From Methanosarcina sp. MTP4 (GTDB taxonomy: Archaea > Halobacteriota > Methanosarcinia > Methanosarcinales > Methanosarcinaceae): 64,000 nucleotides of DNA. The notes under the pieces are model-generated. The model ran no database searches. It worked only from the letters and a program-made list of their open reading frames with translations, and had not been told where the DNA came from. A program made the translations under genes and the position numbers. Location of the stretch: the NCBI RefSeq assembly GCF_000970045.1, contig NZ_CP009505.1, positions 3,992,808-4,056,807 on the forward strand. Direction: 5' to 3'. Positions within the stretch are counted from its first letter, which is position 1, and every line of letters starts with the position of its first letter. This document shows, piece after piece, positions 1 to 64,000 of this stretch.

Positions 1-359
1 TTACGTCCGAAACCTACAAAGTCACCAGGGGGACGCACCTTGCAGCCCTCGTAGACCGGAACGGAAAACTAATTTTTCAGGTCGTGGATGTTGGGAGGCA
101 CAACGCCGTTGACAAAGCGATAGGGCATGCCCTCCTGAACAAGCTTCCACTCACGGAGATGTACCTTCTTTCCACGGGCAGGCAGCCTGCGTATATGTTA
201 ATGAAAGCTATAAGGGCAGGCATCCCCCTTGTAGTTACAAAAGCGATGCCCTTTGATTCGGGAGTTGAGGCTGCAAAAAAAGCAAATATGGGGCTTGTAG
301 GCCAACTCAGAAAAGAATCCATGCTGGTTTTTGCCGGAGAATGGCGGGTAAAGGTTTAA
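1..359 (+). CDS. fdhD: FdhD-like formate dehydrogenase accessory sulfurtransferase, C-terminal part
   Basis: Only the last ~118 residues are in the window; the frame is open to the left edge. FdhD proteins pass sulfur from a cysteine desulfurase to the molybdenum/tungsten-bis-MGD cofactor of formate dehydrogenase in the cytosol. Visible family signatures are the GTHLAAL stretch, VDVGRHNAVDKAIG, the LLSTGR segment and the closing NMGLVG...VFAGEWRV. The catalytic CxxC loop of the family would lie upstream of the window and cannot be checked. An internal GTG at 84 is not the true start, because the conserved GTHLAAL motif lies before it. The gene converges on the leftward his operon. Confidence 0.85.
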   Translation, partial: TSETYKVTRGTHLAALVDRNGKLIFQVVDVGRHNAVDKAIGHALLNKLPLTEMYLLSTGRQPAYMLMKAIRAGIPLVVTKAMPFDSGVEAAKKANMGLVGQLRKESMLVFAGEWRVKV

Positions 360-402
360 GCTGGATTGTTAATCTAACAAAAACAGAATCAAATGGAAAA
401 AA

Positions 403-504
403 GTCCTCTTGAGGGAGCGAAGCGACCGAAAAGGACAGCGCACTGCAGAGCCGCAACTCTGCTGGCGCAACTCTGCTGGCGCAACTCTGCTGGCGCAACT
501 AGGC
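403..504 (-). repeat. 3'-end element of hisB: 14-bp AGTTGC repeats plus hairpin
   Basis: Read in the hisB direction, the stop codon is followed at once by three perfect 14-bp units AGTTGCGCCAGCAG and a fourth AGTTGC (500 down to 453), a 16-nt spacer and a 34-nt hairpin (436 to 403) with arms GTCCTTTT and AAGAGGAC. The same design follows pylD at 60462-60545. It may act as a terminator or 3' UTR stability element; this is inference. Confidence 0.7.
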
Positions 505-1080
505 TCAGAGCACGCCTTTCGTGCTCTTTATGCTCTCACCTTCGATTTTTACGGCCCTTTTAAGGGCATAGGCAAAGGCTTTGAAGAGAGCTTCGATTTT
601 GTGGTGGTCGTTTTCTCCGTAGACGCTGGCATGTACGGTGATTTTTGCATTGGAAGCCAGGGTCTCGAAGAAATGCTTTACCAGCTGGGTGCCTAACCGT
701 CCAACCTTAGGGCTTTCAAATTCGGCTTTCAGGACAAGGTAGCTGCGCCCCCCTACGTCCAGGGCGACTTCTGCAAGGGCTTCGTCCATTGGGATCCTGG
801 CTTCCCCGAAGCGGGCAATCCCGGCCATGTCCCCCAGGGCATCGGAAAGAGCCTTACCGAGGACTATAGCCGTATCCTCTACCAGGTGGTGCTCGTCCAC
901 ATGGAGGTCGCCTTCGGCGTGCAGTTTAAGGTCGATGCCCGAGTGTCTTGCAAAGGAAGTCAGCATGTGGTCAAAAAACCCGATACCCGTACTAACCTCA
1001 GCAAGCCCCGACCCATCCAGGTCGAGCTCAAGCTGGATATCGGTTTCCTTTGTTTTGCGGGAAATTCTGGCAGTCCTCAT
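505..1080 (-). CDS. hisB: Imidazoleglycerol-phosphate dehydratase
   Basis: HisB dehydrates imidazole glycerol phosphate to imidazole acetol phosphate in histidine synthesis. The 191-residue length is normal for the monofunctional archaeal enzyme. Both metal-binding histidine clusters are present: [14 protein letters not shown] near residues 35-48 and DEHHLVED near 62-69, repeated in the second half as LVKHFFET and END-HHKIEA. The protein ends in KSTKGVL as in the family. It is the last gene of a leftward hisG-hisA-hisB cluster, about 143 nt after hisA, and is followed directly by the AGTTGC repeat/hairpin element. Confidence 0.97.
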
Positions 1081-1118
1081 ATAGCACTCATTCTCTTTTA
1101 AATTTCTTAAATACTTTG

Positions 1119-1157
1119 CCCCGGGCGCCCGGGGAAGTTGCGGTATCAGAGTTGCGG
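1119..1157. repeat. 16-bp GC palindrome with two AGTTGC units
   Basis: Between hisA and hisB lies a perfect 16-bp palindrome CCCCGGGCGCCCGGGG (1119-1134), followed on the plus strand by two AGTTGC motifs 14 bp apart (1136 and 1150). The 14-bp period and motif match the elements behind hisB and pylD. Five 8-bp units ATCAAGAA follow at 1171-1216. Confidence 0.6.
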
Positions 1158-1223
1158 CATTTCATTGGAGATCAAGAAATCAAGAAATCAAGAAATCAAG
1201 AAATCAAGAAATCAAGCAACTGA

Positions 1224-1958
1224 TCAGTCCTTTGCCGCCTCGATTGCTTCTTCAAGGGTAAACCTGCCGGTGTAAAGGGCACTTCCGACAACAACCCCTG
1301 CGGCCCCGGTCTGCTTCAGGACCTTCAGGTCGGCAAGGGAACTGACCCCACCGGAAGCGATCACGGGGATGCTGACGGAATCTACAAGTTCCTTTGTGGG
1401 AAGGGGATTTACGCCCTGCATCAGGCCTTCGGAATCGATGTTCGTGAAAAGCAGGCTGCCTGCTCCCAGGTCTTCGAACTTCCTGCCCATGTCCACGGGA
1501 GTATGTTCGGATTCCTCGGTCCAGCCTTTGATCGAGATTTTTCCGTTCTTTGCGTCCAGGGCAACGTTTATGTGTTCAACCCCGAAAGCATCGGAAAGCT
1601 GTTTCACAAGTCCGGGGTCCCGGATAGCTGCGGTTCCGAGGATAACCCTGTAAACCCCGAGTTTGAGAAGGGCTGCCGCGTCGTCAAAACTCCGGATCCC
1701 TCCACCGACCTGGATGCGGACCCCATTTTCCCGACAGGCATCTACGATCTTTTCTATAATAGAGGCATTCTTGCGCTCCCCTTCAATCGCCCCGTCCAGG
1801 TCCACAAGGTGCAGGGTCTTTGCCCCCTGCCCGACCCATTCCAGGGCAACTGCCAGGGGGTCGTCCAGGGATACGATCTCGCTTCCCGGGACTCCCTGCA
1901 CCAGCTGCACACATTTTCCGCCTTTCATGTCCACGGCGGGGATTACTTCAAAAGTCAC
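1224..1958 (-). CDS. hisA: ProFAR isomerase HisA
   Basis: HisA catalyses the Amadori rearrangement of ProFAR to PRFAR, the fourth step of histidine synthesis. The 244-residue TIM barrel shows the N-terminal EVIPAVDMKGGKCVQL with the catalytic Asp, the phosphate loop VQVGGGIRS-type segment (IQVGGGIRS), and the second-half VIASGGVSS plus VVVGSALYTG. I place the start at the GTG whose first base is 1958: it is preceded by GAGGTGG with normal spacing, and longer forms would add an unconserved MQFILKF tail built from 3-fold repeated DNA (GATAAATTxCAA). It lies between hisG and hisB on the same strand. Confidence 0.95.
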   Translation of the reverse strand: MTFEVIPAVDMKGGKCVQLVQGVPGSEIVSLDDPLAVALEWVGQGAKTLHLVDLDGAIEGERKNASIIEKIVDACRENGVRIQVGGGIRSFDDAAALLKLGVYRVILGTAAIRDPGLVKQLSDAFGVEHINVALDAKNGKISIKGWTEESEHTPVDMGRKFEDLGAGSLLFTNIDSEGLMQGVNPLPTKELVDSVSIPVIASGGVSSLADLKVLKQTGAAGVVVGSALYTGRFTLEEAIEAAKD

Positions 1959-2038
1959 GGCATTCCACCTCTTCAAGATAAATTTCAAGATAAATTGCAA
2001 GATAAATTGGGAATTTAAGCCTGAAAACTCCAGGCCTT

Positions 2039-2905
2039 TCAGGGCATGATCCTTTCAATGGGCACCACAAGGACGTCCCTTGCTCCGACCTTTTTCAACT
2101 TGTTTACGATGGTGAAGATAAGGTCCGCGTCCACAACGGCATGTACGGCAAGGATTGGCTCTTCCTGAGACTTGCTGGATTCAACCTTCATGACCGTGGG
2201 GCCCGACATCCCGGGAAGGACCTGTTTTACGGCTTCAAGGGAATTTTCGGGAACGTTCATCATAAGGTAGCGCTTTTCCTTTGCGTTGAGAACGCTTTCA
2301 AGTGCGGTCTTGATGTCCAGAATCTTTTCCTTTGTCCTGAGGCTCTCCTTGTTTGCAATCAGGTAGACGGAGGAAGAAAAGGCCTTGTCAATTACCTTCA
2401 AGCGGTTGATCATGAGGGTGGTCCCGGAACTTGAGATGTCCACGATGGCATCGGCAATCCCGACATGAGGAGTCATTTCACAGGCTCCGCTGACCTTTAT
2501 GACCTCGACGTTTATACCGAGCTTTTCAAAATACTGGGCCGTAATGCCCGGGAACTCGGTTGCGACTTTTTTGCCCTCCAGGTCTTCGGGTTTTTCGACC
2601 TCCGAATCTTCGGGCACGGCCAGGACCAGGGTTGCCCTTCCGAATTTAAGGTCAAGCAGGGCCTCGACGTCAGCCCCGCATTCCGTAATCAGGTCCATGC
2701 CTGTGATTCCGACGTCTGCGGCCCCGTCCTGTACGTACTCGGGGATATCTGCGGCCCTTGCGAAAAGAATGCTGATTTCGGGATCTATGGTTTTTGCGAA
2801 AAGTTTCCGGCTAGCTCCCCCACTGATGGGAAGCCCCGCATCACTGAAAATCGAGATGGTGGGATCGTGAAGGCGACCCTTATTGGGTATTGCAATGCGA
2901 ATCAT
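2039..2905 (-). CDS. hisG: ATP phosphoribosyltransferase, long form
   Basis: HisG joins ATP and PRPP to start histidine synthesis. At 288 residues this is the long form, with two periplasmic-binding-like catalytic lobes and a C-terminal ACT-like regulatory domain (about residues 210-288, ending VVPIERIMP) that normally mediates histidine feedback. Motifs: N-terminal IAIPNKGRLHDP, ADVGITGMDL, and the PRPP-binding loop IADAIVDISSSGTTL. It is the first gene of the leftward hisGAB cluster, 80 nt ahead of the hisA start. A TATA-like TTTATAC lies about 70 nt upstream on the minus strand (near 2975-2982). Confidence 0.97.
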   Translation of the reverse strand: MIRIAIPNKGRLHDPTISIFSDAGLPISGGASRKLFAKTIDPEISILFARAADIPEYVQDGAADVGITGMDLITECGADVEALLDLKFGRATLVLAVPEDSEVEKPEDLEGKKVATEFPGITAQYFEKLGINVEVIKVSGACEMTPHVGIADAIVDISSSGTTLMINRLKVIDKAFSSSVYLIANKESLRTKEKILDIKTALESVLNAKEKRYLMMNVPENSLEAVKQVLPGMSGPTVMKVESSKSQEEPILAVHAVVDADLIFTIVNKLKKVGARDVLVVPIERIMP

Positions 2906-3366
2906 CTGCTATGTCCTCTGGTAGTACTCGGATGTACTCTACTGGGAATTGTTACACAGGTTATGCTCATCCGTATAAAACGTTTATCCAAAACATTCTT
3001 TTATAATATAGATTTCACGGTGGAGTTTCCTGAAAATAAGCTGGCCCCAAAAGTGAGAGGAAGGAAGAGAGAAAGAGAAGAAAAAGAGAAAGGAGGAGAG
3101 GAAAAAGAGAAAAGAAGGAGGCAAAAAGATAGAGGAAGGAAGGGGTAAATAAAAAGAGAAAAGAGGAGAGAAGAAAGAAGGGGTAGGAAGATGGTATAGC
3201 CCACACTATATCCCACACAGAAATTTTATTTTTTAAAAGATGGTTATTGAACCTGTTTTCAAAAAGAGATATTACCCCCGGTAATGAAGATACGGTAACA
3301 ATTATATAGCGGGAGTAATTTAATAGAAACAGACACATGATTCATAAATATAATATTATCAAAGTT
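2906..3366. other. Intergenic region between divergent hisG and metK
   Basis: No gene is supported here. The left part holds the hisG promoter. A ~130-nt purine tract (3055-3185, almost only A and G on the plus strand) produces open frames of low-complexity Lys/Glu or Phe/Leu/Ser that I do not accept as genes. A second TATA-like element AATTATATAG is at 3299-3308. Confidence 0.6.
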
Positions 3367-3435
3367 ATACTATAGTATTTTAAAATATATAATCGGCGCT
3401 GGAACCACCAGGCGCTGATAACATCATGAAACCGA
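3367..3435 (+). promoter_or_regulatory. metK promoter region with nested palindromes
   Basis: A perfect 12-bp palindrome ATACTATAGTAT (3367-3378) is followed by a TATA-like TTTTAAAATATATAAT (3377-3392), then by GGCGCTG direct repeats (3395-3401, 3411-3417) around CTGG-AACCA-CCAG and an ATCGG/CCGAT pair (3392-3396, 3431-3435). Depending on which TATA is used, this is either a leader RNA structure or an operator at the transcription start. The function is unknown. Confidence 0.5.
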
Positions 3436-3487
3436 TAACGATCCAACTACTGACGATACAGTAATTATTCCAAAAAAGAGGATTCAA

Positions 3488-4684
3488 ATGGCCCGAAATA
3501 TCAGAGTAGAACAGCTCATACAAACCCCTGTAGAAAAACAACAGATAGAGCTTGTAGAACGCAAAGGGATAGGGCACCCAGACAGCATCTCGGACGGGCT
3601 GGCGGAAGCCGTCAGCCGCGCCTTATGCAAGGAGTACATAGAAAAGTGCGGGGTTGTGCTCCACCACAATACTGATGAAACCCAGATCGTAGCAGGAAGA
3701 TCCCACCCCAAATTTGGCGGAGGAGAAATTCTGCAGCCCATCTACATTCTCCTTGTTGGCAGGGCCACAAAAGAGTTTGAAGGCGTCGAACTTGCCACGG
3801 AATCCGTGGCTCTCAAAGCTGCCCGGGATTACCTGAGAAACACAGTCGTTAACCTTGACCAGGAAAAGGATGTAATTCTGGACTGCAAACTAGGGACAGG
3901 GTCTTCGGACCTCAGGGATGTTTTCCGCCGAGACAGAGTTCCGGTTGCAAACGACACTTCCTTCGGGGTAGGGCATGCTCCGTTTTCAGAACTTGAGAAC
4001 ATCGTCTACAACGCCGAAAGGCAGCTCATTACCGACCTGAAACCCAAAATCCCCGGTATTGGGGAAGATATCAAGGTCATGGGTCTCAGGGACGGAGACG
4101 ATATCACCCTTACCACCTGCTGCGGCATGGTAGGAAGGCACGTAGACGACCTGGACCACTATATAAACATAAAAGAAGAAATGAAGACCTATTTGGAAGA
4201 CGTCTCCAGCCGCTATACGGAAAGAAACGTAGAAGTCCAGATCAACACCGCCGACGACCTGAAAACGGGAAGTGTTTTCCTTACCGTCACCGGGACCTCG
4301 GCTGAGATGGGAGACGACGGCTCGGTAGGTCGCGGAAACCGCTGCAATGGGCTGATCACCCCGAACAGGCCTATGAGCATGGAAGCCACCAGCGGGAAGA
4401 ACCCGATCAACCACATAGGAAAGATCTACAACCTCCTCTCAACCCAGATGGCAAAGGACATTGTAAAAGAGGTCCCGGAGGTGCATGACATTTACATCAG
4501 GCTGCTCTCCCAGATCGGAAAGCCCATAGACCAGCCCCTGGTAGCAAGTGCCCAGATCATCCCCGAAGACGGCAGTTCCTTCTCCAAGGTTAAAGCCGAA
4601 GCCGAAGCTGTCATGGACGACTGGCTTTCAAACGTGACAAAAATCACCGATATGGTTGTAAAAGGAGAACTGGATACTTTCTGA
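3488..4684 (+). CDS. metK: S-adenosylmethionine synthetase, archaeal type
   Basis: Makes SAM from methionine and ATP. This is the archaeal MAT family (COG1812), only distantly related to bacterial MetK: 398 residues, close to the family norm of about 400. Signatures include [14 protein letters not shown] (about 24-37), [14 protein letters not shown] (59-72), the GTGSSDLRD loop, [15 protein letters not shown] and the C-terminal GKIYNLLS. The ATG at 3488 follows AAAGAGGATTCAA. It stands alone, with its own promoter region upstream and a UUCG-loop terminator after the stop. Confidence 0.97.
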
Positions 4685-4703
4685 GAAAAATAGAAAAAGA
4701 ATG

Positions 4704-4735
4704 AGAGAACCTTCGGGTTCTTTACTAATTTTTTA
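4704..4735 (+). terminator. metK terminator hairpin
   Basis: AGAACC (4706-4711), a TTCG tetraloop and GGTTCT (4716-4721), followed by a T-rich run, 20 nt after the metK stop. Confidence 0.8.
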
Positions 4736-4862
4736 TTAGTTTGCGTTACTTTCGACCTGATTTTATCCCGGGTTAAATCATAGCTCTGGCTTTACATAAA
4801 ATCCTTAACAACCAGCCTTTTTTTAACAGGGATCATGAGGTTACGGGACTTTTCCGGAGCAT

Positions 4863-5204
4863 TCAGACAACTTCTACATTTAACCTGTACTTTTTTTCGC
4901 CCCCGAAGCGATAAATAGTATACTTCCCCTCGACTTTCCAGGACCCTGTTTCTACGGCCTCGTATTCCCACTCATGAACTCCGGGCACCGTCGTCGTATC
5001 AGGGATATCCGGGATAAACTGGTCCGTGAGCAGTTTGAGGCCCCTGCCTGCCTGCATTTCCCAAACGGTATGAGCAGAATGTTCATTCTCCTTGCTGTAA
5101 AGATGTTCTGCAGGCTCATCCCGAAGTTTGATCAAAAAGGTTTCTCCGAAGCGGACAGTAACTGTGTCATTATTGTTAGATTCTGTAAATATCTGGGCCA
5201 CCAT
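4863..5204 (-). CDS. Chagasin-like (I42) protease inhibitor family protein
   Basis: 113 residues. The region GLKLLTDQFIPD...VPGVHEWEYEAVETGSWKVEGKY fits the immunoglobulin-like chagasin/I42 fold, in which a GLxxLSDxxxPD strand leads to a GxxGxHxWxYxA strand. Family members inhibit papain-like cysteine proteases. The classic NPTTGY and RPW inhibitory loops are not recognisable here, so inhibition is not assured. No signal peptide is visible on this reading (N-terminus MVAQIFTESNN), unlike most archaeal relatives. It is a single leftward gene converging on metK. Confidence 0.65.
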   Translation of the reverse strand: MVAQIFTESNNNDTVTVRFGETFLIKLRDEPAEHLYSKENEHSAHTVWEMQAGRGLKLLTDQFIPDIPDTTTVPGVHEWEYEAVETGSWKVEGKYTIYRFGGEKKYRLNVEVV

Positions 5205-5420
5205 TTTCCATGTACCCCCTTGCGTACTGGGTAAAATTCTGTATTAATCATCTTATAGTCTCTGTAATATAGAAAAGTATGTATGATATATATAAAAAAT
5301 GTTATAAAGAGAAGCTCCTGAAAACCCCCCGTAGCGAAAACCATAAATACCATTGTCATATATGGAGATGGTGCATTAAGGCAGTGCAGTGCTTTGCAGC
5401 ACTGGATACGCATCCATCGT

Positions 5421-5532
5421 CCCGCCTTAACTCAGTGGTAGAGTGCGCGGCTGTAGTTCGGCCAATGCGAGTGAAATCGCACATTTCCGCGCAGGCACCG
5501 CGATGTCCCCGGTTCGAGTCTGGGAGGCGGGA
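5421..5532 (+). tRNA. tRNA-Tyr (GTA) with a 40-nt intron
   Basis: Acceptor arms CCCGCCT (5421-5427) and AGGCGGG pair fully, with discriminator A at 5532. The D-arm, the anticodon stem CGCGG/CCGCG (5498-5502) and the T-arm CCCGG-TTCGAGT-CTGGG are intact. The anticodon is GTA at 5453-5455. Between positions 37 and 38 an insert of about 5457-5496 interrupts the loop, the canonical archaeal intron site cut by the bulge-helix-bulge splicing endonuclease. The C1-G72 pair and A73 are archaeal Tyr identity features. The mature length would be 72 nt without CCA, which is not encoded. Confidence 0.93.
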
Positions 5533-5647
5533 CTAAAATCCATAACATCCCCTATAAAAGAAAACCGTTAACGGGAATCTTTATATACCGGAATGACATT
5601 TATGGATTGCTCGCAACGCGGGCAAAAATGACTAGAATAATCGGAGT

Positions 5648-5720
5648 GTCCGGATAGTGTAGAGGCCTATCATGGAGCCCTGTCGAGGCTCCGACTCGGG
5701 TTCGAATCCCGGTCCGGGCG
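5648..5720 (+). tRNA. tRNA-Asp (GTC)
   Basis: Acceptor arms GTCCGGA and TCCGGGC pair with one G-U, and discriminator G73 is the Asp identity base. The anticodon stem GAGCC/GGCTC closes the loop CTGTCGA with anticodon GTC. The T-arm is CGGG-TTCGAAT-CCCG. No intron. A T-run follows at 5724-5730. A TATA-like TTTATATACC lies at 5580-5589, so a leader of about 35 nt is likely. Confidence 0.95.
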
Positions 5721-6078
5721 CTCATTTTTTTTCGCAACCGATACTTTTAAAATAAAAAGCAACTGATGCTTACTGTTTTCCATTTTAAATGAGACGTACT
5801 ATTTTAAATGAGACGTACTGTTTTAAATTAAACTCGCTATTTTTAGCCAAGAAGAGATATGTCTTGTACTTTAATCATCCAGAACCTCAATTCAAGTCTC
5901 AAGCCAGGTCCCGATCCGGGCCTCAATCCGGCCCCCAATCCATAATCCTACCCACAAACCCCACCTACGAACTTTTGAAGACATGACTTTTTTCCTCAAA
6001 AACGATGTAATACAAAAAGATGTAATTTTGAGAGACGTGAAAGTAACAGGCAGAAGACCGGAAGGAGGACAGAAAAAA
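5721..6078 (+). other. Intergenic, short repeats
   Basis: No gene supported. It holds a twofold 18-bp direct repeat (TTTTAAATGAGACGTACT, 5783-5825) and a run of CCxGATCCGGxCCTCAATCC-like repeats (5900-5945). An upstream in-frame extension of the next gene exists (from 5983), but it lacks a ribosome-binding site. Confidence 0.5.
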
Positions 6079-6729
6079 ATGGAGGCAGGCTCCGGGACTC
6101 CGGATGAGAGCAGGGAAAGAATCAACAACCTGACCCGGCAGATAAAGCAAACCAGAGAAAAAATAGAACTGGAAACCCGAACCTTTATCGAAGCCGCCAG
6201 AAATTTCACCTCCGAATGGATACGGAGGGAAGTAGAGAGGACTGAAGTTTCCAAAAATGAAATTGAGTATAAAAAAGAAAACCTAGGAGAAAAAAAGCAC
6301 CGGGAAGAAAAACCGAAGCAGGAAATAAGCGGAGAACAAGAACCCGACCCTGTAGAACAAATAGCCCGCATACCCTCGATTGTCGAAGAATCCCTCAACT
6401 GCGATGAATACTGGATACACAGAAACGAACTCTTCCACCCAGGCATAGCTTCCGACTACCTGGAATTTAAGAAAGAAAAAACTCGCAAACAATTGACCAC
6501 ATGTATTCGCATGCTGCTTGGCTGCGCTGCGGAACTTCTAAGCGACAGGGGATATGCCCGATCTGAAGGTAAGGTATGGGTAAGAGAACGGGAAAGAAGA
6601 AAATACGTGTGCATTCTCAGGTTTTCGGAAGAGATGGAAGCCTCCCTTACCCGCTATTTTTCCATGCTAGAAGAACTTTATTCTCTTTATTACGAGCTAG
6701 GATTTTACGAACCGAAATTCCGGACCTGA
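6079..6729 (+). CDS. Coiled-coil protein of unknown function
   Basis: I do not recognise the family. The ATG at 6079 is chosen over the ATG at 5983 because GGAGGA (6064-6069) sits just upstream. The 216-residue product has a charged heptad-like helical region (about residues 12-95, rich in Glu, Lys, Arg) and a more globular C-terminal half with CIRMLLGCAAELL and WVRERERRKYVCILRF. No signal peptide or membrane segment is visible, so it is probably cytosolic. It lies 39 nt before an M24 peptidase gene on the same strand and may be co-transcribed with it. Confidence 0.7.
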   Translation: MEAGSGTPDESRERINNLTRQIKQTREKIELETRTFIEAARNFTSEWIRREVERTEVSKNEIEYKKENLGEKKHREEKPKQEISGEQEPDPVEQIARIPSIVEESLNCDEYWIHRNELFHPGIASDYLEFKKEKTRKQLTTCIRMLLGCAAELLSDRGYARSEGKVWVRERERRKYVCILRFSEEMEASLTRYFSMLEELYSLYYELGFYEPKFRT

Positions 6730-6768
6730 CAATAACAACTTTATCCACAAACGCCAGAATTACCTGCC

Positions 6769-7938
6769 ATGTCAGAACCAGAATTCAGCATTAAAGATAT
6801 CCTTGAAAATTCCGGAGCAGACGCATACCTTATGACGGGAGACATCCATTCCGCAGACATCTACTACGCAACCCGTTTCCTGGCATCGGACGCTTTCGGG
6901 TACCTGCAGACCGGAGAGGGAAAAGAGATCCTTTTTATTTCGGAGATGGAACGCGGGAGAGCCGAACTTGAGTCAAGGATCCCCGAAATCCGGACTTTGC
7001 AGGACTTCGGATACATGGAAAAAATCAAGGAGAAAAAAGATGGAGCCCTGGCTTATGCTGCCTGCCTTTCCGAACTTATCTCGGAAGCAGGAGCAAAAAA
7101 AATCGCAGTACCCTATGATTTCCCTGTTTTTTACTCGAACTTCCTTGCCGAAGCAGGCTTCTCCATAGTCCCGGTAAAGAGCCCCTTCAGGAAGATGAGA
7201 AGCCAGAAAAGGCCCGATGAAGTGGAAGCCGTAAAGTATGCCCAGAGAGCCGGAGAGAAGGCAATGGAGGCTGCCATAGAACTCATCAGGGGTGCACAGG
7301 AGAAAGACGGAATCCTCTACCACGAGGGAAAGGAGCTTACAGGAGAGAAAGTGCTCTCTGCGATAGACCACGCCCTGCTGGACTTTGGCTGCGAGGCGGA
7401 AGAGACCATCGTCTCCTGCGGAGAAGACACTTCAAACCCCCATGGGACCACCGCCGGACCACTCAGGGCAAATGCCCCAATCATCCTGGACATTTTTCCC
7501 AGAAGCAAGAAAAAACGTTATTTTGCAGACATGACGCGCACCGTGCTCAGGGGAGAAGCTTCGGAAGAGCTGAAAGCCATATATGAAGCCGTGCTTGCAG
7601 CCCAGGAGAAAGGGCTGGGAATGGTAAAAGCCGGAGTGTCGGCGGCTGATGTCCACAATGCAGTCTGTGACGTGCTGGAAGAACGGGGCTACGACACCTA
7701 CAGAAGCGGGGCAAAGGTAGGCTTCACCCATTCCACAGGGCACGGAGTCGGGCTCGATATCCACGAACTGCCTGGAGTAGGAGAAAACAGTGCCGTGCTT
7801 GAAGAGGGAAATGTAATCACCGTCGAACCCGGGCTGTACTATCCGGGAATCGGAGGAATCCGGCTCGAAGACATGGTACTTGTGACCAAAAATGGTTGTG
7901 AGAACCTGACAAAATTAGAAAAGAACTTTGTATTATAA
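6769..7938 (+). CDS. Xaa-Pro peptidase family protein (M24)
   Basis: Cytosolic metallopeptidase expected to remove or cleave residues next to proline. 389 residues: a creatinase-like N-terminal domain (about 1-140) and a pita-bread catalytic domain (about 145-389). All five dimetal ligands are visible: D241 (LDIFPR), D254 (FADMTRT), H325 (STGHGVG), E353 (TVEPGLY) and E367 (GGIRLEDMV). It could be an Xaa-Pro aminopeptidase or dipeptidase; the sequence does not decide. ATG at 6769, shortly after the coiled-coil gene. A second M24 gene (map) follows 220 nt downstream. Confidence 0.9.
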   Translation: MSEPEFSIKDILENSGADAYLMTGDIHSADIYYATRFLASDAFGYLQTGEGKEILFISEMERGRAELESRIPEIRTLQDFGYMEKIKEKKDGALAYAACLSELISEAGAKKIAVPYDFPVFYSNFLAEAGFSIVPVKSPFRKMRSQKRPDEVEAVKYAQRAGEKAMEAAIELIRGAQEKDGILYHEGKELTGEKVLSAIDHALLDFGCEAEETIVSCGEDTSNPHGTTAGPLRANAPIILDIFPRSKKKRYFADMTRTVLRGEASEELKAIYEAVLAAQEKGLGMVKAGVSAADVHNAVCDVLEERGYDTYRSGAKVGFTHSTGHGVGLDIHELPGVGENSAVLEEGNVITVEPGLYYPGIGGIRLEDMVLVTKNGCENLTKLEKNFVL

Positions 7939-8030
7939 CCCTGCTAATTATCTATATAAGGCATAATTATAGCCATTATATATTTATTAAGTAGGACTCA
8001 ATTTTGTAATATTCAATTTGACCAAATTTT

Positions 8031-8105
8031 AGCTGACCAAATTCAACATTATGAGTTGACCAAATTCAACATTATGAGTTGACCAAATTCAACATTAATG
8101 AGTTA
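8031..8105. repeat. 23-bp tandem repeat, about 3 copies
   Basis: Unit TTGACCAAATTCAACATTATGAG at 8056 and 8079, with a preceding variant and a trailing partial copy, in the spacer 50-130 nt before map. Confidence 0.9.
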
Positions 8106-8157
8106 AACGATTTCAGTCTTATCAATTATTATTCAATCTATTTGGTATGGAGTTAGC

Positions 8158-9048
8158 ATGACCGATAACGTGCAAAACAGGGAAGATATCCTTGAAAAAT
8201 ACAGGGAAGCGGGAAGAATCCTTAGCAAGGTTCGGGCCGAAGCCGCAGATATGATAAAGGTAGGAGGCAGCCTGCTTGAAGTTGCGGAGTTTGTAGAAAA
8301 CAAAACCATTGAACTTGGAGGAAAACCGGCTTTTCCCTGCAACATCTCAAGAAACGAAGAGGCGGCCCACGCAACCCCGAAAGTGGGGGACACGGACGTC
8401 TTCGGGAAAGATATGGTAAAGCTGGACCTCGGAGTCCATGTAGACGGGTACATTGCAGACTCTGCAATTACGGTGGACCTCTCAGGGAACCCGGACATCG
8501 TGAAAGCCGCAGAAACCGGGCTCCAGGCAGCCATCGATACTGTCAGGCCGGGAGTCAACACAGGAGAAATCGGGGCCGCAATCGAGAACGCCATCAGGAG
8601 CTATGACCTGAGCCCCATCCTCAACCTTACGGGACACGGGCTTTCTCAGTATGAAGCGCACGCTGATCCATCCGTCCCGAACAAACACGTTGAAGGAGGC
8701 ACAGTCCTTAAAGAAGGAGACGTGCTTGCTATCGAGCCTTTCGCAACAGACGGGGCAGGCGCAGTCCACGACGGTTCCTATACCGAGATTTACAGCCTTA
8801 TCCAGAAAAAACCGGTCCGTATGCCTGCAGTTCGAAAAGTCCTGAAACAGGTTGAAGAGTACAGGACCCTACCCTTTGCAAAACGCTGGCTTGAATCCGA
8901 CAAGCTGGAATTTGTACTCATCCAGCTAGAAAAAGCAAGAATCCTCCACGGCTACCCCGTCCTTCTGGAAAGCGGAGGAGGAATGGTAGCCCAGGCCGAA
9001 CACACGCTAATCGTAAGCTCGGACGGCTGTGAGGTCACAACAAAATAA
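8158..9048 (+). CDS. map: Methionine aminopeptidase, type II
   Basis: Removes the initiator methionine from nascent proteins. 296 residues, typical for archaeal type II enzymes, with the ~60-residue helical insert of type II (about 200-260). Metal ligands D90 (KLDLGVH), D101 (IADSAIT), H160 (LTGHGLS), E193 (AIEPFAT) and E281 (AQAEHT) are all present. The ATG at 8158 follows GGAGTTAGC. The spacer before it carries the 23-bp tandem repeat. Confidence 0.97.
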   Translation: MTDNVQNREDILEKYREAGRILSKVRAEAADMIKVGGSLLEVAEFVENKTIELGGKPAFPCNISRNEEAAHATPKVGDTDVFGKDMVKLDLGVHVDGYIADSAITVDLSGNPDIVKAAETGLQAAIDTVRPGVNTGEIGAAIENAIRSYDLSPILNLTGHGLSQYEAHADPSVPNKHVEGGTVLKEGDVLAIEPFATDGAGAVHDGSYTEIYSLIQKKPVRMPAVRKVLKQVEEYRTLPFAKRWLESDKLEFVLIQLEKARILHGYPVLLESGGGMVAQAEHTLIVSSDGCEVTTK

Positions 9049-9114
9049 ACTGAAAGGACTTGGAAGGAAATTAAATAAAAGGTAAAGGTTGAAAAAATAA
9101 ACAAAAGAAAAGAG

Positions 9115-10041
9115 TTGAGCACCTTGAAATTACAGCACCTCCTTTCAACCTTCTTTATAGCAGCTGTCCTCTCCGTAACCCTTCTTTCAGGCCCCTGCAC
9201 TGCCTCTTTCGTATCCAGCAATAAAATCACCCTGGAAAACGGCGGGATGAGCTGGGACTATGAGGAATGCATCACGGACAGGGAGGCTATTTTCTTCAGG
9301 GAACTTATAGACAGGGAAACCGGTAACAACGACAGCTTCGTAAACGCATGGGAAATCAGAAACATGGAGCTTGAGCTCCGGGACAGGCTGGAAAAATCCA
9401 TTGAAAAGAAGCCCGATGTTAAGCTCAAAGGTTCTTCAGAGACGGTAAAAGTCCGGGACGTGGAGTTCTGGCTCTCTGACGAAGCCCTGGGCACGGCATT
9501 CAAGAGTGCAACCATCACAAACACCGCCAGGGTCACCTATAGCTTTGAAGAAGGAGTAGAGGAAGAAGTAAAGAAAGAGGAAGAAAGGGAAGCCAGCACT
9601 GAGAGCGGCAACGAAATAGGCAATGAAATGGGTACTGAAACAGGCAACGAGATAGGTACTGAAACAAGCAATGAGATAGGCAACAAGACCAATACTCAAA
9701 CCAGCATCTGGTTTCTTGGTACCCCTGGCTCGGAAGTGACCATATTCCTGCCTCCCGGATATGATGTAAACAGGACAGAAGGCCTGGAAGATAAAAACGA
9801 GGAATTTGAAGACAGCCGCCAGATCCTGAAAGGCAGCTTTGGCCCCGAGGGGGAAATTACCCTCTGGTTTTCGGAAAACAAAAGTTATGAGACGGCAGCC
9901 CTGCCGGAGGTTTTAACCGGGGGCGAAGTGATGGAAAATGAAACCCTCTCAATTGAAGAACCGAAACCTGAAGAAACCCGGGCAGCTGCAGGATTTTTTG
10001 AAAACTTTCTCGGGCGACTTTGCCTGAGCCCAAAAGTTTAA
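9115..10041 (+). CDS. Secreted protein of unknown function
   Basis: About 308 residues with a clear N-terminal signal peptide (hydrophobic FFIAAVLSVTLLSG, cleavage probably near CTASF). No ATG is available; a TTG at 9115 or 9124 must be used, with a weak upstream GAG. The body is acidic. Residues about 162-195 form a low-complexity insert of GNE-IG-TET-type repeats encoded by near-repeated 24-30 bp DNA, and several NxS/T sites suit surface glycosylation. There is no C-terminal membrane anchor or PGF-CTERM signal, so it may be released or held by partners. Family not recognised. Confidence 0.7.
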   Translation: MSTLKLQHLLSTFFIAAVLSVTLLSGPCTASFVSSNKITLENGGMSWDYEECITDREAIFFRELIDRETGNNDSFVNAWEIRNMELELRDRLEKSIEKKPDVKLKGSSETVKVRDVEFWLSDEALGTAFKSATITNTARVTYSFEEGVEEEVKKEEEREASTESGNEIGNEMGTETGNEIGTETSNEIGNKTNTQTSIWFLGTPGSEVTIFLPPGYDVNRTEGLEDKNEEFEDSRQILKGSFGPEGEITLWFSENKSYETAALPEVLTGGEVMENETLSIEEPKPEETRAAAGFFENFLGRLCLSPKV

Positions 10042-10068
10042 TCAGGCTTGAAACGTATTCTGGAAAAC

Positions 10069-10356
10069 ATGCTCATAGAACAGGTTAAGCTTGAAAAAGG
10101 ATGTGCCCTTGGCCTCTGTTTTAAAATGCAGAAATATCCCCTGCTGGTCCTCAGCGCAGAGAAGGGATTCCTGATGTGCGGGTACCTTGACATCAATGCC
10201 GCAGAAGCCCTTGGAGATACCGCAGCAAAGGTAAAGGGTGTACAGAGTTTCGAGGACATGCTGAAAGCAAAAGTTGTCGAAGCAACGCCAAAAGCAAGGG
10301 AACTTGGGGTAGAACCCGGCATGACAGGCAGGGAAGCCCTGGAGAAAATGTTTTAA
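10069..10356 (+). CDS. DUF1805 family protein
   Basis: A small (95-residue) conserved protein related to Bacillus YunC. Visible signatures are LLVLSAEKGFLMCGYLD and AAEALGDTAAKVKGV, the core of the DUF1805 fold. The molecular role is unknown. I prefer the ATG at 10069, because the family normally starts one strand before EQVKLEKG; an in-frame TTG at 10048 would add seven residues. It begins shortly after the secreted-protein gene and may be co-transcribed with it. Confidence 0.85.
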   Translation: MLIEQVKLEKGCALGLCFKMQKYPLLVLSAEKGFLMCGYLDINAAEALGDTAAKVKGVQSFEDMLKAKVVEATPKARELGVEPGMTGREALEKMF

Positions 10357-10548
10357 ATCGAAAGTATCCTTTTGAACCCGCCGTATTCTTTCGGCAAATA
10401 TTTTCCTAATCTGCCAGCATTATTCCATACTACGTCCAGCAATTCAACAGTATCCAGCTTAACCGATTCCGAATGACTTTTACGTTCAGAACGTACCCGT
10501 TTCAATCCTATTCCTAACTATATTCATCAACCTAACCCCGGTTAATCC

Positions 10549-11589
10549 ATGTTATACGCTTTCGAACTCTCAGGTGAACACGAAAAACTGCCCGCTGCCG
10601 AAGTCCTTGCCTGCCTTGAAATCGAAGGGCTGGAATACAGAGTACATTCTCTGATGGACCAGTGCCTTGTTGTGGACATAACTGGCGAAGAAACAGAGCT
10701 TGAAAAGACTCTCAAGAGTAAGATGACGGAAAGGCTTGCAATGACCCACCACATACTGAAAGTGATAGGGATTTCAGAAAGCAGGCCGGAAGCAATCCTG
10801 GAACTTGCCGAAGCCTTCAAACCAGCCGCTTTTATCCGGGAAGGACAAAACTTCGTAGTCCGGGCAAAGAGGATTAAACACCATGTGGACTTCCCTGGCG
10901 AACCCCTGGAAAAGAAGATCGGAGGTTGTATTTACCGGAAAGGATTCCGGGCAAACCTCAACAACCCGGATATCGAATTCCGGCTTATCCTGAGCGAGAA
11001 AACCGTGTTCGGAGCACTTATATCGTCCGTGAACAGAAGCGCTTACGAAGCCAGGAACCCCCAGAACAAGCCCTTTTTTCACCCCGGTGTCCTTATGCCC
11101 AGGGTCGCCCGCGCCCTTGTAAACCTTTCCCGGACACTTCCCGGAGAGCTCTTCCTTGACCCCTTCTGCGGCACCGCAGGCATCCTTGTGGAAGCCGGAC
11201 TCCTGGGATCCAGGGTAATTGGAATCGACGCCCAGGAAAAACTCGTCCAGGGAGCAAGGATGAACCTGGAAGCCTTCGAAACGGATTATGCCCTGATGGA
11301 AGGAGACGCATGCAGGATCCCCCTGAAAGCCGAATCCGTGAACGCAGTCGTCACCGACCCTCCCTACGGACGTTCGGCAGCCATCCTTGCAGAGTCCCTG
11401 GAAGTACTTTATGCCGGCGCCCTTTCGGAAATTTACCGTGTCCTGAAGCCCGGAGGAATCGCCATTGTGGTCTCGGACAAGGCAGCGTTCGAATACGGGG
11501 AAAAGGCAGGCCTCAGGGTGCTTGAAATCCATGCCCAGAGAGTGCACCGAAGCCTCACCCGGACAATTACGATTTTTCAAAAAGATTAA
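10549..11589 (+). CDS. trmG10: tRNA (guanine10-N2)-methyltransferase
   Basis: THUMP-domain SAM methyltransferase of the archaeal TrmG10/Trm11 group, which makes m2G and m22G at position 10 of tRNA. 346 residues: N-terminal ferredoxin-like and THUMP domains (about 1-160) that grip the tRNA acceptor arm, then a Rossmann methyltransferase with motif I LDPFCGTAG (203-211), acidic motif II IGIDAQ (225-230) and catalytic motif IV DPPYG (270-274). The ATG at 10549 follows an AT-rich spacer. The gene converges on truA, also a tRNA modification gene. Confidence 0.93.
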   Translation: MLYAFELSGEHEKLPAAEVLACLEIEGLEYRVHSLMDQCLVVDITGEETELEKTLKSKMTERLAMTHHILKVIGISESRPEAILELAEAFKPAAFIREGQNFVVRAKRIKHHVDFPGEPLEKKIGGCIYRKGFRANLNNPDIEFRLILSEKTVFGALISSVNRSAYEARNPQNKPFFHPGVLMPRVARALVNLSRTLPGELFLDPFCGTAGILVEAGLLGSRVIGIDAQEKLVQGARMNLEAFETDYALMEGDACRIPLKAESVNAVVTDPPYGRSAAILAESLEVLYAGALSEIYRVLKPGGIAIVVSDKAAFEYGEKAGLRVLEIHAQRVHRSLTRTITIFQKD

Positions 11590-11689
11590 TAATAGAAAAA
11601 AGTTTGACTTAAGGCAGAGAACGTGGGTAAAGGGAATAAGAAAGATAGGGATGTAAGCTGTCCTCTATAAGCAACCCTTATTCCTGAAA

Positions 11690-11752
11690 TCAGGAATTTA
11701 TTTCCTGAAATCAGAAATTTATTTCCTGGAAATAAGGAATTTATTCCTTGAA
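11690..11752. repeat. 20-bp repeats overlapping the truA stop
   Basis: Four degenerate copies of TTCCTGAAATCAGGAATTTA run through the convergent trmG10/truA spacer. Each copy is itself near-palindromic (TTCCTGAAATCAGGAA), and the last one contributes the last codons and stop of truA. It could serve as a two-way terminator. Confidence 0.75.
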
Positions 11753-12559
11753 AATAAGTTCCTCGATCACTTCAGCCATTACCCTGTGCCTGAGGATATT
11801 CTTGTAGTTCTGTTCGTTTGCCCTACGGATGGAGTAGCTGTCCTCTGCCCACTCTAGGTGGAAAGGATATTTGATTTCCATGAGGGTCAACCCGTGTGCA
11901 GGAGCAGGTTCGATTCCTTCTTCGTAGATTTCGGGATTGAGCATCTGGAGCAGCCAGTCCTCATCCCTGACCCCGTTTCCAATCATGGTAAGGGCGGTTA
12001 CGATTTTCCGGACCATGTTCCAGAGAAAGGCATTACCGGTTACATCGATTTTTGTAAGCTCCCCGTCAACCCGCACTTCAATACGCTCCATGGTACGGAC
12101 CGTACTCTTGTCCCCGTCAGCTTTGGAAAAGTTCGCAAAATCGTGGGTCCCCAGAAGGAGCTTTGAAGCCTCCCTCATCTTTGAGATGTCGTATTCTTCC
12201 CCACTCATCACGTAGCGGTAGCGCCTGGAAACTGCATCCCGCCTGGCGTCAAAGGAGGGGGAAACTTCCGCATGAGCCCAGGTCCAGACAGAGGGGGGAA
12301 GTTCGGAATTGATGACTCTTGGGATTGCAAGGTTAGGCTTATCGGTATCAAAAGCAACGACCTGTTCAAGAGCATGGACTCCTGCGTCGGTCCTGCCCGC
12401 ACATGTGTAATTGGCAGATTTGGGACCTTCGATGATTTGGAGATTCCGGAGAGCTTTGAAGATCTCCCCTTCCACGGTGTCAACATTGGGTTGGATCTGG
12501 GAGCCGTGGAACTCGGTGCCTATGTATGCAAGTTTTAAAGCAACTCTCATACCAATCAT
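11741..12559 (-). CDS. truA: tRNA pseudouridine synthase TruA
   Basis: Converts uridines 38-40 of the tRNA anticodon stem to pseudouridine. 272 residues; the catalytic aspartate D58 lies in CAGRTDAGVHA, with the family motifs KLAYIGTEFHG, FDARRDAVSRRYRY and FLWNMVRKIV. An inner ATG at 12550 (MRVALKLAY) may be the true start since neither has a clear ribosome-binding site. The 3' end runs into a tandem repeat. It follows the membrane winged-helix gene on the same strand after only 3 nt, so the two are probably one transcript. Confidence 0.95.
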   Translation of the reverse strand: MIGMRVALKLAYIGTEFHGSQIQPNVDTVEGEIFKALRNLQIIEGPKSANYTCAGRTDAGVHALEQVVAFDTDKPNLAIPRVINSELPPSVWTWAHAEVSPSFDARRDAVSRRYRYVMSGEEYDISKMREASKLLLGTHDFANFSKADGDKSTVRTMERIEVRVDGELTKIDVTGNAFLWNMVRKIVTALTMIGNGVRDEDWLLQMLNPEIYEEGIEPAPAHGLTLMEIKYPFHLEWAEDSYSIRRANEQNYKNILRHRVMAEVIEELIFKE

Positions 12560-12562
12560 TGA

Positions 12563-13771
12563 TTACTTGGTCTTTTTCTTATAATAGACTTCTCGTACGA
12601 TCATCAAGCACACAACGAAGAGGCAGCCAAGAAGGAACCAGACCCCCGGATGCAAAGAAAGCGTATCGTAAAGCCCGTGGATACCCCCGAGATGGGTAAT
12701 TCCTTCAGGGGGAACAGGAGGCAGATCGTCCATACCACCCATTCCATCCAGCCCCTCTATCCCGTCCATGCTGTCCGTGTCGGGAACGTCCATACCTTCA
12801 GCGGCTTCTTCGACGGAAGCGTCTTCCATGACCCCTTCATCAACGGGTTCTTCTACAGGAGCTTCTTCGACGTACTCCGCTTCCATCGTTTCTTCAGTAG
12901 CCACATCTTCAACAGGGGCGTCATCCATTACGTCTTCAGAGGCGTCATCAACCGGGGCGTCTTCGGAAGCAAACTCTTCTTTCAGAGACTCTTCCATGAC
13001 CTCTTCATCAACGGGTTCTTCTTCCGGGGATTCGCCTGTAAAAGCTTCGTTTGCTTCCTTCGGAGCTACATCCGGCGCCTCACTCTGAGCTTCATTCTGT
13101 GGAGCTGCCTCTTCTTCAGAAAAGGATTCGATTCCCACATCCATTAACCCGGGTTCTCCGGCTTCCCCGACATCTCCTCCGGAAGTATCGTTAGCTATCA
13201 CGGCTGCCGGAACAGGGGCATTGCCGTCTTCCATTACCCCCAACCTTAGAGGAGCGGTGGCCTGGAAGACCTTTCTTGCTTTGAGGTACGCTGAGAGGTA
13301 TTCGATTCCTGCGGCCGCAAAAAACGCCGCTGCAATTACTCCTATGTACTGCTGCAGCAGGTTTATGATGGAAATTTTATCAACAGGATTTCTGGAAGGG
13401 ACCAGGATAATAAGTTTTTCCATCGCCTCGTAGATCTTAACCTGACGACCCTTTCGGCTCCATTTGATCTGCTTGACCTTGATGAGGTCGGAGTCCACAA
13501 GGGAGTCAAGGTTATACTTCACCGTAGTCAGAGGAATTTTCAGCTCCTCCGCAATATCGGTCGCAGACAGGCTCTTTTTTCCGAGCAGTTCAAGGACCTT
13601 CAGCGATGTTTCGTTGGAGAGGGTTTGGGTAATCTTTCTTGAATCTTCGTTTACGGGGAGCACCATCACCCTGTCTCCGCTTTCCCGAATCTCCTCGCCA
13701 TCCGGGAACCCTGGTCCATTAAGGTGCCCTTCAACTTCCGGAAACCCGTTTCTATCTTCCAGCTCTTTCAT
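12563..13771 (-). CDS. Membrane-anchored winged-helix regulator with long acidic loop
   Basis: 402 residues. An ArsR-like winged helix (about 45-125; SATDIAEELKIPLTTVKYNLDSLVD is the recognition region) is followed by a membrane helix (about 136-160), a ~200-residue loop extremely rich in Glu, Asp, Ala, Pro and Val with near-repeats such as EEAPVEEPVDE and VMEDA, a Met/Gly/Asp segment, and a second helix (about 373-393) with a KKKTK tail. The DNA-binding domain would lie in the cytosol and the acidic loop outside. That suits a one-component sensor that stays in the membrane; a cation or surface-charge signal is only a guess. An inner start at MVLPVNED (residue 36) is possible. Confidence 0.8.
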   Translation of the reverse strand: MKELEDRNGFPEVEGHLNGPGFPDGEEIRESGDRVMVLPVNEDSRKITQTLSNETSLKVLELLGKKSLSATDIAEELKIPLTTVKYNLDSLVDSDLIKVKQIKWSRKGRQVKIYEAMEKLIILVPSRNPVDKISIINLLQQYIGVIAAAFFAAAGIEYLSAYLKARKVFQATAPLRLGVMEDGNAPVPAAVIANDTSGGDVGEAGEPGLMDVGIESFSEEEAAPQNEAQSEAPDVAPKEANEAFTGESPEEEPVDEEVMEESLKEEFASEDAPVDDASEDVMDDAPVEDVATEETMEAEYVEEAPVEEPVDEGVMEDASVEEAAEGMDVPDTDSMDGIEGLDGMGGMDDLPPVPPEGITHLGGIHGLYDTLSLHPGVWFLLGCLFVVCLMIVREVYYKKKTK

Positions 13772-14023
13772 GTTTACGTCCTAAATTAAAAGATTGATAT
13801 TGTTATACTTTGTGAGAGGTTATGTTTTTTGAGAGGTGATTTTTGTAAGGGATTTTGTGTAGGGCATAGTAGTTTTGTAGGGCTTTACGCCCAGGTGTTT
13901 TGTGCAAGGTATTTTATGAAAGATATTTTATGAAAGGTGTTTTCTATCATATCCTGCAAGTCTACTTTGCAAGCACTTAATTGATAAATTTTAGTTATTA
14001 CTTTTTATTATACATTTATTACT
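13772..14023. other. Divergent regulator/purP spacer
   Basis: No gene. The region repeats a loose T-rich theme (TATTTTATGAAAGRTRTTTT and TTTTGTRxAAGG) six or seven times between 13815 and 13945, which may be degraded tandem repeats. Confidence 0.5.
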
Positions 14024-14036
14024 ATATTTATATATA
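14024..14036 (+). promoter_or_regulatory. purP TATA box
   Basis: TATTTATATATAG, close to the archaeal TATA consensus. Transcription would start near 14058, leaving a leader of about 45 nt before the purP ATG. Confidence 0.6.
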
Positions 14037-14102
14037 GAATCCAGACCTTAAACTTAAATATAACATCATATATTCTAATCTAAATTTTCCGTGGTAATGA
14101 TC

Positions 14103-15173
14103 ATGATCACAAAACAGCAGGTTCTCGAATTTCTTAAAAACTACGATATGGAAAACATTACAATTGCAACCGTCTGTTCTCACTCGAGCCTTCAGATCTT
14201 TGATGGAGCAAGGAAGGAAGGCTTCAGAACCCTCGGGATCTGCGTGGGCAAGCCCCCAAAATTCTATGAGGCTTTCCCGAAGGCAAAACCTGATGAGTAC
14301 CTTATTGTAGATAGTTATGAAGACATAATGAACAAAGTAGAAGAACTCCGGGAAAAAAATGTCATTATAATCCCTCACGGTTCCTTTGTCGCCTATCTCG
14401 GTACTGAGAGTTTTGCGGAAATGGCAGTCCCAACCTTTGGAAACAGGGCTGTCCTTGAATGGGAGTCGGACCGGGACATGGAAAGGGAATGGCTGCTCGG
14501 AGCTGGCATTCACATGCCCGGAAAAATCGATGACCCAAGAGAAATCAACGGGCCTGTGATGGTTAAGTACCACGGAGCAAAGGGAGGCAAAGGGTTTTTC
14601 ATTGCAAAGACCTATGAAGAGTTTGAGGAACTCGTGGACCGTACCCAGAAATATACCATCCAGGAATTCATAACCGGAACCCGTTACTACCTGCACTACT
14701 TCTACTCCCCCATCCGGGACGAGGGATACACTTTGAGCGAGGGAAGCCTTGAACTCCTTAGCATGGACCGGAGAGTGGAATCCAACGCTGACGAAATTTT
14801 CAGGCTCGGCTCCCCCCGGGAACTTGTCGAATCAGGCATCAGGCCAACCTACGTTGTCACCGGAAACGTCCCCCTCGTAGCAAGGGAATCACTCCTGCCC
14901 CTTATCTTTTCCCTTGGGGAAAGAGTAGTGGAAGAGTCCCTGGGCCTCTTCGGCGGGATGATCGGCGCCTTCTGCCTTGAAACCGTCTTCACCGACGAAC
15001 TGGAAATCAAGGTATTCGAAATCTCGGCCAGGATTGTAGCAGGGACAAACCTTTATGTTACCGGCTCCCCGTACTCGGACCTGATCGAGGAAGACATGTC
15101 CACGGGAAGAAGGATCGCCCGGGAAATAAAACTGGCAGCAGAAGCAGGAAAACTTGATAAAATAATTTCCTGA
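14103..15173 (+). CDS. purP: FAICAR synthetase PurP (formate-dependent)
   Basis: Archaeal purine synthesis enzyme that formylates AICAR using formate and ATP in place of the folate-dependent PurH reaction. ATP-grasp fold of 356 residues. Features are TVCSHSSLQIFDGARKEGF near the N-terminus, VMVKYHGAKGGKGFF (ATP-grasp lysine loop), and the C-terminal KVFEISARIVAGTNLY metal/ATP region. I choose the ATG at 14103 (MITKQQV...), as in other Methanosarcina; GTGGT lies 7 nt ahead. An ATG at 14097 is also in frame. The gene stands alone. Confidence 0.95.
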   Translation: MITKQQVLEFLKNYDMENITIATVCSHSSLQIFDGARKEGFRTLGICVGKPPKFYEAFPKAKPDEYLIVDSYEDIMNKVEELREKNVIIIPHGSFVAYLGTESFAEMAVPTFGNRAVLEWESDRDMEREWLLGAGIHMPGKIDDPREINGPVMVKYHGAKGGKGFFIAKTYEEFEELVDRTQKYTIQEFITGTRYYLHYFYSPIRDEGYTLSEGSLELLSMDRRVESNADEIFRLGSPRELVESGIRPTYVVTGNVPLVARESLLPLIFSLGERVVEESLGLFGGMIGAFCLETVFTDELEIKVFEISARIVAGTNLYVTGSPYSDLIEEDMSTGRRIAREIKLAAEAGKLDKIIS

Positions 15174-15312
15174 GGACAAAACTCCGAACCTTAAAAACTC
15201 CGAACCTTAAAAACACCAACCGTATTTACCAAGATTTTAGCCTGAAAATTCAGAGGTTATTTTAACCTCTAATTTTCCTTTTCCAGCCTGTTAATTTCCT
15301 TTTTCCAGCCTG

Positions 15313-16143
15313 TTATTTCTCACTACCGGAGAGGAAACGGGCAGCGTCTTCTTTCTGGATTTCTTCAGACAGGTCCCTGTAATACGTACAAAGTTCCTTC
15401 CCCCATTCAATTGCGTTTTTCTCGGAACTTATAAGGAATCTCTGGTCAGGTCTGCCTTTTTTATCGGTCAGGGTAATTGCCATAAACCTCTCGGTTACCG
15501 TAACCGAGGCCAGGGAGGAGCTCCCTTTGTAGACAAAGAGTCTGGAATTTTCCGGGAACAGGAAATTTTCAAGTTCTTCAGGGTAATCATTTACAACCCT
15601 TTCGAAGAAATTTTCGGTAACTATGATGGAGATATTAGTTTTTTTCATCAGGAGTTCCGCGTGAATTTCGGCAAAGGAGGGCTGGAAATAAGAGGTAAAA
15701 CGCATGACATCCCTGGACTTCATGAGGGAATCTAAAAACTCCTCAGGAGGCTCGAATATCCTGTGCAGTTCGGGTTCAATCACTTTGTAGGGACTCAGTT
15801 CTCCGAGCCTCGGGAGCAGGAATGGAGGAATCCCGCTCAGTTCCTGATTGATCCAGTAGTCGGGATTATCTTCAAAAACTTCAAGGATTCCCACCAGAGG
15901 GCTCATTTTTTCAGTAACAATGACTCCTATTTTGGAAAGGCTGTAGTACTTTCCGTCCTGCAGAACCAGCCTGTTATCCTTCAATTTTTTGATCTGCGGA
16001 AGGACCGAAGCCGAAGGAGAATCAAGCAATTTGGTAATTTCATCGATACTTTTAGAGCCATCCTTCAGAAAGAGCATTATACCCTTTCTTTTATCGGACC
16101 TTAAAAGCAAATCTAATAATGAGGATTTCTGGGAAGTATCCAA
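15313..16143 (-). CDS. FilR1/DUF1724-type winged-helix regulator (copy 1)
   Basis: 276 residues: N-terminal ArsR-like winged helix (about 1-80, with SASVLPQIKKLKDNRLV) and a C-terminal FilR1/DUF1724 domain (about 130-260) with the RFLISSEKNAIEWGKELCTYY end motif. This family includes the Msr regulators of methylotrophic methyltransferases in Methanosarcina acetivorans and FilR1 of Methanosaeta; targets here cannot be told. Two closer paralogues lie at 26203 and 27516. An inverted repeat ACTATAC-N6-GTATAGT lies about 140 nt upstream. Confidence 0.9.
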   Translation of the reverse strand: MDTSQKSSLLDLLLRSDKRKGIMLFLKDGSKSIDEITKLLDSPSASVLPQIKKLKDNRLVLQDGKYYSLSKIGVIVTEKMSPLVGILEVFEDNPDYWINQELSGIPPFLLPRLGELSPYKVIEPELHRIFEPPEEFLDSLMKSRDVMRFTSYFQPSFAEIHAELLMKKTNISIIVTENFFERVVNDYPEELENFLFPENSRLFVYKGSSSLASVTVTERFMAITLTDKKGRPDQRFLISSEKNAIEWGKELCTYYRDLSEEIQKEDAARFLSGSEK

Positions 16144-16278
16144 TTGTGTTCACCGGGGGGTAAATTTTGAAATTCTTCAAGGAGCCAAACTGGTATGGAG
16201 TTTATGTTTTTTAAAGGAGTTTTGGAAAAACCAGAAGGCTCCACAAGAAAATAGACATGCAGTAGACCAGTGTGCTAT

Positions 16279-16298
16279 ACTATACATTACCGTATAGT
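16279..16298. promoter_or_regulatory. Inverted repeat ACTATAC-N6-GTATAGT
   Basis: Perfect 7-bp arms (16279-16285, 16292-16298) in the spacer between the FilR1-type regulator and the ATPase gene. The same half-site recurs upstream of the other two FilR1-type genes. It is a candidate operator. Confidence 0.5.
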
Positions 16299-16506
16299 TT
16301 TTCACAACTAAATAAACGTTTCTATTCCCGGAGGAGGGATGAAAGAATACCTGAAGAGTAGACCCATAAATAAAATTTAGTGGTAAAGCCTATAAGGTCC
16401 TTTCAGGAAAAATAAAACATCTTATTGCATAATTTAGGTAATTAGAAAAATTATTTTAGGCAGTGAGGATTATGGTAATATTAATGAATGACGAAAGGAG
16501 GGAAAA

Positions 16507-17964
16507 ATTATCGGGTCTTCATTTGTAAAAACAGGTTTCGGAAAATACCGCGTACTTGGAAATGAGGATAACAGGGGGGAGGGACTGCTGTTCCTCGGGA
16601 ACTACCTGGCTCTTGACCGCTCCAAAGGAGCACCCGTATTCCTTGATGCCCTGAGACCCCATGCAGTCCTGATCTGCGGGAAAAGAGGATACGGGAAGTC
16701 CTATACTATGGGCTGCATACTGGAAGAACTCGCCCTTCTACCTCCCGCCCTTGCAAAAAACCTGGCATCCCTGGTTATTGATACCATGGGAATTTTCTGG
16801 ACAATAAGAAACCAGAACACGTTTGAAGCCGGGAAACTCAAACAATGGAACCTTGAGCCTTCCGGAATTGAGGCAGAGGTCTTCGTACCTGCAGGAAAAG
16901 CGGAAGAATACGAGAAACGGGGCATAAAGGTCACGCCATTTTCAATCTCGATCTCCGGACTTTCAGGAGGCCAGTGGTGCAGGTTATTTAACGTAGATGA
17001 GGTTTCGTCCCTGGGAGTGCTGGTTGTAAGAGCAATAGAATCTCTTAAAGAGAAGAATGAAGCGTACTCTTTCAAAGACATAATTACAGAAGTACTCCGG
17101 GACGAGCGTTCGGATTCTGTCTCCAAGGGAGCCGCAGAAAACTATTTCAGAGCCGTTGATTCCTGGGGAGTATTCGAAAAGGAAGGGACCCGGCTGTCGG
17201 AACTCGTAAGCGGTGGAAAGACCTCTGTCCTTGACGTAAGCACCCTTGAAAATGAGAATGTCTGTGCAGCCGTGGTTTCCATTCTTGCAGGCAGGCTCTA
17301 TGCAAAAAGGCTTGAGGCCAGGCGGGCATATGAAAAGAGGCTCATGGGAGGAGGAAGGGAGGAAGAAAAAACCGGAAAAGAGAAAGAGAAGGCAGGAAGA
17401 GAGGGAGGCAAAGAAGGGGCAGAAGGAAAAAGAGAAGAAATTGAAGTAGAAGGTGAAGCAGAAGGTGAAGTAGAAGGTGAAGCAGAAGGTGAAGTAGAAG
17501 GTGAAGTAGAAGGAGAGGAGTTTCCCATGGTCTGGCTCTTCATAGACGAAGCCCATATCTTCCTGCCCGCGGGAACTGAAACCCTTGCTTCGGAAGTACT
17601 GATCAACAGGTGTCTGAGGCAGGGGAGGCAGCCGGGGTTGTCCCTGATCCTCGCCACCCAGAGGCCTTCAGGCCTGCATACGGATGTGATATCACAAAGC
17701 GACCTTTTGATCTGCCACCGCCTCACTGCAAGTGACGACATCATTGCCCTGGAAGCCGCACGCCCCCTCTACATGCAGGAGGGTATCAGGGGACATATAA
17801 AGAAAATGGGAAGTGAGAGGGGAGCTGCCCTGATCGTGGACGACCATTCCGAATCCGTACACCTGGTCCGGATGCGCCCCCGGCGGAGCTGGCACGGAGG
17901 GGGAGAGCCAAGCGCCCTGATGCCCGGAGTGAAGGCAGAAAAAAGAGAAGAAACAACAATATGA
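16507..17964 (+). CDS. HerA/DUF87-like ATPase with non-AUG start
   Basis: P-loop ATPase of the HerA-FtsK branch, about 485 residues. Walker A GKRGYGKS (58-65) and Walker B FIDEAH (345-350) are intact, as is the later LATQRPS segment typical of HerA-like proteins. The first ATG (16708) lies inside the protein just past the P-loop, so translation must begin upstream. The only room is after an in-frame stop at 16489, where GGAGGG (16497-16502) precedes ATT (16507) and ATC (16510), with no ATG, GTG or TTG. A Lys/Glu-rich insert (about 280-338) ends in a tandem GEVEGEAE repeat coded by 12-bp DNA units. Cellular role unknown; DNA translocation or repair is plausible. Confidence 0.8.
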   Translation: MIGSSFVKTGFGKYRVLGNEDNRGEGLLFLGNYLALDRSKGAPVFLDALRPHAVLICGKRGYGKSYTMGCILEELALLPPALAKNLASLVIDTMGIFWTIRNQNTFEAGKLKQWNLEPSGIEAEVFVPAGKAEEYEKRGIKVTPFSISISGLSGGQWCRLFNVDEVSSLGVLVVRAIESLKEKNEAYSFKDIITEVLRDERSDSVSKGAAENYFRAVDSWGVFEKEGTRLSELVSGGKTSVLDVSTLENENVCAAVVSILAGRLYAKRLEARRAYEKRLMGGGREEEKTGKEKEKAGREGGKEGAEGKREEIEVEGEAEGEVEGEAEGEVEGEVEGEEFPMVWLFIDEAHIFLPAGTETLASEVLINRCLRQGRQPGLSLILATQRPSGLHTDVISQSDLLICHRLTASDDIIALEAARPLYMQEGIRGHIKKMGSERGAALIVDDHSESVHLVRMRPRRSWHGGGEPSALMPGVKAEKREETTI

Positions 17965-18268
17965 GAACATAAGAGCGATAAGGAGATCAATAAACGCTTA
18001 TTTTAATGCATATTACGGAAAAAATGGGGGCATATTGTAAACCACTTTTATACTCCGCCATAAAATAATTTAAATATTAGATATCATTACCATGCTATCC
18101 ATAAGTATGGAACTGGATCACGAGCTGTAAACACATAACTCCCAATATAATAAAAAACTGTGCAGATGACAGAGTGCAGATGACATGAAACTACAATCAT
18201 ATTCATCAGAGCGGCCTATGGCCCGGTGAATTGCAGCTTTTAATTTCAGAAACCAAATCGGTGATGCC
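17965..18268. other. Spacer before leuD
   Basis: About 300 nt, AT-rich, with a TATA-like TAATTTAAATATTAG near 18065-18080 and a short direct repeat (GCAGATGACA, around 18162 and 18175). No gene seen. Confidence 0.5.
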
Positions 18269-18757
18269 ATGAAAGGAAGAGCCTGGAAATTCGGAGATGA
18301 CGTGGACACGGACGCAATAATTCCGGGTCGCTACTTGATCTTCAATACCCCCGAGGAACTCGCGAAGTACACCTTTGAAGGTGTCCGCCCCGAGTTTGCA
18401 AAAAACGTGCATGAAAACGACATCGTAGTCGGAGGAAGCAACTTCGGCTGCGGGTCCTCCCGTGAACACGCGCCCCTTGCCCTGCGGGGCTCAAAGGTGT
18501 CCTGTGTGATCGCAAAGTCCTTTGCCCGGATCTTTTTCAGGAACTCGATAAACATCGGGATCCCGGTCCTTGAATGCCCGGATACGGACAGGATTGACGA
18601 CGGGGACGAACTGGAAGTGGACCTTGCAACAGGGGTCATTGAAAACAAAACGAAAGGTGAGACCTACCAGGCAACGCCCCTCCCGGATTTTGTCCGCAAA
18701 ATAGTGGACAAAGGAGGGCTTGTTGAATATTCCCGGGACCTGGTCTCAAAACGCTAA
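18269..18757 (+). CDS. leuD: 3-isopropylmalate dehydratase small subunit (LeuD/HacB family)
   Basis: 162 residues, the separate swivel subunit of an archaeal aconitase-type hydro-lyase. Signatures are [14 protein letters not shown] at the N-terminus and [18 protein letters not shown] in the substrate loop. In methanogens this fold serves leucine synthesis (isopropylmalate isomerase, also citramalate) or coenzyme B synthesis (homoaconitase). The loop after GRY reads LIFNT, lacking the arginine seen in methanogen homoaconitase small subunits (YLRT), which favours the leucine pathway. The adjacent dehydrogenase gene downstream supports this. Confidence 0.88.
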
Positions 18758-18905
18758 TTAGAGAGGAGCTGTCCAGGAAAAATTGTTCAGGAAAAAACGG
18801 TAGGGACAAAAACTATCAGAAAAAACCTGTTCAAAAGACCTGTTCACGGCCAACATCTCTTAACAATAAGGCAAATTTGCCAGCAAATTCGAAAGGAGTA
18901 CAAAC

Positions 18906-20033
18906 ATGACGCAGTATAAGATTCCGGTCCTTTCCGGAGACGGGATAGGCCCAGAAATCATCGCCGAAGGCAAGAAAGTTGTTGATGTCGCAGGCGAAAA
19001 ATTCGGCTTTGATGTAGAATGGATCGACTACCCCCATGGGGCAGATCACTACCTGGAGACAGGAGAACTAATTTCGGAAGACACCTTAAAGGAATTATCC
19101 GGCTATCCTGCCATTTACCTGGGATCCATCGGAGACCCGAGGATTGCCCCGGGAGTTCTTGAAAAGGGGATCTTATTAACTGCGCGCTTTTACTTCGACC
19201 AGTACATCAACCTGCGCCCGGTGAAACTCCTTGAAGGAGTCTGGACCCCGCTCAAGGACAAGACCGCAAAAGATATCGACTTCACTGTGGTCAGGGAAAA
19301 CACCGAGGACTTCTACATCGGCATCGGCGGAAGAGCCAAAAAAGGCGAGAGCAAGGACCTCCTTGAAGTGAAAAGGACTCTCTACTCCGCAAAATTCGGG
19401 CTGGATATCGAGACCGACAGCGAGGAAATCGGGTACCAGATAGGCCTGATCTCAAAGGAAGGCACCCAGAGGGTCATGGAATACGCCTTTGACCTCGCAG
19501 AAAAGAGCAGGAAACACGTCTCTTCCGTTGACAAGGCAAACGTCCTTTCCGATATCTACGGCTTCTGGCGCGAGGAATTCGAAGCAGTTGCCTCGAAACA
19601 CCCCGATATTACCACGGACTTCAACTTCGTGGACGCAATCACCATGTGGTTTGTGAAAAACCCCGAATGGTTCGACGTGGTCGTAACCCCAAACATGTTC
19701 GGAGACATCATAACCGACCTCGGAGCAATGATCCAGGGCGGCCTCGGTCTTGCCCCCGGCGGAAACATCAACCCCCAGGGCACAAGCATGTTCGAGCCCA
19801 TCCACGGCTCAGCCCCCAAGTACAAGGGTATGAACAAGGTCAACCCGATTGCCACCATCTGGGCGGGCGCCATGCTCATCGAACAGCTCGGAGAAAAAGA
19901 AGCCGCAGACAGCATCGTAGGCGCAATCCAGCAAAACATCCTGAACGCTAAGGTCAGGACCTACGACATGGGCGGCAGCAACGGCACCTCCGACGTCGGG
20001 GACGACATAGCAAGGCTCGTGAGAGAAGGGTGA
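18906..20033 (+). CDS. leuB: 3-isopropylmalate dehydrogenase family protein
   Basis: Decarboxylating beta-hydroxyacid dehydrogenase, 375 residues. Motifs: [10 protein letters not shown] at the start, [18 protein letters not shown] (substrate loop), DKANVL (catalytic Lys), [12 protein letters not shown] (metal-binding Asp residues) and the NAD-binding [10 protein letters not shown]. Together with the leuD gene 148 nt upstream it fits the last steps of leucine synthesis. Homoisocitrate dehydrogenase (AksF) is the main alternative. The ATG at 18906 follows GAAAGGAGTACAAAC, a strong ribosome-binding site. Confidence 0.88.
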
Positions 20034-20071
20034 TTTCAAACCCTTCAATATTTTTATATTACTCAAACCCA

Positions 20072-20100
20072 GGCGGAAGATTCTTCCGGCCTTTTTTCTT
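20072..20100 (+). terminator. leuB terminator
   Basis: GG-CGGAAG and CTTCCGGCC arms (one bulge) followed by TTTTTTCTTTTTC, 40 nt after the stop. Confidence 0.75.
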
Positions 20101-20242
20101 TTTCTTGGTTCTTATTTTTCATTTTATTTTTCTTGATCCAGGTTCTGTTCGGATTTCGATCAGGTTATATCAGAGAATTTCCAACACTTAATGAAAATTA
20201 GTTAATTTTCATGCAGGAGTCACCACTTGAGAGGCATTAATT

Positions 20243-20548
20243 ATGAAATCCGCAATTCTCCGAATCTACCTGAAAGACAGCTCAACCTACCACGGAAAAT
20301 CCGTCCATAAAACGGTCCTTGAGTTTTTGCGCGACTCCGGCATAAAGGGCGCAACCCTGCTCCGGGGAATCGAAGGGTATGGAACGGACGGGAAGATCCG
20401 CTCATTGAAAGTGCTAGCGCTGAGTAACGAGATCCCGCTTGTTATTGAAACAGTTGACGAAGAGGAAAAACTCAGGCCCCTTATCCCGAAATTGCGGGAG
20501 ATTGTGGGAAAAGAGCTTATGACCCTGCAGGCAGTGGAAATAATTTGA
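20243..20548 (+). CDS. DUF190 family protein
   Basis: 101 residues, the typical full length of this PII-like small fold. Signatures are LRIYLKDSSTYHGKSVHKTVLEFLRDSGIKGATLLRGIEGYG, split across the first 50 residues, and LPLVIETVD-type strand IPLVIETVDEEEK. DUF190 proteins often accompany fluoride exporters (crcB) or transport genes, but no crcB is nearby, so the role is open. Probably monocistronic. Confidence 0.9.
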   Translation: MKSAILRIYLKDSSTYHGKSVHKTVLEFLRDSGIKGATLLRGIEGYGTDGKIRSLKVLALSNEIPLVIETVDEEEKLRPLIPKLREIVGKELMTLQAVEII

Positions 20549-20862
20549 GCTGATTTTCAGATTTAAGGCATAAAAGACTTTTATTGAGGAAAAACGAGGA
20601 TTGAAACGGGTACATTTTTTTGAATCTGTCTTTTTTCATTTTATTCCGGGATCGAGCCTCGCTCCGCTCGGAGAAAGCTCCGTTTGGAACGGCATTCCGG
20701 TTGTTCCGGTCAATAGCTGGCTGAACAAAAAAATAGCTGCCCCCCAAATCATCTACAAATGCAGCCCGATTTACAGGCAGAGAGCACCTTTTATCAAATT
20801 TTAGATATTTCCTCTCCTCAGTTTTCAGTTGCCTTTAAATCCCAGAAACCTCCTAGTATCCC
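20549..20862 (+). other. Spacer with GC hairpins
   Basis: No gene supported. Contains CCGAGCGGAGCGAGG-type palindromic DNA on the minus strand (20655-20675) that weakly resembles the hairpin of the pylD/hisB 3' elements, and a CCGGAAxxCCGG repeat near 20690. Confidence 0.4.
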
Positions 20863-21912
20863 GTGATTGACGTGGCACGGAAAAAGCAGTTTGAAAAGCC
20901 CCTGCACGGGGACAAGGAAAGTCTGCGCTTCGCGACCCCGGAACCGATTGCTCGGTACAGGGCGCAGCGCCTGAAATGCAGGACCCTGGCTGACATCAGC
21001 TGCGGGATCGGAGGGCAGACTGTGTTTTTTGCACAGCAGTGCGAGTTTGTGTATGCGGTGGAAATCGACCCGGAGAAAATCGAGTACGCAAAACAGAACT
21101 GCGAGATGTACGGGCTCGACAACGTGAAGTTCATCTGCGGAGACGCCCTGGACCCGGAAGTCGTCGCACAGATCCCGAAAGTCGATATCGTGTTTTCGGA
21201 CCCCTTCCGTCCTCCAGAAGAAGAGGAGAGAAAAGTCTCAAGCATCGAGCCGGGGATTCCGAACGTGCTTGAAGCTTACGGGGAGAAGACTAAAAACTTT
21301 GCCTTCGAAGCTCCGCCCCAGATGCCGCCTGAAAAGATTCCCTTTGACTGCGAAAAAGAATATATCTCCCTGGACGGCCAGCTCAACCGCCTGACCCTCT
21401 ACTTCGGAGGGTTAAAGCAGTTCGACAGGCTGGCAGTAGCCCTGCCGGCAGGCGAAGGGCTCGTGCCAAAAGAATGCCCACTTTCGAAGCTGCGGGAAAG
21501 CGACCGGATGAAACTCTACGCTTACGAGCCGGAACCTTCCGTAACAGCCGCCGGACTGCTCCCCGAACTTGTGGACTCCATGATCGAACTCTCGGGACCA
21601 TTTTCAGGAAGTTTTGATATCTTCAAGGTAGACAAAAAAAGGATTTTACTGACAGCAGATGCCTTCGTCAAACAGTCCATGATAAAAAACCACTACCTTG
21701 TACTGAAGACCTGCCCCTTTGAACCCCTGGAAATCAATAAGTTCCTGAAAGACCGGAATGTCGGGTCAGTGGTCCTGAGGGTAGGGGTAAAGCCCGAAGA
21801 CTACTGGGAAGTCCGAAATGAGGTCGAAAAAGGGCTTGAAGGGAAAAAGACCATCCACCTCTTTGTAAAAGATGGCATTGCAATCCTCTGCGAAGTGCTC
21901 TTTAAGGACTGA
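20863..21912 (+). CDS. Class I methyltransferase with THUMP-like C-terminal domain
   Basis: 349 residues. A Rossmann methyltransferase (about 20-150) has motif I LADISCGIGGQTVFFA, acidic motif VYAVEIDPEKI and motif IV VFSDPFRP in place of DPPW/DPPY. It is followed by a THUMP-like C-terminal domain (about 270-349). Archaeal relatives resemble trimethylguanosine-synthase-type RNA methyltransferases. The substrate, probably RNA, is not shown. It starts with GTG at 20863 or 20872; no ATG is available. It converges on alaS. Confidence 0.8.
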   Translation: MIDVARKKQFEKPLHGDKESLRFATPEPIARYRAQRLKCRTLADISCGIGGQTVFFAQQCEFVYAVEIDPEKIEYAKQNCEMYGLDNVKFICGDALDPEVVAQIPKVDIVFSDPFRPPEEEERKVSSIEPGIPNVLEAYGEKTKNFAFEAPPQMPPEKIPFDCEKEYISLDGQLNRLTLYFGGLKQFDRLAVALPAGEGLVPKECPLSKLRESDRMKLYAYEPEPSVTAAGLLPELVDSMIELSGPFSGSFDIFKVDKKRILLTADAFVKQSMIKNHYLVLKTCPFEPLEINKFLKDRNVGSVVLRVGVKPEDYWEVRNEVEKGLEGKKTIHLFVKDGIAILCEVLFKD

Positions 21913-21977
21913 AAAAAGCAGCTCAGGACTTAAAAAGCCAAAAATCAGAAAGGGAAAAACGAAAAAGATAGAAAAAA

Positions 21978-21997
21978 CCGGGAATTATAAAACCCGG
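21978..21997. terminator. Hairpin between convergent genes
   Basis: CCGGG (21978-21982) and CCCGG (21993-21997) around an AT loop, flanked by A-rich and T-rich tracts, suited to terminate from both sides. Confidence 0.55.
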
Positions 21998-22073
21998 CAT
22001 CCATCTTTTCTTTACTATTTTACTCTGCTAATCAAGCCTTATTAGACTTATTCATTCGATTCATTTATAAGGC

Positions 22074-24848
22074 TTATTCACCACAGGCTTCTTTTACGAG
22101 CTCAAGCCCGCGGACAAGGGCATCTTCGATCCTGGTCGGGTCAGTCCCGCCGCCCATGGCAAGGTCCGGCTTTCCACCGCCGCCGCCACCGACAACTTTT
22201 GACATCTCACGAACCAGGGTGCCTGCGCTGACTCCGCATTCGACAGCTTTCTTGCCGGCGGATGCGACGATTTTCACACCTGAGGCGTCGCTTACAAGGA
22301 TGGTGACAACGTCTTCGTTTTTCAGGAACTCGGTTGCGATTTTCTGGAGCTCTTTGGAATCGGCGCCCGGGATTGCTTTTGCAACTACCCTGAGCCCTGC
22401 AACCTCGCTCGCAGTTCCGAGCATCTGGTAGACCCGGGCACGGGCAAGTTCTTCCTTGAGCCGCTCGTTTTCTTTCTGGAGGGACTTCCATTCCCCGAAG
22501 AAGCGATCAACACTGGCAGGGAGGTGGTCTGGCGGGATGCTCAGGGTCTTTGCGGAATCGACCAGGAGGGACTCCATCTTCTGCATGGCCCGGACAGCTG
22601 CTGTTCCTGCTGCGAATTCAAGTCTCTCGACCCCGTCCTGGATGCGCTCGGTCTTCAGGATCTTGATGGGTCCGATAACACCCGTAGTGAGGCAGTGGGT
22701 CCCGGCGCAAGCTTCCACGTCGTCCCCCACTTTTACGACCCTGATCTTCTCTCCTGGGGGAACGCCACCCTGGTAGAGCCCGAAGCCGTATTCCTGTTCA
22801 GCGTCTGTCCTGGCCATCCACTCGGTGACCACACGCTTATTTTCCATGACCGTCCGGTTGGCCAGGAGTTCGATCTCCCTCAGTTCTTCGGGAGAGATGT
22901 GCTTGTAGTGGGAAAGGTCAAGCCTGGAATGGTCTTCGAACTTCTGGGCTCCTGCCTGCCAGATGTGGTTCCCGAGGACTTTCCTTGCAGCATCGTTCAC
23001 AATGTGGGTTGCGGTGTGGTGCCTTGCAAGGGTCATCCTCCGCTCTTCGTCCACTTCACCCACTATCATGTCGCCTTTGCCGATATCAATTCCTTCGTCG
23101 GGCTTTTCCACGGTATGGACAATGACGCCGTTGAAGACCTGAACGTCCACCACTTTGTACACGGTATCTCCATCTGTGATGGTTCCGGTATCATAAGGCT
23201 GTCCTCCACCTTCCGCATAGAAGAAAGTGCTGTCCAGCACGAGATGGTTGTCAAAAACATCCAGAACAACAGCCTCGAACTCCATACGGGTAGGCTCGTC
23301 GTAGAAGAGGCGCTTGGTCATCGGGAGGTGCTTGAGCCGCTCAGCAAAGGGATTTTCTTCCACTACCTTTTCTTCCGCCTTGTTGTGAAGCTCACCGATA
23401 ATGGAATAGAAGTTGTCCGGGAACTCCACGCCCACCCCAAGATCGGATGCGACTTCCTTTGCCATCTCAGGGGGTATCCCATGGGAATCATAGAGTTCGG
23501 TTAACTGGGACAGGGGGATCTTTTCTCCGCTCTTCTTGAAATGGCCTGCAGATTTCTGGATGATCCTGCGGCCCCTTTCCATGGTACTGTTGAACTTTTC
23601 TTCTTCTGACTCAAGGATGTCCTGGATGACCGGGAAGTTATCCCTGAACTCGGGGTACTCGGGCATGTTCTTGATGTGCATGTCCACAATTTCGGACAGC
23701 GGGGTCCTGACGTCCAGGTCCTTCATCATGCGCAGCGTCCTTCTGAGGACCAGGCGGGCAAGGTATCCACCCTTGACGTTCGAGGGGATGACTCCGTCCC
23801 CGAGCATGAAGGTCAGGCAGCGGGTATGGTCCGCGATCGAGTAGACCTTCTCCACGGGCTCCATGATGGTCGCAAGCTTGTCCACGGTCATCCCGATGTT
23901 TGAAGCCACCTGTTTCCTGAGTGCCATCAGGTTTGACTTTTCGCTCACATCCATGAGGCCTGCAAGCCTTGCGTTCTGGGCAAGAATGTTTGCATATTCC
24001 GGATCGTTGAGTTCGTGTTCGATTCCTGCAAGACCCATGAGTTCGGTTACGATTTCGGGGAAAATTGCATCATAGATGGTCGGAGAACCTTTGGACGCCC
24101 AAACAAAACGCTCAAGCCCGTATCCGGTGTCCACGATGTAGTTGTCCATCTTGGAGTAGTTCTCGCCCTTTATCGGGATGTCCCCATTCTTATCGACCTT
24201 CAGGTTCATGAACACCAGGGTTGCAAGCTCGAGCCCGTGCACGATTACTTCCACACAGGGCCCGGCGTTTCCTCCGCCTGCCCAGGGTTCTTCCTTATAG
24301 GTAACGGCAAAGGGGTCGACCTTGAGAGAGCTCAGGAGCTCGTCACAGAGTTCCAGAGTCCTGTCCTTCCAGTAAATCTCATTACCCGTGCGGTTGAAGG
24401 CATGGTGCGCCATCATTTCAAAGGTTGTAAGGTGGCGCCCGCTCCTGCCCACCGAGTCCAGGTCGTTTAAGCGGATACAGGGCTGGGAAATCGTGAGGGG
24501 ATTTGCAGGAGGAGGGACCTGCCCTGAAGTGACGAAGGGCTGGAAATCGGCAATGGATGCAATGGTCAGGTAGATATCGTCTCTCCAGCGAGCAACCACC
24601 GGATAGCGTTCAACCCGGGTGTGCTCCTGGGATTCGAAGAAGGAGAGGTAATACTCGCGCATCTCTGCGACATTGAATTCCCTGGAAAAAGCCGGGGTTC
24701 CGATAAAGGAATAAGGATCGCAGGGCGCATCTCCGCATGTCTCGCGGTCAAGGTCGCGCGTCCAGAAGAATGCCCCACATTTGGAACACTGTTTCCGAAC
24801 GAACCCATTATTTTTGAAAAAGTCAAGTTGATACTCGTCTTCAAGCAT
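22074..24848 (-). CDS. alaS: Alanyl-tRNA synthetase, archaeal type
   Basis: Charges tRNA-Ala. 924 residues from the ATG whose first base is 24848, which follows GGAGTGAGTATT; a longer frame adds ten unconserved residues. It has the archaeal N-terminal extension with a zinc-like C-x2-C...C-x4-C (KQCSKCGAFF, CGDAPC), class II core motifs, an editing domain with the metal-binding HHTATH (about two-thirds along) and CAGTHC, and a C-terminal glycine-rich GGGGGGKPDLA segment in the oligomerisation domain. Single leftward gene. Confidence 0.98.
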   Translation of the reverse strand: MLEDEYQLDFFKNNGFVRKQCSKCGAFFWTRDLDRETCGDAPCDPYSFIGTPAFSREFNVAEMREYYLSFFESQEHTRVERYPVVARWRDDIYLTIASIADFQPFVTSGQVPPPANPLTISQPCIRLNDLDSVGRSGRHLTTFEMMAHHAFNRTGNEIYWKDRTLELCDELLSSLKVDPFAVTYKEEPWAGGGNAGPCVEVIVHGLELATLVFMNLKVDKNGDIPIKGENYSKMDNYIVDTGYGLERFVWASKGSPTIYDAIFPEIVTELMGLAGIEHELNDPEYANILAQNARLAGLMDVSEKSNLMALRKQVASNIGMTVDKLATIMEPVEKVYSIADHTRCLTFMLGDGVIPSNVKGGYLARLVLRRTLRMMKDLDVRTPLSEIVDMHIKNMPEYPEFRDNFPVIQDILESEEEKFNSTMERGRRIIQKSAGHFKKSGEKIPLSQLTELYDSHGIPPEMAKEVASDLGVGVEFPDNFYSIIGELHNKAEEKVVEENPFAERLKHLPMTKRLFYDEPTRMEFEAVVLDVFDNHLVLDSTFFYAEGGGQPYDTGTITDGDTVYKVVDVQVFNGVIVHTVEKPDEGIDIGKGDMIVGEVDEERRMTLARHHTATHIVNDAARKVLGNHIWQAGAQKFEDHSRLDLSHYKHISPEELREIELLANRTVMENKRVVTEWMARTDAEQEYGFGLYQGGVPPGEKIRVVKVGDDVEACAGTHCLTTGVIGPIKILKTERIQDGVERLEFAAGTAAVRAMQKMESLLVDSAKTLSIPPDHLPASVDRFFGEWKSLQKENERLKEELARARVYQMLGTASEVAGLRVVAKAIPGADSKELQKIATEFLKNEDVVTILVSDASGVKIVASAGKKAVECGVSAGTLVREMSKVVGGGGGGKPDLAMGGGTDPTRIEDALVRGLELVKEACGE

Positions 24849-25027
24849 AATACTCACTCCGGATGCGTGGGGGTGCACTCTGCCCCGGAACAGCTGAAAA
24901 TAAAAGGAAAGCAGAAAAACCCCCGCCCAACCGTTTAAAAGGATTTGACGCGTTTTAATGTGCTTTATCCGGTTATATTAATCGATTGTGTGTCAATCAA
25001 ACTTGTGTTATCACAATTATATGGTGT

Positions 25028-25133
25028 CACAGTGTACATTAATCACAGTGTACGTTAATCACAGTGTACGTTAATCACAGTGTACGTTAATCACAGTGTA
25101 CGTTAATCACAGTGTACGTTAATCACAGTATGC
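25028..25133. repeat. 16-bp tandem repeat, seven copies
   Basis: Unit CACAGTGTACGTTAAT starting at 25028, 25044, 25060, 25076, 25092, 25108 and, degenerate, 25124. Copies are almost identical. Each unit contains GTGTAC and partial dyad symmetry. It lies about 180 nt upstream of alaS. Confidence 0.97.
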
Positions 25134-25588
25134 ATTGTTGCTGCACCCAACTTAAAGTTTGGGCACCTATCTTAAATATTGTGAACTTAACCGGGTTTAA
25201 TGTGCCAGATAATTTATACAATTTAAACCGCTCTTGCAGCACAAACACTTACACAACATTGAATAAATTATATAATAATGTTGCATCAAAGACAACCCGG
25301 ATTTGAGGGTCCTAACCTATAAGTGTTAATTCTACACAAAAACCTTATTCTTTTTTTTAAAGATGAAAATTATTTTTTAGGCGTATGAACGGGGCTCTCC
25401 GCACAAACAACATAAGAAGGGTCTACCCGGAAAATACAAAACCCTGAATAAGGGACTACAAAACCATCAGGGCCTACAAAACCATCAGGGTCTACAAAAC
25501 CTCATCATATCGCCAGATTTCATACTTTCGGGCTTACGGCCATTAACTTGCTGCCGCCTGCACTGCCCCGAACTCATTTTCGGGATAG
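25134..25588. other. AT-rich spacer with an 18-bp repeat
   Basis: No gene supported. An 18-bp unit CTACAAAACCATCAGGGC occurs 2.6 times at 25455-25500. The rest is AT-rich without clear structure. Confidence 0.6.
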
Positions 25589-25849
25589 TTACCTGTAAAG
25601 CACAACAGTCCTGCCGCGCACCTCAATCAGCGTGGAATGGCTGCGCTCCGCCAGTTCTTCAGCTATGTCTTTAAGGTCTTTTTCGGATTCCGCACTTTTG
25701 AGCACTTTTACTTTCACAAGTCTGTTAGCCTTTATGTGTTTCTTCAGTTCCTCGACTACAGAGTCGGTCACTCCGTTCTTTCCGATATTGATAATCGGGG
25801 AAAGTTTGCTGGCCTCTGATTTCAGTTTGTATAGCTTGTCTTTCTCCAT
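25589..25849 (-). CDS. YhbY/CRM-domain RNA-binding protein
   Basis: 86 residues, a complete stand-alone CRM domain. Typical are the start LKSEASKLSPIINIGKNGVTDSVVEEL, with the GKNG loop (GxxG) used for RNA binding, and the closing IEVRGRTVVLYR strand. Bacterial YhbY associates with pre-50S particles; archaeal copies are assumed to act in ribosome or RNA maturation. Leftward, single gene. Confidence 0.93.
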   Translation of the reverse strand: MEKDKLYKLKSEASKLSPIINIGKNGVTDSVVEELKKHIKANRLVKVKVLKSAESEKDLKDIAEELAERSHSTLIEVRGRTVVLYR

Positions 25850-26111
25850 TGCCCTTCCTCTCAGTTATTAATGATGAAAAGAATTACTGTTACTCTGAGT
25901 TCATTCTGCCCTCAACTCAGAGATTTTCTCTGTTCTCATCTCAGCCTCTATATCAACGTTTTCCCGATAAACCCGATGGTTTATTGAACCCCGGATCATT
26001 TGAACAGGAACTCATTCAGAGGTTTCGGATAATGGAGAACAGTTTTACAGTAGAACATATTAGAAACATTTATCAAACATATTCAAGATTATATATTAGT
26101 GTAGACTTAGT

Positions 26112-26157
26112 GTATAGTGTTTGTGTATAGTGTTTGTGTATATTGTTTGTGTATAGT
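26112..26157 (+). promoter_or_regulatory. 13-bp GTATAGT direct repeats
   Basis: GTATAGT at 26112, 26125 and 26151 with a GTATATT variant at 26138: four units of TGTTTGTGTATAG with a 13-bp period, ending about 45 nt before the FilR1-type regulator. The half-site matches the inverted repeat near copy 1. The 260 nt before it (25850-26111) show no gene. Confidence 0.6.
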
Positions 26158-26202
26158 TTGTACTGAATCAGTATATGATACTCTGGAGGAGGAGGAGAAA
26201 AT

Positions 26203-26994
26203 ATGAAATCCTGGCTTCTTGATCTCATTTTCCTGTCAGACAAAAGAACGGAATTTCTTCTCCTGTTGAAAGAAGGCCCAAAAAGCGTCGACGAAGCTCT
26301 TGAAAAAATAGAGGTCAGACGGACATCATTGCTCCCCCAGATAAAAAAACTGAAAGAACAGAACCTGATAGTACAGGAAGAAAACAAATACTCCCTTTCC
26401 CTGCAGGGAAAAATAATTGTTGAAAAGATCCACCCTCTCCTGAATACCGTCAGAGTATTCGAAAAAGATACGGAATTCTGGATGAGAAGAAGACTTGATA
26501 CCATCCCTTATCCCTTTTTAAATAGAATAGAAGAAATTGGAGACTATCGACTGATTGAACCCGATCTGGGGCATGCCTTCGAACTAATCCCGGAATTTGT
26601 AGAGAATATCTCAAATTCAAACCGAGCTGTTATGTTTTTTTCATTCTTCCATCCTCAGATTCCAGAATTTTTCCTGAACCTTGCAAAAAAGGACATTGAA
26701 CTTTCCCTTATCATAAACAAACCGATCCTTGAAAGACTTGAAAAAGATTTCCGGGACGAAACCGCACAAATACTGGAAAAAGAAAACACAAGTATCTTCC
26801 TTTTTAATGACGAAGAAATTGAGACCCCTGCGGCAATAGCTGCTTCGGACAAAGTAATGTTTCTCGGGTTATTTGACAGGAACAGCAGATTTGACCGCCA
26901 GTATATAATAAATTCCAAACCTGAAGCCCTGCAGTGGGGAAAAGACCTTTTTTCATATTACGCAAAAATATCCGACAAACTTGAGTCAATATAA
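26203..26994 (+). CDS. FilR1/DUF1724-type winged-helix regulator (copy 2)
   Basis: 263 residues. Winged helix (about 1-75, RRTSLLPQIKKLKEQNLIV), linker, then the FilR1/DUF1724 sensor domain ending in FDRQYIINSKPEALQWGKDLFSYY. Highly similar to copy 3 immediately downstream (shared ISNSN, SDKxMxLGLF and RFDRQYII blocks), so they arose by tandem duplication. The ATG at 26203 follows GGAGGAGGAG, a very strong ribosome-binding site. Cytosolic one-component regulator; the ligand is unknown. Confidence 0.9.
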   Translation: MKSWLLDLIFLSDKRTEFLLLLKEGPKSVDEALEKIEVRRTSLLPQIKKLKEQNLIVQEENKYSLSLQGKIIVEKIHPLLNTVRVFEKDTEFWMRRRLDTIPYPFLNRIEEIGDYRLIEPDLGHAFELIPEFVENISNSNRAVMFFSFFHPQIPEFFLNLAKKDIELSLIINKPILERLEKDFRDETAQILEKENTSIFLFNDEEIETPAAIAASDKVMFLGLFDRNSRFDRQYIINSKPEALQWGKDLFSYYAKISDKLESI

Positions 26995-27149
26995 AAAGAT
27001 GTGAAAAGAAATAAAAAACAAAAAGAGATAAAAAACGGGCTTAAGTCATCCCATTCACATCCCACTCACATCCCACCCATCGTCCCACTCAAAACTTGGA
27101 TAGCCGACATTTTTTCAGATGACTGACATCCTGGCACATTGTACGCGGC

Positions 27150-27353
27150 ACATATGGCAGCTTACATACATTTTCAGGAGATTTGCCTAATGTTACCTAA
27201 CACTGGCCAATATATAGTCACGCCTTCATTTGATGCGACATAAATTGCTTTATTACAAATCGTTTTTTGTAGCATTAATTACGCTCGTGACTATACATCG
27301 CATCTACATCATATATATGCCAGTTTACATACGTTTCCGGAACATTGCCCAGG
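27150..27353. promoter_or_regulatory. Nested direct and inverted repeats before regulator copy 3
   Basis: Two imperfect ~40-bp direct repeats (27151-27192, 27311-27353; shared CATAYRYGCCAGYTTACATACRTTT-like pattern in parts) flank a 10-bp inverted repeat TATAGTCACG (27213-27222) / CGTGACTATA (27286-27295). The outer half-sites again read ATATAGT and ACTATAC. The rest of 26995-27515 shows no gene. Confidence 0.55.
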
Positions 27354-27515
27354 CCACCTCAAGAGAAACTTGTTTCAAAAGATTTCGAAATCTTTATGAT
27401 ATACATTAAATATCTGTAAAATAGATAGTGCATGCAGGAACCCCGGCATGCAAACGCCTATTTTAAATCCACTAAAAACTTAAAATAAGCTCGAAAACCC
27501 TGCTGGCGACCTGAA

Positions 27516-28310
27516 ATGAACCCCGGTCTACTTGATCTGATCTTATTTTCCGAGAAAAGAAAAGCATTTCTGCTACTCTTGAAAGAGGGACCCAGAAATA
27601 TTGATGAAATCCTGAAAGAGCTTCCGGATGTACCCAGGACATCCCTGCTCCCCCAGATAAAGAAATTGAAGGAGCAGAACCTGGTAATTCAGGAAGAGGG
27701 GATTTACCACCTTACAAATGTGGGTGAGATTATCGTCGAAAAGATGCAGCCTCTCCTGAATACTCTTAATGTGTTCGAAAAGAATGAAGAATTCTGGACA
27801 GATAGAAAGCTCGCCCCAATCCCGGCTCATCTCTTGAGAAGAATTAATGAGATAGGGAACTACTCCCTGATCGAACCCGACCTGAGTCATGCTTTTGAAC
27901 TGAACCCCGAATTCGTGAAGCAAGTTTCAAACTCAAACAGCCTCTACATGTTCCTTTCCTATTTCCACCCCCAACTTCCTTCTTTTTTCAAGGACCTCAC
28001 CGAAAAAGGGATTGAACTCTCCGTTGTCCTGAACGAATCCGTGCACTCAAGATTTGCAGAGGATTTCAAAAAAGAGGTGGAAGAATTTCTGAAAACGGGA
28101 CACGCCAGAGTTTTTAAATATGACAAAAATGAGATCGAAAGCCCCGCATTAATTGCAGTATCGGACAAAATAATGATCCTGGGACTGTTCAACGAAAGCG
28201 GAAGATTCGACCGCCAGTACATAATAAGCTTTGAACCCGGTGCCATAAAATGGGGAGAGGAACTCTTCAGATATTATATGGAAATTGCAAGCGAGGTCAA
28301 AACCCTGTAA
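27516..28310 (+). CDS. FilR1/DUF1724-type winged-helix regulator (copy 3)
   Basis: 264 residues, same two-domain layout as copies 1 and 2: winged helix with PRTSLLPQIKKLKEQNLVI and sensor domain with KIMILGLFNESGRFDRQYII. No strong ribosome-binding site is seen before the ATG at 27516. The 520-nt spacer between the two tandem regulators carries a complex repeat array, so each gene probably has its own promoter. It lies just upstream of the iron-uptake operon, but nothing in the sequence links it to iron. Confidence 0.9.
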   Translation: MNPGLLDLILFSEKRKAFLLLLKEGPRNIDEILKELPDVPRTSLLPQIKKLKEQNLVIQEEGIYHLTNVGEIIVEKMQPLLNTLNVFEKNEEFWTDRKLAPIPAHLLRRINEIGNYSLIEPDLSHAFELNPEFVKQVSNSNSLYMFLSYFHPQLPSFFKDLTEKGIELSVVLNESVHSRFAEDFKKEVEEFLKTGHARVFKYDKNEIESPALIAVSDKIMILGLFNESGRFDRQYIISFEPGAIKWGEELFRYYMEIASEVKTL

Positions 28311-28455
28311 GAAAACATGTAAGAAAATCTGAGAGATGTAGAGTAGCCGGATGATTCTTTTTTAGACATATTAATGGAACTATCCTGAGAGCCATGTTCC
28401 CTGCAATTGAGACTGTTTTTTCAAGTTTTTAATAGATATTATTAACAGCGCCAAT

Positions 28456-28510
28456 CTTAAATATTAGGTTGCCCTAAATCCGAATAGGAACAAAAGTTAG
28501 GCTGACCTAA
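28456..28510 (+). promoter_or_regulatory. feo promoter with two DtxR-type operators
   Basis: Two near-identical palindromes, TTAGGTTGCCCTAA (28464-28477) and TTAGGCTGACCTAA (28497-28510), have centres 33 bp apart, that is three helical turns. They match the TTAGGnnnnCCTAA boxes of DtxR-family iron repressors. A TATA-like CTTAAATATT (28456-28465) abuts the first box, so bound repressor would block initiation under iron excess. Confidence 0.85.
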
Positions 28511-28526
28511 ATAATGAAGGAGAATC

Positions 28527-30638
28527 ATGAAACTACCATTGATATGTCCTAAAAAAGATTGCTGCTGCCGGAACGCAGGATGTGAACCGGGAAACGCACT
28601 CCCGAAAATCGTCCTGGTCGGAAACCCGAACGTGGGAAAAAGTAGCCTCTTCAACTCCCTTTCCGAAAGTTACGCCGTGGTCTCCAACTACCCTGGCACA
28701 TCCGTGGAAATCACCCGGGGGAAGGGGGGGATAGGAAACGGGGAGTATGAAATTATCGATACCCCTGGAATGTATTCCCTGCATCCCATAAGCGAAGAAG
28801 AGCGAGTCTCGCAGCGGATGCTCTTAGGGGAAAAACCCTATGTATGCCTCCATGTGGTGGACGCCCGAAACCTAAGGCGCATGCTTCCCTTGACAGTGCA
28901 GCTTCTCGAAGCCGGGCTCCCCCTGATCCTGGTCCTGAACATGATGGATGAGGCAGAAGATAGGGGGATTGAAATTGACAGGACAAAACTCAGCCGGATA
29001 CTCGGAGTCCCCGTGATCGGCACGGTCTCCAGTGAAGGGAGAGGCATTGAGGAGCTTAAAACCGAAATTGCGGATTTCAAATCTTCCGAAAACGTGCCGA
29101 AAATAGAGTACGGAAAAAACATTGACCCATACCTTGAGGAAATTGAAAAAAGACTGGAAGAGGAAGGGGATCCCGGGATCTCAAAACGAGCCTTCGCCCT
29201 CCTGCTGCTCCAGGAAGACCTTACAGCCCTTGAAAAAGTGAGCGAAAAAGAGGAAAATGGCAGCTGCGGATGTGAAAACAGGAGTTCTTGCGGACTCAGG
29301 TCCATAGCAGGAGAAGCCTCAAAGCAGGCAGATTCCCCCCTTGCATACCTGATCACCCTGAAGCGCCAGGCCTACGTAAACGAGATCGTGGAACAGGTTA
29401 TGCCTTATACAGATTCAGAGGAGACAGAAGGCCCGGGCAGAAGGAAAGAAAAGTCCGAAGTTGCGGCAAGGAAAGCAAAGGTCGGGGCAAAAAAAATCGC
29501 TCTTGCCGAGAACATTGACAGCATACTCACCCACCCGGTCCTGGGCATCCCGGTACTTTTCCTGATCCTGTACTTCGGGTTCTACCGTTTCGTCGGGGTC
29601 TTTGCGGCCGGAACCGTGGTTGACTTCCTGGAAAATACGGTATTTGGTGCCCACATAAACCCCTGGGTAAGCGCCCAGTTCACCGCACTTGTGCCCTACC
29701 CGCTGCTGCAGGACCTCTTTGTGGGGGAATACGGAATCATTACCCAGGCAGTGACCTATGCTATTGCCCTCATCCTTCCGATCGTGGGGGCTTTTTTCCT
29801 TGTGTTTTCAATTATTGAAGACACGGGATACCTCCCGCGGCTGGCCCTCCTCGTGGACGGCATGTTCAAGAAAATAGGGCTCAGTGGAAGGGCGGTGATC
29901 CCAATGGTCCTGGGCTTTGGCTGTTCCACCATGGCCACGATGGTCACGCGGACCCTGGAAACCAGAAGGGAGAAACTAATTTCAACCGTCCTGCTCGCCC
30001 TGGCAATCCCCTGCTCGGCCCAGCTCGGGATCATCCTCTCAATCCTCTCCGGAAACCCAAAAGGACTGCTGATCTGGGCAGGCGTGATCATTCTGGAGTT
30101 TCTCTTCATAGGTTACCTAGCTGCAAAAGTCCTGCCTGGCAGAAATCCCACTTTCATCCTCGAGCTCCCCCCTCTCAGGAGGCCCAGGCTATCTAGCATA
30201 GCCGTGAAGACCTACTCCAGGATGCACTGGTACTTCCTGGAAGTCCTGCCCCTGTTTGTCCTGGCAAGCGTCCTGATCTGGATCGGCAGGCTTACAGGGC
30301 TCTTTGAACTTGCCCTGAAAGCCATGGAATATCCCACACAATGGATCGGCCTGCCCGCTGACGCAGCAACGGTCTTCCTTTTCGGCTTTTTCAGGCGGGA
30401 TTTCGGGGCAGCCGGGCTCTACGGGATGCATGATTCGGGATTACTAACAGGCGTGCAGCTTGTGGTGGCGGCAGTCACCCTGACCCTCTTCATGCCCTGC
30501 ATTGCCCAGTTCATGATGACCGTAAAAGAAAGGGGGCTGAAAACCGCCCTTGCAATCTCGGGCTTCATCTTCCCTTCGGCTTTCCTTGTCGGCTTTATTG
30601 TAAGCAACATGCTAGGTGCCCTGGGGGTGGTCCTGTGA
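28527..30638 (+). CDS. feoB: Ferrous iron transporter FeoB
   Basis: Inner-membrane Fe(II) importer, 703 residues. N-terminal G domain: G1 GNPNVGKS (32-39), G3 DTPG (78-81), G4 NMMD (137-140, the usual FeoB variant of NKxD). The membrane part from about residue 320 has two Gate motifs, including VLGFGCSTMATM with the conserved cysteine and IPCSAQLGII. Unusual are the cysteine-rich N-terminus (C7, C12-C14, C19) and a second cluster (SCGCENRSSCG near 250) in the spacer before the membrane region. The ATG follows GAAGGAGAATC. It overlaps the next small gene (stop TGA inside GTGA) and heads a three-gene operon. Confidence 0.97.
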   Translation: MKLPLICPKKDCCCRNAGCEPGNALPKIVLVGNPNVGKSSLFNSLSESYAVVSNYPGTSVEITRGKGGIGNGEYEIIDTPGMYSLHPISEEERVSQRMLLGEKPYVCLHVVDARNLRRMLPLTVQLLEAGLPLILVLNMMDEAEDRGIEIDRTKLSRILGVPVIGTVSSEGRGIEELKTEIADFKSSENVPKIEYGKNIDPYLEEIEKRLEEEGDPGISKRAFALLLLQEDLTALEKVSEKEENGSCGCENRSSCGLRSIAGEASKQADSPLAYLITLKRQAYVNEIVEQVMPYTDSEETEGPGRRKEKSEVAARKAKVGAKKIALAENIDSILTHPVLGIPVLFLILYFGFYRFVGVFAAGTVVDFLENTVFGAHINPWVSAQFTALVPYPLLQDLFVGEYGIITQAVTYAIALILPIVGAFFLVFSIIEDTGYLPRLALLVDGMFKKIGLSGRAVIPMVLGFGCSTMATMVTRTLETRREKLISTVLLALAIPCSAQLGIILSILSGNPKGLLIWAGVIILEFLFIGYLAAKVLPGRNPTFILELPPLRRPRLSSIAVKTYSRMHWYFLEVLPLFVLASVLIWIGRLTGLFELALKAMEYPTQWIGLPADAATVFLFGFFRRDFGAAGLYGMHDSGLLTGVQLVVAAVTLTLFMPCIAQFMMTVKERGLKTALAISGFIFPSAFLVGFIVSNMLGALGVVL

Positions 30639-30799
30639 ACTGCCCCCTCTGCGGTTACAAGTTTTCAAAAGCCAGAGAAACGAAATGTACCGGCTGCGGG
30701 AAACTTCACAGCTGCAACAAGCAGTGCTGCCCCAGCTGCGGGTATGAGCTTGTCAAAGAAACAAAGGTAATAAAACTCATAAGGAGCCTGTTCAAATGA
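30635..30799 (+). CDS. 54-residue double zinc-ribbon protein between feoB and feoA
   Basis: Begins with GTG at 30635, overlapping the feoB stop by 4 nt (GTGA), and ends in TGA at 30797-30799, overlapping the feoA ATG (ATGA). The product starts MNCPLCGYKFSK, continues with CTGCGK and CNKQCCPSCG, and has nine cysteines, enough for two zinc-ribbon or rubredoxin-like metal sites. It ends in a basic tail. Translational coupling on both sides argues that it is a genuine gene working with FeoAB, perhaps as an accessory in the place of FeoC; that role is inference. No known family name is assigned. Confidence 0.85.
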   Translation: MNCPLCGYKFSKARETKCTGCGKLHSCNKQCCPSCGYELVKETKVIKLIRSLFK

Positions 30800-31071
30800 A
30801 AACTAAAAGTGCACTTATTTCCCCCGTGGAAAGTTTCAGGATGAAAACCGGAAACACCCCTCTCTCCTCAATGGAACCTGCAAAAAGAGGCAAAATCTCC
30901 CACCTGGAAACGAAAAACCCGGGAATTTTGCAAAAACTGATGGCAATGGGAGTCCTGCCCGGAATGCCCGTAACCCTGCTCCGGCGCACGCCCTCTTTCC
31001 TCTTTGAAGTAGACCAGACCCGGTACGCCGTGGACAGGGAAATAGCGGACCATATTTTTGTAAGCTGCTGA
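30796..31071 (+). CDS. feoA: FeoA domain protein
   Basis: 91 residues. The C-terminal ~75 residues form the SH3-like FeoA domain (LMAMGVLPGMPVTLLRRTPSFLFEVDQTRYAVDREIADHIFV), which interacts with FeoB and is needed for iron uptake. The order feoB - zinc ribbon - feoA, with ATGA overlaps, is the reverse of the usual feoA-feoB. The N-terminal ~20 residues are less conserved. It shares the DtxR-box promoter upstream of feoB. Confidence 0.93.
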   Translation: MKTKSALISPVESFRMKTGNTPLSSMEPAKRGKISHLETKNPGILQKLMAMGVLPGMPVTLLRRTPSFLFEVDQTRYAVDREIADHIFVSC

Positions 31072-31078
31072 CACGAAA

Positions 31079-31198
31079 AAAAGAAAGAAGGGAAAAAGGA
31101 AGAAGAAAAGGAAGAAGAAAAGGAAGAAGAAAAGGAAGAAGAAAAGGAAGAAGAAAAGGAAGAAGAAAAGGAAGAAGAAAAGGAGGAGAAAGAAAGGG
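31079..31198. repeat. 12-bp purine tandem repeat
   Basis: About nine units of GAAGAAGAAAAG between the convergent feoA and moaB genes. Purely A/G on the plus strand, it may form unusual DNA or a weak terminator. Confidence 0.9.
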
Positions 31199-31206
31199 CG
31201 GAAGAA

Positions 31207-31746
31207 TTATTCTCCCACATGCCTGACAATATGTCCGGCTTCCGGGACAATGATCCCTGAGAGAGCCAGTTTCACGGCATTGGGAGAACCCGGGAGGCAG
31301 AATACCGCTTTTCCCCGGATAACCCCTGCAGAGGCCCGGGTAAGGATAACTGCAGTCCCGATCTCTTCGAGACTTTTGTACCTGAAAAGTTCCCCGAAAC
31401 CAGGGATATCCTTTTCGAAAAGAGGTGAGATGGATTCGATTGTCACGTCTCCTGAGGTCAGGCCCGTACCCCCGCTGGTGATCACGATGTCTACAGGGCT
31501 GGAAAGGGCGGAGTTTACGGCTCCTGAGATCGCGTGTTCCTCATCGGGGACAAGCCTGTAGAAAGCCACGGCATGGCCACTCGCACTGAGGAGGTCATAC
31601 ATTGCCTTCCCGGAGAGGTCCTCAGCCTCTTCAGGAGACCCAACGTTTCCGAATTTTTCAGCTCTTGAAGTCGAAATCGTGATTATTGCGAAAGAATAAG
31701 ACTTTCCTGTATCTCTTTTGTGAATTTCGGGTGTTGATCCTTTCAT
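31207..31746 (-). CDS. moaB: Molybdenum cofactor protein MoaB/Mog family
   Basis: Adenylylates molybdopterin before metal insertion. About 179 residues from the ATG at 31746 (MKGSTPEIHK), which has GGAGG 11 nt upstream; the frame is open for 20 more residues. Motifs: VITSGGTGLTSGDVTIES (MPT/ATP-binding loop), the ELFRYKSLEEIGTAVILTRASAGV segment and the AVFCLPGSPNAVKLAL end, all standard. It could serve Mo/W enzymes such as formylmethanofuran or formate dehydrogenase, consistent with fdhD at the other edge of the window. Confidence 0.93.
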   Translation of the reverse strand: MKGSTPEIHKRDTGKSYSFAIITISTSRAEKFGNVGSPEEAEDLSGKAMYDLLSASGHAVAFYRLVPDEEHAISGAVNSALSSPVDIVITSGGTGLTSGDVTIESISPLFEKDIPGFGELFRYKSLEEIGTAVILTRASAGVIRGKAVFCLPGSPNAVKLALSGIIVPEAGHIVRHVGE

Positions 31747-31917
31747 TCGAATCCAAGCCTCCATATTCAAACTGTTTCTAGTAAATCCATTAATCCGAAT
31801 TTTCAATTCAAATTTTTTAATCCAGATTCTTTACAGTGCAGCAAATCGTCCCATTTTCCGGTTTATCCCGCTTATGCGCCCTATACTTTAATAATTTATC
31901 AGCCCCATTGCTCAGGT

Positions 31918-33051
31918 ATGCGTATACTTGCAGCGGACATAGGAACGGGAACGCAGGACATCCTGCTTTTCGATTCCGAAAAAGAGATGGAAAACAGCCT
32001 GCTCATGGTCATGCCCTCCCCGACACAGGTCATTGCGGAAAAAGTTATGGAAGCAACGCAAACCGGAAAGGACATAGTATTTACCGGGACCATCATGGGC
32101 GGAGGGCCTTCGGGAAGGGCTGTAAAGGCTCACCTGCAGGCAGGTTTTCTGGTATATGCAACAGAGAGGGCTGCCCTGACGATCCACGACAACCTTGAGA
32201 AAGTGAAAGCTTTCGGGGTCCGGATAGTTTCCGAAGAGGAGGCAAAAGAACTCACCGCCTCCGGGAGTGCTGTAGAAATCGTCATGCGGGATTTTGACCC
32301 TGAAGCGGTCTCGAAAGCCCTGTCAGGCTTTGGGGTTACGGTTCCGGAAAAACTCGCAGTGGCAGTGCAGGACCACGGGAACGCCCCTGATAAAAGTAAC
32401 AGGGTGTACCGCTTTGAACTGTTCAGGGAATTCATCGAGAAGGGAGGGGAACTTGAGTGCTTCGTGTACATGGCAGAGGAAATCCCACCGGCCTTCACCC
32501 GCATGAAAGCCCAGGCTGACTCCCTCTTGAAAACAACCCTGAGAGCAGAGGGTGCCCCGGAAATTAAGGCTGTATTCATGGACACCGGGCCTGCAGCGAT
32601 TTTTGGGGCACTCACGGACCCTGTAGCCAGGCAGCCCTCAATTGTGGTGAACATCGGAAACGGACACACTCTCGGAGCCCTCGTGCTTGAGAACAGGATT
32701 ACTGCCCTCTTCGAACACCACAGTTCCCGCATGAACCCTGAAAAATTGCAGGATTACATAATCAGGCTTGCCGATGGGAGCCTTGGTTTTGACGAGGTCT
32801 TTGAAGATGGGGGGCACGGAGCGTACATAAAGGAAGCCACGGGCTTTTCCAGCGTCCGTTCGGTCGTGGTTACGGGGCCGAAGCGGGGAATGCTCGAAAA
32901 ACTTCCCGAAAAAGAAATCCGGCCTGAGATTCTGGAAAAGCTGCATTTTGCAGCACCTTTCGGGAGCATGATGCTCTCGGGCTGTTTCGGGTTACTTGCA
33001 GGATTTTTTAAGAAATACCCGGAAACATCAATAAAACTTATAAACCCCTAA
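31918..33051 (+). CDS. DUF1786 protein, ASKHA-like
   Basis: 377 residues. The start RILAADIGTGTQDILLFD resembles the phosphate-1 loop of the actin/hexokinase/Hsp70 superfamily, and SIVVNIGNGHTLGALV the phosphate-2 loop, so an ATP-dependent role is possible. DUF1786 members are sometimes labelled 'putative pyruvate formate-lyase activating enzyme', but no radical-SAM motif is present, and I do not support that name. Divergent from moaB. Function unknown. Confidence 0.85.
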   Translation: MRILAADIGTGTQDILLFDSEKEMENSLLMVMPSPTQVIAEKVMEATQTGKDIVFTGTIMGGGPSGRAVKAHLQAGFLVYATERAALTIHDNLEKVKAFGVRIVSEEEAKELTASGSAVEIVMRDFDPEAVSKALSGFGVTVPEKLAVAVQDHGNAPDKSNRVYRFELFREFIEKGGELECFVYMAEEIPPAFTRMKAQADSLLKTTLRAEGAPEIKAVFMDTGPAAIFGALTDPVARQPSIVVNIGNGHTLGALVLENRITALFEHHSSRMNPEKLQDYIIRLADGSLGFDEVFEDGGHGAYIKEATGFSSVRSVVVTGPKRGMLEKLPEKEIRPEILEKLHFAAPFGSMMLSGCFGLLAGFFKKYPETSIKLINP

Positions 33052-33081
33052 GTACTAGGGAGTAAGTCACCTAAGCCCGGA

Positions 33082-33190
33082 ATATATAAAAATTCAGGGG
33101 CAAATGTCAGGTCCGGAACCCCCGTAGGGCCCGGGAAAACAAAGGGCGAAAAGGAAACTTTCTGACATGACCGGGCGGAGAACCGGTTAC
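33082..33190 (+). ncRNA. Candidate structured RNA or leader upstream of L10e
   Basis: After a TATA-like ATATATAAA (33082-33090) lie: outer arms ATGTCAG (33104-33110) and CTGACAT (33162-33168); an inner TCC/GG...CC/GGA hairpin with a CCC-GGG tip (33112-33136); and a second perfect hairpin ACCGG (33170-33174) / CCGGT (33183-33187). The region is GC-rich in an AT-rich spacer. It could be an independent sRNA or the 5' part of a long L10e leader (ATG at 33418). The identity is not recognised. The remainder (33191-33417) is AT-rich with no gene. Confidence 0.5.
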
Positions 33191-33417
33191 AGATAAATGT
33201 AAATACAGGCAAGTATCTCTATATGCACATCTCTCCATGCCTGTATGCGCATCCCATATGTGCGCACTCTACGCCGGACGGTTCTTTGCAGGCATTATAC
33301 AAATAATCCTAATTGTAGCAATTGCAAACTATTCCGTTGCAAAAAATTACAATCAAAATCAATTAAAATTAGAATCAATTACAATCAAAATCATCATCTT
33401 TCAGGAGATTTAAGCTA

Positions 33418-33939
33418 ATGGTAAGAAAGCCAGCAAGTATGTACAGGAACGTAAAGCAGCGCTCCTTTACCAGAAGAAAGTACATGGGCGGTGTCCCCGG
33501 AAGTCAGGTTATTCACTACGACATGGGAAACAAGTCAAACACCGATTTCCCGGTAAGGATTTCCCTGGTCTCAGAAGAGAAATGCCAGATCAGGCACACT
33601 GCTCTTGAAGCAGCCCGTATCACTGCAAACAGGCACCTGGTCTCAGCAGTCGGAAGGCTGGGTTACTACATGAAGCTCCGGGTTTACCCCCACGAAGTAC
33701 TCAGGGAAAACAAGCAGGCAACAGGCGCTGGTGCTGACCGTGTGTCCAGTGGAATGCGTGGAGCATACGGGAAGAACGTCGGGACCGCAGCAAGGGTAAG
33801 TTCCATGCAGAAGATCTTCACCGTGGCTGTGGAGAAGGAAAACTTCGAGGCCGCAAAAGACGCACTCTGGCATGCAGGCCAGAAACTTCCGACTCCTGTC
33901 AGGATCGTCGTCGACAAGGGCGCCGAACTGATCCAGTAA
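33418..33939 (+). CDS. rpl10e: 50S ribosomal protein L10e (uL16 family)
   Basis: 173 residues, the normal length for archaeal L10e/uL16, which sits near the peptidyl-transferase centre and tRNA accommodation corridor. Signatures: start [51 protein letters not shown], and [12 protein letters not shown]. The ATG at 33418 follows AGGAGATTTAAGCTA. The aIF2-beta gene follows 90 nt later on the same strand, suggesting a small translation operon. Confidence 0.98.
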
Positions 33940-34029
33940 GTGGATTTCAGGTTATAAAGCACCCGAAAATGGAATTTCAAATGACCGAAGGAGCAGTTGA
34001 AAACTGCAAACAGATAAGGAAGTATAAAC

Positions 34030-34638
34030 ATGTATGATTACGAAGAGCTCCTGGACCGTGCGATTGCCAAGTTACCGGATATCGAGACCACCGACGCTCG
34101 ATTCGTAATCCCCGAACCTAGAACCTTTTCCGAAGGTAAAGCCACGATCCTGGACAACTTTGGAAACATTGCCGATATCCTGAACCGGGACCCTGACCAC
34201 CTTATGAAATACCTTACAAGGGAACTGGGAACCGCAGGAAAGATCGAAGGCTCCCGTGCAGTCTTCCAGGGCAGGTTCACAAGGACCCAGCTTGCGGATA
34301 ACATCCAGGCTTACGTGGACGAGTACGTCATGTGCTCGGAATGCGGACGTCCTGACACCCAGCTCGTCCGGGTGGACCGGGTACTCATCCTGAAGTGTTC
34401 CGCATGCGGTGCCCACAGGCCTGTCAAAAAGAGAAAGATTACCCAGACCGAAGTAAGGGAAGCAATCGAGGAAGGGGGAGTCTACGAATTCAGGATCGAT
34501 GCAGTGGGTTCCAAAGGCGACGGGATCGCAAAGGTGGACAGGTACACAATTTTCGTACCCGGTGCCTCAAAAGGCGATGTGGTCAAGGTAAAGATCAAGA
34601 AAATCAGCGGAAACCTCGCCTTCTCCGAGAGGGCTTGA
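34030..34638 (+). CDS. eif2b: Translation initiation factor aIF2-beta fused to a TRAM domain
   Basis: Beta subunit of archaeal aIF2, which brings initiator tRNA to the small ribosomal subunit. 202 residues: N-terminal helix, core domain ([24 protein letters not shown]) and zinc ribbon CSEC...CSAC (about 105-130). An additional ~60-residue C-terminal TRAM domain ([21 protein letters not shown]...VKVKIKKI) probably adds RNA contacts. The family core is about 135-140 residues, so this is a fusion. The ATG follows AAGGAAGTATAAAC. Confidence 0.95.
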
Positions 34639-34793
34639 GGTTTAGCATTTCTTTACGGGAACTTTCGGGAAAGAGATTTCCGGGCAACCGGACTACGGAA
34701 AGTTCTCGCAAAAACTTCTTTTTAGATTCTTGAAATCCGGCTGGTTTTTAAATCCGGGGATTAGACTTAAGCATCTTAATTTTATTTTTAAAA

Positions 34794-34850
34794 GAGATTG
34801 ATTTTAACGAGATTGATTTTAACGAGATTGATTTTAACGAGATTGATTTC
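34794..34850. repeat. 15-bp tandem repeat
   Basis: Unit GAGATTGATTTTAAC at 34794, 34809, 34824 and (partial) 34839, followed by two copies of TTTCAGATTCTACACAAA (34848-34882), in the 298-nt spacer ahead of the radical-SAM-like gene. Confidence 0.9.
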
Positions 34851-34936
34851 AGATTCTACACAAATTTCAGATTCTACACAAAATATCCGGTAGGAGAAAA
34901 ACACCAGGCCTGCCAGATCAGGATTTGTGATTAAAA

Positions 34937-36190
34937 ATGACTCCTGAGAAAAACAACACAGAGGAAATTAGTGGAGTGGAAATTCCTGCCAATGGAAAAT
35001 CCATTGAAATCCTCTCGGTCCCCGGGCTCCGGGTCAACCTTCAACATGCAAAGAACCCTCTCAGAGGAGATTTCCTGGAACTTACTGCCAGCGGGACCCT
35101 GAAAGCCGCATGTTCCCCTATCCTCAAGAAAATCAACTCCCGCCTGCGAGAGGAAAAGCCCGCTCTTGTCAGGGAAGACCACGTAATCGCCTCAGCCTGG
35201 CTGCCCCCGATTCCTGGCCCTGCGTTCAAAAGGCTGCTCTATGCCGAGATGCAGATCGCTATCGGGAAATACATCCCGGAAACCGTTTCCATCGAGCTGA
35301 CCCGCCAGAACAGTGCAAGGTATTCCCCGGGAACTAATGAGGACGAACTGGATATCGGAACCCTCAAAAGAGTGATCGACGAAGCCCTTGACCTTGGCAC
35401 GTTCATCATCACGTTTACGGAAAACGACCCCCTGCTCAGGGAGGAGGTCTTCGAGCTTATCGAGTACGTGGACAAAAAACGCGCAATCGTGAATAGTTCC
35501 ACCTGGGGAACAGACTTTTCAAAAGAAACCGCCCGCCACCTGAAAGATGCCGGACTCCATGCCCTGATGGTTGGGGTCTACTCCACGGACCCGGCAAAAC
35601 ACGACGCTACCAGGAAAGCCAGTGGGGCGTACGAAAGGGCAGTATCGGCCATCAAAACGGCTCTTGACACCGAACTCATGGTCGCCATGACAACGCACGC
35701 TTCTCCCTCAAACATGCAGGAGCTTCCGGCCCTCTATGCCCTTGCATCGGAACTCGGGGTGCAGGAATTCTCGGTCTGGGAAGCCATGCCAAAAGCCGGA
35801 GAAAATGCAGGAGAAAAACCCCTTGTTTCCGACGAGAACAGGAGAGCCATCCTTGAGATGTACGAGCGGATCAATGCCAGCCCGAAAGGTCCCCGGATGT
35901 TTGCAAACACCTACTTTGAGGGGCAAATGCTGGGTGCCATGGCAGGCAGGCGCTGGATGCATGTCACTGCAGACGGAGATGTAAAGCCGAGTCCGTACCC
36001 TCCATTTAAGTTCGGAAACGTCAAAGAAGAACCTTTGAAAGACATCTGGCAGAGGATCAGGAGCTACCCTTATTTCCAGAGGCAAAAGAACTTAAGCCCC
36101 ATGCACGACCCGGAATTCCTGGAATTTGTTGACAGGATCCCTGCCGGAGCAAAGCTTCCTTATGAGTTTGAAAAAGTTTACAGGCGTTAA
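34937..36190 (+). CDS. Radical-SAM/SPASM-like protein lacking cluster cysteines
   Basis: 417 residues with the layout of a SPASM-type radical-SAM enzyme: an N-terminal presequence, a TIM-barrel-like core (about 115-330) and a C-terminal auxiliary domain (about 340-395). The place where CxxxCxxC should follow IELTR reads QNSARYSPG (124-132), and the SPASM-like stretch DGDVKPSPYPPFKFGN (347-361) has Ser where cysteine is expected. The only cysteine in the protein is C59. It therefore cannot bind the SAM-cleaving 4Fe-4S cluster. The frame is intact, so it is probably a pseudoenzyme or a repurposed fold. Substrate and partners unknown; trpS follows 430 nt later. Confidence 0.8.
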   Translation: MTPEKNNTEEISGVEIPANGKSIEILSVPGLRVNLQHAKNPLRGDFLELTASGTLKAACSPILKKINSRLREEKPALVREDHVIASAWLPPIPGPAFKRLLYAEMQIAIGKYIPETVSIELTRQNSARYSPGTNEDELDIGTLKRVIDEALDLGTFIITFTENDPLLREEVFELIEYVDKKRAIVNSSTWGTDFSKETARHLKDAGLHALMVGVYSTDPAKHDATRKASGAYERAVSAIKTALDTELMVAMTTHASPSNMQELPALYALASELGVQEFSVWEAMPKAGENAGEKPLVSDENRRAILEMYERINASPKGPRMFANTYFEGQMLGAMAGRRWMHVTADGDVKPSPYPPFKFGNVKEEPLKDIWQRIRSYPYFQRQKNLSPMHDPEFLEFVDRIPAGAKLPYEFEKVYRR

Positions 36191-36260
36191 ACGTTTTCGG
36201 GGACTGCCCGACCATCCTTTTTTTAAAAGAGTCTTTGTGCTCCCGATGCCCTCCGACTTT

Positions 36261-36388
36261 ACCGGGTTCATCCGAATTTATCAGAATTTACCGGTTTCAT
36301 CCGAATTTATCAGAATTTACCGGTTTCATCCGAATTTATCAGAATTTACCGGTTTCATCCGAATTTATCAGAATTTACCGGTTTCATA
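36261..36388. repeat. 29-bp tandem repeat, about four copies
   Basis: CCGAATTTATCAGAATTTAC recurs at 36272, 36301, 36330 and 36359 with an exact 29-bp period and almost no divergence. The unit is not a multiple of three, so it is non-coding. It lies in the 432-nt spacer between the radical-SAM-like gene and trpS; nothing else is seen there. Confidence 0.97.
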
Positions 36389-36622
36389 TGGATTTTCCTT
36401 CCTTGAGGCAGGAGCTTCGTTTCCAATGTGTATTCCGGTGCCAGGTTATCCGGAGATAAACATTTACATATGAGCAGGTATTTTTAAAGAGCGTTTCAAT
36501 TGAAACATGAATTTACATCCTAATTGAAATTCAGAAGAAATAAACTAATTAAGATTCAGCAAGAAAAAGCTGGCTGCCCTGAGGCAACTGATTCAGGAAA
36601 CCAGCATCCACTGAGGGACTTT

Positions 36623-37936
36623 ATGGATACGAAACTTGACCCCTGGAGTTCAAACGACATTACTGACTATTCCAAGTTATTCGAAGAATTCGGGATTTCC
36701 CCCTTCGAGACCGTGCTTCCGGAAATCCCTTCCCCGCACATGTATATGCGGAGAAAAGTCATCTTCGGGCACCGCGACTACGAACAGATTGCACAGGCTA
36801 TGCGGACAGGTGCCCCATTTTCGGTCATGGACGGCTTTATGCCCTCGGGCAAGGTCCACCTGGGACACAAGATGGTCATGGACCAGATAGTCTGGCACCA
36901 GGAACAGGGCGCAGATGCCTTTGTCGGGATCGCGGACAGGGAAGCGTATTCCGTGCGCGGTTTTTCCTGGCAGAAGTGCAGGGATATAGGGGTCGAAGAA
37001 TATATCCTGAGCCTGATCGCCCTCGGATTCAAGCCTGACGGCCTTATCTACTTCCAGTCCGGGTGCGAAAGTGTCAAGGACCTGGCATTCGAACTCGGCT
37101 CAAAGGTCAATTTTTCGGAACTGAGCGCTATCTACGGTTTTTCAGGGGAAACAAACCTCTCCCACATGCTCAGCGTGGCAACCCAGGCTGCAGACATCCT
37201 CCAGCCCGAGCTCGAAGAGTTTGGAGGCCCTAAACCCGTGGTCGTACCCGTGGGCCCGGACCAGGACCCCCACCTCAGGCTAACCAGGGGCCTGGCAGGC
37301 AAGATGAACATGTTCAGGATTGAGGAGCGGGAAGACAGTAAGACCGGCAGGCCGTACCTGAGCGTCCGGGGAAAAGCCGCTTCAAAAGAAGCTCTGAAAG
37401 AGCTAAAGAAACGCATCCCTGGAAAGGTTAAACTCTATGAAGCGCACGTTGATGTGCTCGAATTTTCCAACCGGGCAGGGCTTGAGGAAATCGTTCGGAA
37501 CGTAGCCCTGGAATTCGGAGGCTATGCCTTTATACCCCCAGCTTCCACCTACCACCGTTTCATGAGCGGGCTGCAGGGCGGGAAGATGTCGAGCAGCATC
37601 CCGGAGAGTCACATCGCCCTCACGGACGCCCCGAAGGATGGGGCAAAGAAAGTCAAGCGGGCAAAAACCGGCGGCTGCGTAACCCTTGAAGAGCAGAAGA
37701 AACTGGGCGGGAAACCCGACGAGTGCTCGGTCTTCGAACTGATGCTCTTCCACCTGCTCGAAGACGACAAAGAGCTGCTGGAGATCAGGGAAGAATGCCT
37801 CTCAGGGGAGCGGATGTGCGGCTCTTGTAAACAGCTGGCTTCCGAACTCATGCACGACTTCCTCAAAGAGCACCAGGAAAAGCGGGAACTTGCCCGGGAA
37901 CAGCTCGATGAGTACGGGATAATGTACAAAAAATAA
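36623..37936 (+). CDS. trpS: Tryptophanyl-tRNA synthetase
   Basis: Class I synthetase, 437 residues, archaeal/eukaryal type. HIGH-type motif HLGH (79-82, within [10 protein letters not shown]) and KMSSS (321-325). [16 protein letters not shown] marks the tryptophan and ATP pocket. The start is the ATG at 36623 with GAGGGA upstream; an in-frame extension to 36524 lacks a ribosome-binding site. The C-terminal [16 protein letters not shown] region binds the anticodon. It is followed by another synthetase gene, pheS. Confidence 0.97.
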
Positions 37937-38021
37937 AACTACTGGATTATACTATACATATCAGGATTTAAACTAAGGATTTAAACTATGGTCCCGGACG
38001 TAAATATTTACACTTACTTTA

Positions 38022-38102
38022 TAACCACGGAAGACACAGAAAACACGGAAGAATTGTGCCCCTATTTCCTTTATTCCGTGTTTTCCGTGCTTTCTGTGGT
38101 TA
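38022..38102. repeat. Long imperfect inverted repeat
   Basis: Left arm from TAACCACGGAAGACACAG (38022) through ACACGGAAGAA and right arm ending CTTTCTGTGGTTA (38102) form a hairpin of about 32 bp with a few mismatches and an 18-nt loop. The (A)CCACxGAxxACACxGA theme recurs, much degraded, at 41738-41770 and 44880-44920. It resembles dispersed repeat DNA. The spacer 37937-38209 has no gene. Confidence 0.85.
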
Positions 38103-38209
38103 AACTTTCACTTGAGATTTGTGAAGGAATTCGGGTCCTTGACTATAAAGATTTAAACTAAAGATTTACTCAGGATTTATTCAAGATTATATCAGGATGT
38201 GATCAAAAC

Positions 38210-39688
38210 ATGAGTGCCCAGGACAATCTCACAATCAACGAGAAGAAGGTCTTACTCGCCCTCCAGGAACTCGGGTCCGCTGCTCCCGGGGAACTGGAAG
38301 AAAAATCAGGGCTGCAGGTAGATGCAGCAATGCAGGCGGCCTTCCTGCTCGAGGAAAAGGGACTTGCATCCGTTTCCGAAAAAGTGCTCGAGCGCTATGC
38401 CCTTACCGGGGAAGGAGAGACTTACGTCGAAACCGGGCTTCCGGAACGCCAGATAGTCGACTCCCTCAAAAGCCCGACCCCCCTTGACGAGTTAAAGAGC
38501 CGCTTTTCCCCGAAAATGGTGGGAATCGCAACAGGCTGGCTTGTTAGGAAAGGCTGGGCAAAGATCGAAGAAGGCGTAATGGTCCCTTCAGGGAAAGCCC
38601 CTGCCGGAAAGGACGAAGCCATCCTTGCCGCCTTCGGAGGCGAAGCAAAGACCCTTGAGGAACTTTCAGCCGACGCAAAGGTAGTAAAGGACCTTCTCAA
38701 GAGGAAAATCGTCACAAAGCACGAAGAAAAGTTCCGGACCGTTGCAATCACGGATGCCGGCACTGCCCTTGCGGCAGAAGGCCTTGTCCTGGAAGAGGAA
38801 ATCGCCCAGATCACATCCGACTTACTCAAGAGCGGGGCCTGGAAAGGCAAGAAATTCAGACCTTACAGGCTTGACATAAAACCAAAACCCCTCTACGGGG
38901 CCAAGGTCCACCCCTACCGCCGCCTTATCGAGCAGATGCGGCAGATCTTCCTGGAAATGGGCTTTACCGAGATCAAGGGAGATGTAATCCAGAGCTCCTT
39001 CTGGAACTTCGATGCCCTCTTCCAGCCTCAGGACCACCCCGCCCGGGACATGCAGGACACCTTCCACCTGGGCAGCAAGACCCCACTCCCTTCCGAATAT
39101 GCCGACAAGGTAGGGGAAATGCACGAATGCGGAGGGGACATCGACTCCTGCGGCTGGAAGGGAAAATGGGACAGGGAACTTCCAAAAAAGAACGTGCTCA
39201 GGACCCACACGACCGCAGTCACCATCAAGTACCTGGCAGACAACCCCGAACCTCCCGTGAAAGCCTTCTGCATTGACCGGGCCTACCGCAGGGAGACCAT
39301 CGACCCAACCCATACCCCCGAGTTCGAACAGCTCGAAGGCGTGGTCATGGACAAAGACATGTCCTTTGCCGACCTCCTGGGCCTGCTTGCCGAATTCTAC
39401 CACAGGATGGGCTTCGAAGAAGTCCGCTTCCGCCCCGGCTACTTCCCCTACACCGAACCCAGTGTCGAACCCGAAGTCTACGTGGACGGCCTCGGCTGGG
39501 TGGAACTCGGAGGCGCCGGTGTCTTCAGGAAAGAAGTCACAGAACCCTTCGGGATCAAGGAACCCGTCCTTGCCTGGGGGCTCGGGGTCAGCAGGGTAGC
39601 CATGCTGAAACTGGGACTCAAGGACCTGCGGCTGCTCTACCAGTCCGACCTCGACTGGCTCAGGAAGAGCGAAGTCTGCAGGATCTGA
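38210..39688 (+). CDS. pheS: Phenylalanyl-tRNA synthetase alpha subunit
   Basis: Catalytic subunit of the heterotetrameric PheRS. 492 residues of the archaeal type: N-terminal winged-helix DNA-binding-like domains (about 1-200) and a class II core with [22 protein letters not shown] split over motif 1-2, [28 protein letters not shown], and the motif 3 [18 protein letters not shown]...[13 protein letters not shown]. pheT is not in the adjacent sequence. The ATG at 38210 follows a TATCAGGATGTGATC region. Confidence 0.97.
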
Positions 39689-39753
39689 AGACAGACTCCA
39701 ATCCTAAAAACAAAGTTCAAATCAAACGTCAAACCAAACTTCAAATAAAACTC

Positions 39754-39790
39754 GCCTGCCCCTTATAGCAGGCAAATTTTTCTTTTTTGA
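39754..39790 (+). terminator. pheS terminator
   Basis: GCCTGC (39754-39759) and GCAGGC (39768-39773) around CCTTATA-type loop, followed by AAATTTTTCTTTTTT. Confidence 0.85.
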
Positions 39791-39908
39791 TACAGACAAA
39801 AAATCCGTAATCTATCCTTCAATTAACCCTTGAAACCCTTTTTTGACTTGCTTTTCAGGTACCGGCACTCTCACCGGTCACCTGCGACCGGCCTTTTCCA
39901 AAAAGGAC

Positions 39909-40098
39909 ATTTGAATAACTAAAAAGTATATCCCAGTGACTGAAAGAGGGCATTCAAATGATCAAAAAGTGTATCCCAGTGACTGAAGAAGGGTATTCAG
40001 ATGACTAAAAAATGCACCCCAATGACTGGAGAAGGGGATTCGGATAATCAAAAAGTATAGCCAGATAACTGAAGAGGGGGATTCGGAAAATCTAAAAA
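39909..40098. repeat. 43-bp tandem repeat, about 4.4 copies
   Basis: Successive units with the core CAAAAAGTATATCCCAGTGA and a GAAGAGGG(G)ATTCGG tail recur with a 43-bp period, diverging about 15-25% from each other. They lie 140 nt ahead of the MFS gene. Together with 39791-39908, which holds an ACCGG/CCGGT hairpin, they fill a 550-nt spacer with no gene. Confidence 0.9.
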
Positions 40099-40238
40099 TT
40101 TAACCTGAAAGAGACTCCCCGGATCTGATGAAAAAAATGATCCAACGAAGTGTCCTGAGGATCAAGGAGTGAATTACCTTCCGGGCAAATTGCCTTTCAG
40201 GTAAACTGTTATCTGGGGAAAACGAGAAATATTAGCTG

Positions 40239-41657
40239 ATGAAGGGGGAAAAGGGGAAGATTCCTGAGGACACGCAGGAAAAGGTCTTGGAGAACACTTT
40301 AGAGGAAAACATAGAGAAGGACCCTGAAGGCATTCCGAAAACCCCTACCGGGGAAAAAGTATCCCTACTCCCTCTCCTGACGGTCAACTTCATAGGGACA
40401 CTGGGGTTCAGCATCGTTTTGCCCTTCCTTGTATTCCTCGTTGAAAGGCTCGGGGGAAACGCCTTCATTTACGGACTTGTCAGCTCAATGTACCCTGCCT
40501 TCCAGCTGATCGGGGCTCCGATCCTTGGCAGGTGGTCCGACATCTACGGGAGGAAAAAAGTCCTGCTTTTGAGCCAGGTGGGAACCCTGCTGTCCTGGAT
40601 AATCTTCCTCGCCGCCCTCTTTTTGCCGCTTACCACTCTTCTGGAAGTGGATTCGGAGATTCTGGGGGCTTTTGTCTTAACCCTGCCCCTTGCAGTGCTT
40701 TTTCTTGCCAGGGCTTTTGACGGGCTTACCGGGGGAAACGTCTCTGTTGCCAATGCCTACCTTGCAGACGTAACCGAAGAAAAGGACCGGAACCGGAACT
40801 TCGGGAAAATGTCCATTTCCAGCAATCTGGGCTTCATCGTAGGGCCCGCCCTTGCAGGGCTTTTGAGCGTTACAATGTATGGGGAAATAATGCCGGTGCT
40901 TGGAGCCGTAATCATTTCCATTATCGGGACCCTGCTGATAGTCTTCTACGTCCCGGAATCCAGGGAATGTTCCCTTGCCGGCCCGGGGGAACCGAAGAGC
41001 GAGAGAACAAAAAGCGTAAGAAAGGCCTTCGGATATCAGATAAAGGAATGCGGCACCGCCCGGAAAATTAAAAAACCGGGATTCAGGGAAGTCCTCAGGC
41101 TTCCTCACATCCCCTACATGATGGGGCTTTACTTCCTGATCTTTCTCGGGTTCAACCTCTTCTACACAGCATTTCCCCTGCACGCAATTACAGTCCTGGA
41201 CTGGGACATTGCGGAAATGGGAATATACTTTACGGTCCTCAGCGCTCTGCTTGTGTTTGTGCAGGGACCTGTGCTTTCCAGGGCTTCGAAAAGGTATTCC
41301 GACGCCACCCTCATAATCTTCGGAAGCCTGATGCTGGGCACGAACTTTATGCTGCTGATTCCCGGAAACCTCTTCCTGACCTATCTTGCAGCCGGGTTTT
41401 TTGCCCTGGGAGACGGGCTCATGTGGCCCTCCTTCCTCTCCATGATTTCAAAACTTGCAGGAAGACAGTACCAGGGAACCGTACAGGGTTTTGCAAGCAG
41501 TTTCGGAAGCCTTGCCAGCATAACAGGGCTAATCCTGGGAGGGCTTTTATACGAAATGCTCGCAGGAACTTCCTTTTTGATCGCAGCCCTGATCATTTAT
41601 TTCGTGTTTTTGCTCACCTTCAGGTTGCGGATCTTTGAAAAAAGCCTCAGGACTTAA
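40239..41657 (+). CDS. MFS transporter, TetA-like
   Basis: 472 residues: a charged cytosolic N-terminus (~45 residues) and twelve predicted membrane helices with a central loop of about 65 residues (ESRECSLAGPGEPKSE...). The motif-A-like GRWSDIYGRKKVLLLSQ between helices 2 and 3, and VSVANAYLADVTEEKDRNRNFG, are typical of drug/H+ antiporters. Substrate not predictable. The ATG at 40239 lies in a purine-rich stretch without a clear ribosome-binding site; a later start before KVSLLPLLTV is possible. Confidence 0.88.
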   Translation: MKGEKGKIPEDTQEKVLENTLEENIEKDPEGIPKTPTGEKVSLLPLLTVNFIGTLGFSIVLPFLVFLVERLGGNAFIYGLVSSMYPAFQLIGAPILGRWSDIYGRKKVLLLSQVGTLLSWIIFLAALFLPLTTLLEVDSEILGAFVLTLPLAVLFLARAFDGLTGGNVSVANAYLADVTEEKDRNRNFGKMSISSNLGFIVGPALAGLLSVTMYGEIMPVLGAVIISIIGTLLIVFYVPESRECSLAGPGEPKSERTKSVRKAFGYQIKECGTARKIKKPGFREVLRLPHIPYMMGLYFLIFLGFNLFYTAFPLHAITVLDWDIAEMGIYFTVLSALLVFVQGPVLSRASKRYSDATLIIFGSLMLGTNFMLLIPGNLFLTYLAAGFFALGDGLMWPSFLSMISKLAGRQYQGTVQGFASSFGSLASITGLILGGLLYEMLAGTSFLIAALIIYFVFLLTFRLRIFEKSLRT

Positions 41658-41706
41658 CACGGGAAGAAGACTTTGAACCTGCAATAAGTTCAAAATAGTT
41701 CGTAAT

Positions 41707-41770
41707 TTTAGGCAAACTTTTATGTTTTTAACACAAAGAATTGCAAATAGAAACACAAAGAAACACAGAG
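41707..41770 (+). repeat. Upstream segment of duplicated locus, copy A
   Basis: TTTTATGTTTTTA-ACACAAAGAATTGCAAA and flanks match 44870-44925 with about 80% identity. In copy B the segment is followed directly by the PLDc_N-type gene; in copy A a 150-residue gene stands in between. Confidence 0.75.
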
Positions 41771-41777
41771 GCTTAAT

Positions 41778-42230
41778 ATGAATAACCTTACAAAAGTGCT
41801 CATAGCTCTCTTTCTAATAATAATCTCCGCAGGAATAATCCTGGTAGGTATTAATTATGTCTCTTTTAATTCTTACCATGACGGCGGGTATGCTGAGCAG
41901 GAAGTAACTGTTTGGGGAGACGAACCCCTCGATGCATTCGTAAGCGAATCCGAAAACTATGAAAACCACTTCGTATTCAGCTATATCCCGAGAGACCCGA
42001 ATGCAACCCTTGACTGTTACATGACTTACGAATTCAAGCAGGACGGGAACACTCAGGAAAGTGCAGATAAAAAGCTTTACGAAGGAGTTACGGCATCAGA
42101 CCCAATCGTGCTCGAATTTCCGAGAGAGAAGGGTTCCGAATACGAACTGGATGTCACGATAGAAGATACCGGTGGAGCCATCCTGCACAAAAGTGGGATG
42201 ACAATCTATCCCTCAACACATGGGAACTAA
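41778..42230 (+). CDS. Membrane-anchored extracellular protein of unknown function
   Basis: 150 residues with one N-terminal hydrophobic segment (about 5-27, VLIALFLIIISAGIILVGINYV), either an uncleaved anchor or a signal peptide. The exported part is acidic and beta-rich in appearance (FVFSYIPRDPNATLDCYMTYEF, split by turns) with one NxT sequon. No known family recognised. It is inserted between the two parts of a segment that is contiguous in the duplicate near 44.9 kb, and the PLDc_N-type gene follows 70 nt downstream. Confidence 0.7.
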   Translation: MNNLTKVLIALFLIIISAGIILVGINYVSFNSYHDGGYAEQEVTVWGDEPLDAFVSESENYENHFVFSYIPRDPNATLDCYMTYEFKQDGNTQESADKKLYEGVTASDPIVLEFPREKGSEYELDVTIEDTGGAILHKSGMTIYPSTHGN

Positions 42231-42300
42231 AGCGGAACATGAGGAAAAAACGAAAATATAAAAAAAATAAAATATTTATTCAAATAAAGGACGCCGAAAA

Positions 42301-42534
42301 ATGTTCGAGAATATCCCCCTCAATTTAGTCATTGTCTTCCTCGGCTTCGGACTCATGTACCTGGTCTCTCTGGCCCTCTGGGTCTGGACTCTGGCCGACT
42401 GCCTAAAAAAAGAAACCGATGAAGGGAATACACGGCTGATATGGGTAATAGTTATTGTTTTTACCTACATTATAGGAGCATTTCTTTACTACCTCATCCA
42501 GCGGCCAAAAAGGATTAAGGAGCTTGGGAGATAA
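42301..42534 (+). CDS. PLDc_N-type small membrane protein (copy A)
   Basis: 77 residues, two membrane helices (about 8-30 and 45-66) joined by a short cytosolic loop WTLADCLKKETDEGNTRLIW. This matches the PLDc_N domain that begins cardiolipin synthases but here stands alone. Nearly identical to copy B at 44958, with about 83% identity. Its ribosome-binding site AAAGGACGCCGAAAA is shared too. Function of the stand-alone domain is unknown. Confidence 0.88.
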   Translation: MFENIPLNLVIVFLGFGLMYLVSLALWVWTLADCLKKETDEGNTRLIWVIVIVFTYIIGAFLYYLIQRPKRIKELGR

Positions 42535-42567
42535 AATATCTAAAAGAGCTTCATACAAAAAATACAT

Positions 42568-42942
42568 ATGGAGTATAATTCTAAGAATACAACTATGTTT
42601 GATTATGAAAAAAGATTGTGCTCAGACACAAAATACTTTTTTCTAAATTTTATCTGGATACGTGGAGTGCTTTGTGTACTTCTATATGCAATAAAATCCC
42701 TGAATTCCACCACCTATGGAGATAATATTGAGGTAATGACTAACTCAATAATATCAGTAATATATGAGGGAGTAGAAATTATACTTAATCTTGCTATTCC
42801 TATACCATTTGTAAAATTCAGCTTAGACAAGGCAGAATTTGGATTTGATTTTGTAGCAGGGATCATATTTTTAATAGCATTTGGGATAGCTTCATACTTA
42901 TACCAAAAGCGGAAGCAATCTTATGGGTGGAACTGTTATTAA
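42568..42942 (+). CDS. Small membrane protein, unrecognised
   Basis: 124 residues with about three hydrophobic helices (FFLNFIWIRGVLCVLLYAI; IYEGVEIILNLAIPIPFV; FVAGIIFLIAFGIASYLY). It is markedly more AT-rich than neighbouring genes and has no clear ribosome-binding site, which suggests a recently acquired or decaying gene. It starts 34 nt after the PLDc_N-type gene. Confidence 0.5.
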   Translation: MEYNSKNTTMFDYEKRLCSDTKYFFLNFIWIRGVLCVLLYAIKSLNSTTYGDNIEVMTNSIISVIYEGVEIILNLAIPIPFVKFSLDKAEFGFDFVAGIIFLIAFGIASYLYQKRKQSYGWNCY

Positions 42943-43640
42943 TATCCAAAGTGCTACATCTTTAAACGCTTACATGTCTCATGATATTGAATTACGCGCT
43001 TAATTCAGTATGGTCACAGATTAATCCTACACTCGACCCTGAGACACAATAAAGATGTAAATGCTGTTAGAAGAATCCGATGTTGTAGAAAAATACCCCC
43101 AAGGTCCGAGAATATTTTCCTTTGTCCCGGAAAACGTTTTTCAACCCATCTTTATAAGCGCCTCCGCCAGCTTGGCTGGCGGCGTCTCACAAAAAGAAAT
43201 AAAAAAATAGCTTAAAAAGAATATTTTACAGGTTTTATTTGATTCTGCTTCTGTTTTGTTTGCACACTTGCCGGTTTTTGTGGCTGCTTTTACTTTTTGC
43301 CTTTTCTCTATTTAATCTAGAAAAACCGAGCGCCTTCGGCGCTCGGGGATAAAACAGATATTAATGTAAAATATGTTCTATCCCAAAAGCATTCCACTTT
43401 TTTAATTTATTTTATTGCAATTATATATCGGATACATTCAACTCACAATTATACTTCAATTTCAAGTTTGCTTCATATTATACTTGCCATTTAAAGAAAT
43501 GTTTAAATATCAACAGCTAACGGTCTAATTGTTATATCCCCACTCAAATTATAAATCCTCTTGCCATCGTCATTCCTAATAATTGGCCTGACAGGCACAA
43601 GAAGTGTACAGCTTAGCACTTGAAATCAAAATATGTGCCA
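42943..43640. other. Degraded region with two GC hairpins
   Basis: No intact gene. A perfect hairpin CCGCCAGC-TTG-GCTGGCGG (43164-43182) and another CCGAGCGC-CTTCG-GCGCTCGG (43326-43346) stand out in AT-rich DNA and resemble terminator or insertion-element ends. A short stretch near 43060 could encode NKDVNA, reminiscent of a TnpB C-terminus, but this is too little to call. Confidence 0.5.
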
Positions 43641-43979
43641 GTGTGACGATAGATGCAATGGGTCTTCGCTGTTATGAAGGTACTGAAAATAATTGATTAG
43701 TTATGAAGTAGCCAAACCAAAGATAGAAAAATCAAGCTTGAATATGATTTTCGACTGCAAACATTTCTAAATTTTATACATGTTACTTCGACATTTGGGA
43801 AATGAACGTAAGCCACCCACTCGAAACAGCGAAGAGCCGATATTATATTGGAAGAATCACCAAGTGATGGCGAGGTAGCAAGGTGGATTCTAACCCAACA
43901 CCGTAAAAAAGAAAAAGTTGTGTTGGAAAGGTTGAAAGGCTACATCCAACCATTGAAATGGAGGAGACCACCTTTCATA
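43641..43979 (+). mobile_element. Probable 5' fragment of a group II intron
   Basis: Starts GTGTGACGA (43641), compatible with the GUGYG 5' end of group II introns. It contains two GTTATGAAG motifs (43671, 43702), a GAACGTAAGCCACC-x-CTCGAAAC block like the domain I exon-binding region, GTGATGGCGAGG, and a domain II-like hairpin CCAACAC...GTGTTGG. It stops after GGAGGAGACCACCTTTCATA. No reverse transcriptase and no domain V follow, so this is a truncated remnant. The identification rests on remembered motif layout, not on a search. Confidence 0.5.
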
Positions 43980-43988
43980 CACATAATT

Positions 43989-44279
43989 TTACATTGTTCT
44001 AAATGCGTTTATACTTTGTAGTTCTTTTACATCTGTTGGCGATATCGGAATGACGTCATCAGACGTCTTTAATTTAGATGGAATTCCTCCTTTACTTTTA
44101 TACCCACCTATGGATATGTAGAAATGTTGGTCAAGCCATCTCCCACCACGTCCATATCTTTGAGAACCTCCATACGAACGTATTTGTTCGGCAGTCAAAT
44201 GGGTTTCAAAATCAATCGGTCTTAGATTCCATTCCTCACGGGCTGCTATCGCTTTCTTATCTCTCGTTGTATATGCCAT
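43989..44279 (-). CDS. 96-residue protein of unknown function
   Basis: Leftward gene with a good ribosome-binding site (GAGG, 8 nt before the ATG whose first base is 44279). Hydrophilic, with a Gly/Arg/Tyr-rich middle (YGGSQRYGRGGRWLDQHF) and a KSKGGIPSKLKTSDDV stretch; no membrane segment and no cysteine. Family not recognised. It lies directly beside the group II intron fragment, on the opposite strand, within the plastic 42-45 kb region. Confidence 0.6.
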   Translation of the reverse strand: MAYTTRDKKAIAAREEWNLRPIDFETHLTAEQIRSYGGSQRYGRGGRWLDQHFYISIGGYKSKGGIPSKLKTSDDVIPISPTDVKELQSINAFRTM

Positions 44280-44630
44280 CTTATTCCTCTTTGCCGCCTA
44301 CTTACTACTCTTTATTGAATAACTTGCCGATGCCGAAATACTACCTATTACAATATAATAGACCTAAAGAGGATATTTATTTAATATAAAGTTTTTGATT
44401 AGACCTTACATTTGGCAGGTCTTCTAATTAAAGATAGATATTTTCACATTTATATCCTACAAGGTTCAATACATTCCAGTGAAGGTCTTCAATATTCAAG
44501 ATTTTCGACTCTATTTCTCCTTCATTCGGGGTGAAAAGCTCTGAAATTCCCTAAAACTTGAAAAATTCTAGGGGAACTGAAGGGATGACGGAGAGAAGCG
44601 GGGAAAAGAACAGAAAAAAATAGGCTGAGG

Positions 44631-44782
44631 CTGTCTCAAAACTCAATCCATTTCTACAATTGGATAATGGCCAATATTGAAATTAAATTCACATAAACAA
44701 TTATTCTGAAATTTGTGTGCAAATTTGCCTCTAATAGAATATTTTATATCAATTGTAGAATCGAGTTTAGTTTTGAGAAAAC
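44631..44782. mobile_element. MITE-like element with ~34-bp terminal inverted repeats
   Basis: Left end GCTGTCTCAAAACTCAATCC... (44630) through TTCTACAATTG and right end CAATTGTAGAATCGAGTTTAGTTTTGAGAAAACC form imperfect inverted repeats (about 26 of 34 bases) around roughly 85 bp of AT-rich DNA with no gene. The GAGGCTGTCTCAAAA end recalls insertion-sequence termini. The stretch 44280-44630 otherwise shows only an AGACC/GGTCT hairpin near 44403-44427. Confidence 0.65.
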
Positions 44783-44854
44783 CTGAGGAAGCTCCTTTTT
44801 GATTAAACCCGGAAGACGATTTCGAACCGGCATTACGTCCAAAAAGGCCCGCAG

Positions 44855-44957
44855 ATTCAGGCAGTCTTTTATGTTTTTAGCACAAAGAATTGCAAACAGA
44901 AACGCAAAGAAGGCAAAAGAAAAAAGAAAAAATTATTCAAATAAAGGACGCTGCAAA
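44855..44957 (+). repeat. Upstream segment of duplicated locus, copy B
   Basis: Matches the DNA upstream of the 41.8 kb gene and the leader of the first PLDc_N-type gene (ATTATTCAAATAAAGGACGC), joined without the intervening 150-residue gene. Confidence 0.75.
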
Positions 44958-45191
44958 ATGTTCGAAAACGTCAACCTCGGTTTTTTATTTATTTTCCTCA
45001 GTTTCGGGCTCATGTACCTGGTCTCTTTAGCCCTATGGGTCTGGATGCTGGCTGACTGCTTCCGAAAAGAAACCGATGAAGGAAACACACGATTAATATG
45101 GATTATCGTTATTGTTTTCACCTACGTCATCGGAGCTTTTCTTTACTACCTCATCCGGCGGCCGAAAAGGATCCAGGAACTGGGGAAATAA
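44958..45191 (+). CDS. PLDc_N-type small membrane protein (copy B)
   Basis: 77 residues, two membrane helices and the same loop WMLADCFRKETDEGNTRLIW as copy A at 42301. The ATG at 44958 is chosen because it aligns exactly with copy A; a longer frame (from 44799) has no support and runs through repeat DNA. The upstream non-coding DNA is duplicated as well, so the whole module was copied. Confidence 0.88.
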   Translation: MFENVNLGFLFIFLSFGLMYLVSLALWVWMLADCFRKETDEGNTRLIWIIVIVFTYVIGAFLYYLIRRPKRIQELGK

Positions 45192-45205
45192 AGCAAAAAA
45201 CTCGT

Positions 45206-45433
45206 TCATCTTTTCTTCGCAGTATTGATCCCCAGAAGGTGGTACGGAGAACAGTGCCGCGTGATTGAAGTGAAAAGCCCTACAGCAGCAATTAGTGCAG
45301 TTATCCATTTCAACGGAGAACTTTTCACAAGGTTCATTGCAAGAGCAGTGATACCCAGCACCCCCAGGAGAGCCCTGAACATCAGGTCAAAACCCCCTAC
45401 GTTTTCTTCCAGAAGCAGTTTCTTAAGATCCAC
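45206..45433 (-). CDS. DUF2892 (YgaP-type) membrane protein
   Basis: 75 residues. The start EENVGGFDLMFRALLGVLGITALA and the end TSITRHCSPYHLLGINTAKK are the DUF2892 signature; two membrane helices lie between. The cysteine in HCSPYHLLGINT is conserved in the family. Stand-alone DUF2892 proteins have no assigned role. Convergent with the PLDc_N copy B gene. Confidence 0.88.
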   Translation of the reverse strand: MDLKKLLLEENVGGFDLMFRALLGVLGITALAMNLVKSSPLKWITALIAAVGLFTSITRHCSPYHLLGINTAKKR

Positions 45434-45648
45434 CAGACAAAAACCCCTTATAAACCCTTAAACATACTTATAGACCCCTTCCCTATATATTGTTACTTTC
45501 AAGTTTTCATTACTTTCAAGCTTATCAAGAATGTAATTTAAGGGATATGAAGCCTGGAAAATGCAACTAAGCTCAGGCGAATACCCGCAACAATCCACCC
45601 TGTAAAAAATCACAAGCTATATAACAGGAAATGAGAAGGTTTCTAACT

Positions 45649-46923
45649 ATGTCCGAGATAACGATTGACAGGTCTCTCTCATACATTGAAGGCAGCCAGC
45701 GCGTGTATGATGAAGCCACAACCCTGGAAAAAACAAAAGCCCAGTTAAAAAACATAGGCGTCACGAGAATCGCCGACATCACAAACCTGGACAGGCTCGG
45801 AATCCCGGTCTTTTCCTCAATCCGCCCCAGTGCGGCTCCGGGTGCGATTTCCATATATTCGGGAAAAGGTTCGACCGACGAACGAGCCAGGATCTCCGCC
45901 ATCATGGAAAGTTTCGAGCGCTGCCTGGCAGAGAGGGCAGGCCTGAACGCGAATATCAAAAGTGATATTTCCTCCCCTGTTATGGTGGAATCATACAAAA
46001 ACGCCACCGAAAGCTACAACATAGTTGAGCCCGAGTCCCTTCTCCTGGCCCAGCCTCCCCAGCCGGATGCAATGTTCGAATGGGTAGGGGCATGTGACCT
46101 GCTCAACGGGGAAGACGTGCTCCTGAACGTAAATGCGGTCTACCACCCCTACAACCCCCCTGGAATGTGCCAGCAAATCTTCAAAAGCAACACCAACGGG
46201 CTTGCCTCCGGAAACGTGCTTGAGGAAGCCATCCTCCACGGGCTTCTCGAAGTCATCGAAAGGGACGCAATCAGCACGGCCCAGTTCAACCGGAACCTCG
46301 GGAAAGAAATCGTGTTAACGGAAGAAGACGGGTACGTATACGAACTTGCCCGGAAATTCAAGGACAACGGAGTTGACCTCAAAGTCTGGCTCGTCCCCAG
46401 CGATACCGGCATCCCCACGGCAATTGCTGCCGCAGACGACGTGAAACTCAAAGATCCGGCCCTCCTTGTCATGGGCGCAGGCTCCCACCTGAAACCCGAA
46501 ATCGCAGTTTCCAGGGCCATCACGGAAGCTGCCCAGTCCAGGGTCGTCCAGATCCAGGGCGCAAGAGAAGATACCTCAAGAGAAGGTTTTATCCGGGACA
46601 TCGGGTACGAGAGGATGAAACGCCTGAATGGGTTCTGGTTCGAAGACGGAGAACATGTTTCCCTCTCAGAAGTTCCTGACCTCTCCACCTCAAGCCCGGC
46701 CGAAGGCATCGACACGGTGCTGGAAAAGCTCAGAGGGAAAGTAGAGAGAGTGCTTGTCGTGGACCTTTCCAGAGAAGAAGTCTCGATTCCGGTTGTCCGG
46801 GTAATCGTTCCGGGCTTTGAACTCTTTACAATCGACCCCGAACGCCAGGGCGAAAGGCTCAAAGCAGGGAAAAAGAGAGGTTCTTCCAGGAACAGAAGGG
46901 AAAGGCCCTGGAAAAGAAGATAA
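45649..46923 (+). CDS. ycaO: YcaO enzyme for McrA thioglycine
   Basis: ATP-dependent cyclodehydratase-fold enzyme; with TfuA it installs the thioamide on a glycine of methyl-coenzyme M reductase in methanogens (established for M. acetivorans). 424 residues. Visible ATP/Mg motifs are SAIMESFERCLAERAGL (about 87-103) and LHGLLEVIERDAIS (about 198-211), and GAGSHLKPEIAVSRAITEAAQSR. The ATG at 45649 is preferred over 45631 because GAGAAGGT lies just ahead. tfuA follows at 47032 after a 15-bp tandem repeat. Confidence 0.95.
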   Translation: MSEITIDRSLSYIEGSQRVYDEATTLEKTKAQLKNIGVTRIADITNLDRLGIPVFSSIRPSAAPGAISIYSGKGSTDERARISAIMESFERCLAERAGLNANIKSDISSPVMVESYKNATESYNIVEPESLLLAQPPQPDAMFEWVGACDLLNGEDVLLNVNAVYHPYNPPGMCQQIFKSNTNGLASGNVLEEAILHGLLEVIERDAISTAQFNRNLGKEIVLTEEDGYVYELARKFKDNGVDLKVWLVPSDTGIPTAIAAADDVKLKDPALLVMGAGSHLKPEIAVSRAITEAAQSRVVQIQGAREDTSREGFIRDIGYERMKRLNGFWFEDGEHVSLSEVPDLSTSSPAEGIDTVLEKLRGKVERVLVVDLSREEVSIPVVRVIVPGFELFTIDPERQGERLKAGKKRGSSRNRRERPWKRR

Positions 46924-46933
46924 TACGCGGAAA

Positions 46934-46989
46934 GTAAGCTGTAGATAAGTAAGCTGTAGATAAGTAAGCTGTAGATAAGTAAGCTGTCA
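46934..46989. repeat. 15-bp tandem repeat between ycaO and tfuA
   Basis: GTAAGCTGTAGATAA three times plus a partial fourth, at 46934, 46949, 46964 and 46979. Confidence 0.95.
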
Positions 46990-47031
46990 AAAAAATAAAG
47001 CTGTGAAAAAAAACCAAGCCAAGGGACGGAC

Positions 47032-47691
47032 ATGAAAACAAAAGCAGTTATCTTTGCCGGCTCAAGCATCTCCCATGAGGAGGCAAGGAAAATCCTCAGG
47101 GGGAACTACCAGCCCCCGGTGAAGAGGTTCCAGCTTCAAAAGTTTATCCAGAAGGGATACGGAGTCATTGGGATTATTGACGGGATCTTCTTTGACCGGG
47201 CAGCGGTAGGGCACCGGGAGATAATAGCCGCAATGGACGCCGGGATTAAGGTTGTGGGCGGCTCGAGCATGGGAGCCCTCAGGGCTTCGGAACTGGATGC
47301 CCACGGGATGATAGGAGTCGGGAAAATCTACGGCTGGTACAGGGACGGCGTGATCGAATCCGACGACGAGGTGGCTGTAAGCACAAACCCGGATACCTTC
47401 GAATCCATTTCCGTACCCCTGGTCAATATGAGGGAAACCCTGAAAGCAGCTCTTGCCGCAGGGCTGGTTACAGGAGAAGAGCAGGATTCCCTCCTCGAAC
47501 TTGCAATCAATACTTACTACCCGGACCGGAGTTATCTCGGACTTGTAAAAGAAGGGGTAAAAAAGGGCCTGATTCCAGAAGAAAAAAGAGATGTCCTGCT
47601 CGATTTTTGCAAAAACAAAGAAGTTGACATAAAAAGGAAAGATGCGATCCTGGTGCTCGAAACCGTAAAAAAATTGCTTGAAGAGGCCTGA
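47032..47691 (+). CDS. tfuA: TfuA domain protein, partner of YcaO
   Basis: 219 residues. TfuA proteins partner YcaO enzymes in thioamidation, probably by delivering sulfur. Family marks: VIFAGSSISHEEARKIL at the N-terminus, GIIDGIFFDRAAVGHREI, and VVGGSSMGALRASEL. With the upstream ycaO this pair fits the McrA thioglycine module. ATG at 47032 after AAGGGACGGAC. Probably co-transcribed with ycaO across the repeat. Confidence 0.95.
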   Translation: MKTKAVIFAGSSISHEEARKILRGNYQPPVKRFQLQKFIQKGYGVIGIIDGIFFDRAAVGHREIIAAMDAGIKVVGGSSMGALRASELDAHGMIGVGKIYGWYRDGVIESDDEVAVSTNPDTFESISVPLVNMRETLKAALAAGLVTGEEQDSLLELAINTYYPDRSYLGLVKEGVKKGLIPEEKRDVLLDFCKNKEVDIKRKDAILVLETVKKLLEEA

Positions 47692-47756
47692 AATTCAGGT
47701 CCCTTTAAGCCCTGTTTTCAAATCTTTTTACGTATTCAGCATTTCAGGATATACAC

Positions 47757-48023
47757 TCAGCGCCTCAGGATGTACAGCCTGATGATGTACAGGCTTACGA
47801 CCAGGACTAAAAAGTTATACACTGCCCTGAAAATGGGGACGTACTGGCGCTCGAACCACACATCAATTATTCGTTCGATAGAAAAGTAGAGCTTGAAAGT
47901 TGCCACAAGCAGGAGCAGCATGGCAATCAGAAACACTCCTTTTTTGAAGTTATCTCCCAGGTCCGAAGTTTTTTCCTCTTTTACCCCTTCCAACCCTGTT
48001 TTAATGTCTTCTGCCTCATTCAT
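47757..48023 (-). CDS. Small membrane protein downstream of a PGF-CTERM gene
   Basis: 88 residues: a charged N-terminus (~27 residues), then two hydrophobic helices (about 30-47 and 62-84), with an amphipathic FERQYVPIFR link and a short basic tail. Its ATG overlaps the stop of the upstream gene (ATGA, 48020-48023), so the two are translationally coupled and probably work together at the membrane. Family not recognised. Confidence 0.8.
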   Translation of the reverse strand: MNEAEDIKTGLEGVKEEKTSDLGDNFKKGVFLIAMLLLLVATFKLYFSIERIIDVWFERQYVPIFRAVYNFLVLVVSLYIIRLYILRR

Positions 48024-49009
48024 CTAAACCGCCTCCTGGACCTCAAAAACACTGCAAAGCACATCAGAACTGCGGAAAGGAACAGCCCGAATCCGGGAGT
48101 GGGTTCTTCTTCCATGGGGTATTCCTCTTCAGGAACCGGCACTCTCTCCTCACTGCTTTCGAAGTCGCTTGTCTCGATCTTCCTGACTGCCGTTTGGGTC
48201 TCGTCCTTAATCTTGATTTCCGGGCTGAGCTGGATGTAGTCTTCCCCGCGCTTGACAACAGTGTCGTTGTTCCAGATCAGGACCTCAACCGCATAGTTGT
48301 ACTGATCGGGCATTGTCAGGTTTACACTTCTTATGACCGTCGTCTGGGGCCTGATTTTTCCGGTCCCGGCCCAGACCTTATCGGCCAGGAGCCCGGCATC
48401 CAGCTCCCGGACCTTGACAAGCATCCGGAAGTCCTGGCTTGTTTCCCTGCCCTCGTTTGCCAGGTAGATGTCGTTTTCAATCAGGACTTTTCCGTTTTCG
48501 ACCTTCCTTACCAGAAAATCCATTTCGGAAATCTCAAGCCCTATGTCCTCCAGATCGGCGGGCAGGGCGTCCAGGTTGTAAACTTTGATTTCCCCACTTA
48601 CCTTTCGGGTTTTTTCTTCAAACAGGACGGAAAGGATCTCGTATCCCCCGGTTTTCGGAAGGCTCAGGGCCTGGCTTACAGCTTTTGTTTCCCCGTTTTC
48701 AAATGCTCCGAGTTCCACTTCCTTCTGAACCACAAGAAGTCCGCTCTCCCTGCTGTAAGCCTTGAGAAGGAGAGAAGTGTTTTTCTCCGTATCCCCGTGA
48801 TATTTTTCAACGTAAGTCGTGACGTTTAGGTCCACAAAAGCAGTCCCTACCCGGTCTGCAGAGATATCCATATCCCTGATATTGTAGTAACTTTCTTCTT
48901 CAAAACTCCGAAGGCAACCGCTTCCGGAGGTGAAAGCCAGGAGAATGGACATAATAATAAGGATCTTGAACGACCGGGTTCCGAGTGATTTGATTCCCTT
49001 TTTACCCAA
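48020..49009 (-). CDS. Surface protein with PGF-CTERM sorting signal
   Basis: 329 residues. A hydrophobic signal (FKILIIMSILLAFTSGSGC) ends in a possible lipobox cysteine. Beta-rich repeats follow (two or three immunoglobulin-like modules, about 35-270), with several NxT sequons (DLNVTTY, NLTM). The C-terminus TPGFGLFLSAVLMCFAVFLRSRRRFR-type region is a PGF-CTERM signal: PGF, a membrane helix and a basic cluster, normally processed by archaeosortase with lipid attachment. Coupled to the 88-residue membrane protein gene. Exact role unknown. Confidence 0.82.
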   Translation of the reverse strand: MGKKGIKSLGTRSFKILIIMSILLAFTSGSGCLRSFEEESYYNIRDMDISADRVGTAFVDLNVTTYVEKYHGDTEKNTSLLLKAYSRESGLLVVQKEVELGAFENGETKAVSQALSLPKTGGYEILSVLFEEKTRKVSGEIKVYNLDALPADLEDIGLEISEMDFLVRKVENGKVLIENDIYLANEGRETSQDFRMLVKVRELDAGLLADKVWAGTGKIRPQTTVIRSVNLTMPDQYNYAVEVLIWNNDTVVKRGEDYIQLSPEIKIKDETQTAVRKIETSDFESSEERVPVPEEEYPMEEEPTPGFGLFLSAVLMCFAVFLRSRRRFR

Positions 49010-49217
49010 AATCTACCCTCCTCTTTCAAAATAGATACAAGAAGTATATGCTACTTTTGGCAGAATAAGTTTGTTGCTCTGCACCGGGAATTATTGGATG
49101 AAAATCATTAATATGGATGCGCCAATATTCAAATAAGGGGATTAAATTAGAAAAGGGATTAAAAAAGGCATATAAAAGGCTTAGAAAAGGGAGTAAAATT
49201 CATTGAGGGATCAGATA

Positions 49218-49670
49218 ATGGAGAGAAAAATTTTCAAAAAAATCCTGATTGCGACCGACGGTTCGGTGGGAGCAAAAAAAGCAGCTGATACCGGGATTGA
49301 GATCGCAAGGATGAGCGGGGCAAAAGTCCATACGGCATACGTTATCGACATCTCAAGTTATTCCTCAGTTCCGAAAGATCCCAGGTGGGAAGAAGCCATG
49401 TACACCCAGTTCAGGGAATTGGGAAAGGAAGCCACCTCATACGTGGAAGAAAAGGCAAAAGAGGCAGGGATTGAGGTGGAAGCCGTGCTACTTGAGGGGC
49501 ATCCCGCAGAAGAAATCGTCAATTTTGCGGAAAGGAACGAGGTCGACCTGGTAGTTATGGGTTCGCTCGGAAAAAGCGGGATCGAACGCTTCCTGATAGG
49601 CAGCGTGTCCGAAAAAGTTGTCCGGATCTCAAAGGTCCCGGTACTTGTTGTACGGGGAAAGGGCTCCTGA
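49218..49670 (+). CDS. Universal stress protein (UspA family) 1
   Basis: 150 residues. The ATG at 49218, with GAGGGATC upstream, is chosen over a TTG at 49203. N-terminal KKILIATDGS and C-terminal ATP-binding loop VVMGSLGKSGIERFLIGSVSEKVVR (G-2x-G-9x-G-S/T pattern) indicate an ATP-binding USP. It is followed after 89 nt by a second USP gene and then by two ferritin genes, a stress/iron neighbourhood. Confidence 0.93.
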   Translation: MERKIFKKILIATDGSVGAKKAADTGIEIARMSGAKVHTAYVIDISSYSSVPKDPRWEEAMYTQFRELGKEATSYVEEKAKEAGIEVEAVLLEGHPAEEIVNFAERNEVDLVVMGSLGKSGIERFLIGSVSEKVVRISKVPVLVVRGKGS

Positions 49671-49759
49671 GAAACCGGAAATTGGAAATTGGAAACCAGG
49701 ATCAAGAGGAAAGTTCCGGAAATAAACCAGAGAATAACTTGCAAATGGGTGGATAACTT

Positions 49760-50197
49760 ACGAAGCGAAAAACCTACAGGAAAATCCTGGTCGCAACCGA
49801 CGGCTCGGAAAACGCAAAAAGCGCAGCCTGTTCGGGAATTGAAATTGCAGCACGGACCGGGGCGGAGGTCTACGCCTTATACGTTGCAGCTACTTCCTGC
49901 TGTACTCCTCTTATGCCCGAAAGCTATGACTGGGAAATCGGAAAGGAAGGGAGTGAGGCAACCACAGAGATAGAGGAGATGGGAAAAGAGTCAGGGGTTA
50001 CGGTAAAGACCGTCCTGCTGCAGGGATACCCCGCCCAGGAGATCCTGAATTTTGCGGAAAAAAACGACATCGATATTATTGTTATGGGGACGCGGGGAAA
50101 AACTGGGATTGACCGCTTCCTTCTGGGAGGGGTTACGGAAAAGGTCGTAAGAAACGCAAAAGCCGAGGTGCTTGTTGTGCGTGCGCCCTGTCCCTGA
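49760..50197 (+). CDS. Universal stress protein 2, apparent ACG start
   Basis: Aligned to USP 1, the N-terminus KRKTYRKILVATDGS lies upstream of the first ATG (49913), which would lose the essential first strand. In that upstream stretch there is no ATG, GTG or TTG after the in-frame stop at 49754. An ACG at 49760, aligned with the start of USP 1, has GGGTGGA 6 nt ahead. From there the product is 145 residues with the ATP loop VMGTRGKTGIDRFLLGGVTEKVVR intact. Either ACG is a real start, a single T-to-C change has damaged it, or the base is a sequencing error. Confidence 0.8.
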   Translation, partial: TKRKTYRKILVATDGSENAKSAACSGIEIAARTGAEVYALYVAATSCCTPLMPESYDWEIGKEGSEATTEIEEMGKESGVTVKTVLLQGYPAQEILNFAEKNDIDIIVMGTRGKTGIDRFLLGGVTEKVVRNAKAEVLVVRAPCP

Positions 50198-50269
50198 AAA
50201 ACTTTACCATTAAGATCAGTTTTTCCGAATCTGTATAGAAAGAATCCGTAAGAAGTGAGGGGAAAAGCA

Positions 50270-50761
50270 ATGCTGAATGAAAAGATGCAAAAAGCACTGA
50301 ACGAACAGATTAACAAAGAAATGTATTCTGCATACCTGTACCTGGCAATGTCAGCTTACTGTTCATACAAAGGGCTTGCTGGCTTTGCAAACTGGTTCAA
50401 AGTCCAGTACGGAGAAGAAATGGAACATGCGGACAAGATCTACAAATACCTCGTTGAACAGGGAGCCCGTGTGGAACTGGAGGCAATTGAGAAACCTCCC
50501 ACGGAGTTCGGGACGCTCCTGGAAATGTTTGAAAAAACCCTTGCCCATGAACAGTTCGTCACCCACTTAATCCGGGAACTCCTCGAACTGGCAGTAGCAG
50601 AAAAGGACTATGCCACAAGCATCTTCCTGCAGTGGTTTGTGGAAGAACAGGTAGAAGAAGAAGCTAATGACAGCGCCATCATCGCAAAGCTGAAACTTGC
50701 AGGAGAGGACGGGGCAGCCCTGCTCGTTATTGACAGCGATCTCGGAAAGAGGGGGCATTAA
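50270..50761 (+). CDS. Ferritin 1
   Basis: 163 residues, non-haem ferritin of the FtnA type. Ferroxidase residues E17, E50, H53, E94 and Q127 are all in place (KEMYSAYLYLAM; YGEEMEHADK). It oxidises Fe(II) and stores it as a mineral inside a 24-mer shell. The ATG at 50270 follows GAGGGG; a TTG/GTG further upstream would add five residues. It lies shortly after the two USP genes, and the paralogue follows 510 nt downstream. Confidence 0.96.
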   Translation: MLNEKMQKALNEQINKEMYSAYLYLAMSAYCSYKGLAGFANWFKVQYGEEMEHADKIYKYLVEQGARVELEAIEKPPTEFGTLLEMFEKTLAHEQFVTHLIRELLELAVAEKDYATSIFLQWFVEEQVEEEANDSAIIAKLKLAGEDGAALLVIDSDLGKRGH

Positions 50762-51087
50762 CCCCTTCTATTTTATACATAATTCTTTTATACGTACTTT
50801 TTTACACACATCCTTATACCGACTCATATTTACACGCACTTTTTTCACGAACCGGGTTTCCGGAATTATGTGCTTTTTTATGTGCCTTTTCCGGCTATTT
50901 AGCTCTGCAAGCTCAAACAACCTCAGAAACCAGAGATCTTTATCCTGCATCTGCCCGGAATCTGCATCTGCCCGGAATCTGCCCCACACTTATCCTCATC
51001 TATCCAGCACCCAGACAATTACAAGAAAATTGATAAAGATCCAATTTTACAAAAAACTTCTATAAATTGAAAGTTATAAGAAAGTAA
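50762..51087. other. Spacer between the two ferritin genes, left part
   Basis: No gene. Pyrimidine-rich at first, with a repeated TTTTTACACxCA theme, then two copies of ATCTGCCCGGA-ATCTGC (50948-50985). Confidence 0.5.
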
Positions 51088-51240
51088 GGGTGTAAAGCAC
51101 CCTGCCTGACTCAAAATAATTGGAGTTATCGAAGTTCAGGCAAATATCACTGGCAGGAAAAAATACCTGGGTGGAAAGCTGCAGACTCAACTCATAAGAG
51201 AGTGAAGCGGAGGATTCAGCCTGCCAGAGGGGCAGTCATT
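51088..51240 (+). promoter_or_regulatory. Structured leader upstream of ferritin 2
   Basis: Three perfect hairpins in series: GGGTG-TAAAG-CACCC (51088-51102); GCCTGA...TCAGGC (51104-51109 / 51136-51141) with an inner CTC/GAG; and CTGGCAGG...CCTGCCAG (51150-51157 / 51220-51227) enclosing a 62-nt domain with an ACTC-ATAAGA-GAGT stem-loop. The ferritin ATG is 45 nt downstream. It looks like an aptamer-sized leader; the class is not recognised. A self-standing RNA is the alternative. Confidence 0.6.
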
Positions 51241-51271
51241 TAACAGGACATTTGTTAGTGAGGGTAAAAAA

Positions 51272-51790
51272 ATGCTTAACGAAAAGATGGAAGAAGCAAT
51301 TAACGAACAGATTAACAAGGAAATGTACTCGTCCTACCTCTACCTTGCAATGTCGGCATACAGCTCGGCAAAAGGGCTCCCTGGCTTTGCACACTGGTTC
51401 AGGATCCAGGTCGAAGAAGAGACTATCCACGCAATGAAGTTCTTTGACTACCTGAACAGGCAGGGTGCAAACGTAAAGCTCAAGGAAATCCAGGAGCCTC
51501 CCATGGAATTCGGGACCCCTCTGGAAATGTTCAAGAAGACCCTGGAGCACGAACAGTTCATCACCCGCTCAATCCACGAACTTGTAGACCTCGCCATTGC
51601 CGAGAAAGACCACGCAACAAACGCCTTCCTCCAGTGGTACGTGAACGAGCAGATCGAAGAAGAAGAAAACGACAACGACATAATCGCCAAGTTGAAGCTC
51701 GTCGGAGACAACGTCAACTCCCTGTACATGCTCGACAACGAACTTGCCCAGAGGCTTCCGCCCCAGCCAGCAACTCAGGGGAATGCGTGA
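51272..51790 (+). CDS. Ferritin 2
   Basis: 172 residues, paralogue of ferritin 1. The ferroxidase ligands E17, E50, H53, E94 and Q127 match exactly; the C-terminus has an extra RLPPQPATQGNA tail. The ATG follows TTAGTGAGGGTAAAAAA. Having two full ferritins next to two USPs suggests joint use under oxidative or iron stress. The unusual structured leader suggests separate control from ferritin 1. Confidence 0.96.
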   Translation: MLNEKMEEAINEQINKEMYSSYLYLAMSAYSSAKGLPGFAHWFRIQVEEETIHAMKFFDYLNRQGANVKLKEIQEPPMEFGTPLEMFKKTLEHEQFITRSIHELVDLAIAEKDHATNAFLQWYVNEQIEEEENDNDIIAKLKLVGDNVNSLYMLDNELAQRLPPQPATQGNA

Positions 51791-51931
51791 AGAGCCAGCA
51801 CATTTCTGGCACTTAATTACTTTTTTCTTTTTTCAGGTCTGAATAAATCGGGGAAGAGCAAAAGGCAAAGGGCAAAAACGGAACCTTCCCCGGAAAATAA
51901 AACATGATTCAAAAAAATAAATTTGCCAAAT

Positions 51932-52915
51932 TCAACTTGCCTTGTAATACTCTTCACCGGAAGAGCCTACCTCAACTATTTTTCCGGCCTTTAGAAGCTT
52001 TTCGATTATCAGGTGCAGACCTCCGGAATCAATATCGAGGGCTTTTTCAACCTGTTCAAAAGTGCAGGGCCTTCTCAGAAGCAGGGCATAGACTTCTTCT
52101 TCCGGGTTCTGGTGGCTTACCTTCGAACGCTTTTTCTTCAGGCCTTTCAGGACAAGCCTGACTTTTTCCTGCCCGAACTCTGACACAAACCTTTCCGCAA
52201 TCTCCCTGAGCCTCTCTTCCGGGACAGGGACAACATAAGCTTCCGCAGGCGGGCGGCTGACTGAAAGGATTTCGATTTCATCGGGGGCAATGTATTTTAT
52301 CGCTTCAATCAGGGCTTCGACTTCCTCCTCAGTGCTGTTCAGGGGGCTGCCGTCGGCACGTTCGAGCAGCATGATTTCGAGGGCAAGTTTTGGCCCGGAC
52401 TCCATTTTTGCAAGTTTCCTGAGCCCTTCGATGACCTCCTCAAGTTTTATCTCCGGGGCGGGCCTGTGAATTTTCTTCCAGGTATCTTCGTTTCCGGAGA
52501 CAAAGGTTGCCACCACAAGGTCGGCTTCAGCAAGGTTTTCCCGGACATCGGACCTTCCTGTAAGGGAAGAATTCGTAATAACGCAGACCGGAATTTCGCT
52601 TACTTTCCTGATTTCCCGGATCATTTCCCCAAGCGTTAGGTTAAGGGTCGGTTCACAGGTGCCGGAAAAAGTGATGTAGTCCAGATCCTCGACATTTTTA
52701 TGGAAGTTTTGCAGGCTTTCGACAACTTCCCCGGGGGTTACCCCTCCCTGCACAGCTTCCGGCCCTCTAAGCTTCTTTTCCACATGCCCGAGCTGGCAGT
52801 AGATGCAGTCGTAGTTGCAGTTCTTTTTCGAACCGGTGTTTTTAATCACATCGACTCCGAGAGACCTGCCGAGCCTTCTGGAAAGAAGTGGACCGTATAC
52901 GATTCGTGACTTCAT
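51932..52915 (-). CDS. Radical SAM protein, COG0731 type
   Basis: 327 residues. A CxxxCxxC motif (C33, C37, C40 in NCNYDCIYCQLG) is preceded by the YGPLLSRRLGRSLGVDVI block typical of the COG0731 group, related to the wyosine-synthesis enzyme Taw1. A GTCEPTLN motif (like the GGE loop) and a C-terminal winged-helix-like region (about 265-327) follow. The Taw1 N-terminal extra cysteines are absent, so the tRNA role is uncertain. Single leftward gene. Confidence 0.88.
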   Translation of the reverse strand: MKSRIVYGPLLSRRLGRSLGVDVIKNTGSKKNCNYDCIYCQLGHVEKKLRGPEAVQGGVTPGEVVESLQNFHKNVEDLDYITFSGTCEPTLNLTLGEMIREIRKVSEIPVCVITNSSLTGRSDVRENLAEADLVVATFVSGNEDTWKKIHRPAPEIKLEEVIEGLRKLAKMESGPKLALEIMLLERADGSPLNSTEEEVEALIEAIKYIAPDEIEILSVSRPPAEAYVVPVPEERLREIAERFVSEFGQEKVRLVLKGLKKKRSKVSHQNPEEEVYALLLRRPCTFEQVEKALDIDSGGLHLIIEKLLKAGKIVEVGSSGEEYYKAS

Positions 52916-53087
52916 TTTTTAACTCTTCCTTTCACAAAAAAGATCAGGACCTGAAAAAATGGGGAATTTAGCGGAAAATCCAGCAGGAAATATCTCCATT
53001 TTCCAGCCCGAAATTCATTTTTTAAAACTAACTTATGAATGAATTCAGAACTCATTTATGGATTCATTACTGAACTTGTTACTGAAC

Positions 53088-53489
53088 TCATTCCTTTTCA
53101 TCAATTCCTTGAGCCCGAAGTCCCTTCAAACTTTCCGTGAGAGTCTCAAGTTCCTGTTTCAGAGAGCTTATCCGGTTCTCAAGTAAATTGACATCTGATT
53201 CGGTCCTGGACTGAGCAGGTGCTGGATAGTAATATCCGGGGTAGTCACCCCGGGCAGCAAATCCTCCGCCTCTTCCGAAACCGGGGATTCGTCTGCACCG
53301 GAAACCCTGACCTGCACCGCGACCTGCATTTCGGCCCATACCAGGCCCTCCTCCACGGCCAGCGCCCCGCCCTGCACCTGCAGGAACTCCTGTCGTATAA
53401 CCCGGGGCATCACTGCCCGAGCAGTAACCCATAGCCCTTCCTGTCTTCGATCCCTGGCCCATAGGGCCCGTTCTGTCTCCACCTGGCAT
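53088..53489 (-). CDS. DUF5320 protein
   Basis: 133 residues. The start MPGGDRTGPMGQGSKTGRAMGYC is diagnostic for DUF5320, here split only by conserved Gly residues. A Gly/Arg-rich middle (GRGAGRGGGPGMGRNAGRG) and a C-terminal coiled coil (about 98-128, LENRISSLKQELETLTES) follow. Such proteins usually accompany NifX/NafY-type iron-molybdenum cluster-binding proteins. The only companion here is the DUF134 gene upstream (85 nt). Confidence 0.88.
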   Translation of the reverse strand: MPGGDRTGPMGQGSKTGRAMGYCSGSDAPGYTTGVPAGAGRGAGRGGGPGMGRNAGRGAGQGFRCRRIPGFGRGGGFAARGDYPGYYYPAPAQSRTESDVNLLENRISSLKQELETLTESLKGLRAQGIDEKE

Positions 53490-53574
53490 TGTTTCTTAAC
53501 TCCTTAATTTATGGTTTTAAGTTTATTGTAAAATTTTAATAATCAAGTTTGAAAATCAATTTTCTCCTGCGCAA

Positions 53575-54069
53575 TTACTTCCTGACCATAGGACTTCCGC
53601 ACTTCTCACATTTCATCTGGCTGCAGGGCACTCCCGGAGTATGGGGAGCTTCGTGCCCGCAAGCAGGGCATACACAGTTTCCTTCAGGGCCGCCAAAACG
53701 ACCTCCTCGACCTCTACCCTGTCCACGTCCCTGTCCACCAACCGGGCCCTGGCCTGCAGGACCTGTTCCGTCTTTACCTGGCATCCTGTAATCTCCTCCT
53801 TCAATCCTGATCGCTTTGCCATTGACAAAAGCATCGGTAATTTTTTCAAGTGTTTTTTTAAGGGTCCTTTGGAAAGTGGACTGATGAATCTGCATGAGAG
53901 CCGCGGCATCACTCTGGCTCAGTTTTTCCAGGTAGCTGAGCCTCATGGTTTCCAGTTCGTCAATGGTTAACCTGACGTCTTCAGGGGGCTCGGGACTGTC
54001 CCCCTCCGGTTTGAAATGCCTCAAACCATGTTCGAAATCCACCATCCGTCTTTTCCTTGGACGCACCAT
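53575..54069 (-). CDS. DUF134 HTH protein with DUF5320-like and zinc-ribbon tail
   Basis: 164 residues. The DUF134 helix-turn-helix (about 1-95) contains PPEDVRLTIDELETMRLSYLEKLSQSDAA and MQIHQSTFQRTLKKTLEKI. Then comes MPGKDGTGPAGQGPVGGQG, a near copy of the DUF5320 start, followed by a Gly/Arg-rich linker and a zinc ribbon (CPAC...CEKC). It is probably a DNA-binding regulator that senses metal or cofactor state, and the partner of the downstream DUF5320 gene. The fused DUF5320 motif points to common origin or shared binding. Confidence 0.88.
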   Translation of the reverse strand: MVRPRKRRMVDFEHGLRHFKPEGDSPEPPEDVRLTIDELETMRLSYLEKLSQSDAAALMQIHQSTFQRTLKKTLEKITDAFVNGKAIRIEGGDYRMPGKDGTGPAGQGPVGGQGRGQGRGRGGRFGGPEGNCVCPACGHEAPHTPGVPCSQMKCEKCGSPMVRK

Positions 54070-54257
54070 TATGCATAATAATGCAAAACCCCCATATATA
54101 GCTTTGTATTAACTCTGCAACAGCCAGGTTTTGGCGCAAAAGGGTATTGGTTAAGTCAGATTTTGGCCCGGTCAGATCTCGATTAAATAAGTTCCTGGTT
54201 AAGCCAGGTCCTGGCTCAGTCAGGTTTTAATATATGAAGCCTGAAAAGCACAGTTAA

Positions 54258-54974
54258 ATGTTAGGCGACCTGGAACTCGATATTGTAAAAAAAAGCTTCA
54301 AATGGCTTTCCCAACAGCAGATAAGTTCCTTGAAGGAACTTTCCCGAGCCCTTTCAGCCCGTGCTGTCTGGAAGCGTCCGAACCCCTACATCACCCGCCT
54401 CATCCATGAAAAGGAAGAAGCTTCCTGGAACGATTCGGTCAGGGAAACCGCCCGAGCCTGCTCGGCTCTTGCGACCGAAGGGATTGTTATCACAGCCTCT
54501 GAAAAATGGCTCCTGAGCAAAAAAAGCGGGAGCTCCTGGAACGAAGAAGTTTATGATACTGCCTATGTCCTGGCAGCCCTTGCGGACATGGAGGTAAAAG
54601 ACCGCGAAGGATGCCGCTGGCTGTACGAAAACTACGGCCTTTCCTGGGAACAGGTGGGCACCACCTCCCTGATCATCACAGCCCTTCAAAAGCAAGACAC
54701 CCTGGCAAAAAGCACAGAGTTCCGGGCTTTTATCCAGGAACGTGCGGAGTGGGTCCTTTCAAAGAGAGAAACGGACGGCGGTTGGAAGCATATATCCACC
54801 AGCAACCTGGCAGTCCAGGCCCTGGTCCTTGCAGGTTTCAAAAACGAAATTGAAGATTCTATCCGGTGGCTACTTGAAAATGTCCGCGAAAGCGGGGCAT
54901 GGGGAAACAAAGAAGACGATGTAAACGCTACTTCCCTGACACTTATAACCCTCGGGCTTTATAATCAGGCCTGA
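54258..54974 (+). CDS. Alpha/alpha toroid (prenyltransferase/squalene-cyclase-like) repeat protein
   Basis: 238 residues built from helical repeats such as NDSVRETARACSALA, NEEVYDTAYVLAALAD, TSNLAVQALVLAGF and DDVNATSLTLITLGLY, each preceded by W-L or W-S motifs. This is the pattern of prenyltransferase-type toroids, but only about five repeats are present, and no DDxD or catalytic acid motif is visible. It may be a binding scaffold, not a cyclase. ATG at 54258 with a weak upstream site. Confidence 0.7.
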   Translation: MLGDLELDIVKKSFKWLSQQQISSLKELSRALSARAVWKRPNPYITRLIHEKEEASWNDSVRETARACSALATEGIVITASEKWLLSKKSGSSWNEEVYDTAYVLAALADMEVKDREGCRWLYENYGLSWEQVGTTSLIITALQKQDTLAKSTEFRAFIQERAEWVLSKRETDGGWKHISTSNLAVQALVLAGFKNEIEDSIRWLLENVRESGAWGNKEDDVNATSLTLITLGLYNQA

Positions 54975-55337
54975 ACAAAAAAAAGAGAAGAAGAAAGAAA
55001 ATGAAGGGAAAAACGAGAAAGAAAAAATATATAAGAAAGAAAGGGAAAAATGAAAAAAAACTAAACAGAAAAGAACTAAACAGAAGAAATTCCTGCTTTC
55101 TTTCTCGGCTTACCCTCTGCTTCGCTCCTGCATTTTAATGGACTTTTGTCTTTACAGCTTTTTTACTTTTTTACTTCCATTTTGTTTATCATAATTCGAA
55201 AAATATATATAAACATTAGACTTTTTTGTAGATTATACCAATAAACATATATACAAAATGATAATATTTAATTTATAACAATTAAGCTATCACTATACAA
55301 AAACAAATATTTTAACCAGTCTATTTTATTACAAGGA
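54975..55337 (+). other. Spacer upstream of pylT
   Basis: A purine-rich run (54980-55090) is followed by AT-rich DNA with several TATA-like stretches. The best placed for pylT is ACAAATATTTTAACC (55301-55315), about 27 nt before the tRNA. No gene. Confidence 0.5.
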
Positions 55338-55409
55338 GGAAACCTGATCATGTAGATCGAATGGACTCTAAATCCGTTCAGCCGGGTTAGATTCCCGGGG
55401 TTTCCGCCA
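55338..55409 (+). tRNA. pylT: tRNA-Pyl (CTA), amber decoder
   Basis: Acceptor arms GGAAACC and GGTTTCC with G73 and an encoded CCA (55407-55409). The anticodon CTA is at 55368-55370. The tRNA has the hallmark oddities of tRNA-Pyl: a small D-loop, only one base between acceptor and D stems, a long anticodon stem and a three-base variable loop. The sequence matches the M. barkeri pylT as I know it. It inserts pyrrolysine at UAG in methylamine methyltransferases. Confidence 0.98.
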
Positions 55410-55423
55410 CGTTTTTGAATCCC

Positions 55424-55454
55424 GGAATGGCACTTACATGGCATTCCGCTGAAA
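55424..55454 (+). terminator. Hairpin between pylT and pylS
   Basis: GGAATG (55424-55429) and CATTCC (55442-55447) followed by GCTGAAATTTTTT; possible pylT terminator or attenuator before pylS (ATG 55625). Confidence 0.6.
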
Positions 55455-55585
55455 TTTTTTCCAGAATACAGGAATAATTTCTGAGTCTTTCCGGGTATTT
55501 TCCAGCATATTTTGCTGCTTTTGGCATACTTTGCTGAGTCCGTGCTTATGTTTTGTAAGCCGGGGTTCTTGAACGCTACTTTTAG

Positions 55586-57082
<1,497 letters not shown>

Positions 57083-57164
57083 TGGCAAAATTCTGTAATG
57101 GCAAAAACCTGTAATGGCAAAACTCCGGGTTAAAATTTTATTTGAAAATGAGAGGGTGAAATTT

Positions 57165-58217
57165 TTGTTTCAGAAAATGGCGAACAATGAACTGGATAAG
57201 TTCGGGGAAAAAATAATTGAAGGCTACCGTTTATCAGACGACGAACTGAGAGCTCTTCTCTCCCTCGGATCGGAAGAAGAACTTGAGAAGCTTTACTACG
57301 TAGCACGAAAGGTCAGGGACCATTTCTTCGGGAACAGGGTCTTCCTGAACTGTTTCATATATTTTTCGACATACTGCAAAAACCAGTGTACTTTTTGCTA
57401 CTACAACTGTAAAAACGAGATCAAACGCTACCGCCTAACCCCAGAGGAGGTAAGAGATACCTGCAAGGTCCTCAAAGGGCTTGGGTTCCACATGGTCGAC
57501 CTGACCATGGGTGAAGACCCCTACTACCATGACGAACCTGGCCGTTTTGTGGAGATGGTCCGCACCGTAAAAGAGGAACTGGGTCTTCCAATAATGGTAT
57601 CTCCCGGAGTGATGGACAATTCCACCCTCCTAGAACTGAAAAGAAACGGAGCCAACTTCCTGGCGCTCTACCAGGAAACCTACGACAGGGAACTCTACGC
57701 AAAACTCAGGGTAGGGCAGTCCTTTGACGGCAGGGCAGGTTCCCGGCTCTTTGCAAAGGAAAACGGCTACTGCGTAGAAGATGGGCTCCTGACGGGAGTG
57801 GGAAACGATATCGAATCGACCATCACGTCCCTCAGGGGCATGGAAGCAAATAACCCCGATATGGTGAGGGTCATGACATTTCTTCCCCAGGAAGGGACCC
57901 CACTTGCCGATTTCCAGGATAGCTCAAACCTTTCCGAGCTGAAGATTATTGCAGTTCAGAGGCTCATGTTCCCCGACCGCTTGATCCCGGCTTCCCTGGA
58001 CCTTGAAGGCATTGACGGCATGGTCTACCGGCTGAACGCCGGGGCAAACATTGTAACATCCATCCTCCCCCCGGACTCCCGGCTCGAAGGTGTTGCCAAT
58101 TATGACCGGGAACTTGAAGAACGGGACCGGAGCATCACAAGCGTGATCTTAAGGCTTGAAAGTATGGGGATGGAGCCTGCATCTCAGGCTGATTTCGAAA
58201 AGATCCTGGGGTGCTAG
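57165..58217 (+). CDS. pylB: Methylornithine synthase PylB, ends in UAG
   Basis: Radical-SAM mutase that turns lysine into 3-methylornithine. Starting at the TTG (57165), with GAGGGTGA 6 nt upstream, gives 350 residues, the length of M. barkeri PylB. The cluster motif CKNQCTFC then puts cysteines at 71, 75 and 78 as in that enzyme. A start at ATG 57177 is the alternative. The stop is TAG (58215-58217), the only amber stop among the window's genes; reading it as pyrrolysine would add a further 24 residues to TGA at 58287. It is followed 1 nt later by pylC. Confidence 0.97.
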   Translation: MFQKMANNELDKFGEKIIEGYRLSDDELRALLSLGSEEELEKLYYVARKVRDHFFGNRVFLNCFIYFSTYCKNQCTFCYYNCKNEIKRYRLTPEEVRDTCKVLKGLGFHMVDLTMGEDPYYHDEPGRFVEMVRTVKEELGLPIMVSPGVMDNSTLLELKRNGANFLALYQETYDRELYAKLRVGQSFDGRAGSRLFAKENGYCVEDGLLTGVGNDIESTITSLRGMEANNPDMVRVMTFLPQEGTPLADFQDSSNLSELKIIAVQRLMFPDRLIPASLDLEGIDGMVYRLNAGANIVTSILPPDSRLEGVANYDRELEERDRSITSVILRLESMGMEPASQADFEKILGC

Positions 58218-58218
58218 G

Positions 58219-59418
58219 ATGAAAACTATCTGCCTGATAGGGGGGAAACTCCAGGGCTTCGAAGTTGCGTATCTTGCAAAGAAAGCTGACATGAGAACGG
58301 TCCTTGTAGACCGGAACCCGAAAGCCCTGATCCGGAACTTTGTTGACGAATTCCACTGTTTTGACATCTCCGGGGAACCGGAGAAACTAATAGAGATTTC
58401 AAAAACTGTTGATGCCGTTATCCCCGTGAACGAAAACCTCGAATGCATCAATTTCCTTGACTCGGTAAAAGAAAAGCTATCATGCCCTCTCCTTTTTGAT
58501 TTTGCCGCCTACGGGATCAGCAGGGACAAGAAAAAATCCAAGGAATATTTTGCGGCCATCAAAGTCCCCACTCCTCTTGACAGCCCGGCAGAACCTCCCT
58601 ATTTTGTAAAACCCCCCTGTGAAAGCAGCAGCCTGGGAGCCAGGATCATCTATGATGAAGCGGAACTGCAGACCCTGGACCCCGGGATGCTGGTAGAAGA
58701 ATACGTTGAAGGAGATGTTGTTTCCCTGGAAGTCATAGGGGACGGGGAGCATTTTGCTGTAGTGAAGGAAACCCTGGTCCATATCGACGGGACCTACGAC
58801 TGCCACAGGGTTACCCCGCTTTCCTTTGACCCCGAATTCAGGAAAATATCCCTTTCCCTTGCAGCCAACCTTTCCTTGAAGGGAATCATGGACGTGGAAG
58901 CAATCGCCGGCCCCTGCGGGCTTAAAGTCATTGAAATCGATGCCCGTTTCCCGAGCCAGACCCCGACGGTTGTTTACCATTCTTCGGGGATCAACCTTGT
59001 GGAACTCCTGGTACGAGCCTTTGAAGGCGGGATCAAGGAGATGAAGCAGATTAAGAAGCCCGAGGAACTTCCGAAGAACGACTACTGCAGTTTCGAACAC
59101 CTCCTGCTAAAGAAAGAAAAGAGTGGAGAGCGCACCCTTCACCCTGCCGGAGAACAGTTCCTATCCGAAGGCAGCGAATACGGAGAATACTACAGCGAGC
59201 CGGGCCTTGAGATCTTCACATGCAAGGGAGAAAACCCCGTATTTACCCTGATTGCCCGGGCTCCTGGACGGGAAGAAGCTGAGTCCATAAGAAAGAGAGG
59301 GCTTTTGATTCTGGAAGAAGACTTCGGAGCAATTGCATATTCCCCGCTTGTTGATACCACTGCTTATGAGAGTTACCCCGATAGTTACCAGAAAAACAGG
59401 ATTAAGGTAAAAAGTTGA
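58219..59418 (+). CDS. pylC: Lysine-methylornithine ligase PylC
   Basis: ATP-grasp enzyme joining 3-methylornithine to the epsilon-amine of lysine. The ATG at 58219 is one base after the pylB stop, and the product begins MKTICLIGGKLQGFE as in the family. 399 residues against 363 in M. barkeri: there is a short insert around EMKQIKKPEELPKND, and the C-terminus runs about 25 residues past the usual FGA(V/I) end. ATP-grasp features YFVKPPCESSSLGARI and VIEIDARFPSQTPTVVY are intact. The pyl operon is tightly packed up to here. Confidence 0.97.
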   Translation: MKTICLIGGKLQGFEVAYLAKKADMRTVLVDRNPKALIRNFVDEFHCFDISGEPEKLIEISKTVDAVIPVNENLECINFLDSVKEKLSCPLLFDFAAYGISRDKKKSKEYFAAIKVPTPLDSPAEPPYFVKPPCESSSLGARIIYDEAELQTLDPGMLVEEYVEGDVVSLEVIGDGEHFAVVKETLVHIDGTYDCHRVTPLSFDPEFRKISLSLAANLSLKGIMDVEAIAGPCGLKVIEIDARFPSQTPTVVYHSSGINLVELLVRAFEGGIKEMKQIKKPEELPKNDYCSFEHLLLKKEKSGERTLHPAGEQFLSEGSEYGEYYSEPGLEIFTCKGENPVFTLIARAPGREEAESIRKRGLLILEEDFGAIAYSPLVDTTAYESYPDSYQKNRIKVKS

Positions 59419-59677
59419 GGTGCTTAGTTTCAGAAAACAGAAATGGCAGTTTATAATGATCACAAAATAAATCATAACTTCATACGAAATATGCTATATT
59501 CACAAAAATATCCAGCAACCTGTAAACGGGTTTGATACTGTCCAATATTAATAGTGATTGATACAAATAATAAGATTGACCCTGTTAACATAAATAGAAA
59601 TCTTTATCATAAAGAATTAAAGTTTGATTTTAAAACGGCACCTAAATTCTAAATTGAAACTTAAGAGAGGGAAAAAA
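59419..59677 (+). other. 258-nt gap between pylC and pylD
   Basis: AT-rich, with TATA-like stretches (for example ACATAAATAG near 59589-59598 and CTTTATCATAAAG near 59602-59614, itself a palindrome). pylD may have its own promoter here. Confidence 0.45.
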
Positions 59678-60457
59678 ATGGCACTTTTAACTCCGGAAGA
59701 TCTGGAAAATATTAAAAAGCAGCTTGAAAGAGCCGACACTGCCGTCAGCAAGGTAACAAGGCTTAATGTGAAAGAGGTCTGCAAAGACCTCTACGGCACA
59801 TCCCCCCACTATGAATCAGTGGGCATTGTTCCCGTGACTTCAGGAAACGGGATCATAGGTAACTTCTCAGACTCATTGAAAGTAATTACGGATTACTTCA
59901 AGTTTGACAGTTTTGTGACGGAAATGCCTGACGTGAGCGGCTACTATGAAGCCGTGGAAAGCGGAGCGGAAATAATCCTTATGGCTGACGACAACACCTT
60001 CCTTGCCCACAACCTCACAAACGGAAAAATCGGAAACAACCAGCCCTGCACCGGCATTATCTACGCGGATATAGTATCCAGGTACCGAAACGCTGATTCA
60101 AAGGACGTACTGGTGCTCGGGCTTGGGAAGGTCGGTTTCCCCGGAGCCGAACACCTCGTGAATAAGGGCTTCAATGTTTATGGCTGCGACCCCGAAAAAA
60201 GCCTCATGAAAAAGGCTATCTTCAAACTGGGGATCACCCCCTTTGACCTCAAAACCCCTAAAAAGTTCTCCATGATATTTGAAGCGACCCCCTGTGCGGA
60301 CACAATCCCCGAAAACGTGCTCGCAGAAAAATGCCTGGTTTCAACCCCCGGAATCCCCTGTGGCCTTTCCAGGGAACTCCAGGAAAAATACAACGTGGAT
60401 CTTTTGATGGAACCCCTGGGGATAGGGACCGCTTCAATGCTGTATTCGGTTCTCTGA
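59678..60457 (+). CDS. pylD: Pyrrolysine synthase PylD
   Basis: NAD-dependent oxidase of lysine-N6-methylornithine that closes the pyrroline ring. 259 residues, exactly the known length, starting at the ATG at 59678 after GAGAGGGAAAAAA. N-terminal helical domain, then a Rossmann domain with DVLVLGLGKVGFPG (about 148-161). Near-identical in pattern to M. barkeri PylD. A repeat/hairpin element follows the stop directly. Confidence 0.98.
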   Translation: MALLTPEDLENIKKQLERADTAVSKVTRLNVKEVCKDLYGTSPHYESVGIVPVTSGNGIIGNFSDSLKVITDYFKFDSFVTEMPDVSGYYEAVESGAEIILMADDNTFLAHNLTNGKIGNNQPCTGIIYADIVSRYRNADSKDVLVLGLGKVGFPGAEHLVNKGFNVYGCDPEKSLMKKAIFKLGITPFDLKTPKKFSMIFEATPCADTIPENVLAEKCLVSTPGIPCGLSRELQEKYNVDLLMEPLGIGTASMLYSVL

Positions 60458-60461
60458 ACCC

Positions 60462-60545
60462 GAGTTGCGCTGCCCGAGTTGCACTTCCCGAGTTGCGCTT
60501 CGGGAGCACGCGTCCTTTTCGCTCACTCCGTTCGCTCAAGAGGAC
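60462..60545 (+). repeat. 3'-end element of pylD: 14-bp AGTTGC repeats plus hairpin
   Basis: Three 14-bp units (AGTTGCGCTGCCCG, AGTTGCACTTCCCG, AGTTGCGCTTCGGG) begin 5 nt after the pylD stop. After AGCACGC comes a hairpin with arms GTCCTTTT (60512-60519) and AAGAGGAC (60538-60545). The architecture, unit length and hairpin arms match the element behind hisB 60 kb away. Confidence 0.75.
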
Positions 60546-60983
60546 TTAAAAACAGGTGTGTGAATAAGATTCGAATAAAAACTAGGGCAACCGGAACACC
60601 TTATCAAACGTGCTTTGTCCCATTTGCGAAGCAAATGGCCTTTTCCACAATCCAGAATGAAAATAAGAATCTCAAAAAGACCATAAAACAAGAACATGAT
60701 AAGCTCTTTGTAAAAACCGCTACCTCCTTCGAAACCTCAGCATTTATAGCATCTGGCCCTACCAGAGACAGCGGTTCAAATTCTTTTCGTCCAGAAAAAA
60801 TGCCGGTTCACTACTTATCAGCCAGAAAATCCGACCTCATCGAATCGGGAAAATTTTCACTCTTTTTTCACGCCATGTGTGCCTATATGCTCAGACCATA
60901 TAGCTATAATATTGAGATATCTTATAAAACAACTACAAACCGGGGGTTTATAGATAAAATTAAAAGACATTGAAATCAAGATC
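60546..60983 (+). other. Spacer after the pyl operon
   Basis: No gene accepted; a 164-codon open frame through it starts inside the repeat and has no family features. A perfect hairpin CCATTTGC-GAA-GCAAATGG (60620-60638) is followed by CCTTTTCC and may be a terminator. Confidence 0.55.
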
Positions 60984-61337
60984 ATGTCCGATGAGGCTTA
61001 TGGAGATCATCTGAACCGGCTTTTTGATGACCTGAAAGACGGGAAAATTGCCGGGGAGAAAAAACCAAAAATTGTAGCCCGTACTCCTGAAGACGTAGCA
61101 AAAATCCTGACAAATGAACGCATCCGCCTGCTTCAGGTGATCCGGGAAAAGAAGCCCGAATCCATCAGTGAACTTGCTCACTTCCTGAACCGCAGACAAC
61201 CCAACGTCTCAAACGACATAAAGTATCTGGAAGGTAGCGGGCTGCTGGAACTTGAAGAGAAAAAAGACCCGGTACTGCATAAGAAACCAGTTGTCAATTA
61301 TGACGCGGTTCGGATTACGGTGGACCTGAGCTGCTAA
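60984..61337 (+). CDS. Small winged-helix DNA-binding protein
   Basis: 117 residues. The HTH (about 40-85, NERIRLLQVIREKKPESISELAHFLNRRQPNVSNDIKYLEGSGLL) belongs to the MarR/ArsR-like group often labelled HVO_A0114 family, many of which are antitoxins or autorepressors next to small toxins. No toxin gene is visible here. The in-frame codons just upstream (KDIEIKI) look like part of the conserved first strand, so the true start may lie slightly earlier at a non-ATG codon. Confidence 0.85.
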   Translation: MSDEAYGDHLNRLFDDLKDGKIAGEKKPKIVARTPEDVAKILTNERIRLLQVIREKKPESISELAHFLNRRQPNVSNDIKYLEGSGLLELEEKKDPVLHKKPVVNYDAVRITVDLSC

Positions 61338-61509
61338 TTCACTCATTTGGACCTCAAAAATGGATATTCAAATGAGTCAAATTATATTCAAATAGTGGGC
61401 TGGCTCAGCACCTCAGGTTCGGCAACTTCGCACGCTTCGAACCTTCGGGCTTCGCCGGGGTCCATTCCAAATTAGCGTATAAAGTGGTAAAGTGGAAAGT
61501 GGAAAGTGG

Positions 61510-63354
61510 TTACAGTTTCCTCAGCAAGCGAAAGCCAAGGTAGTCAAGGCGACTACCAGGAGCAAGGTAGGAGCGGTAAGCTGACCGACAGTACCCTGCA
61601 ACGCTGAACCAGCTGCCTCCCCGTTTGAACCGGTTAGAGCTACTGCCACCTTCCCAGGCACTTTCATCAGAAGGAGCACCTTCATAATTACCATGATATT
61701 TGTCCTGAACCCATTCCCAGACATTTCCATGCATGTCGTGAATACCCCAAGGATTTCCGTTCTTTTCGCCAACCGGATGAGTCTTGCCACCTGAGTTTCC
61801 GCTGTACCATGCATAATCCCCAAGTTTCGATTCATCGTCACCAAAGTAATATTTTGTTGCAGTGCCAGCACGGCATGCATATTCCCATTCGGCTTCCGAG
61901 GGCAAACGATACTCATTTGCCCCTTCCATTTGATTGAGTTTTTTGATAAATTCCTGTGCATCTTCCCAGGATACCATCTCAACAGGATTGTTGTCGCATC
62001 TAAAGTGAGAAGGATTATTGCCCATTACAGCTTTCCACTGTTTCTGAGTAACAGGATACTTACTCAAAAGGAAAGACGTCTTAATCGTTACTTTGCGAAC
62101 AGGCTGTTCATCGTTATACTCCTTCGACCCCATCATGAAATCCCCAACAGGGATTTTCACAAATTTCATGCCAATAGAGTTGCTGAGTTTCCTTTTTTCT
62201 TCCATCTGCTTCCTCAGAATTTCCTTTTCGGCAGTAAAACAATTCTCGCATAGAGGTTTCTCCCCACGTTTTCTCTTTTCACGGAACCAGCTCTCGCATA
62301 TCTGGCAAAATTGAGCTCCACATTTTCCGCACAATAAGGACCTGTTGGAGGAATCAATGAGGTTCATGCATAAAGGACACTCTCGTTTCCCATTTTCTGC
62401 TTTTGAATCCTCTTTCATACTTCCCGTTTTCTGGTTTTCAGGAGAGGGTGACGGGGTCACAGGAGGGGGACTCACCTTGTTATCCTTCAAATTAGCACCC
62501 AAAACTTCGATATGCAACTGCTCCACAAGAGAGTCACAGAGACGGAGGTACCGCGACTTGAATTCACTCATGTTGCCTTCGTCAAGAATGGTGAGTACTT
62601 TGATGCCTTCATTTAGAAGAGGGTTAATACGTTTATCGGCAATCTCGGGAACCTTTTCGAAATTGGAATACAGCGAATTGAGTTTGTAAAGAAGGTCATC
62701 CTTTCCAATGGGGCCGGAATGACAGTATTTGTAAAGGTCGTGTATCATCCGGAAACTGTTGGTGAAAACCTGGACCGACTTTGAAGAATAGCGGAATGAG
62801 AGGCGTCTTTCGGCATAGATGGAAGCTTCATCCGGGTTGTTATCGAAGATCTGCCGAAATTCTCCGACCTTGCAGGAATAACGGAACATTTTTTCCCGGA
62901 CGTCAATGGCTTCAACCCCCTGTGCAATGAACTTGCCGGAAATACCATATTCGTGCATCAGACCTTCCCGGCAGTTTACATCCACTTTGAAGAAAATACG
63001 GCGAGTCCCGCTGCCTACAATGGGAATTCCCAATTGTTTTGGAATGGAGAGGACGTATTTATCACTCCATGGGTCACGTTCACGTTTCTTAAGTTCAAAA
63101 CGCCGGTCTATGCCGTCAATGTAAGCGTCTGTGATGTTGAGGGCCTGGTGGTTGTAGAGTTCAACGGCCCACTGGTCGAGCAGGAGTTCTGAAGGGTTGT
63201 CTACACGCAGGATATACCAGTAAATAACAGGATTTTGCTTGTCTATCCACTGCCTGATGTTAGGCATAGCCCTGCCTTCGGGAGAATCAAAAACAAAATC
63301 TTTGAGGGCAGGGTCGTAGATGGTACGGGTGATCGCGATGGGATGAGAAGGCAT
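61510..63354 (-). CDS. Fusion of unknown N-domain, zinc finger and FGE/C-lectin-like domain
   Basis: 614 residues in three parts. Residues 1-~290 form an unrecognised domain (WYILRVDNPSELLLDQWAVELYNHQAL-type beta-rich start). Residues ~327-375 are a treble-clef/RING-like zinc module with four CxxC pairs (CPLC, CGKC, CQIC, CENC). Residues ~393-614 are an FGE-sulfatase/SUMF1-type domain (IPVGDFMMGS, RLPSEAEWEYACRAG, HDMHGNVWEWVQD, GFRLLRKL). In true formylglycine-generating enzymes two cysteines bind copper; here only the second is present (WFSVAGYC), so catalysis is unlikely and a ligand- or protein-binding role is more likely. Leftward; function unknown. Confidence 0.85.
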   Translation of the reverse strand: MPSHPIAITRTIYDPALKDFVFDSPEGRAMPNIRQWIDKQNPVIYWYILRVDNPSELLLDQWAVELYNHQALNITDAYIDGIDRRFELKKRERDPWSDKYVLSIPKQLGIPIVGSGTRRIFFKVDVNCREGLMHEYGISGKFIAQGVEAIDVREKMFRYSCKVGEFRQIFDNNPDEASIYAERRLSFRYSSKSVQVFTNSFRMIHDLYKYCHSGPIGKDDLLYKLNSLYSNFEKVPEIADKRINPLLNEGIKVLTILDEGNMSEFKSRYLRLCDSLVEQLHIEVLGANLKDNKVSPPPVTPSPSPENQKTGSMKEDSKAENGKRECPLCMNLIDSSNRSLLCGKCGAQFCQICESWFREKRKRGEKPLCENCFTAEKEILRKQMEEKRKLSNSIGMKFVKIPVGDFMMGSKEYNDEQPVRKVTIKTSFLLSKYPVTQKQWKAVMGNNPSHFRCDNNPVEMVSWEDAQEFIKKLNQMEGANEYRLPSEAEWEYACRAGTATKYYFGDDESKLGDYAWYSGNSGGKTHPVGEKNGNPWGIHDMHGNVWEWVQDKYHGNYEGAPSDESAWEGGSSSNRFKRGGSWFSVAGYCRSAYRSYLAPGSRLDYLGFRLLRKL

Positions 63355-63424
63355 AGACGTTCAGCTCCTGGTAAGAAGAAATATAGAAGGGAACCACTTA
63401 TCAAATTTTGTATTTGTGAAAGGC

Positions 63425-63540
63425 TAAGATGGCAAAAAATGAAAAAAATAAGGTGGTAGAACTTGCTAAAAATGAAAAAATGAAAAAATGAAAAAATGAA
63501 AAAATGAAAAAAATGAAAAAATGAAAAAATGTCAAAAATG
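63425..63540. repeat. A-rich 9-bp repeat tract
   Basis: Variants of AAAAAATGA repeated about a dozen times between the FGE-fold gene and the ramA end. AT-rich, non-coding, in the 230-nt spacer. Confidence 0.85.
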
Positions 63541-63588
63541 AGAAAAAGAGGGAGAAACGCCCTTTTGAGGACGATTCCTGAAAAAAAC

Positions 63589-64000
63589 TTATTTTGCTTC
63601 CTTGATCTGGAGGTTGGACATCTCGATAGCACCTTCGGGGCAGATGTTTACGCAGCGGCGGCAACTTGTTCCCAGGCACTTCTGGCTGTCGTATCTGGCT
63701 GTCCGCTTGCCTTCAGCGTCTTCGATTATTTCGATGGCGTTTTCGGGGCATTCTTTTTCGCATTTGTGGCAGTAGATGCACTTGCTCACGGGGACTTCGA
63801 GGTTGATTCCGATTTCTTTGAGGATGGCAAGGCCTTCTGCTCCCACTTCTTCTATATCTTTGCTGACCCGGCGTTCGATTGAGGCATGTTCCAGGGTTTC
63901 GGGGAGGACGGGGATGCCGTACATTTCGAGCATCTGGTTGTACATTTCAAGGGGCATACCCTGGGTCCAGTAGGAGAGTTCGCAGAGATAGAAGTTGTTG
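63589..64000 (-). CDS. ramA: RamA-like corrinoid activase, C-terminal part
   Basis: The right edge cuts this gene; about 136 C-terminal residues are visible. Two ferredoxin motifs, CIYCHKCEKECP (CX2CX2CX3C) and CLGTSCRRCVNICP (CX4CX2CX3C), close the protein. RamA uses ATP and such clusters to reduce Co(II) corrinoid proteins of methylamine methyltransferases. The link to the pyl operon (same metabolism) and the remembered gene order in M. acetivorans support the name; other ferredoxin-tailed proteins cannot be fully excluded from this fragment alone. Confidence 0.75.
   Translation of the reverse strand, partial: NNFYLCELSYWTQGMPLEMYNQMLEMYGIPVLPETLEHASIERRVSKDIEEVGAEGLAILKEIGINLEVPVSKCIYCHKCEKECPENAIEIIEDAEGKRTARYDSQKCLGTSCRRCVNICPEGAIEMSNLQIKEAK

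Follow-up and report, generated by a model that had tools for sequence, protein, structure and literature searches.

A radical-SAM/SPASM homologue devoid of cluster ligands is maintained in Methanosarcina and its small-genome sister genera, with a putative non-catalytic role in methanophenazine synthesis

The window analyzed here, a stretch of 64,000 nucleotides of the Methanosarcina sp. MTP4 genome, carries a gene, hereafter A, whose product is homologous to SPASM-type radical-SAM enzymes and keeps none of the seven cluster cysteines (Table 1). These ligands are lost clade-wide and the gene is under purifying selection, so that there is good support for considering A as a maintained pseudoenzyme, its lack of catalysis being inferred.

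Table 1. Gene A, its remarkable sites and its conserved neighbors (positions within the window)
Feature	Position	Strand	Basis or remark
aIF2-beta/TRAM, conserved upstream neighbor of A	34030..34638	+	NF008993; synteny
Gene A, cluster-free radical-SAM/SPASM homologue, 417 aa	34937..36190	+	ORF; PF04055 and PF13186
N-terminal family-specific region, about residues 20-110	34994..35266	+	STWxPPxP stretch common to A, B and C
C59, sole Cys of the protein	35111..35113	+	Conserved among A orthologues; outside the cluster sites
Former CX3CX2C site, residues 124-132, QNSARYSPG	35306..35332	+	Alignment; 3-residue deletion, without Cys
GGE-like SAM-methionine motif, residues 161-165, TENDP	35417..35431	+	TEGDP in intact orthologues
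SPASM-side ligand positions A334, T344, S352	35936..35992	+	Cys in intact orthologues
Last SPASM-side ligand position, S387	36095..36097	+	Cys in intact orthologues
TrpRS, conserved downstream neighbor of A	36524..37936	+	NF008926, NF003210 (TrpRS/PheS); synteny
PheS, after TrpRS	38210-39688		Synteny

The Pfam Radical_SAM profile (PF04055) matches residues 132-248 of A with 45 bits for a cut-off of 29.5 (1.7e-11), the match beginning past the site of the missing CX3CX2C motif, and the SPASM profile (PF13186) matches residues 336-381 over its gathering score (1.2e-6). An AlphaFold2 model built on an alignment of 26 orthologues (pLDDT 82, pTM 0.86) predicts that A retains the radical-SAM barrel with a SPASM-like end, its best solved matches being SkfB (6efn, Z 22.3, rmsd 3.7, 282 aligned residues) and then PqqE (6c8v, Z 21.4, rmsd 3.0, 250 aligned residues). 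By fold, A belongs to the radical-SAM superfamily, on the PF04055 match and the structural matches for a partial TIM barrel; as an enzyme it does not, the CX3CX2C motif being absent in 45/45 orthologues of five genera, and the auxiliary-cluster cysteines of a SPASM domain are equally missing although PF13186 passes its cut-off. The former cluster loop (residues 125-132) is modelled with a pLDDT below 50. The model of an intact Methanolobus orthologue, taken as a control (pLDDT 87), has identical top matches (Z 20.7 and 19.7) and a cluster loop that is poorly modelled too, and therefore low confidence in the loop of A is not, on its own, a sign of loss. The radical-SAM core and SPASM-like C-terminal stretch claimed in the preliminary description are thus confirmed by the Pfam matches and the predicted fold, and its proviso that the claim would fall if no radical-SAM barrel were predicted does not apply.

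Alignment with the orthologues details the fate of the cluster sites. The radical-SAM loop reads ELTRQ---NSARYSP in A and EITRECKCNCEHCVV in the orthologues, which corresponds to a substitution together with a deletion of three residues, and on the SPASM side A334, T344, S352, and S387 take the place of cysteines. The preliminary description had read QNSARYSPG at the CxxxCxxC site, which holds once the shortening of the loop is added, Ser for Cys at the SPASM site, and one cysteine, C59, in the 417 residues, which the ORF translation confirms. The C59 column is the one conserved Cys column kept in most copies of the Methanosarcina clade, and C59 is not a cluster ligand. Considering the 162 columns conserved at ≥85% in intact A orthologues, the Methanosarcina clade has lost 8/9 conserved Cys columns as against 19/153 of the others (Fisher p = 1.8e-6).

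In all genomes of genera g1, g2 (which we take to be Methanosarcina-type genera) and g8, the CX3CX2C stretch has given way to a Cys-free stretch with the identical three-residue deletion, an isolated Cys being present within the replaced stretch of the G248 copy, and the SPASM positions are occupied by A, T, S/G, and then S or another small residue. A is also cluster-free in the small-genome genera g10 and g11 (1.3-1.8 Mb), presumed by us to be Methanimicrococcus-like. There, the g11 loop keeps its length, RKYNANAARY or RKFNANAERY replacing RECKCNCEHC position by position, hence a substitution without deletion, and in g10 one isolated Cys is left near the former loop. Furthermore, SAM-side positions of A have changed: G163N, which is fixed in the Methanosarcina clade, P190W, and S213G, position 213 aligning with the conserved Ser of the ISLDG strand of AhbD. 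As g10 and g11 have P190W in common with Methanosarcina but retain G163 and S213, the disarming of A seems, by inference from these alignments, to have been stepwise, with the cysteines and P190W changed first and the deletion, G163N, and S213G arising later in Methanosarcina.

Searching forty relatives for orthologues, we distinguished three paralogous groups (A, B, and C), which are found both within the family and among ANME-2-like families. A is present in 111/112 genomes of the family, the lone exception being a genome 73% complete. Both cluster sites are missing from it in five sister genera (45/45 genomes), two of them the small-genome genera and the others Methanosarcina-like, the latter being identified as Methanosarcina through named records such as M. 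spelaei and strains KYL-1, Ant1, and DH2. The cysteines are present in the orthologues of the other genera of the family, of ANME-2, and of Methanothrix-like genomes, with named records from Methanolobus, Methanococcoides, Methanohalophilus, Methanohalobium, Methanosalsum, Methanomethylovorans, and ANME-2. In a tree of A computed after removal of the trait columns, all cluster-free rows lie on one side of a branch (95/92), a grouping to be taken with some caution given the long g10 and g11 branches; an independent AlaRS tree, used because the B tree left the small-genome genera unresolved as a species tree, groups the cluster-free genera likewise (98/94). Since they form one clade in both trees, the simplest reading is that the clusters were lost once, on the stem shared by Methanosarcina and its small-genome sister genera. 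Recent damage or sequencing error is ruled out by the loss across 45 genomes; recent damage, seen in the preliminary description as a possible refutation if close homologues all carried the cysteines, is itself refuted, as close homologues are uniformly cluster-free and the next lineages out keep them.

The coding sequence of A bears the mark of constraint. No internal stop was reported in any listed copy of A, and the median NG86 dN/dS reaches 0.118 for cluster-free copies of the Methanosarcina clade (115 pairs), 0.089 for intact A (148 pairs), and 0.03-0.09 for B and C, so that cluster-free A stands slightly above its intact orthologues and B/C. Pairs were restricted to dS between 0.05 and 1.2, and NG86 is a crude, approximate estimator; g11 pairs gave 0.09-0.20, several with saturated dS. 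The absence of internal stops and a dN/dS of about 0.12 indicate that A is maintained rather than decaying, and the earlier claim of a clean frame not explained by simple decay holds. The cluster-free and intact groups have a common residue at ≥90% in 112 columns, including E162, D164, N186, T189, Y215, H222, R226, W281, and E282; the pseudo clade has 213 columns conserved at ≥90% and thus exceeds the intact set in the number of near-invariant columns. The only Methanosarcina copy with a differing C-terminal reading, KTWPRCTTP, is L175 (G319:C1:39200-40700), which probably reflects a frameshift in a draft genome. A misassigned frame for A itself is ruled out by the clean frame and the conserved alignment. 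A second, intact copy was looked for in the genome of the window and not found, B, C, and distant radical-SAM proteins of about 30% identity being the only ones detected.

The order aIF2-beta, A, TrpRS, PheS is kept through most Methanosarcinaceae, with pseudo and intact A alike, and A is situated elsewhere in most ANME-2 and Methanothrix-like genomes. In Methanolobus and relatives, a KaiC-family ATPase gene (PF06745, 4.9e-65; L086:7194-7976) ends 3 bp upstream of A. Such a gene is found upstream of A in 0/24 Methanosarcina loci and 23/35 intact loci; loss of a KaiC-like partner as the cause of disarming was rejected, as the 12 other intact loci are also without it. In the window, tandem repeats flank A at 34794-34882 and 36258-36387 (15-bp x3.7, 18-bp x2.1, and 29-bp x4.5). 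Positions 31918-33051 encode a DUF1786 protein (PF08735, "putative pyruvate format-lyase activating enzyme") with weak similarity to the diol-dehydratase-reactivase ATPase domain, whose gene usually lies upstream of L10e and aIF2-beta at A loci.

The paralogues point to a pathway. B and C accompany A in nearly every searched genome and keep CX3CX2C where A is cluster-free; in a tree of the three groups, A, B, and C form separate clades, apart from AhbD. B directly follows a polyprenyl diphosphate synthase gene and precedes genes reading as the A1Ao ATP synthase operon. The synthase matches NCBIfam GFPS_Meth (NF040627) over its full length with 527 bits (cut-off 600) and adjoins B in the same genomes across the family, small-genome genera included; B likewise follows a polyprenyl synthase in Methanothrix-like genomes (f6). 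Geranylfarnesyl diphosphate (GFPP) synthase (MM_0789) is the only enzyme to which a place in methanophenazine synthesis has been assigned (PMC3017947). One homologue of it, at G013:C36:6148-6987, contains an in-frame TAG. C is grouped with a geranylgeranyl-reductase (GGR) homologue and a UbiA prenyltransferase. The prenyl chain of methanophenazine is partly reduced, and a GGR-like reductase beside C would therefore fit. In Methanosarcinaceae, A itself is flanked by aIF2-beta and TrpRS, with no methanophenazine gene next to it.

In the distant lineages f11, f17, and f21, the A orthologue sits in a gene cluster together with further members of the family and homologues of UbiA and GGR. Five such loci (L133, L134, L135, L136, and L142, from genomes of 1-1.6 Mb) each hold several radical-SAM genes of the A/B/C family, with UbiA, geranylgeranyl-reductase, and NMT1/SsuA-like genes; these clusters are candidate loci for the synthesis of an unidentified membrane carrier. 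The A/B/C family and menaquinone synthesis hardly coincide. Within the order, MqnC passes its cut-off in 7 genomes, exactly the 7 without A/B/C, and in 0/33 others. Within a phylum sample of 295 genomes, a strong match to the family (E ≤ 1e-80) is present in 69 and MqnC in 82, G114 alone combining the two, so that, judged by the MqnC profile, genomes with the family are without menaquinone synthesis with one exception in 69. According to a review (PMC5244752), 'Ca. M. nitroreducens' is probably a menaquinone user and ANME-2a likely relies on methanophenazine. This exclusion supports, without proving, a function of A/B/C in the synthesis of a methanophenazine-type carrier. That the set makes or finishes methanophenazine is likely, on an inference resting on gene neighborhood and phyletic pattern only.

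A descends from a SPASM-type radical-SAM enzyme and has lost all the [4Fe-4S] and auxiliary-cluster ligands of this ancestor. In the mechanism that we consider the most likely, methanophenazine synthesis would rely on a set of three radical-SAM proteins, of which A would be the disarmed one. The chemistry of the family is established, and without cluster ligands A should not cleave SAM. Unable to do so, it would keep its barrel and most pocket residues because it binds an intermediate of the pathway, because it joins B or C in a complex as a non-catalytic subunit, or for both reasons; its former radical step would no longer be needed or would have passed to another protein. The conserved barrel, STWxPPxP region, and pocket positions argue that A still binds a ligand or a partner, the assignment of the nine residues listed above to the pocket being deduced from where they fall on the strands. 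As armed B and C co-occur with A in the same genomes, our best guess is that it serves the same pathway, either as a non-catalytic subunit or as a carrier of an intermediate. Altogether, we lean, by a limited margin, toward A being kept as a non-catalytic partner or intermediate binder in methanophenazine synthesis, the interaction and the ligand both being inferred. Against this reading stand the position of A away from methanophenazine genes in Methanosarcinaceae and its dN/dS, slightly above that of intact orthologues; moreover, G163N, P190W, and S213G may alter or abolish ligand binding, and G163N and S213G lead us to infer that SAM is possibly no longer the ligand. The pseudoenzyme under selection of the preliminary description is well supported; the binding or regulatory partner that it proposed remains an inference, to which a candidate pathway is now added. 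A bolder reading, which we consider possible but less likely than not, makes A the obligate non-catalytic subunit or intermediate carrier of an undescribed B + C radical-SAM methanophenazine synthase; in other methanogens and ANME-2, intact A would then carry out one more radical step, and what it yields is perhaps unlike the Methanosarcina carrier.

Several other explanations have to be weighed. A may have left the pathway for another task, such as one in translation or regulation, which is possible; the conserved gene order with aIF2-beta, TrpRS, and PheS would fit such a task, but the same order in genera with the intact enzyme means that it predates the loss, and the gene lies elsewhere in most ANME-2 and Methanothrix-like genomes. 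It is also possible that A, B, and C are unrelated to methanophenazine and serve another process such as lipid modification. Homologues of UbiA and GGR have a part in archaeal lipid synthesis too, and such families are named among the profile matches; however, the linkage of B to GFPP synthase is family-wide and the exclusion between A/B/C and MqnC is near-perfect.

That A still binds SAM or a metal through non-Cys ligands and is active as a novel type of enzyme, with for example a cluster-free, SAM-dependent reaction, is unlikely. Conservation of pocket residues such as E162, D164, H222, and R226 would favor it, but its cluster loop has lost length and is modelled with low confidence, and the small replacements on the SPASM side constitute no new ligand set. 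Finally, a drifting relic in slow decay since the radical step was lost is very unlikely and disfavored: the slightly raised dN/dS and the altered C terminus of L175 are in its favor, but 45/45 genomes keep the frame without internal stops at a dN/dS of about 0.12, and cluster-free A is the more invariant of the two sets.

With respect to known systems, A shares superfamily and fold with AhbD, NirJ, and PqqE, but lacks their cluster cysteines, and AhbD falls outside the clade that A/B/C form. The NCBIfam scan returned the SPASM enzymes AhbD, NirJ2, TIGR04053, TIGR04347, and PqqE, all far under their cut-offs; membership is not met even for the best match, AhbD heme b synthase (TIGR04545; 108.5 bits, cut-off 500). 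The haloarchaeal pseudo-SAM/SPASM family TIGR04347 (pseudo_SAM_Halo), like A a SPASM-type radical-SAM homologue and named pseudo, is a precedent for the idea but another family (83 bits for A, cut-off 525); intact A and B score above window A on it (98.8 and 109.6), and the resemblance is therefore not due to cluster loss. The intact A proteins of Methanolobus, Methanococcoides, ANME-2, and Methanothrix-like genomes are also close, with about 48-59% identity, the same N-terminal region and, in the family, the same locus; they differ from A by their CX3CX2C and SPASM-side cysteines. The known methanophenazine GFPP synthase (NF040627; MM_0789) is a neighbor of B, and not of A, in Methanosarcinaceae. 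In the open-access literature searched, we found no paper on radical-SAM pseudoenzymes, on the A family, or tying radical-SAM genes to methanophenazine.

Radical-SAM pseudoenzymes are hardly described, and a single NCBIfam model so named was met here. In the case of A, the loss is a single one whose place in the phylogeny is known; intact sisters and, within the very same cell, paralogues that remain armed are at hand for comparison, and the genus lends itself to genetics. Furthermore, A/B/C together with GFPP synthase, UbiA, and the reductase constitute concrete candidate genes for the synthesis of methanophenazine.
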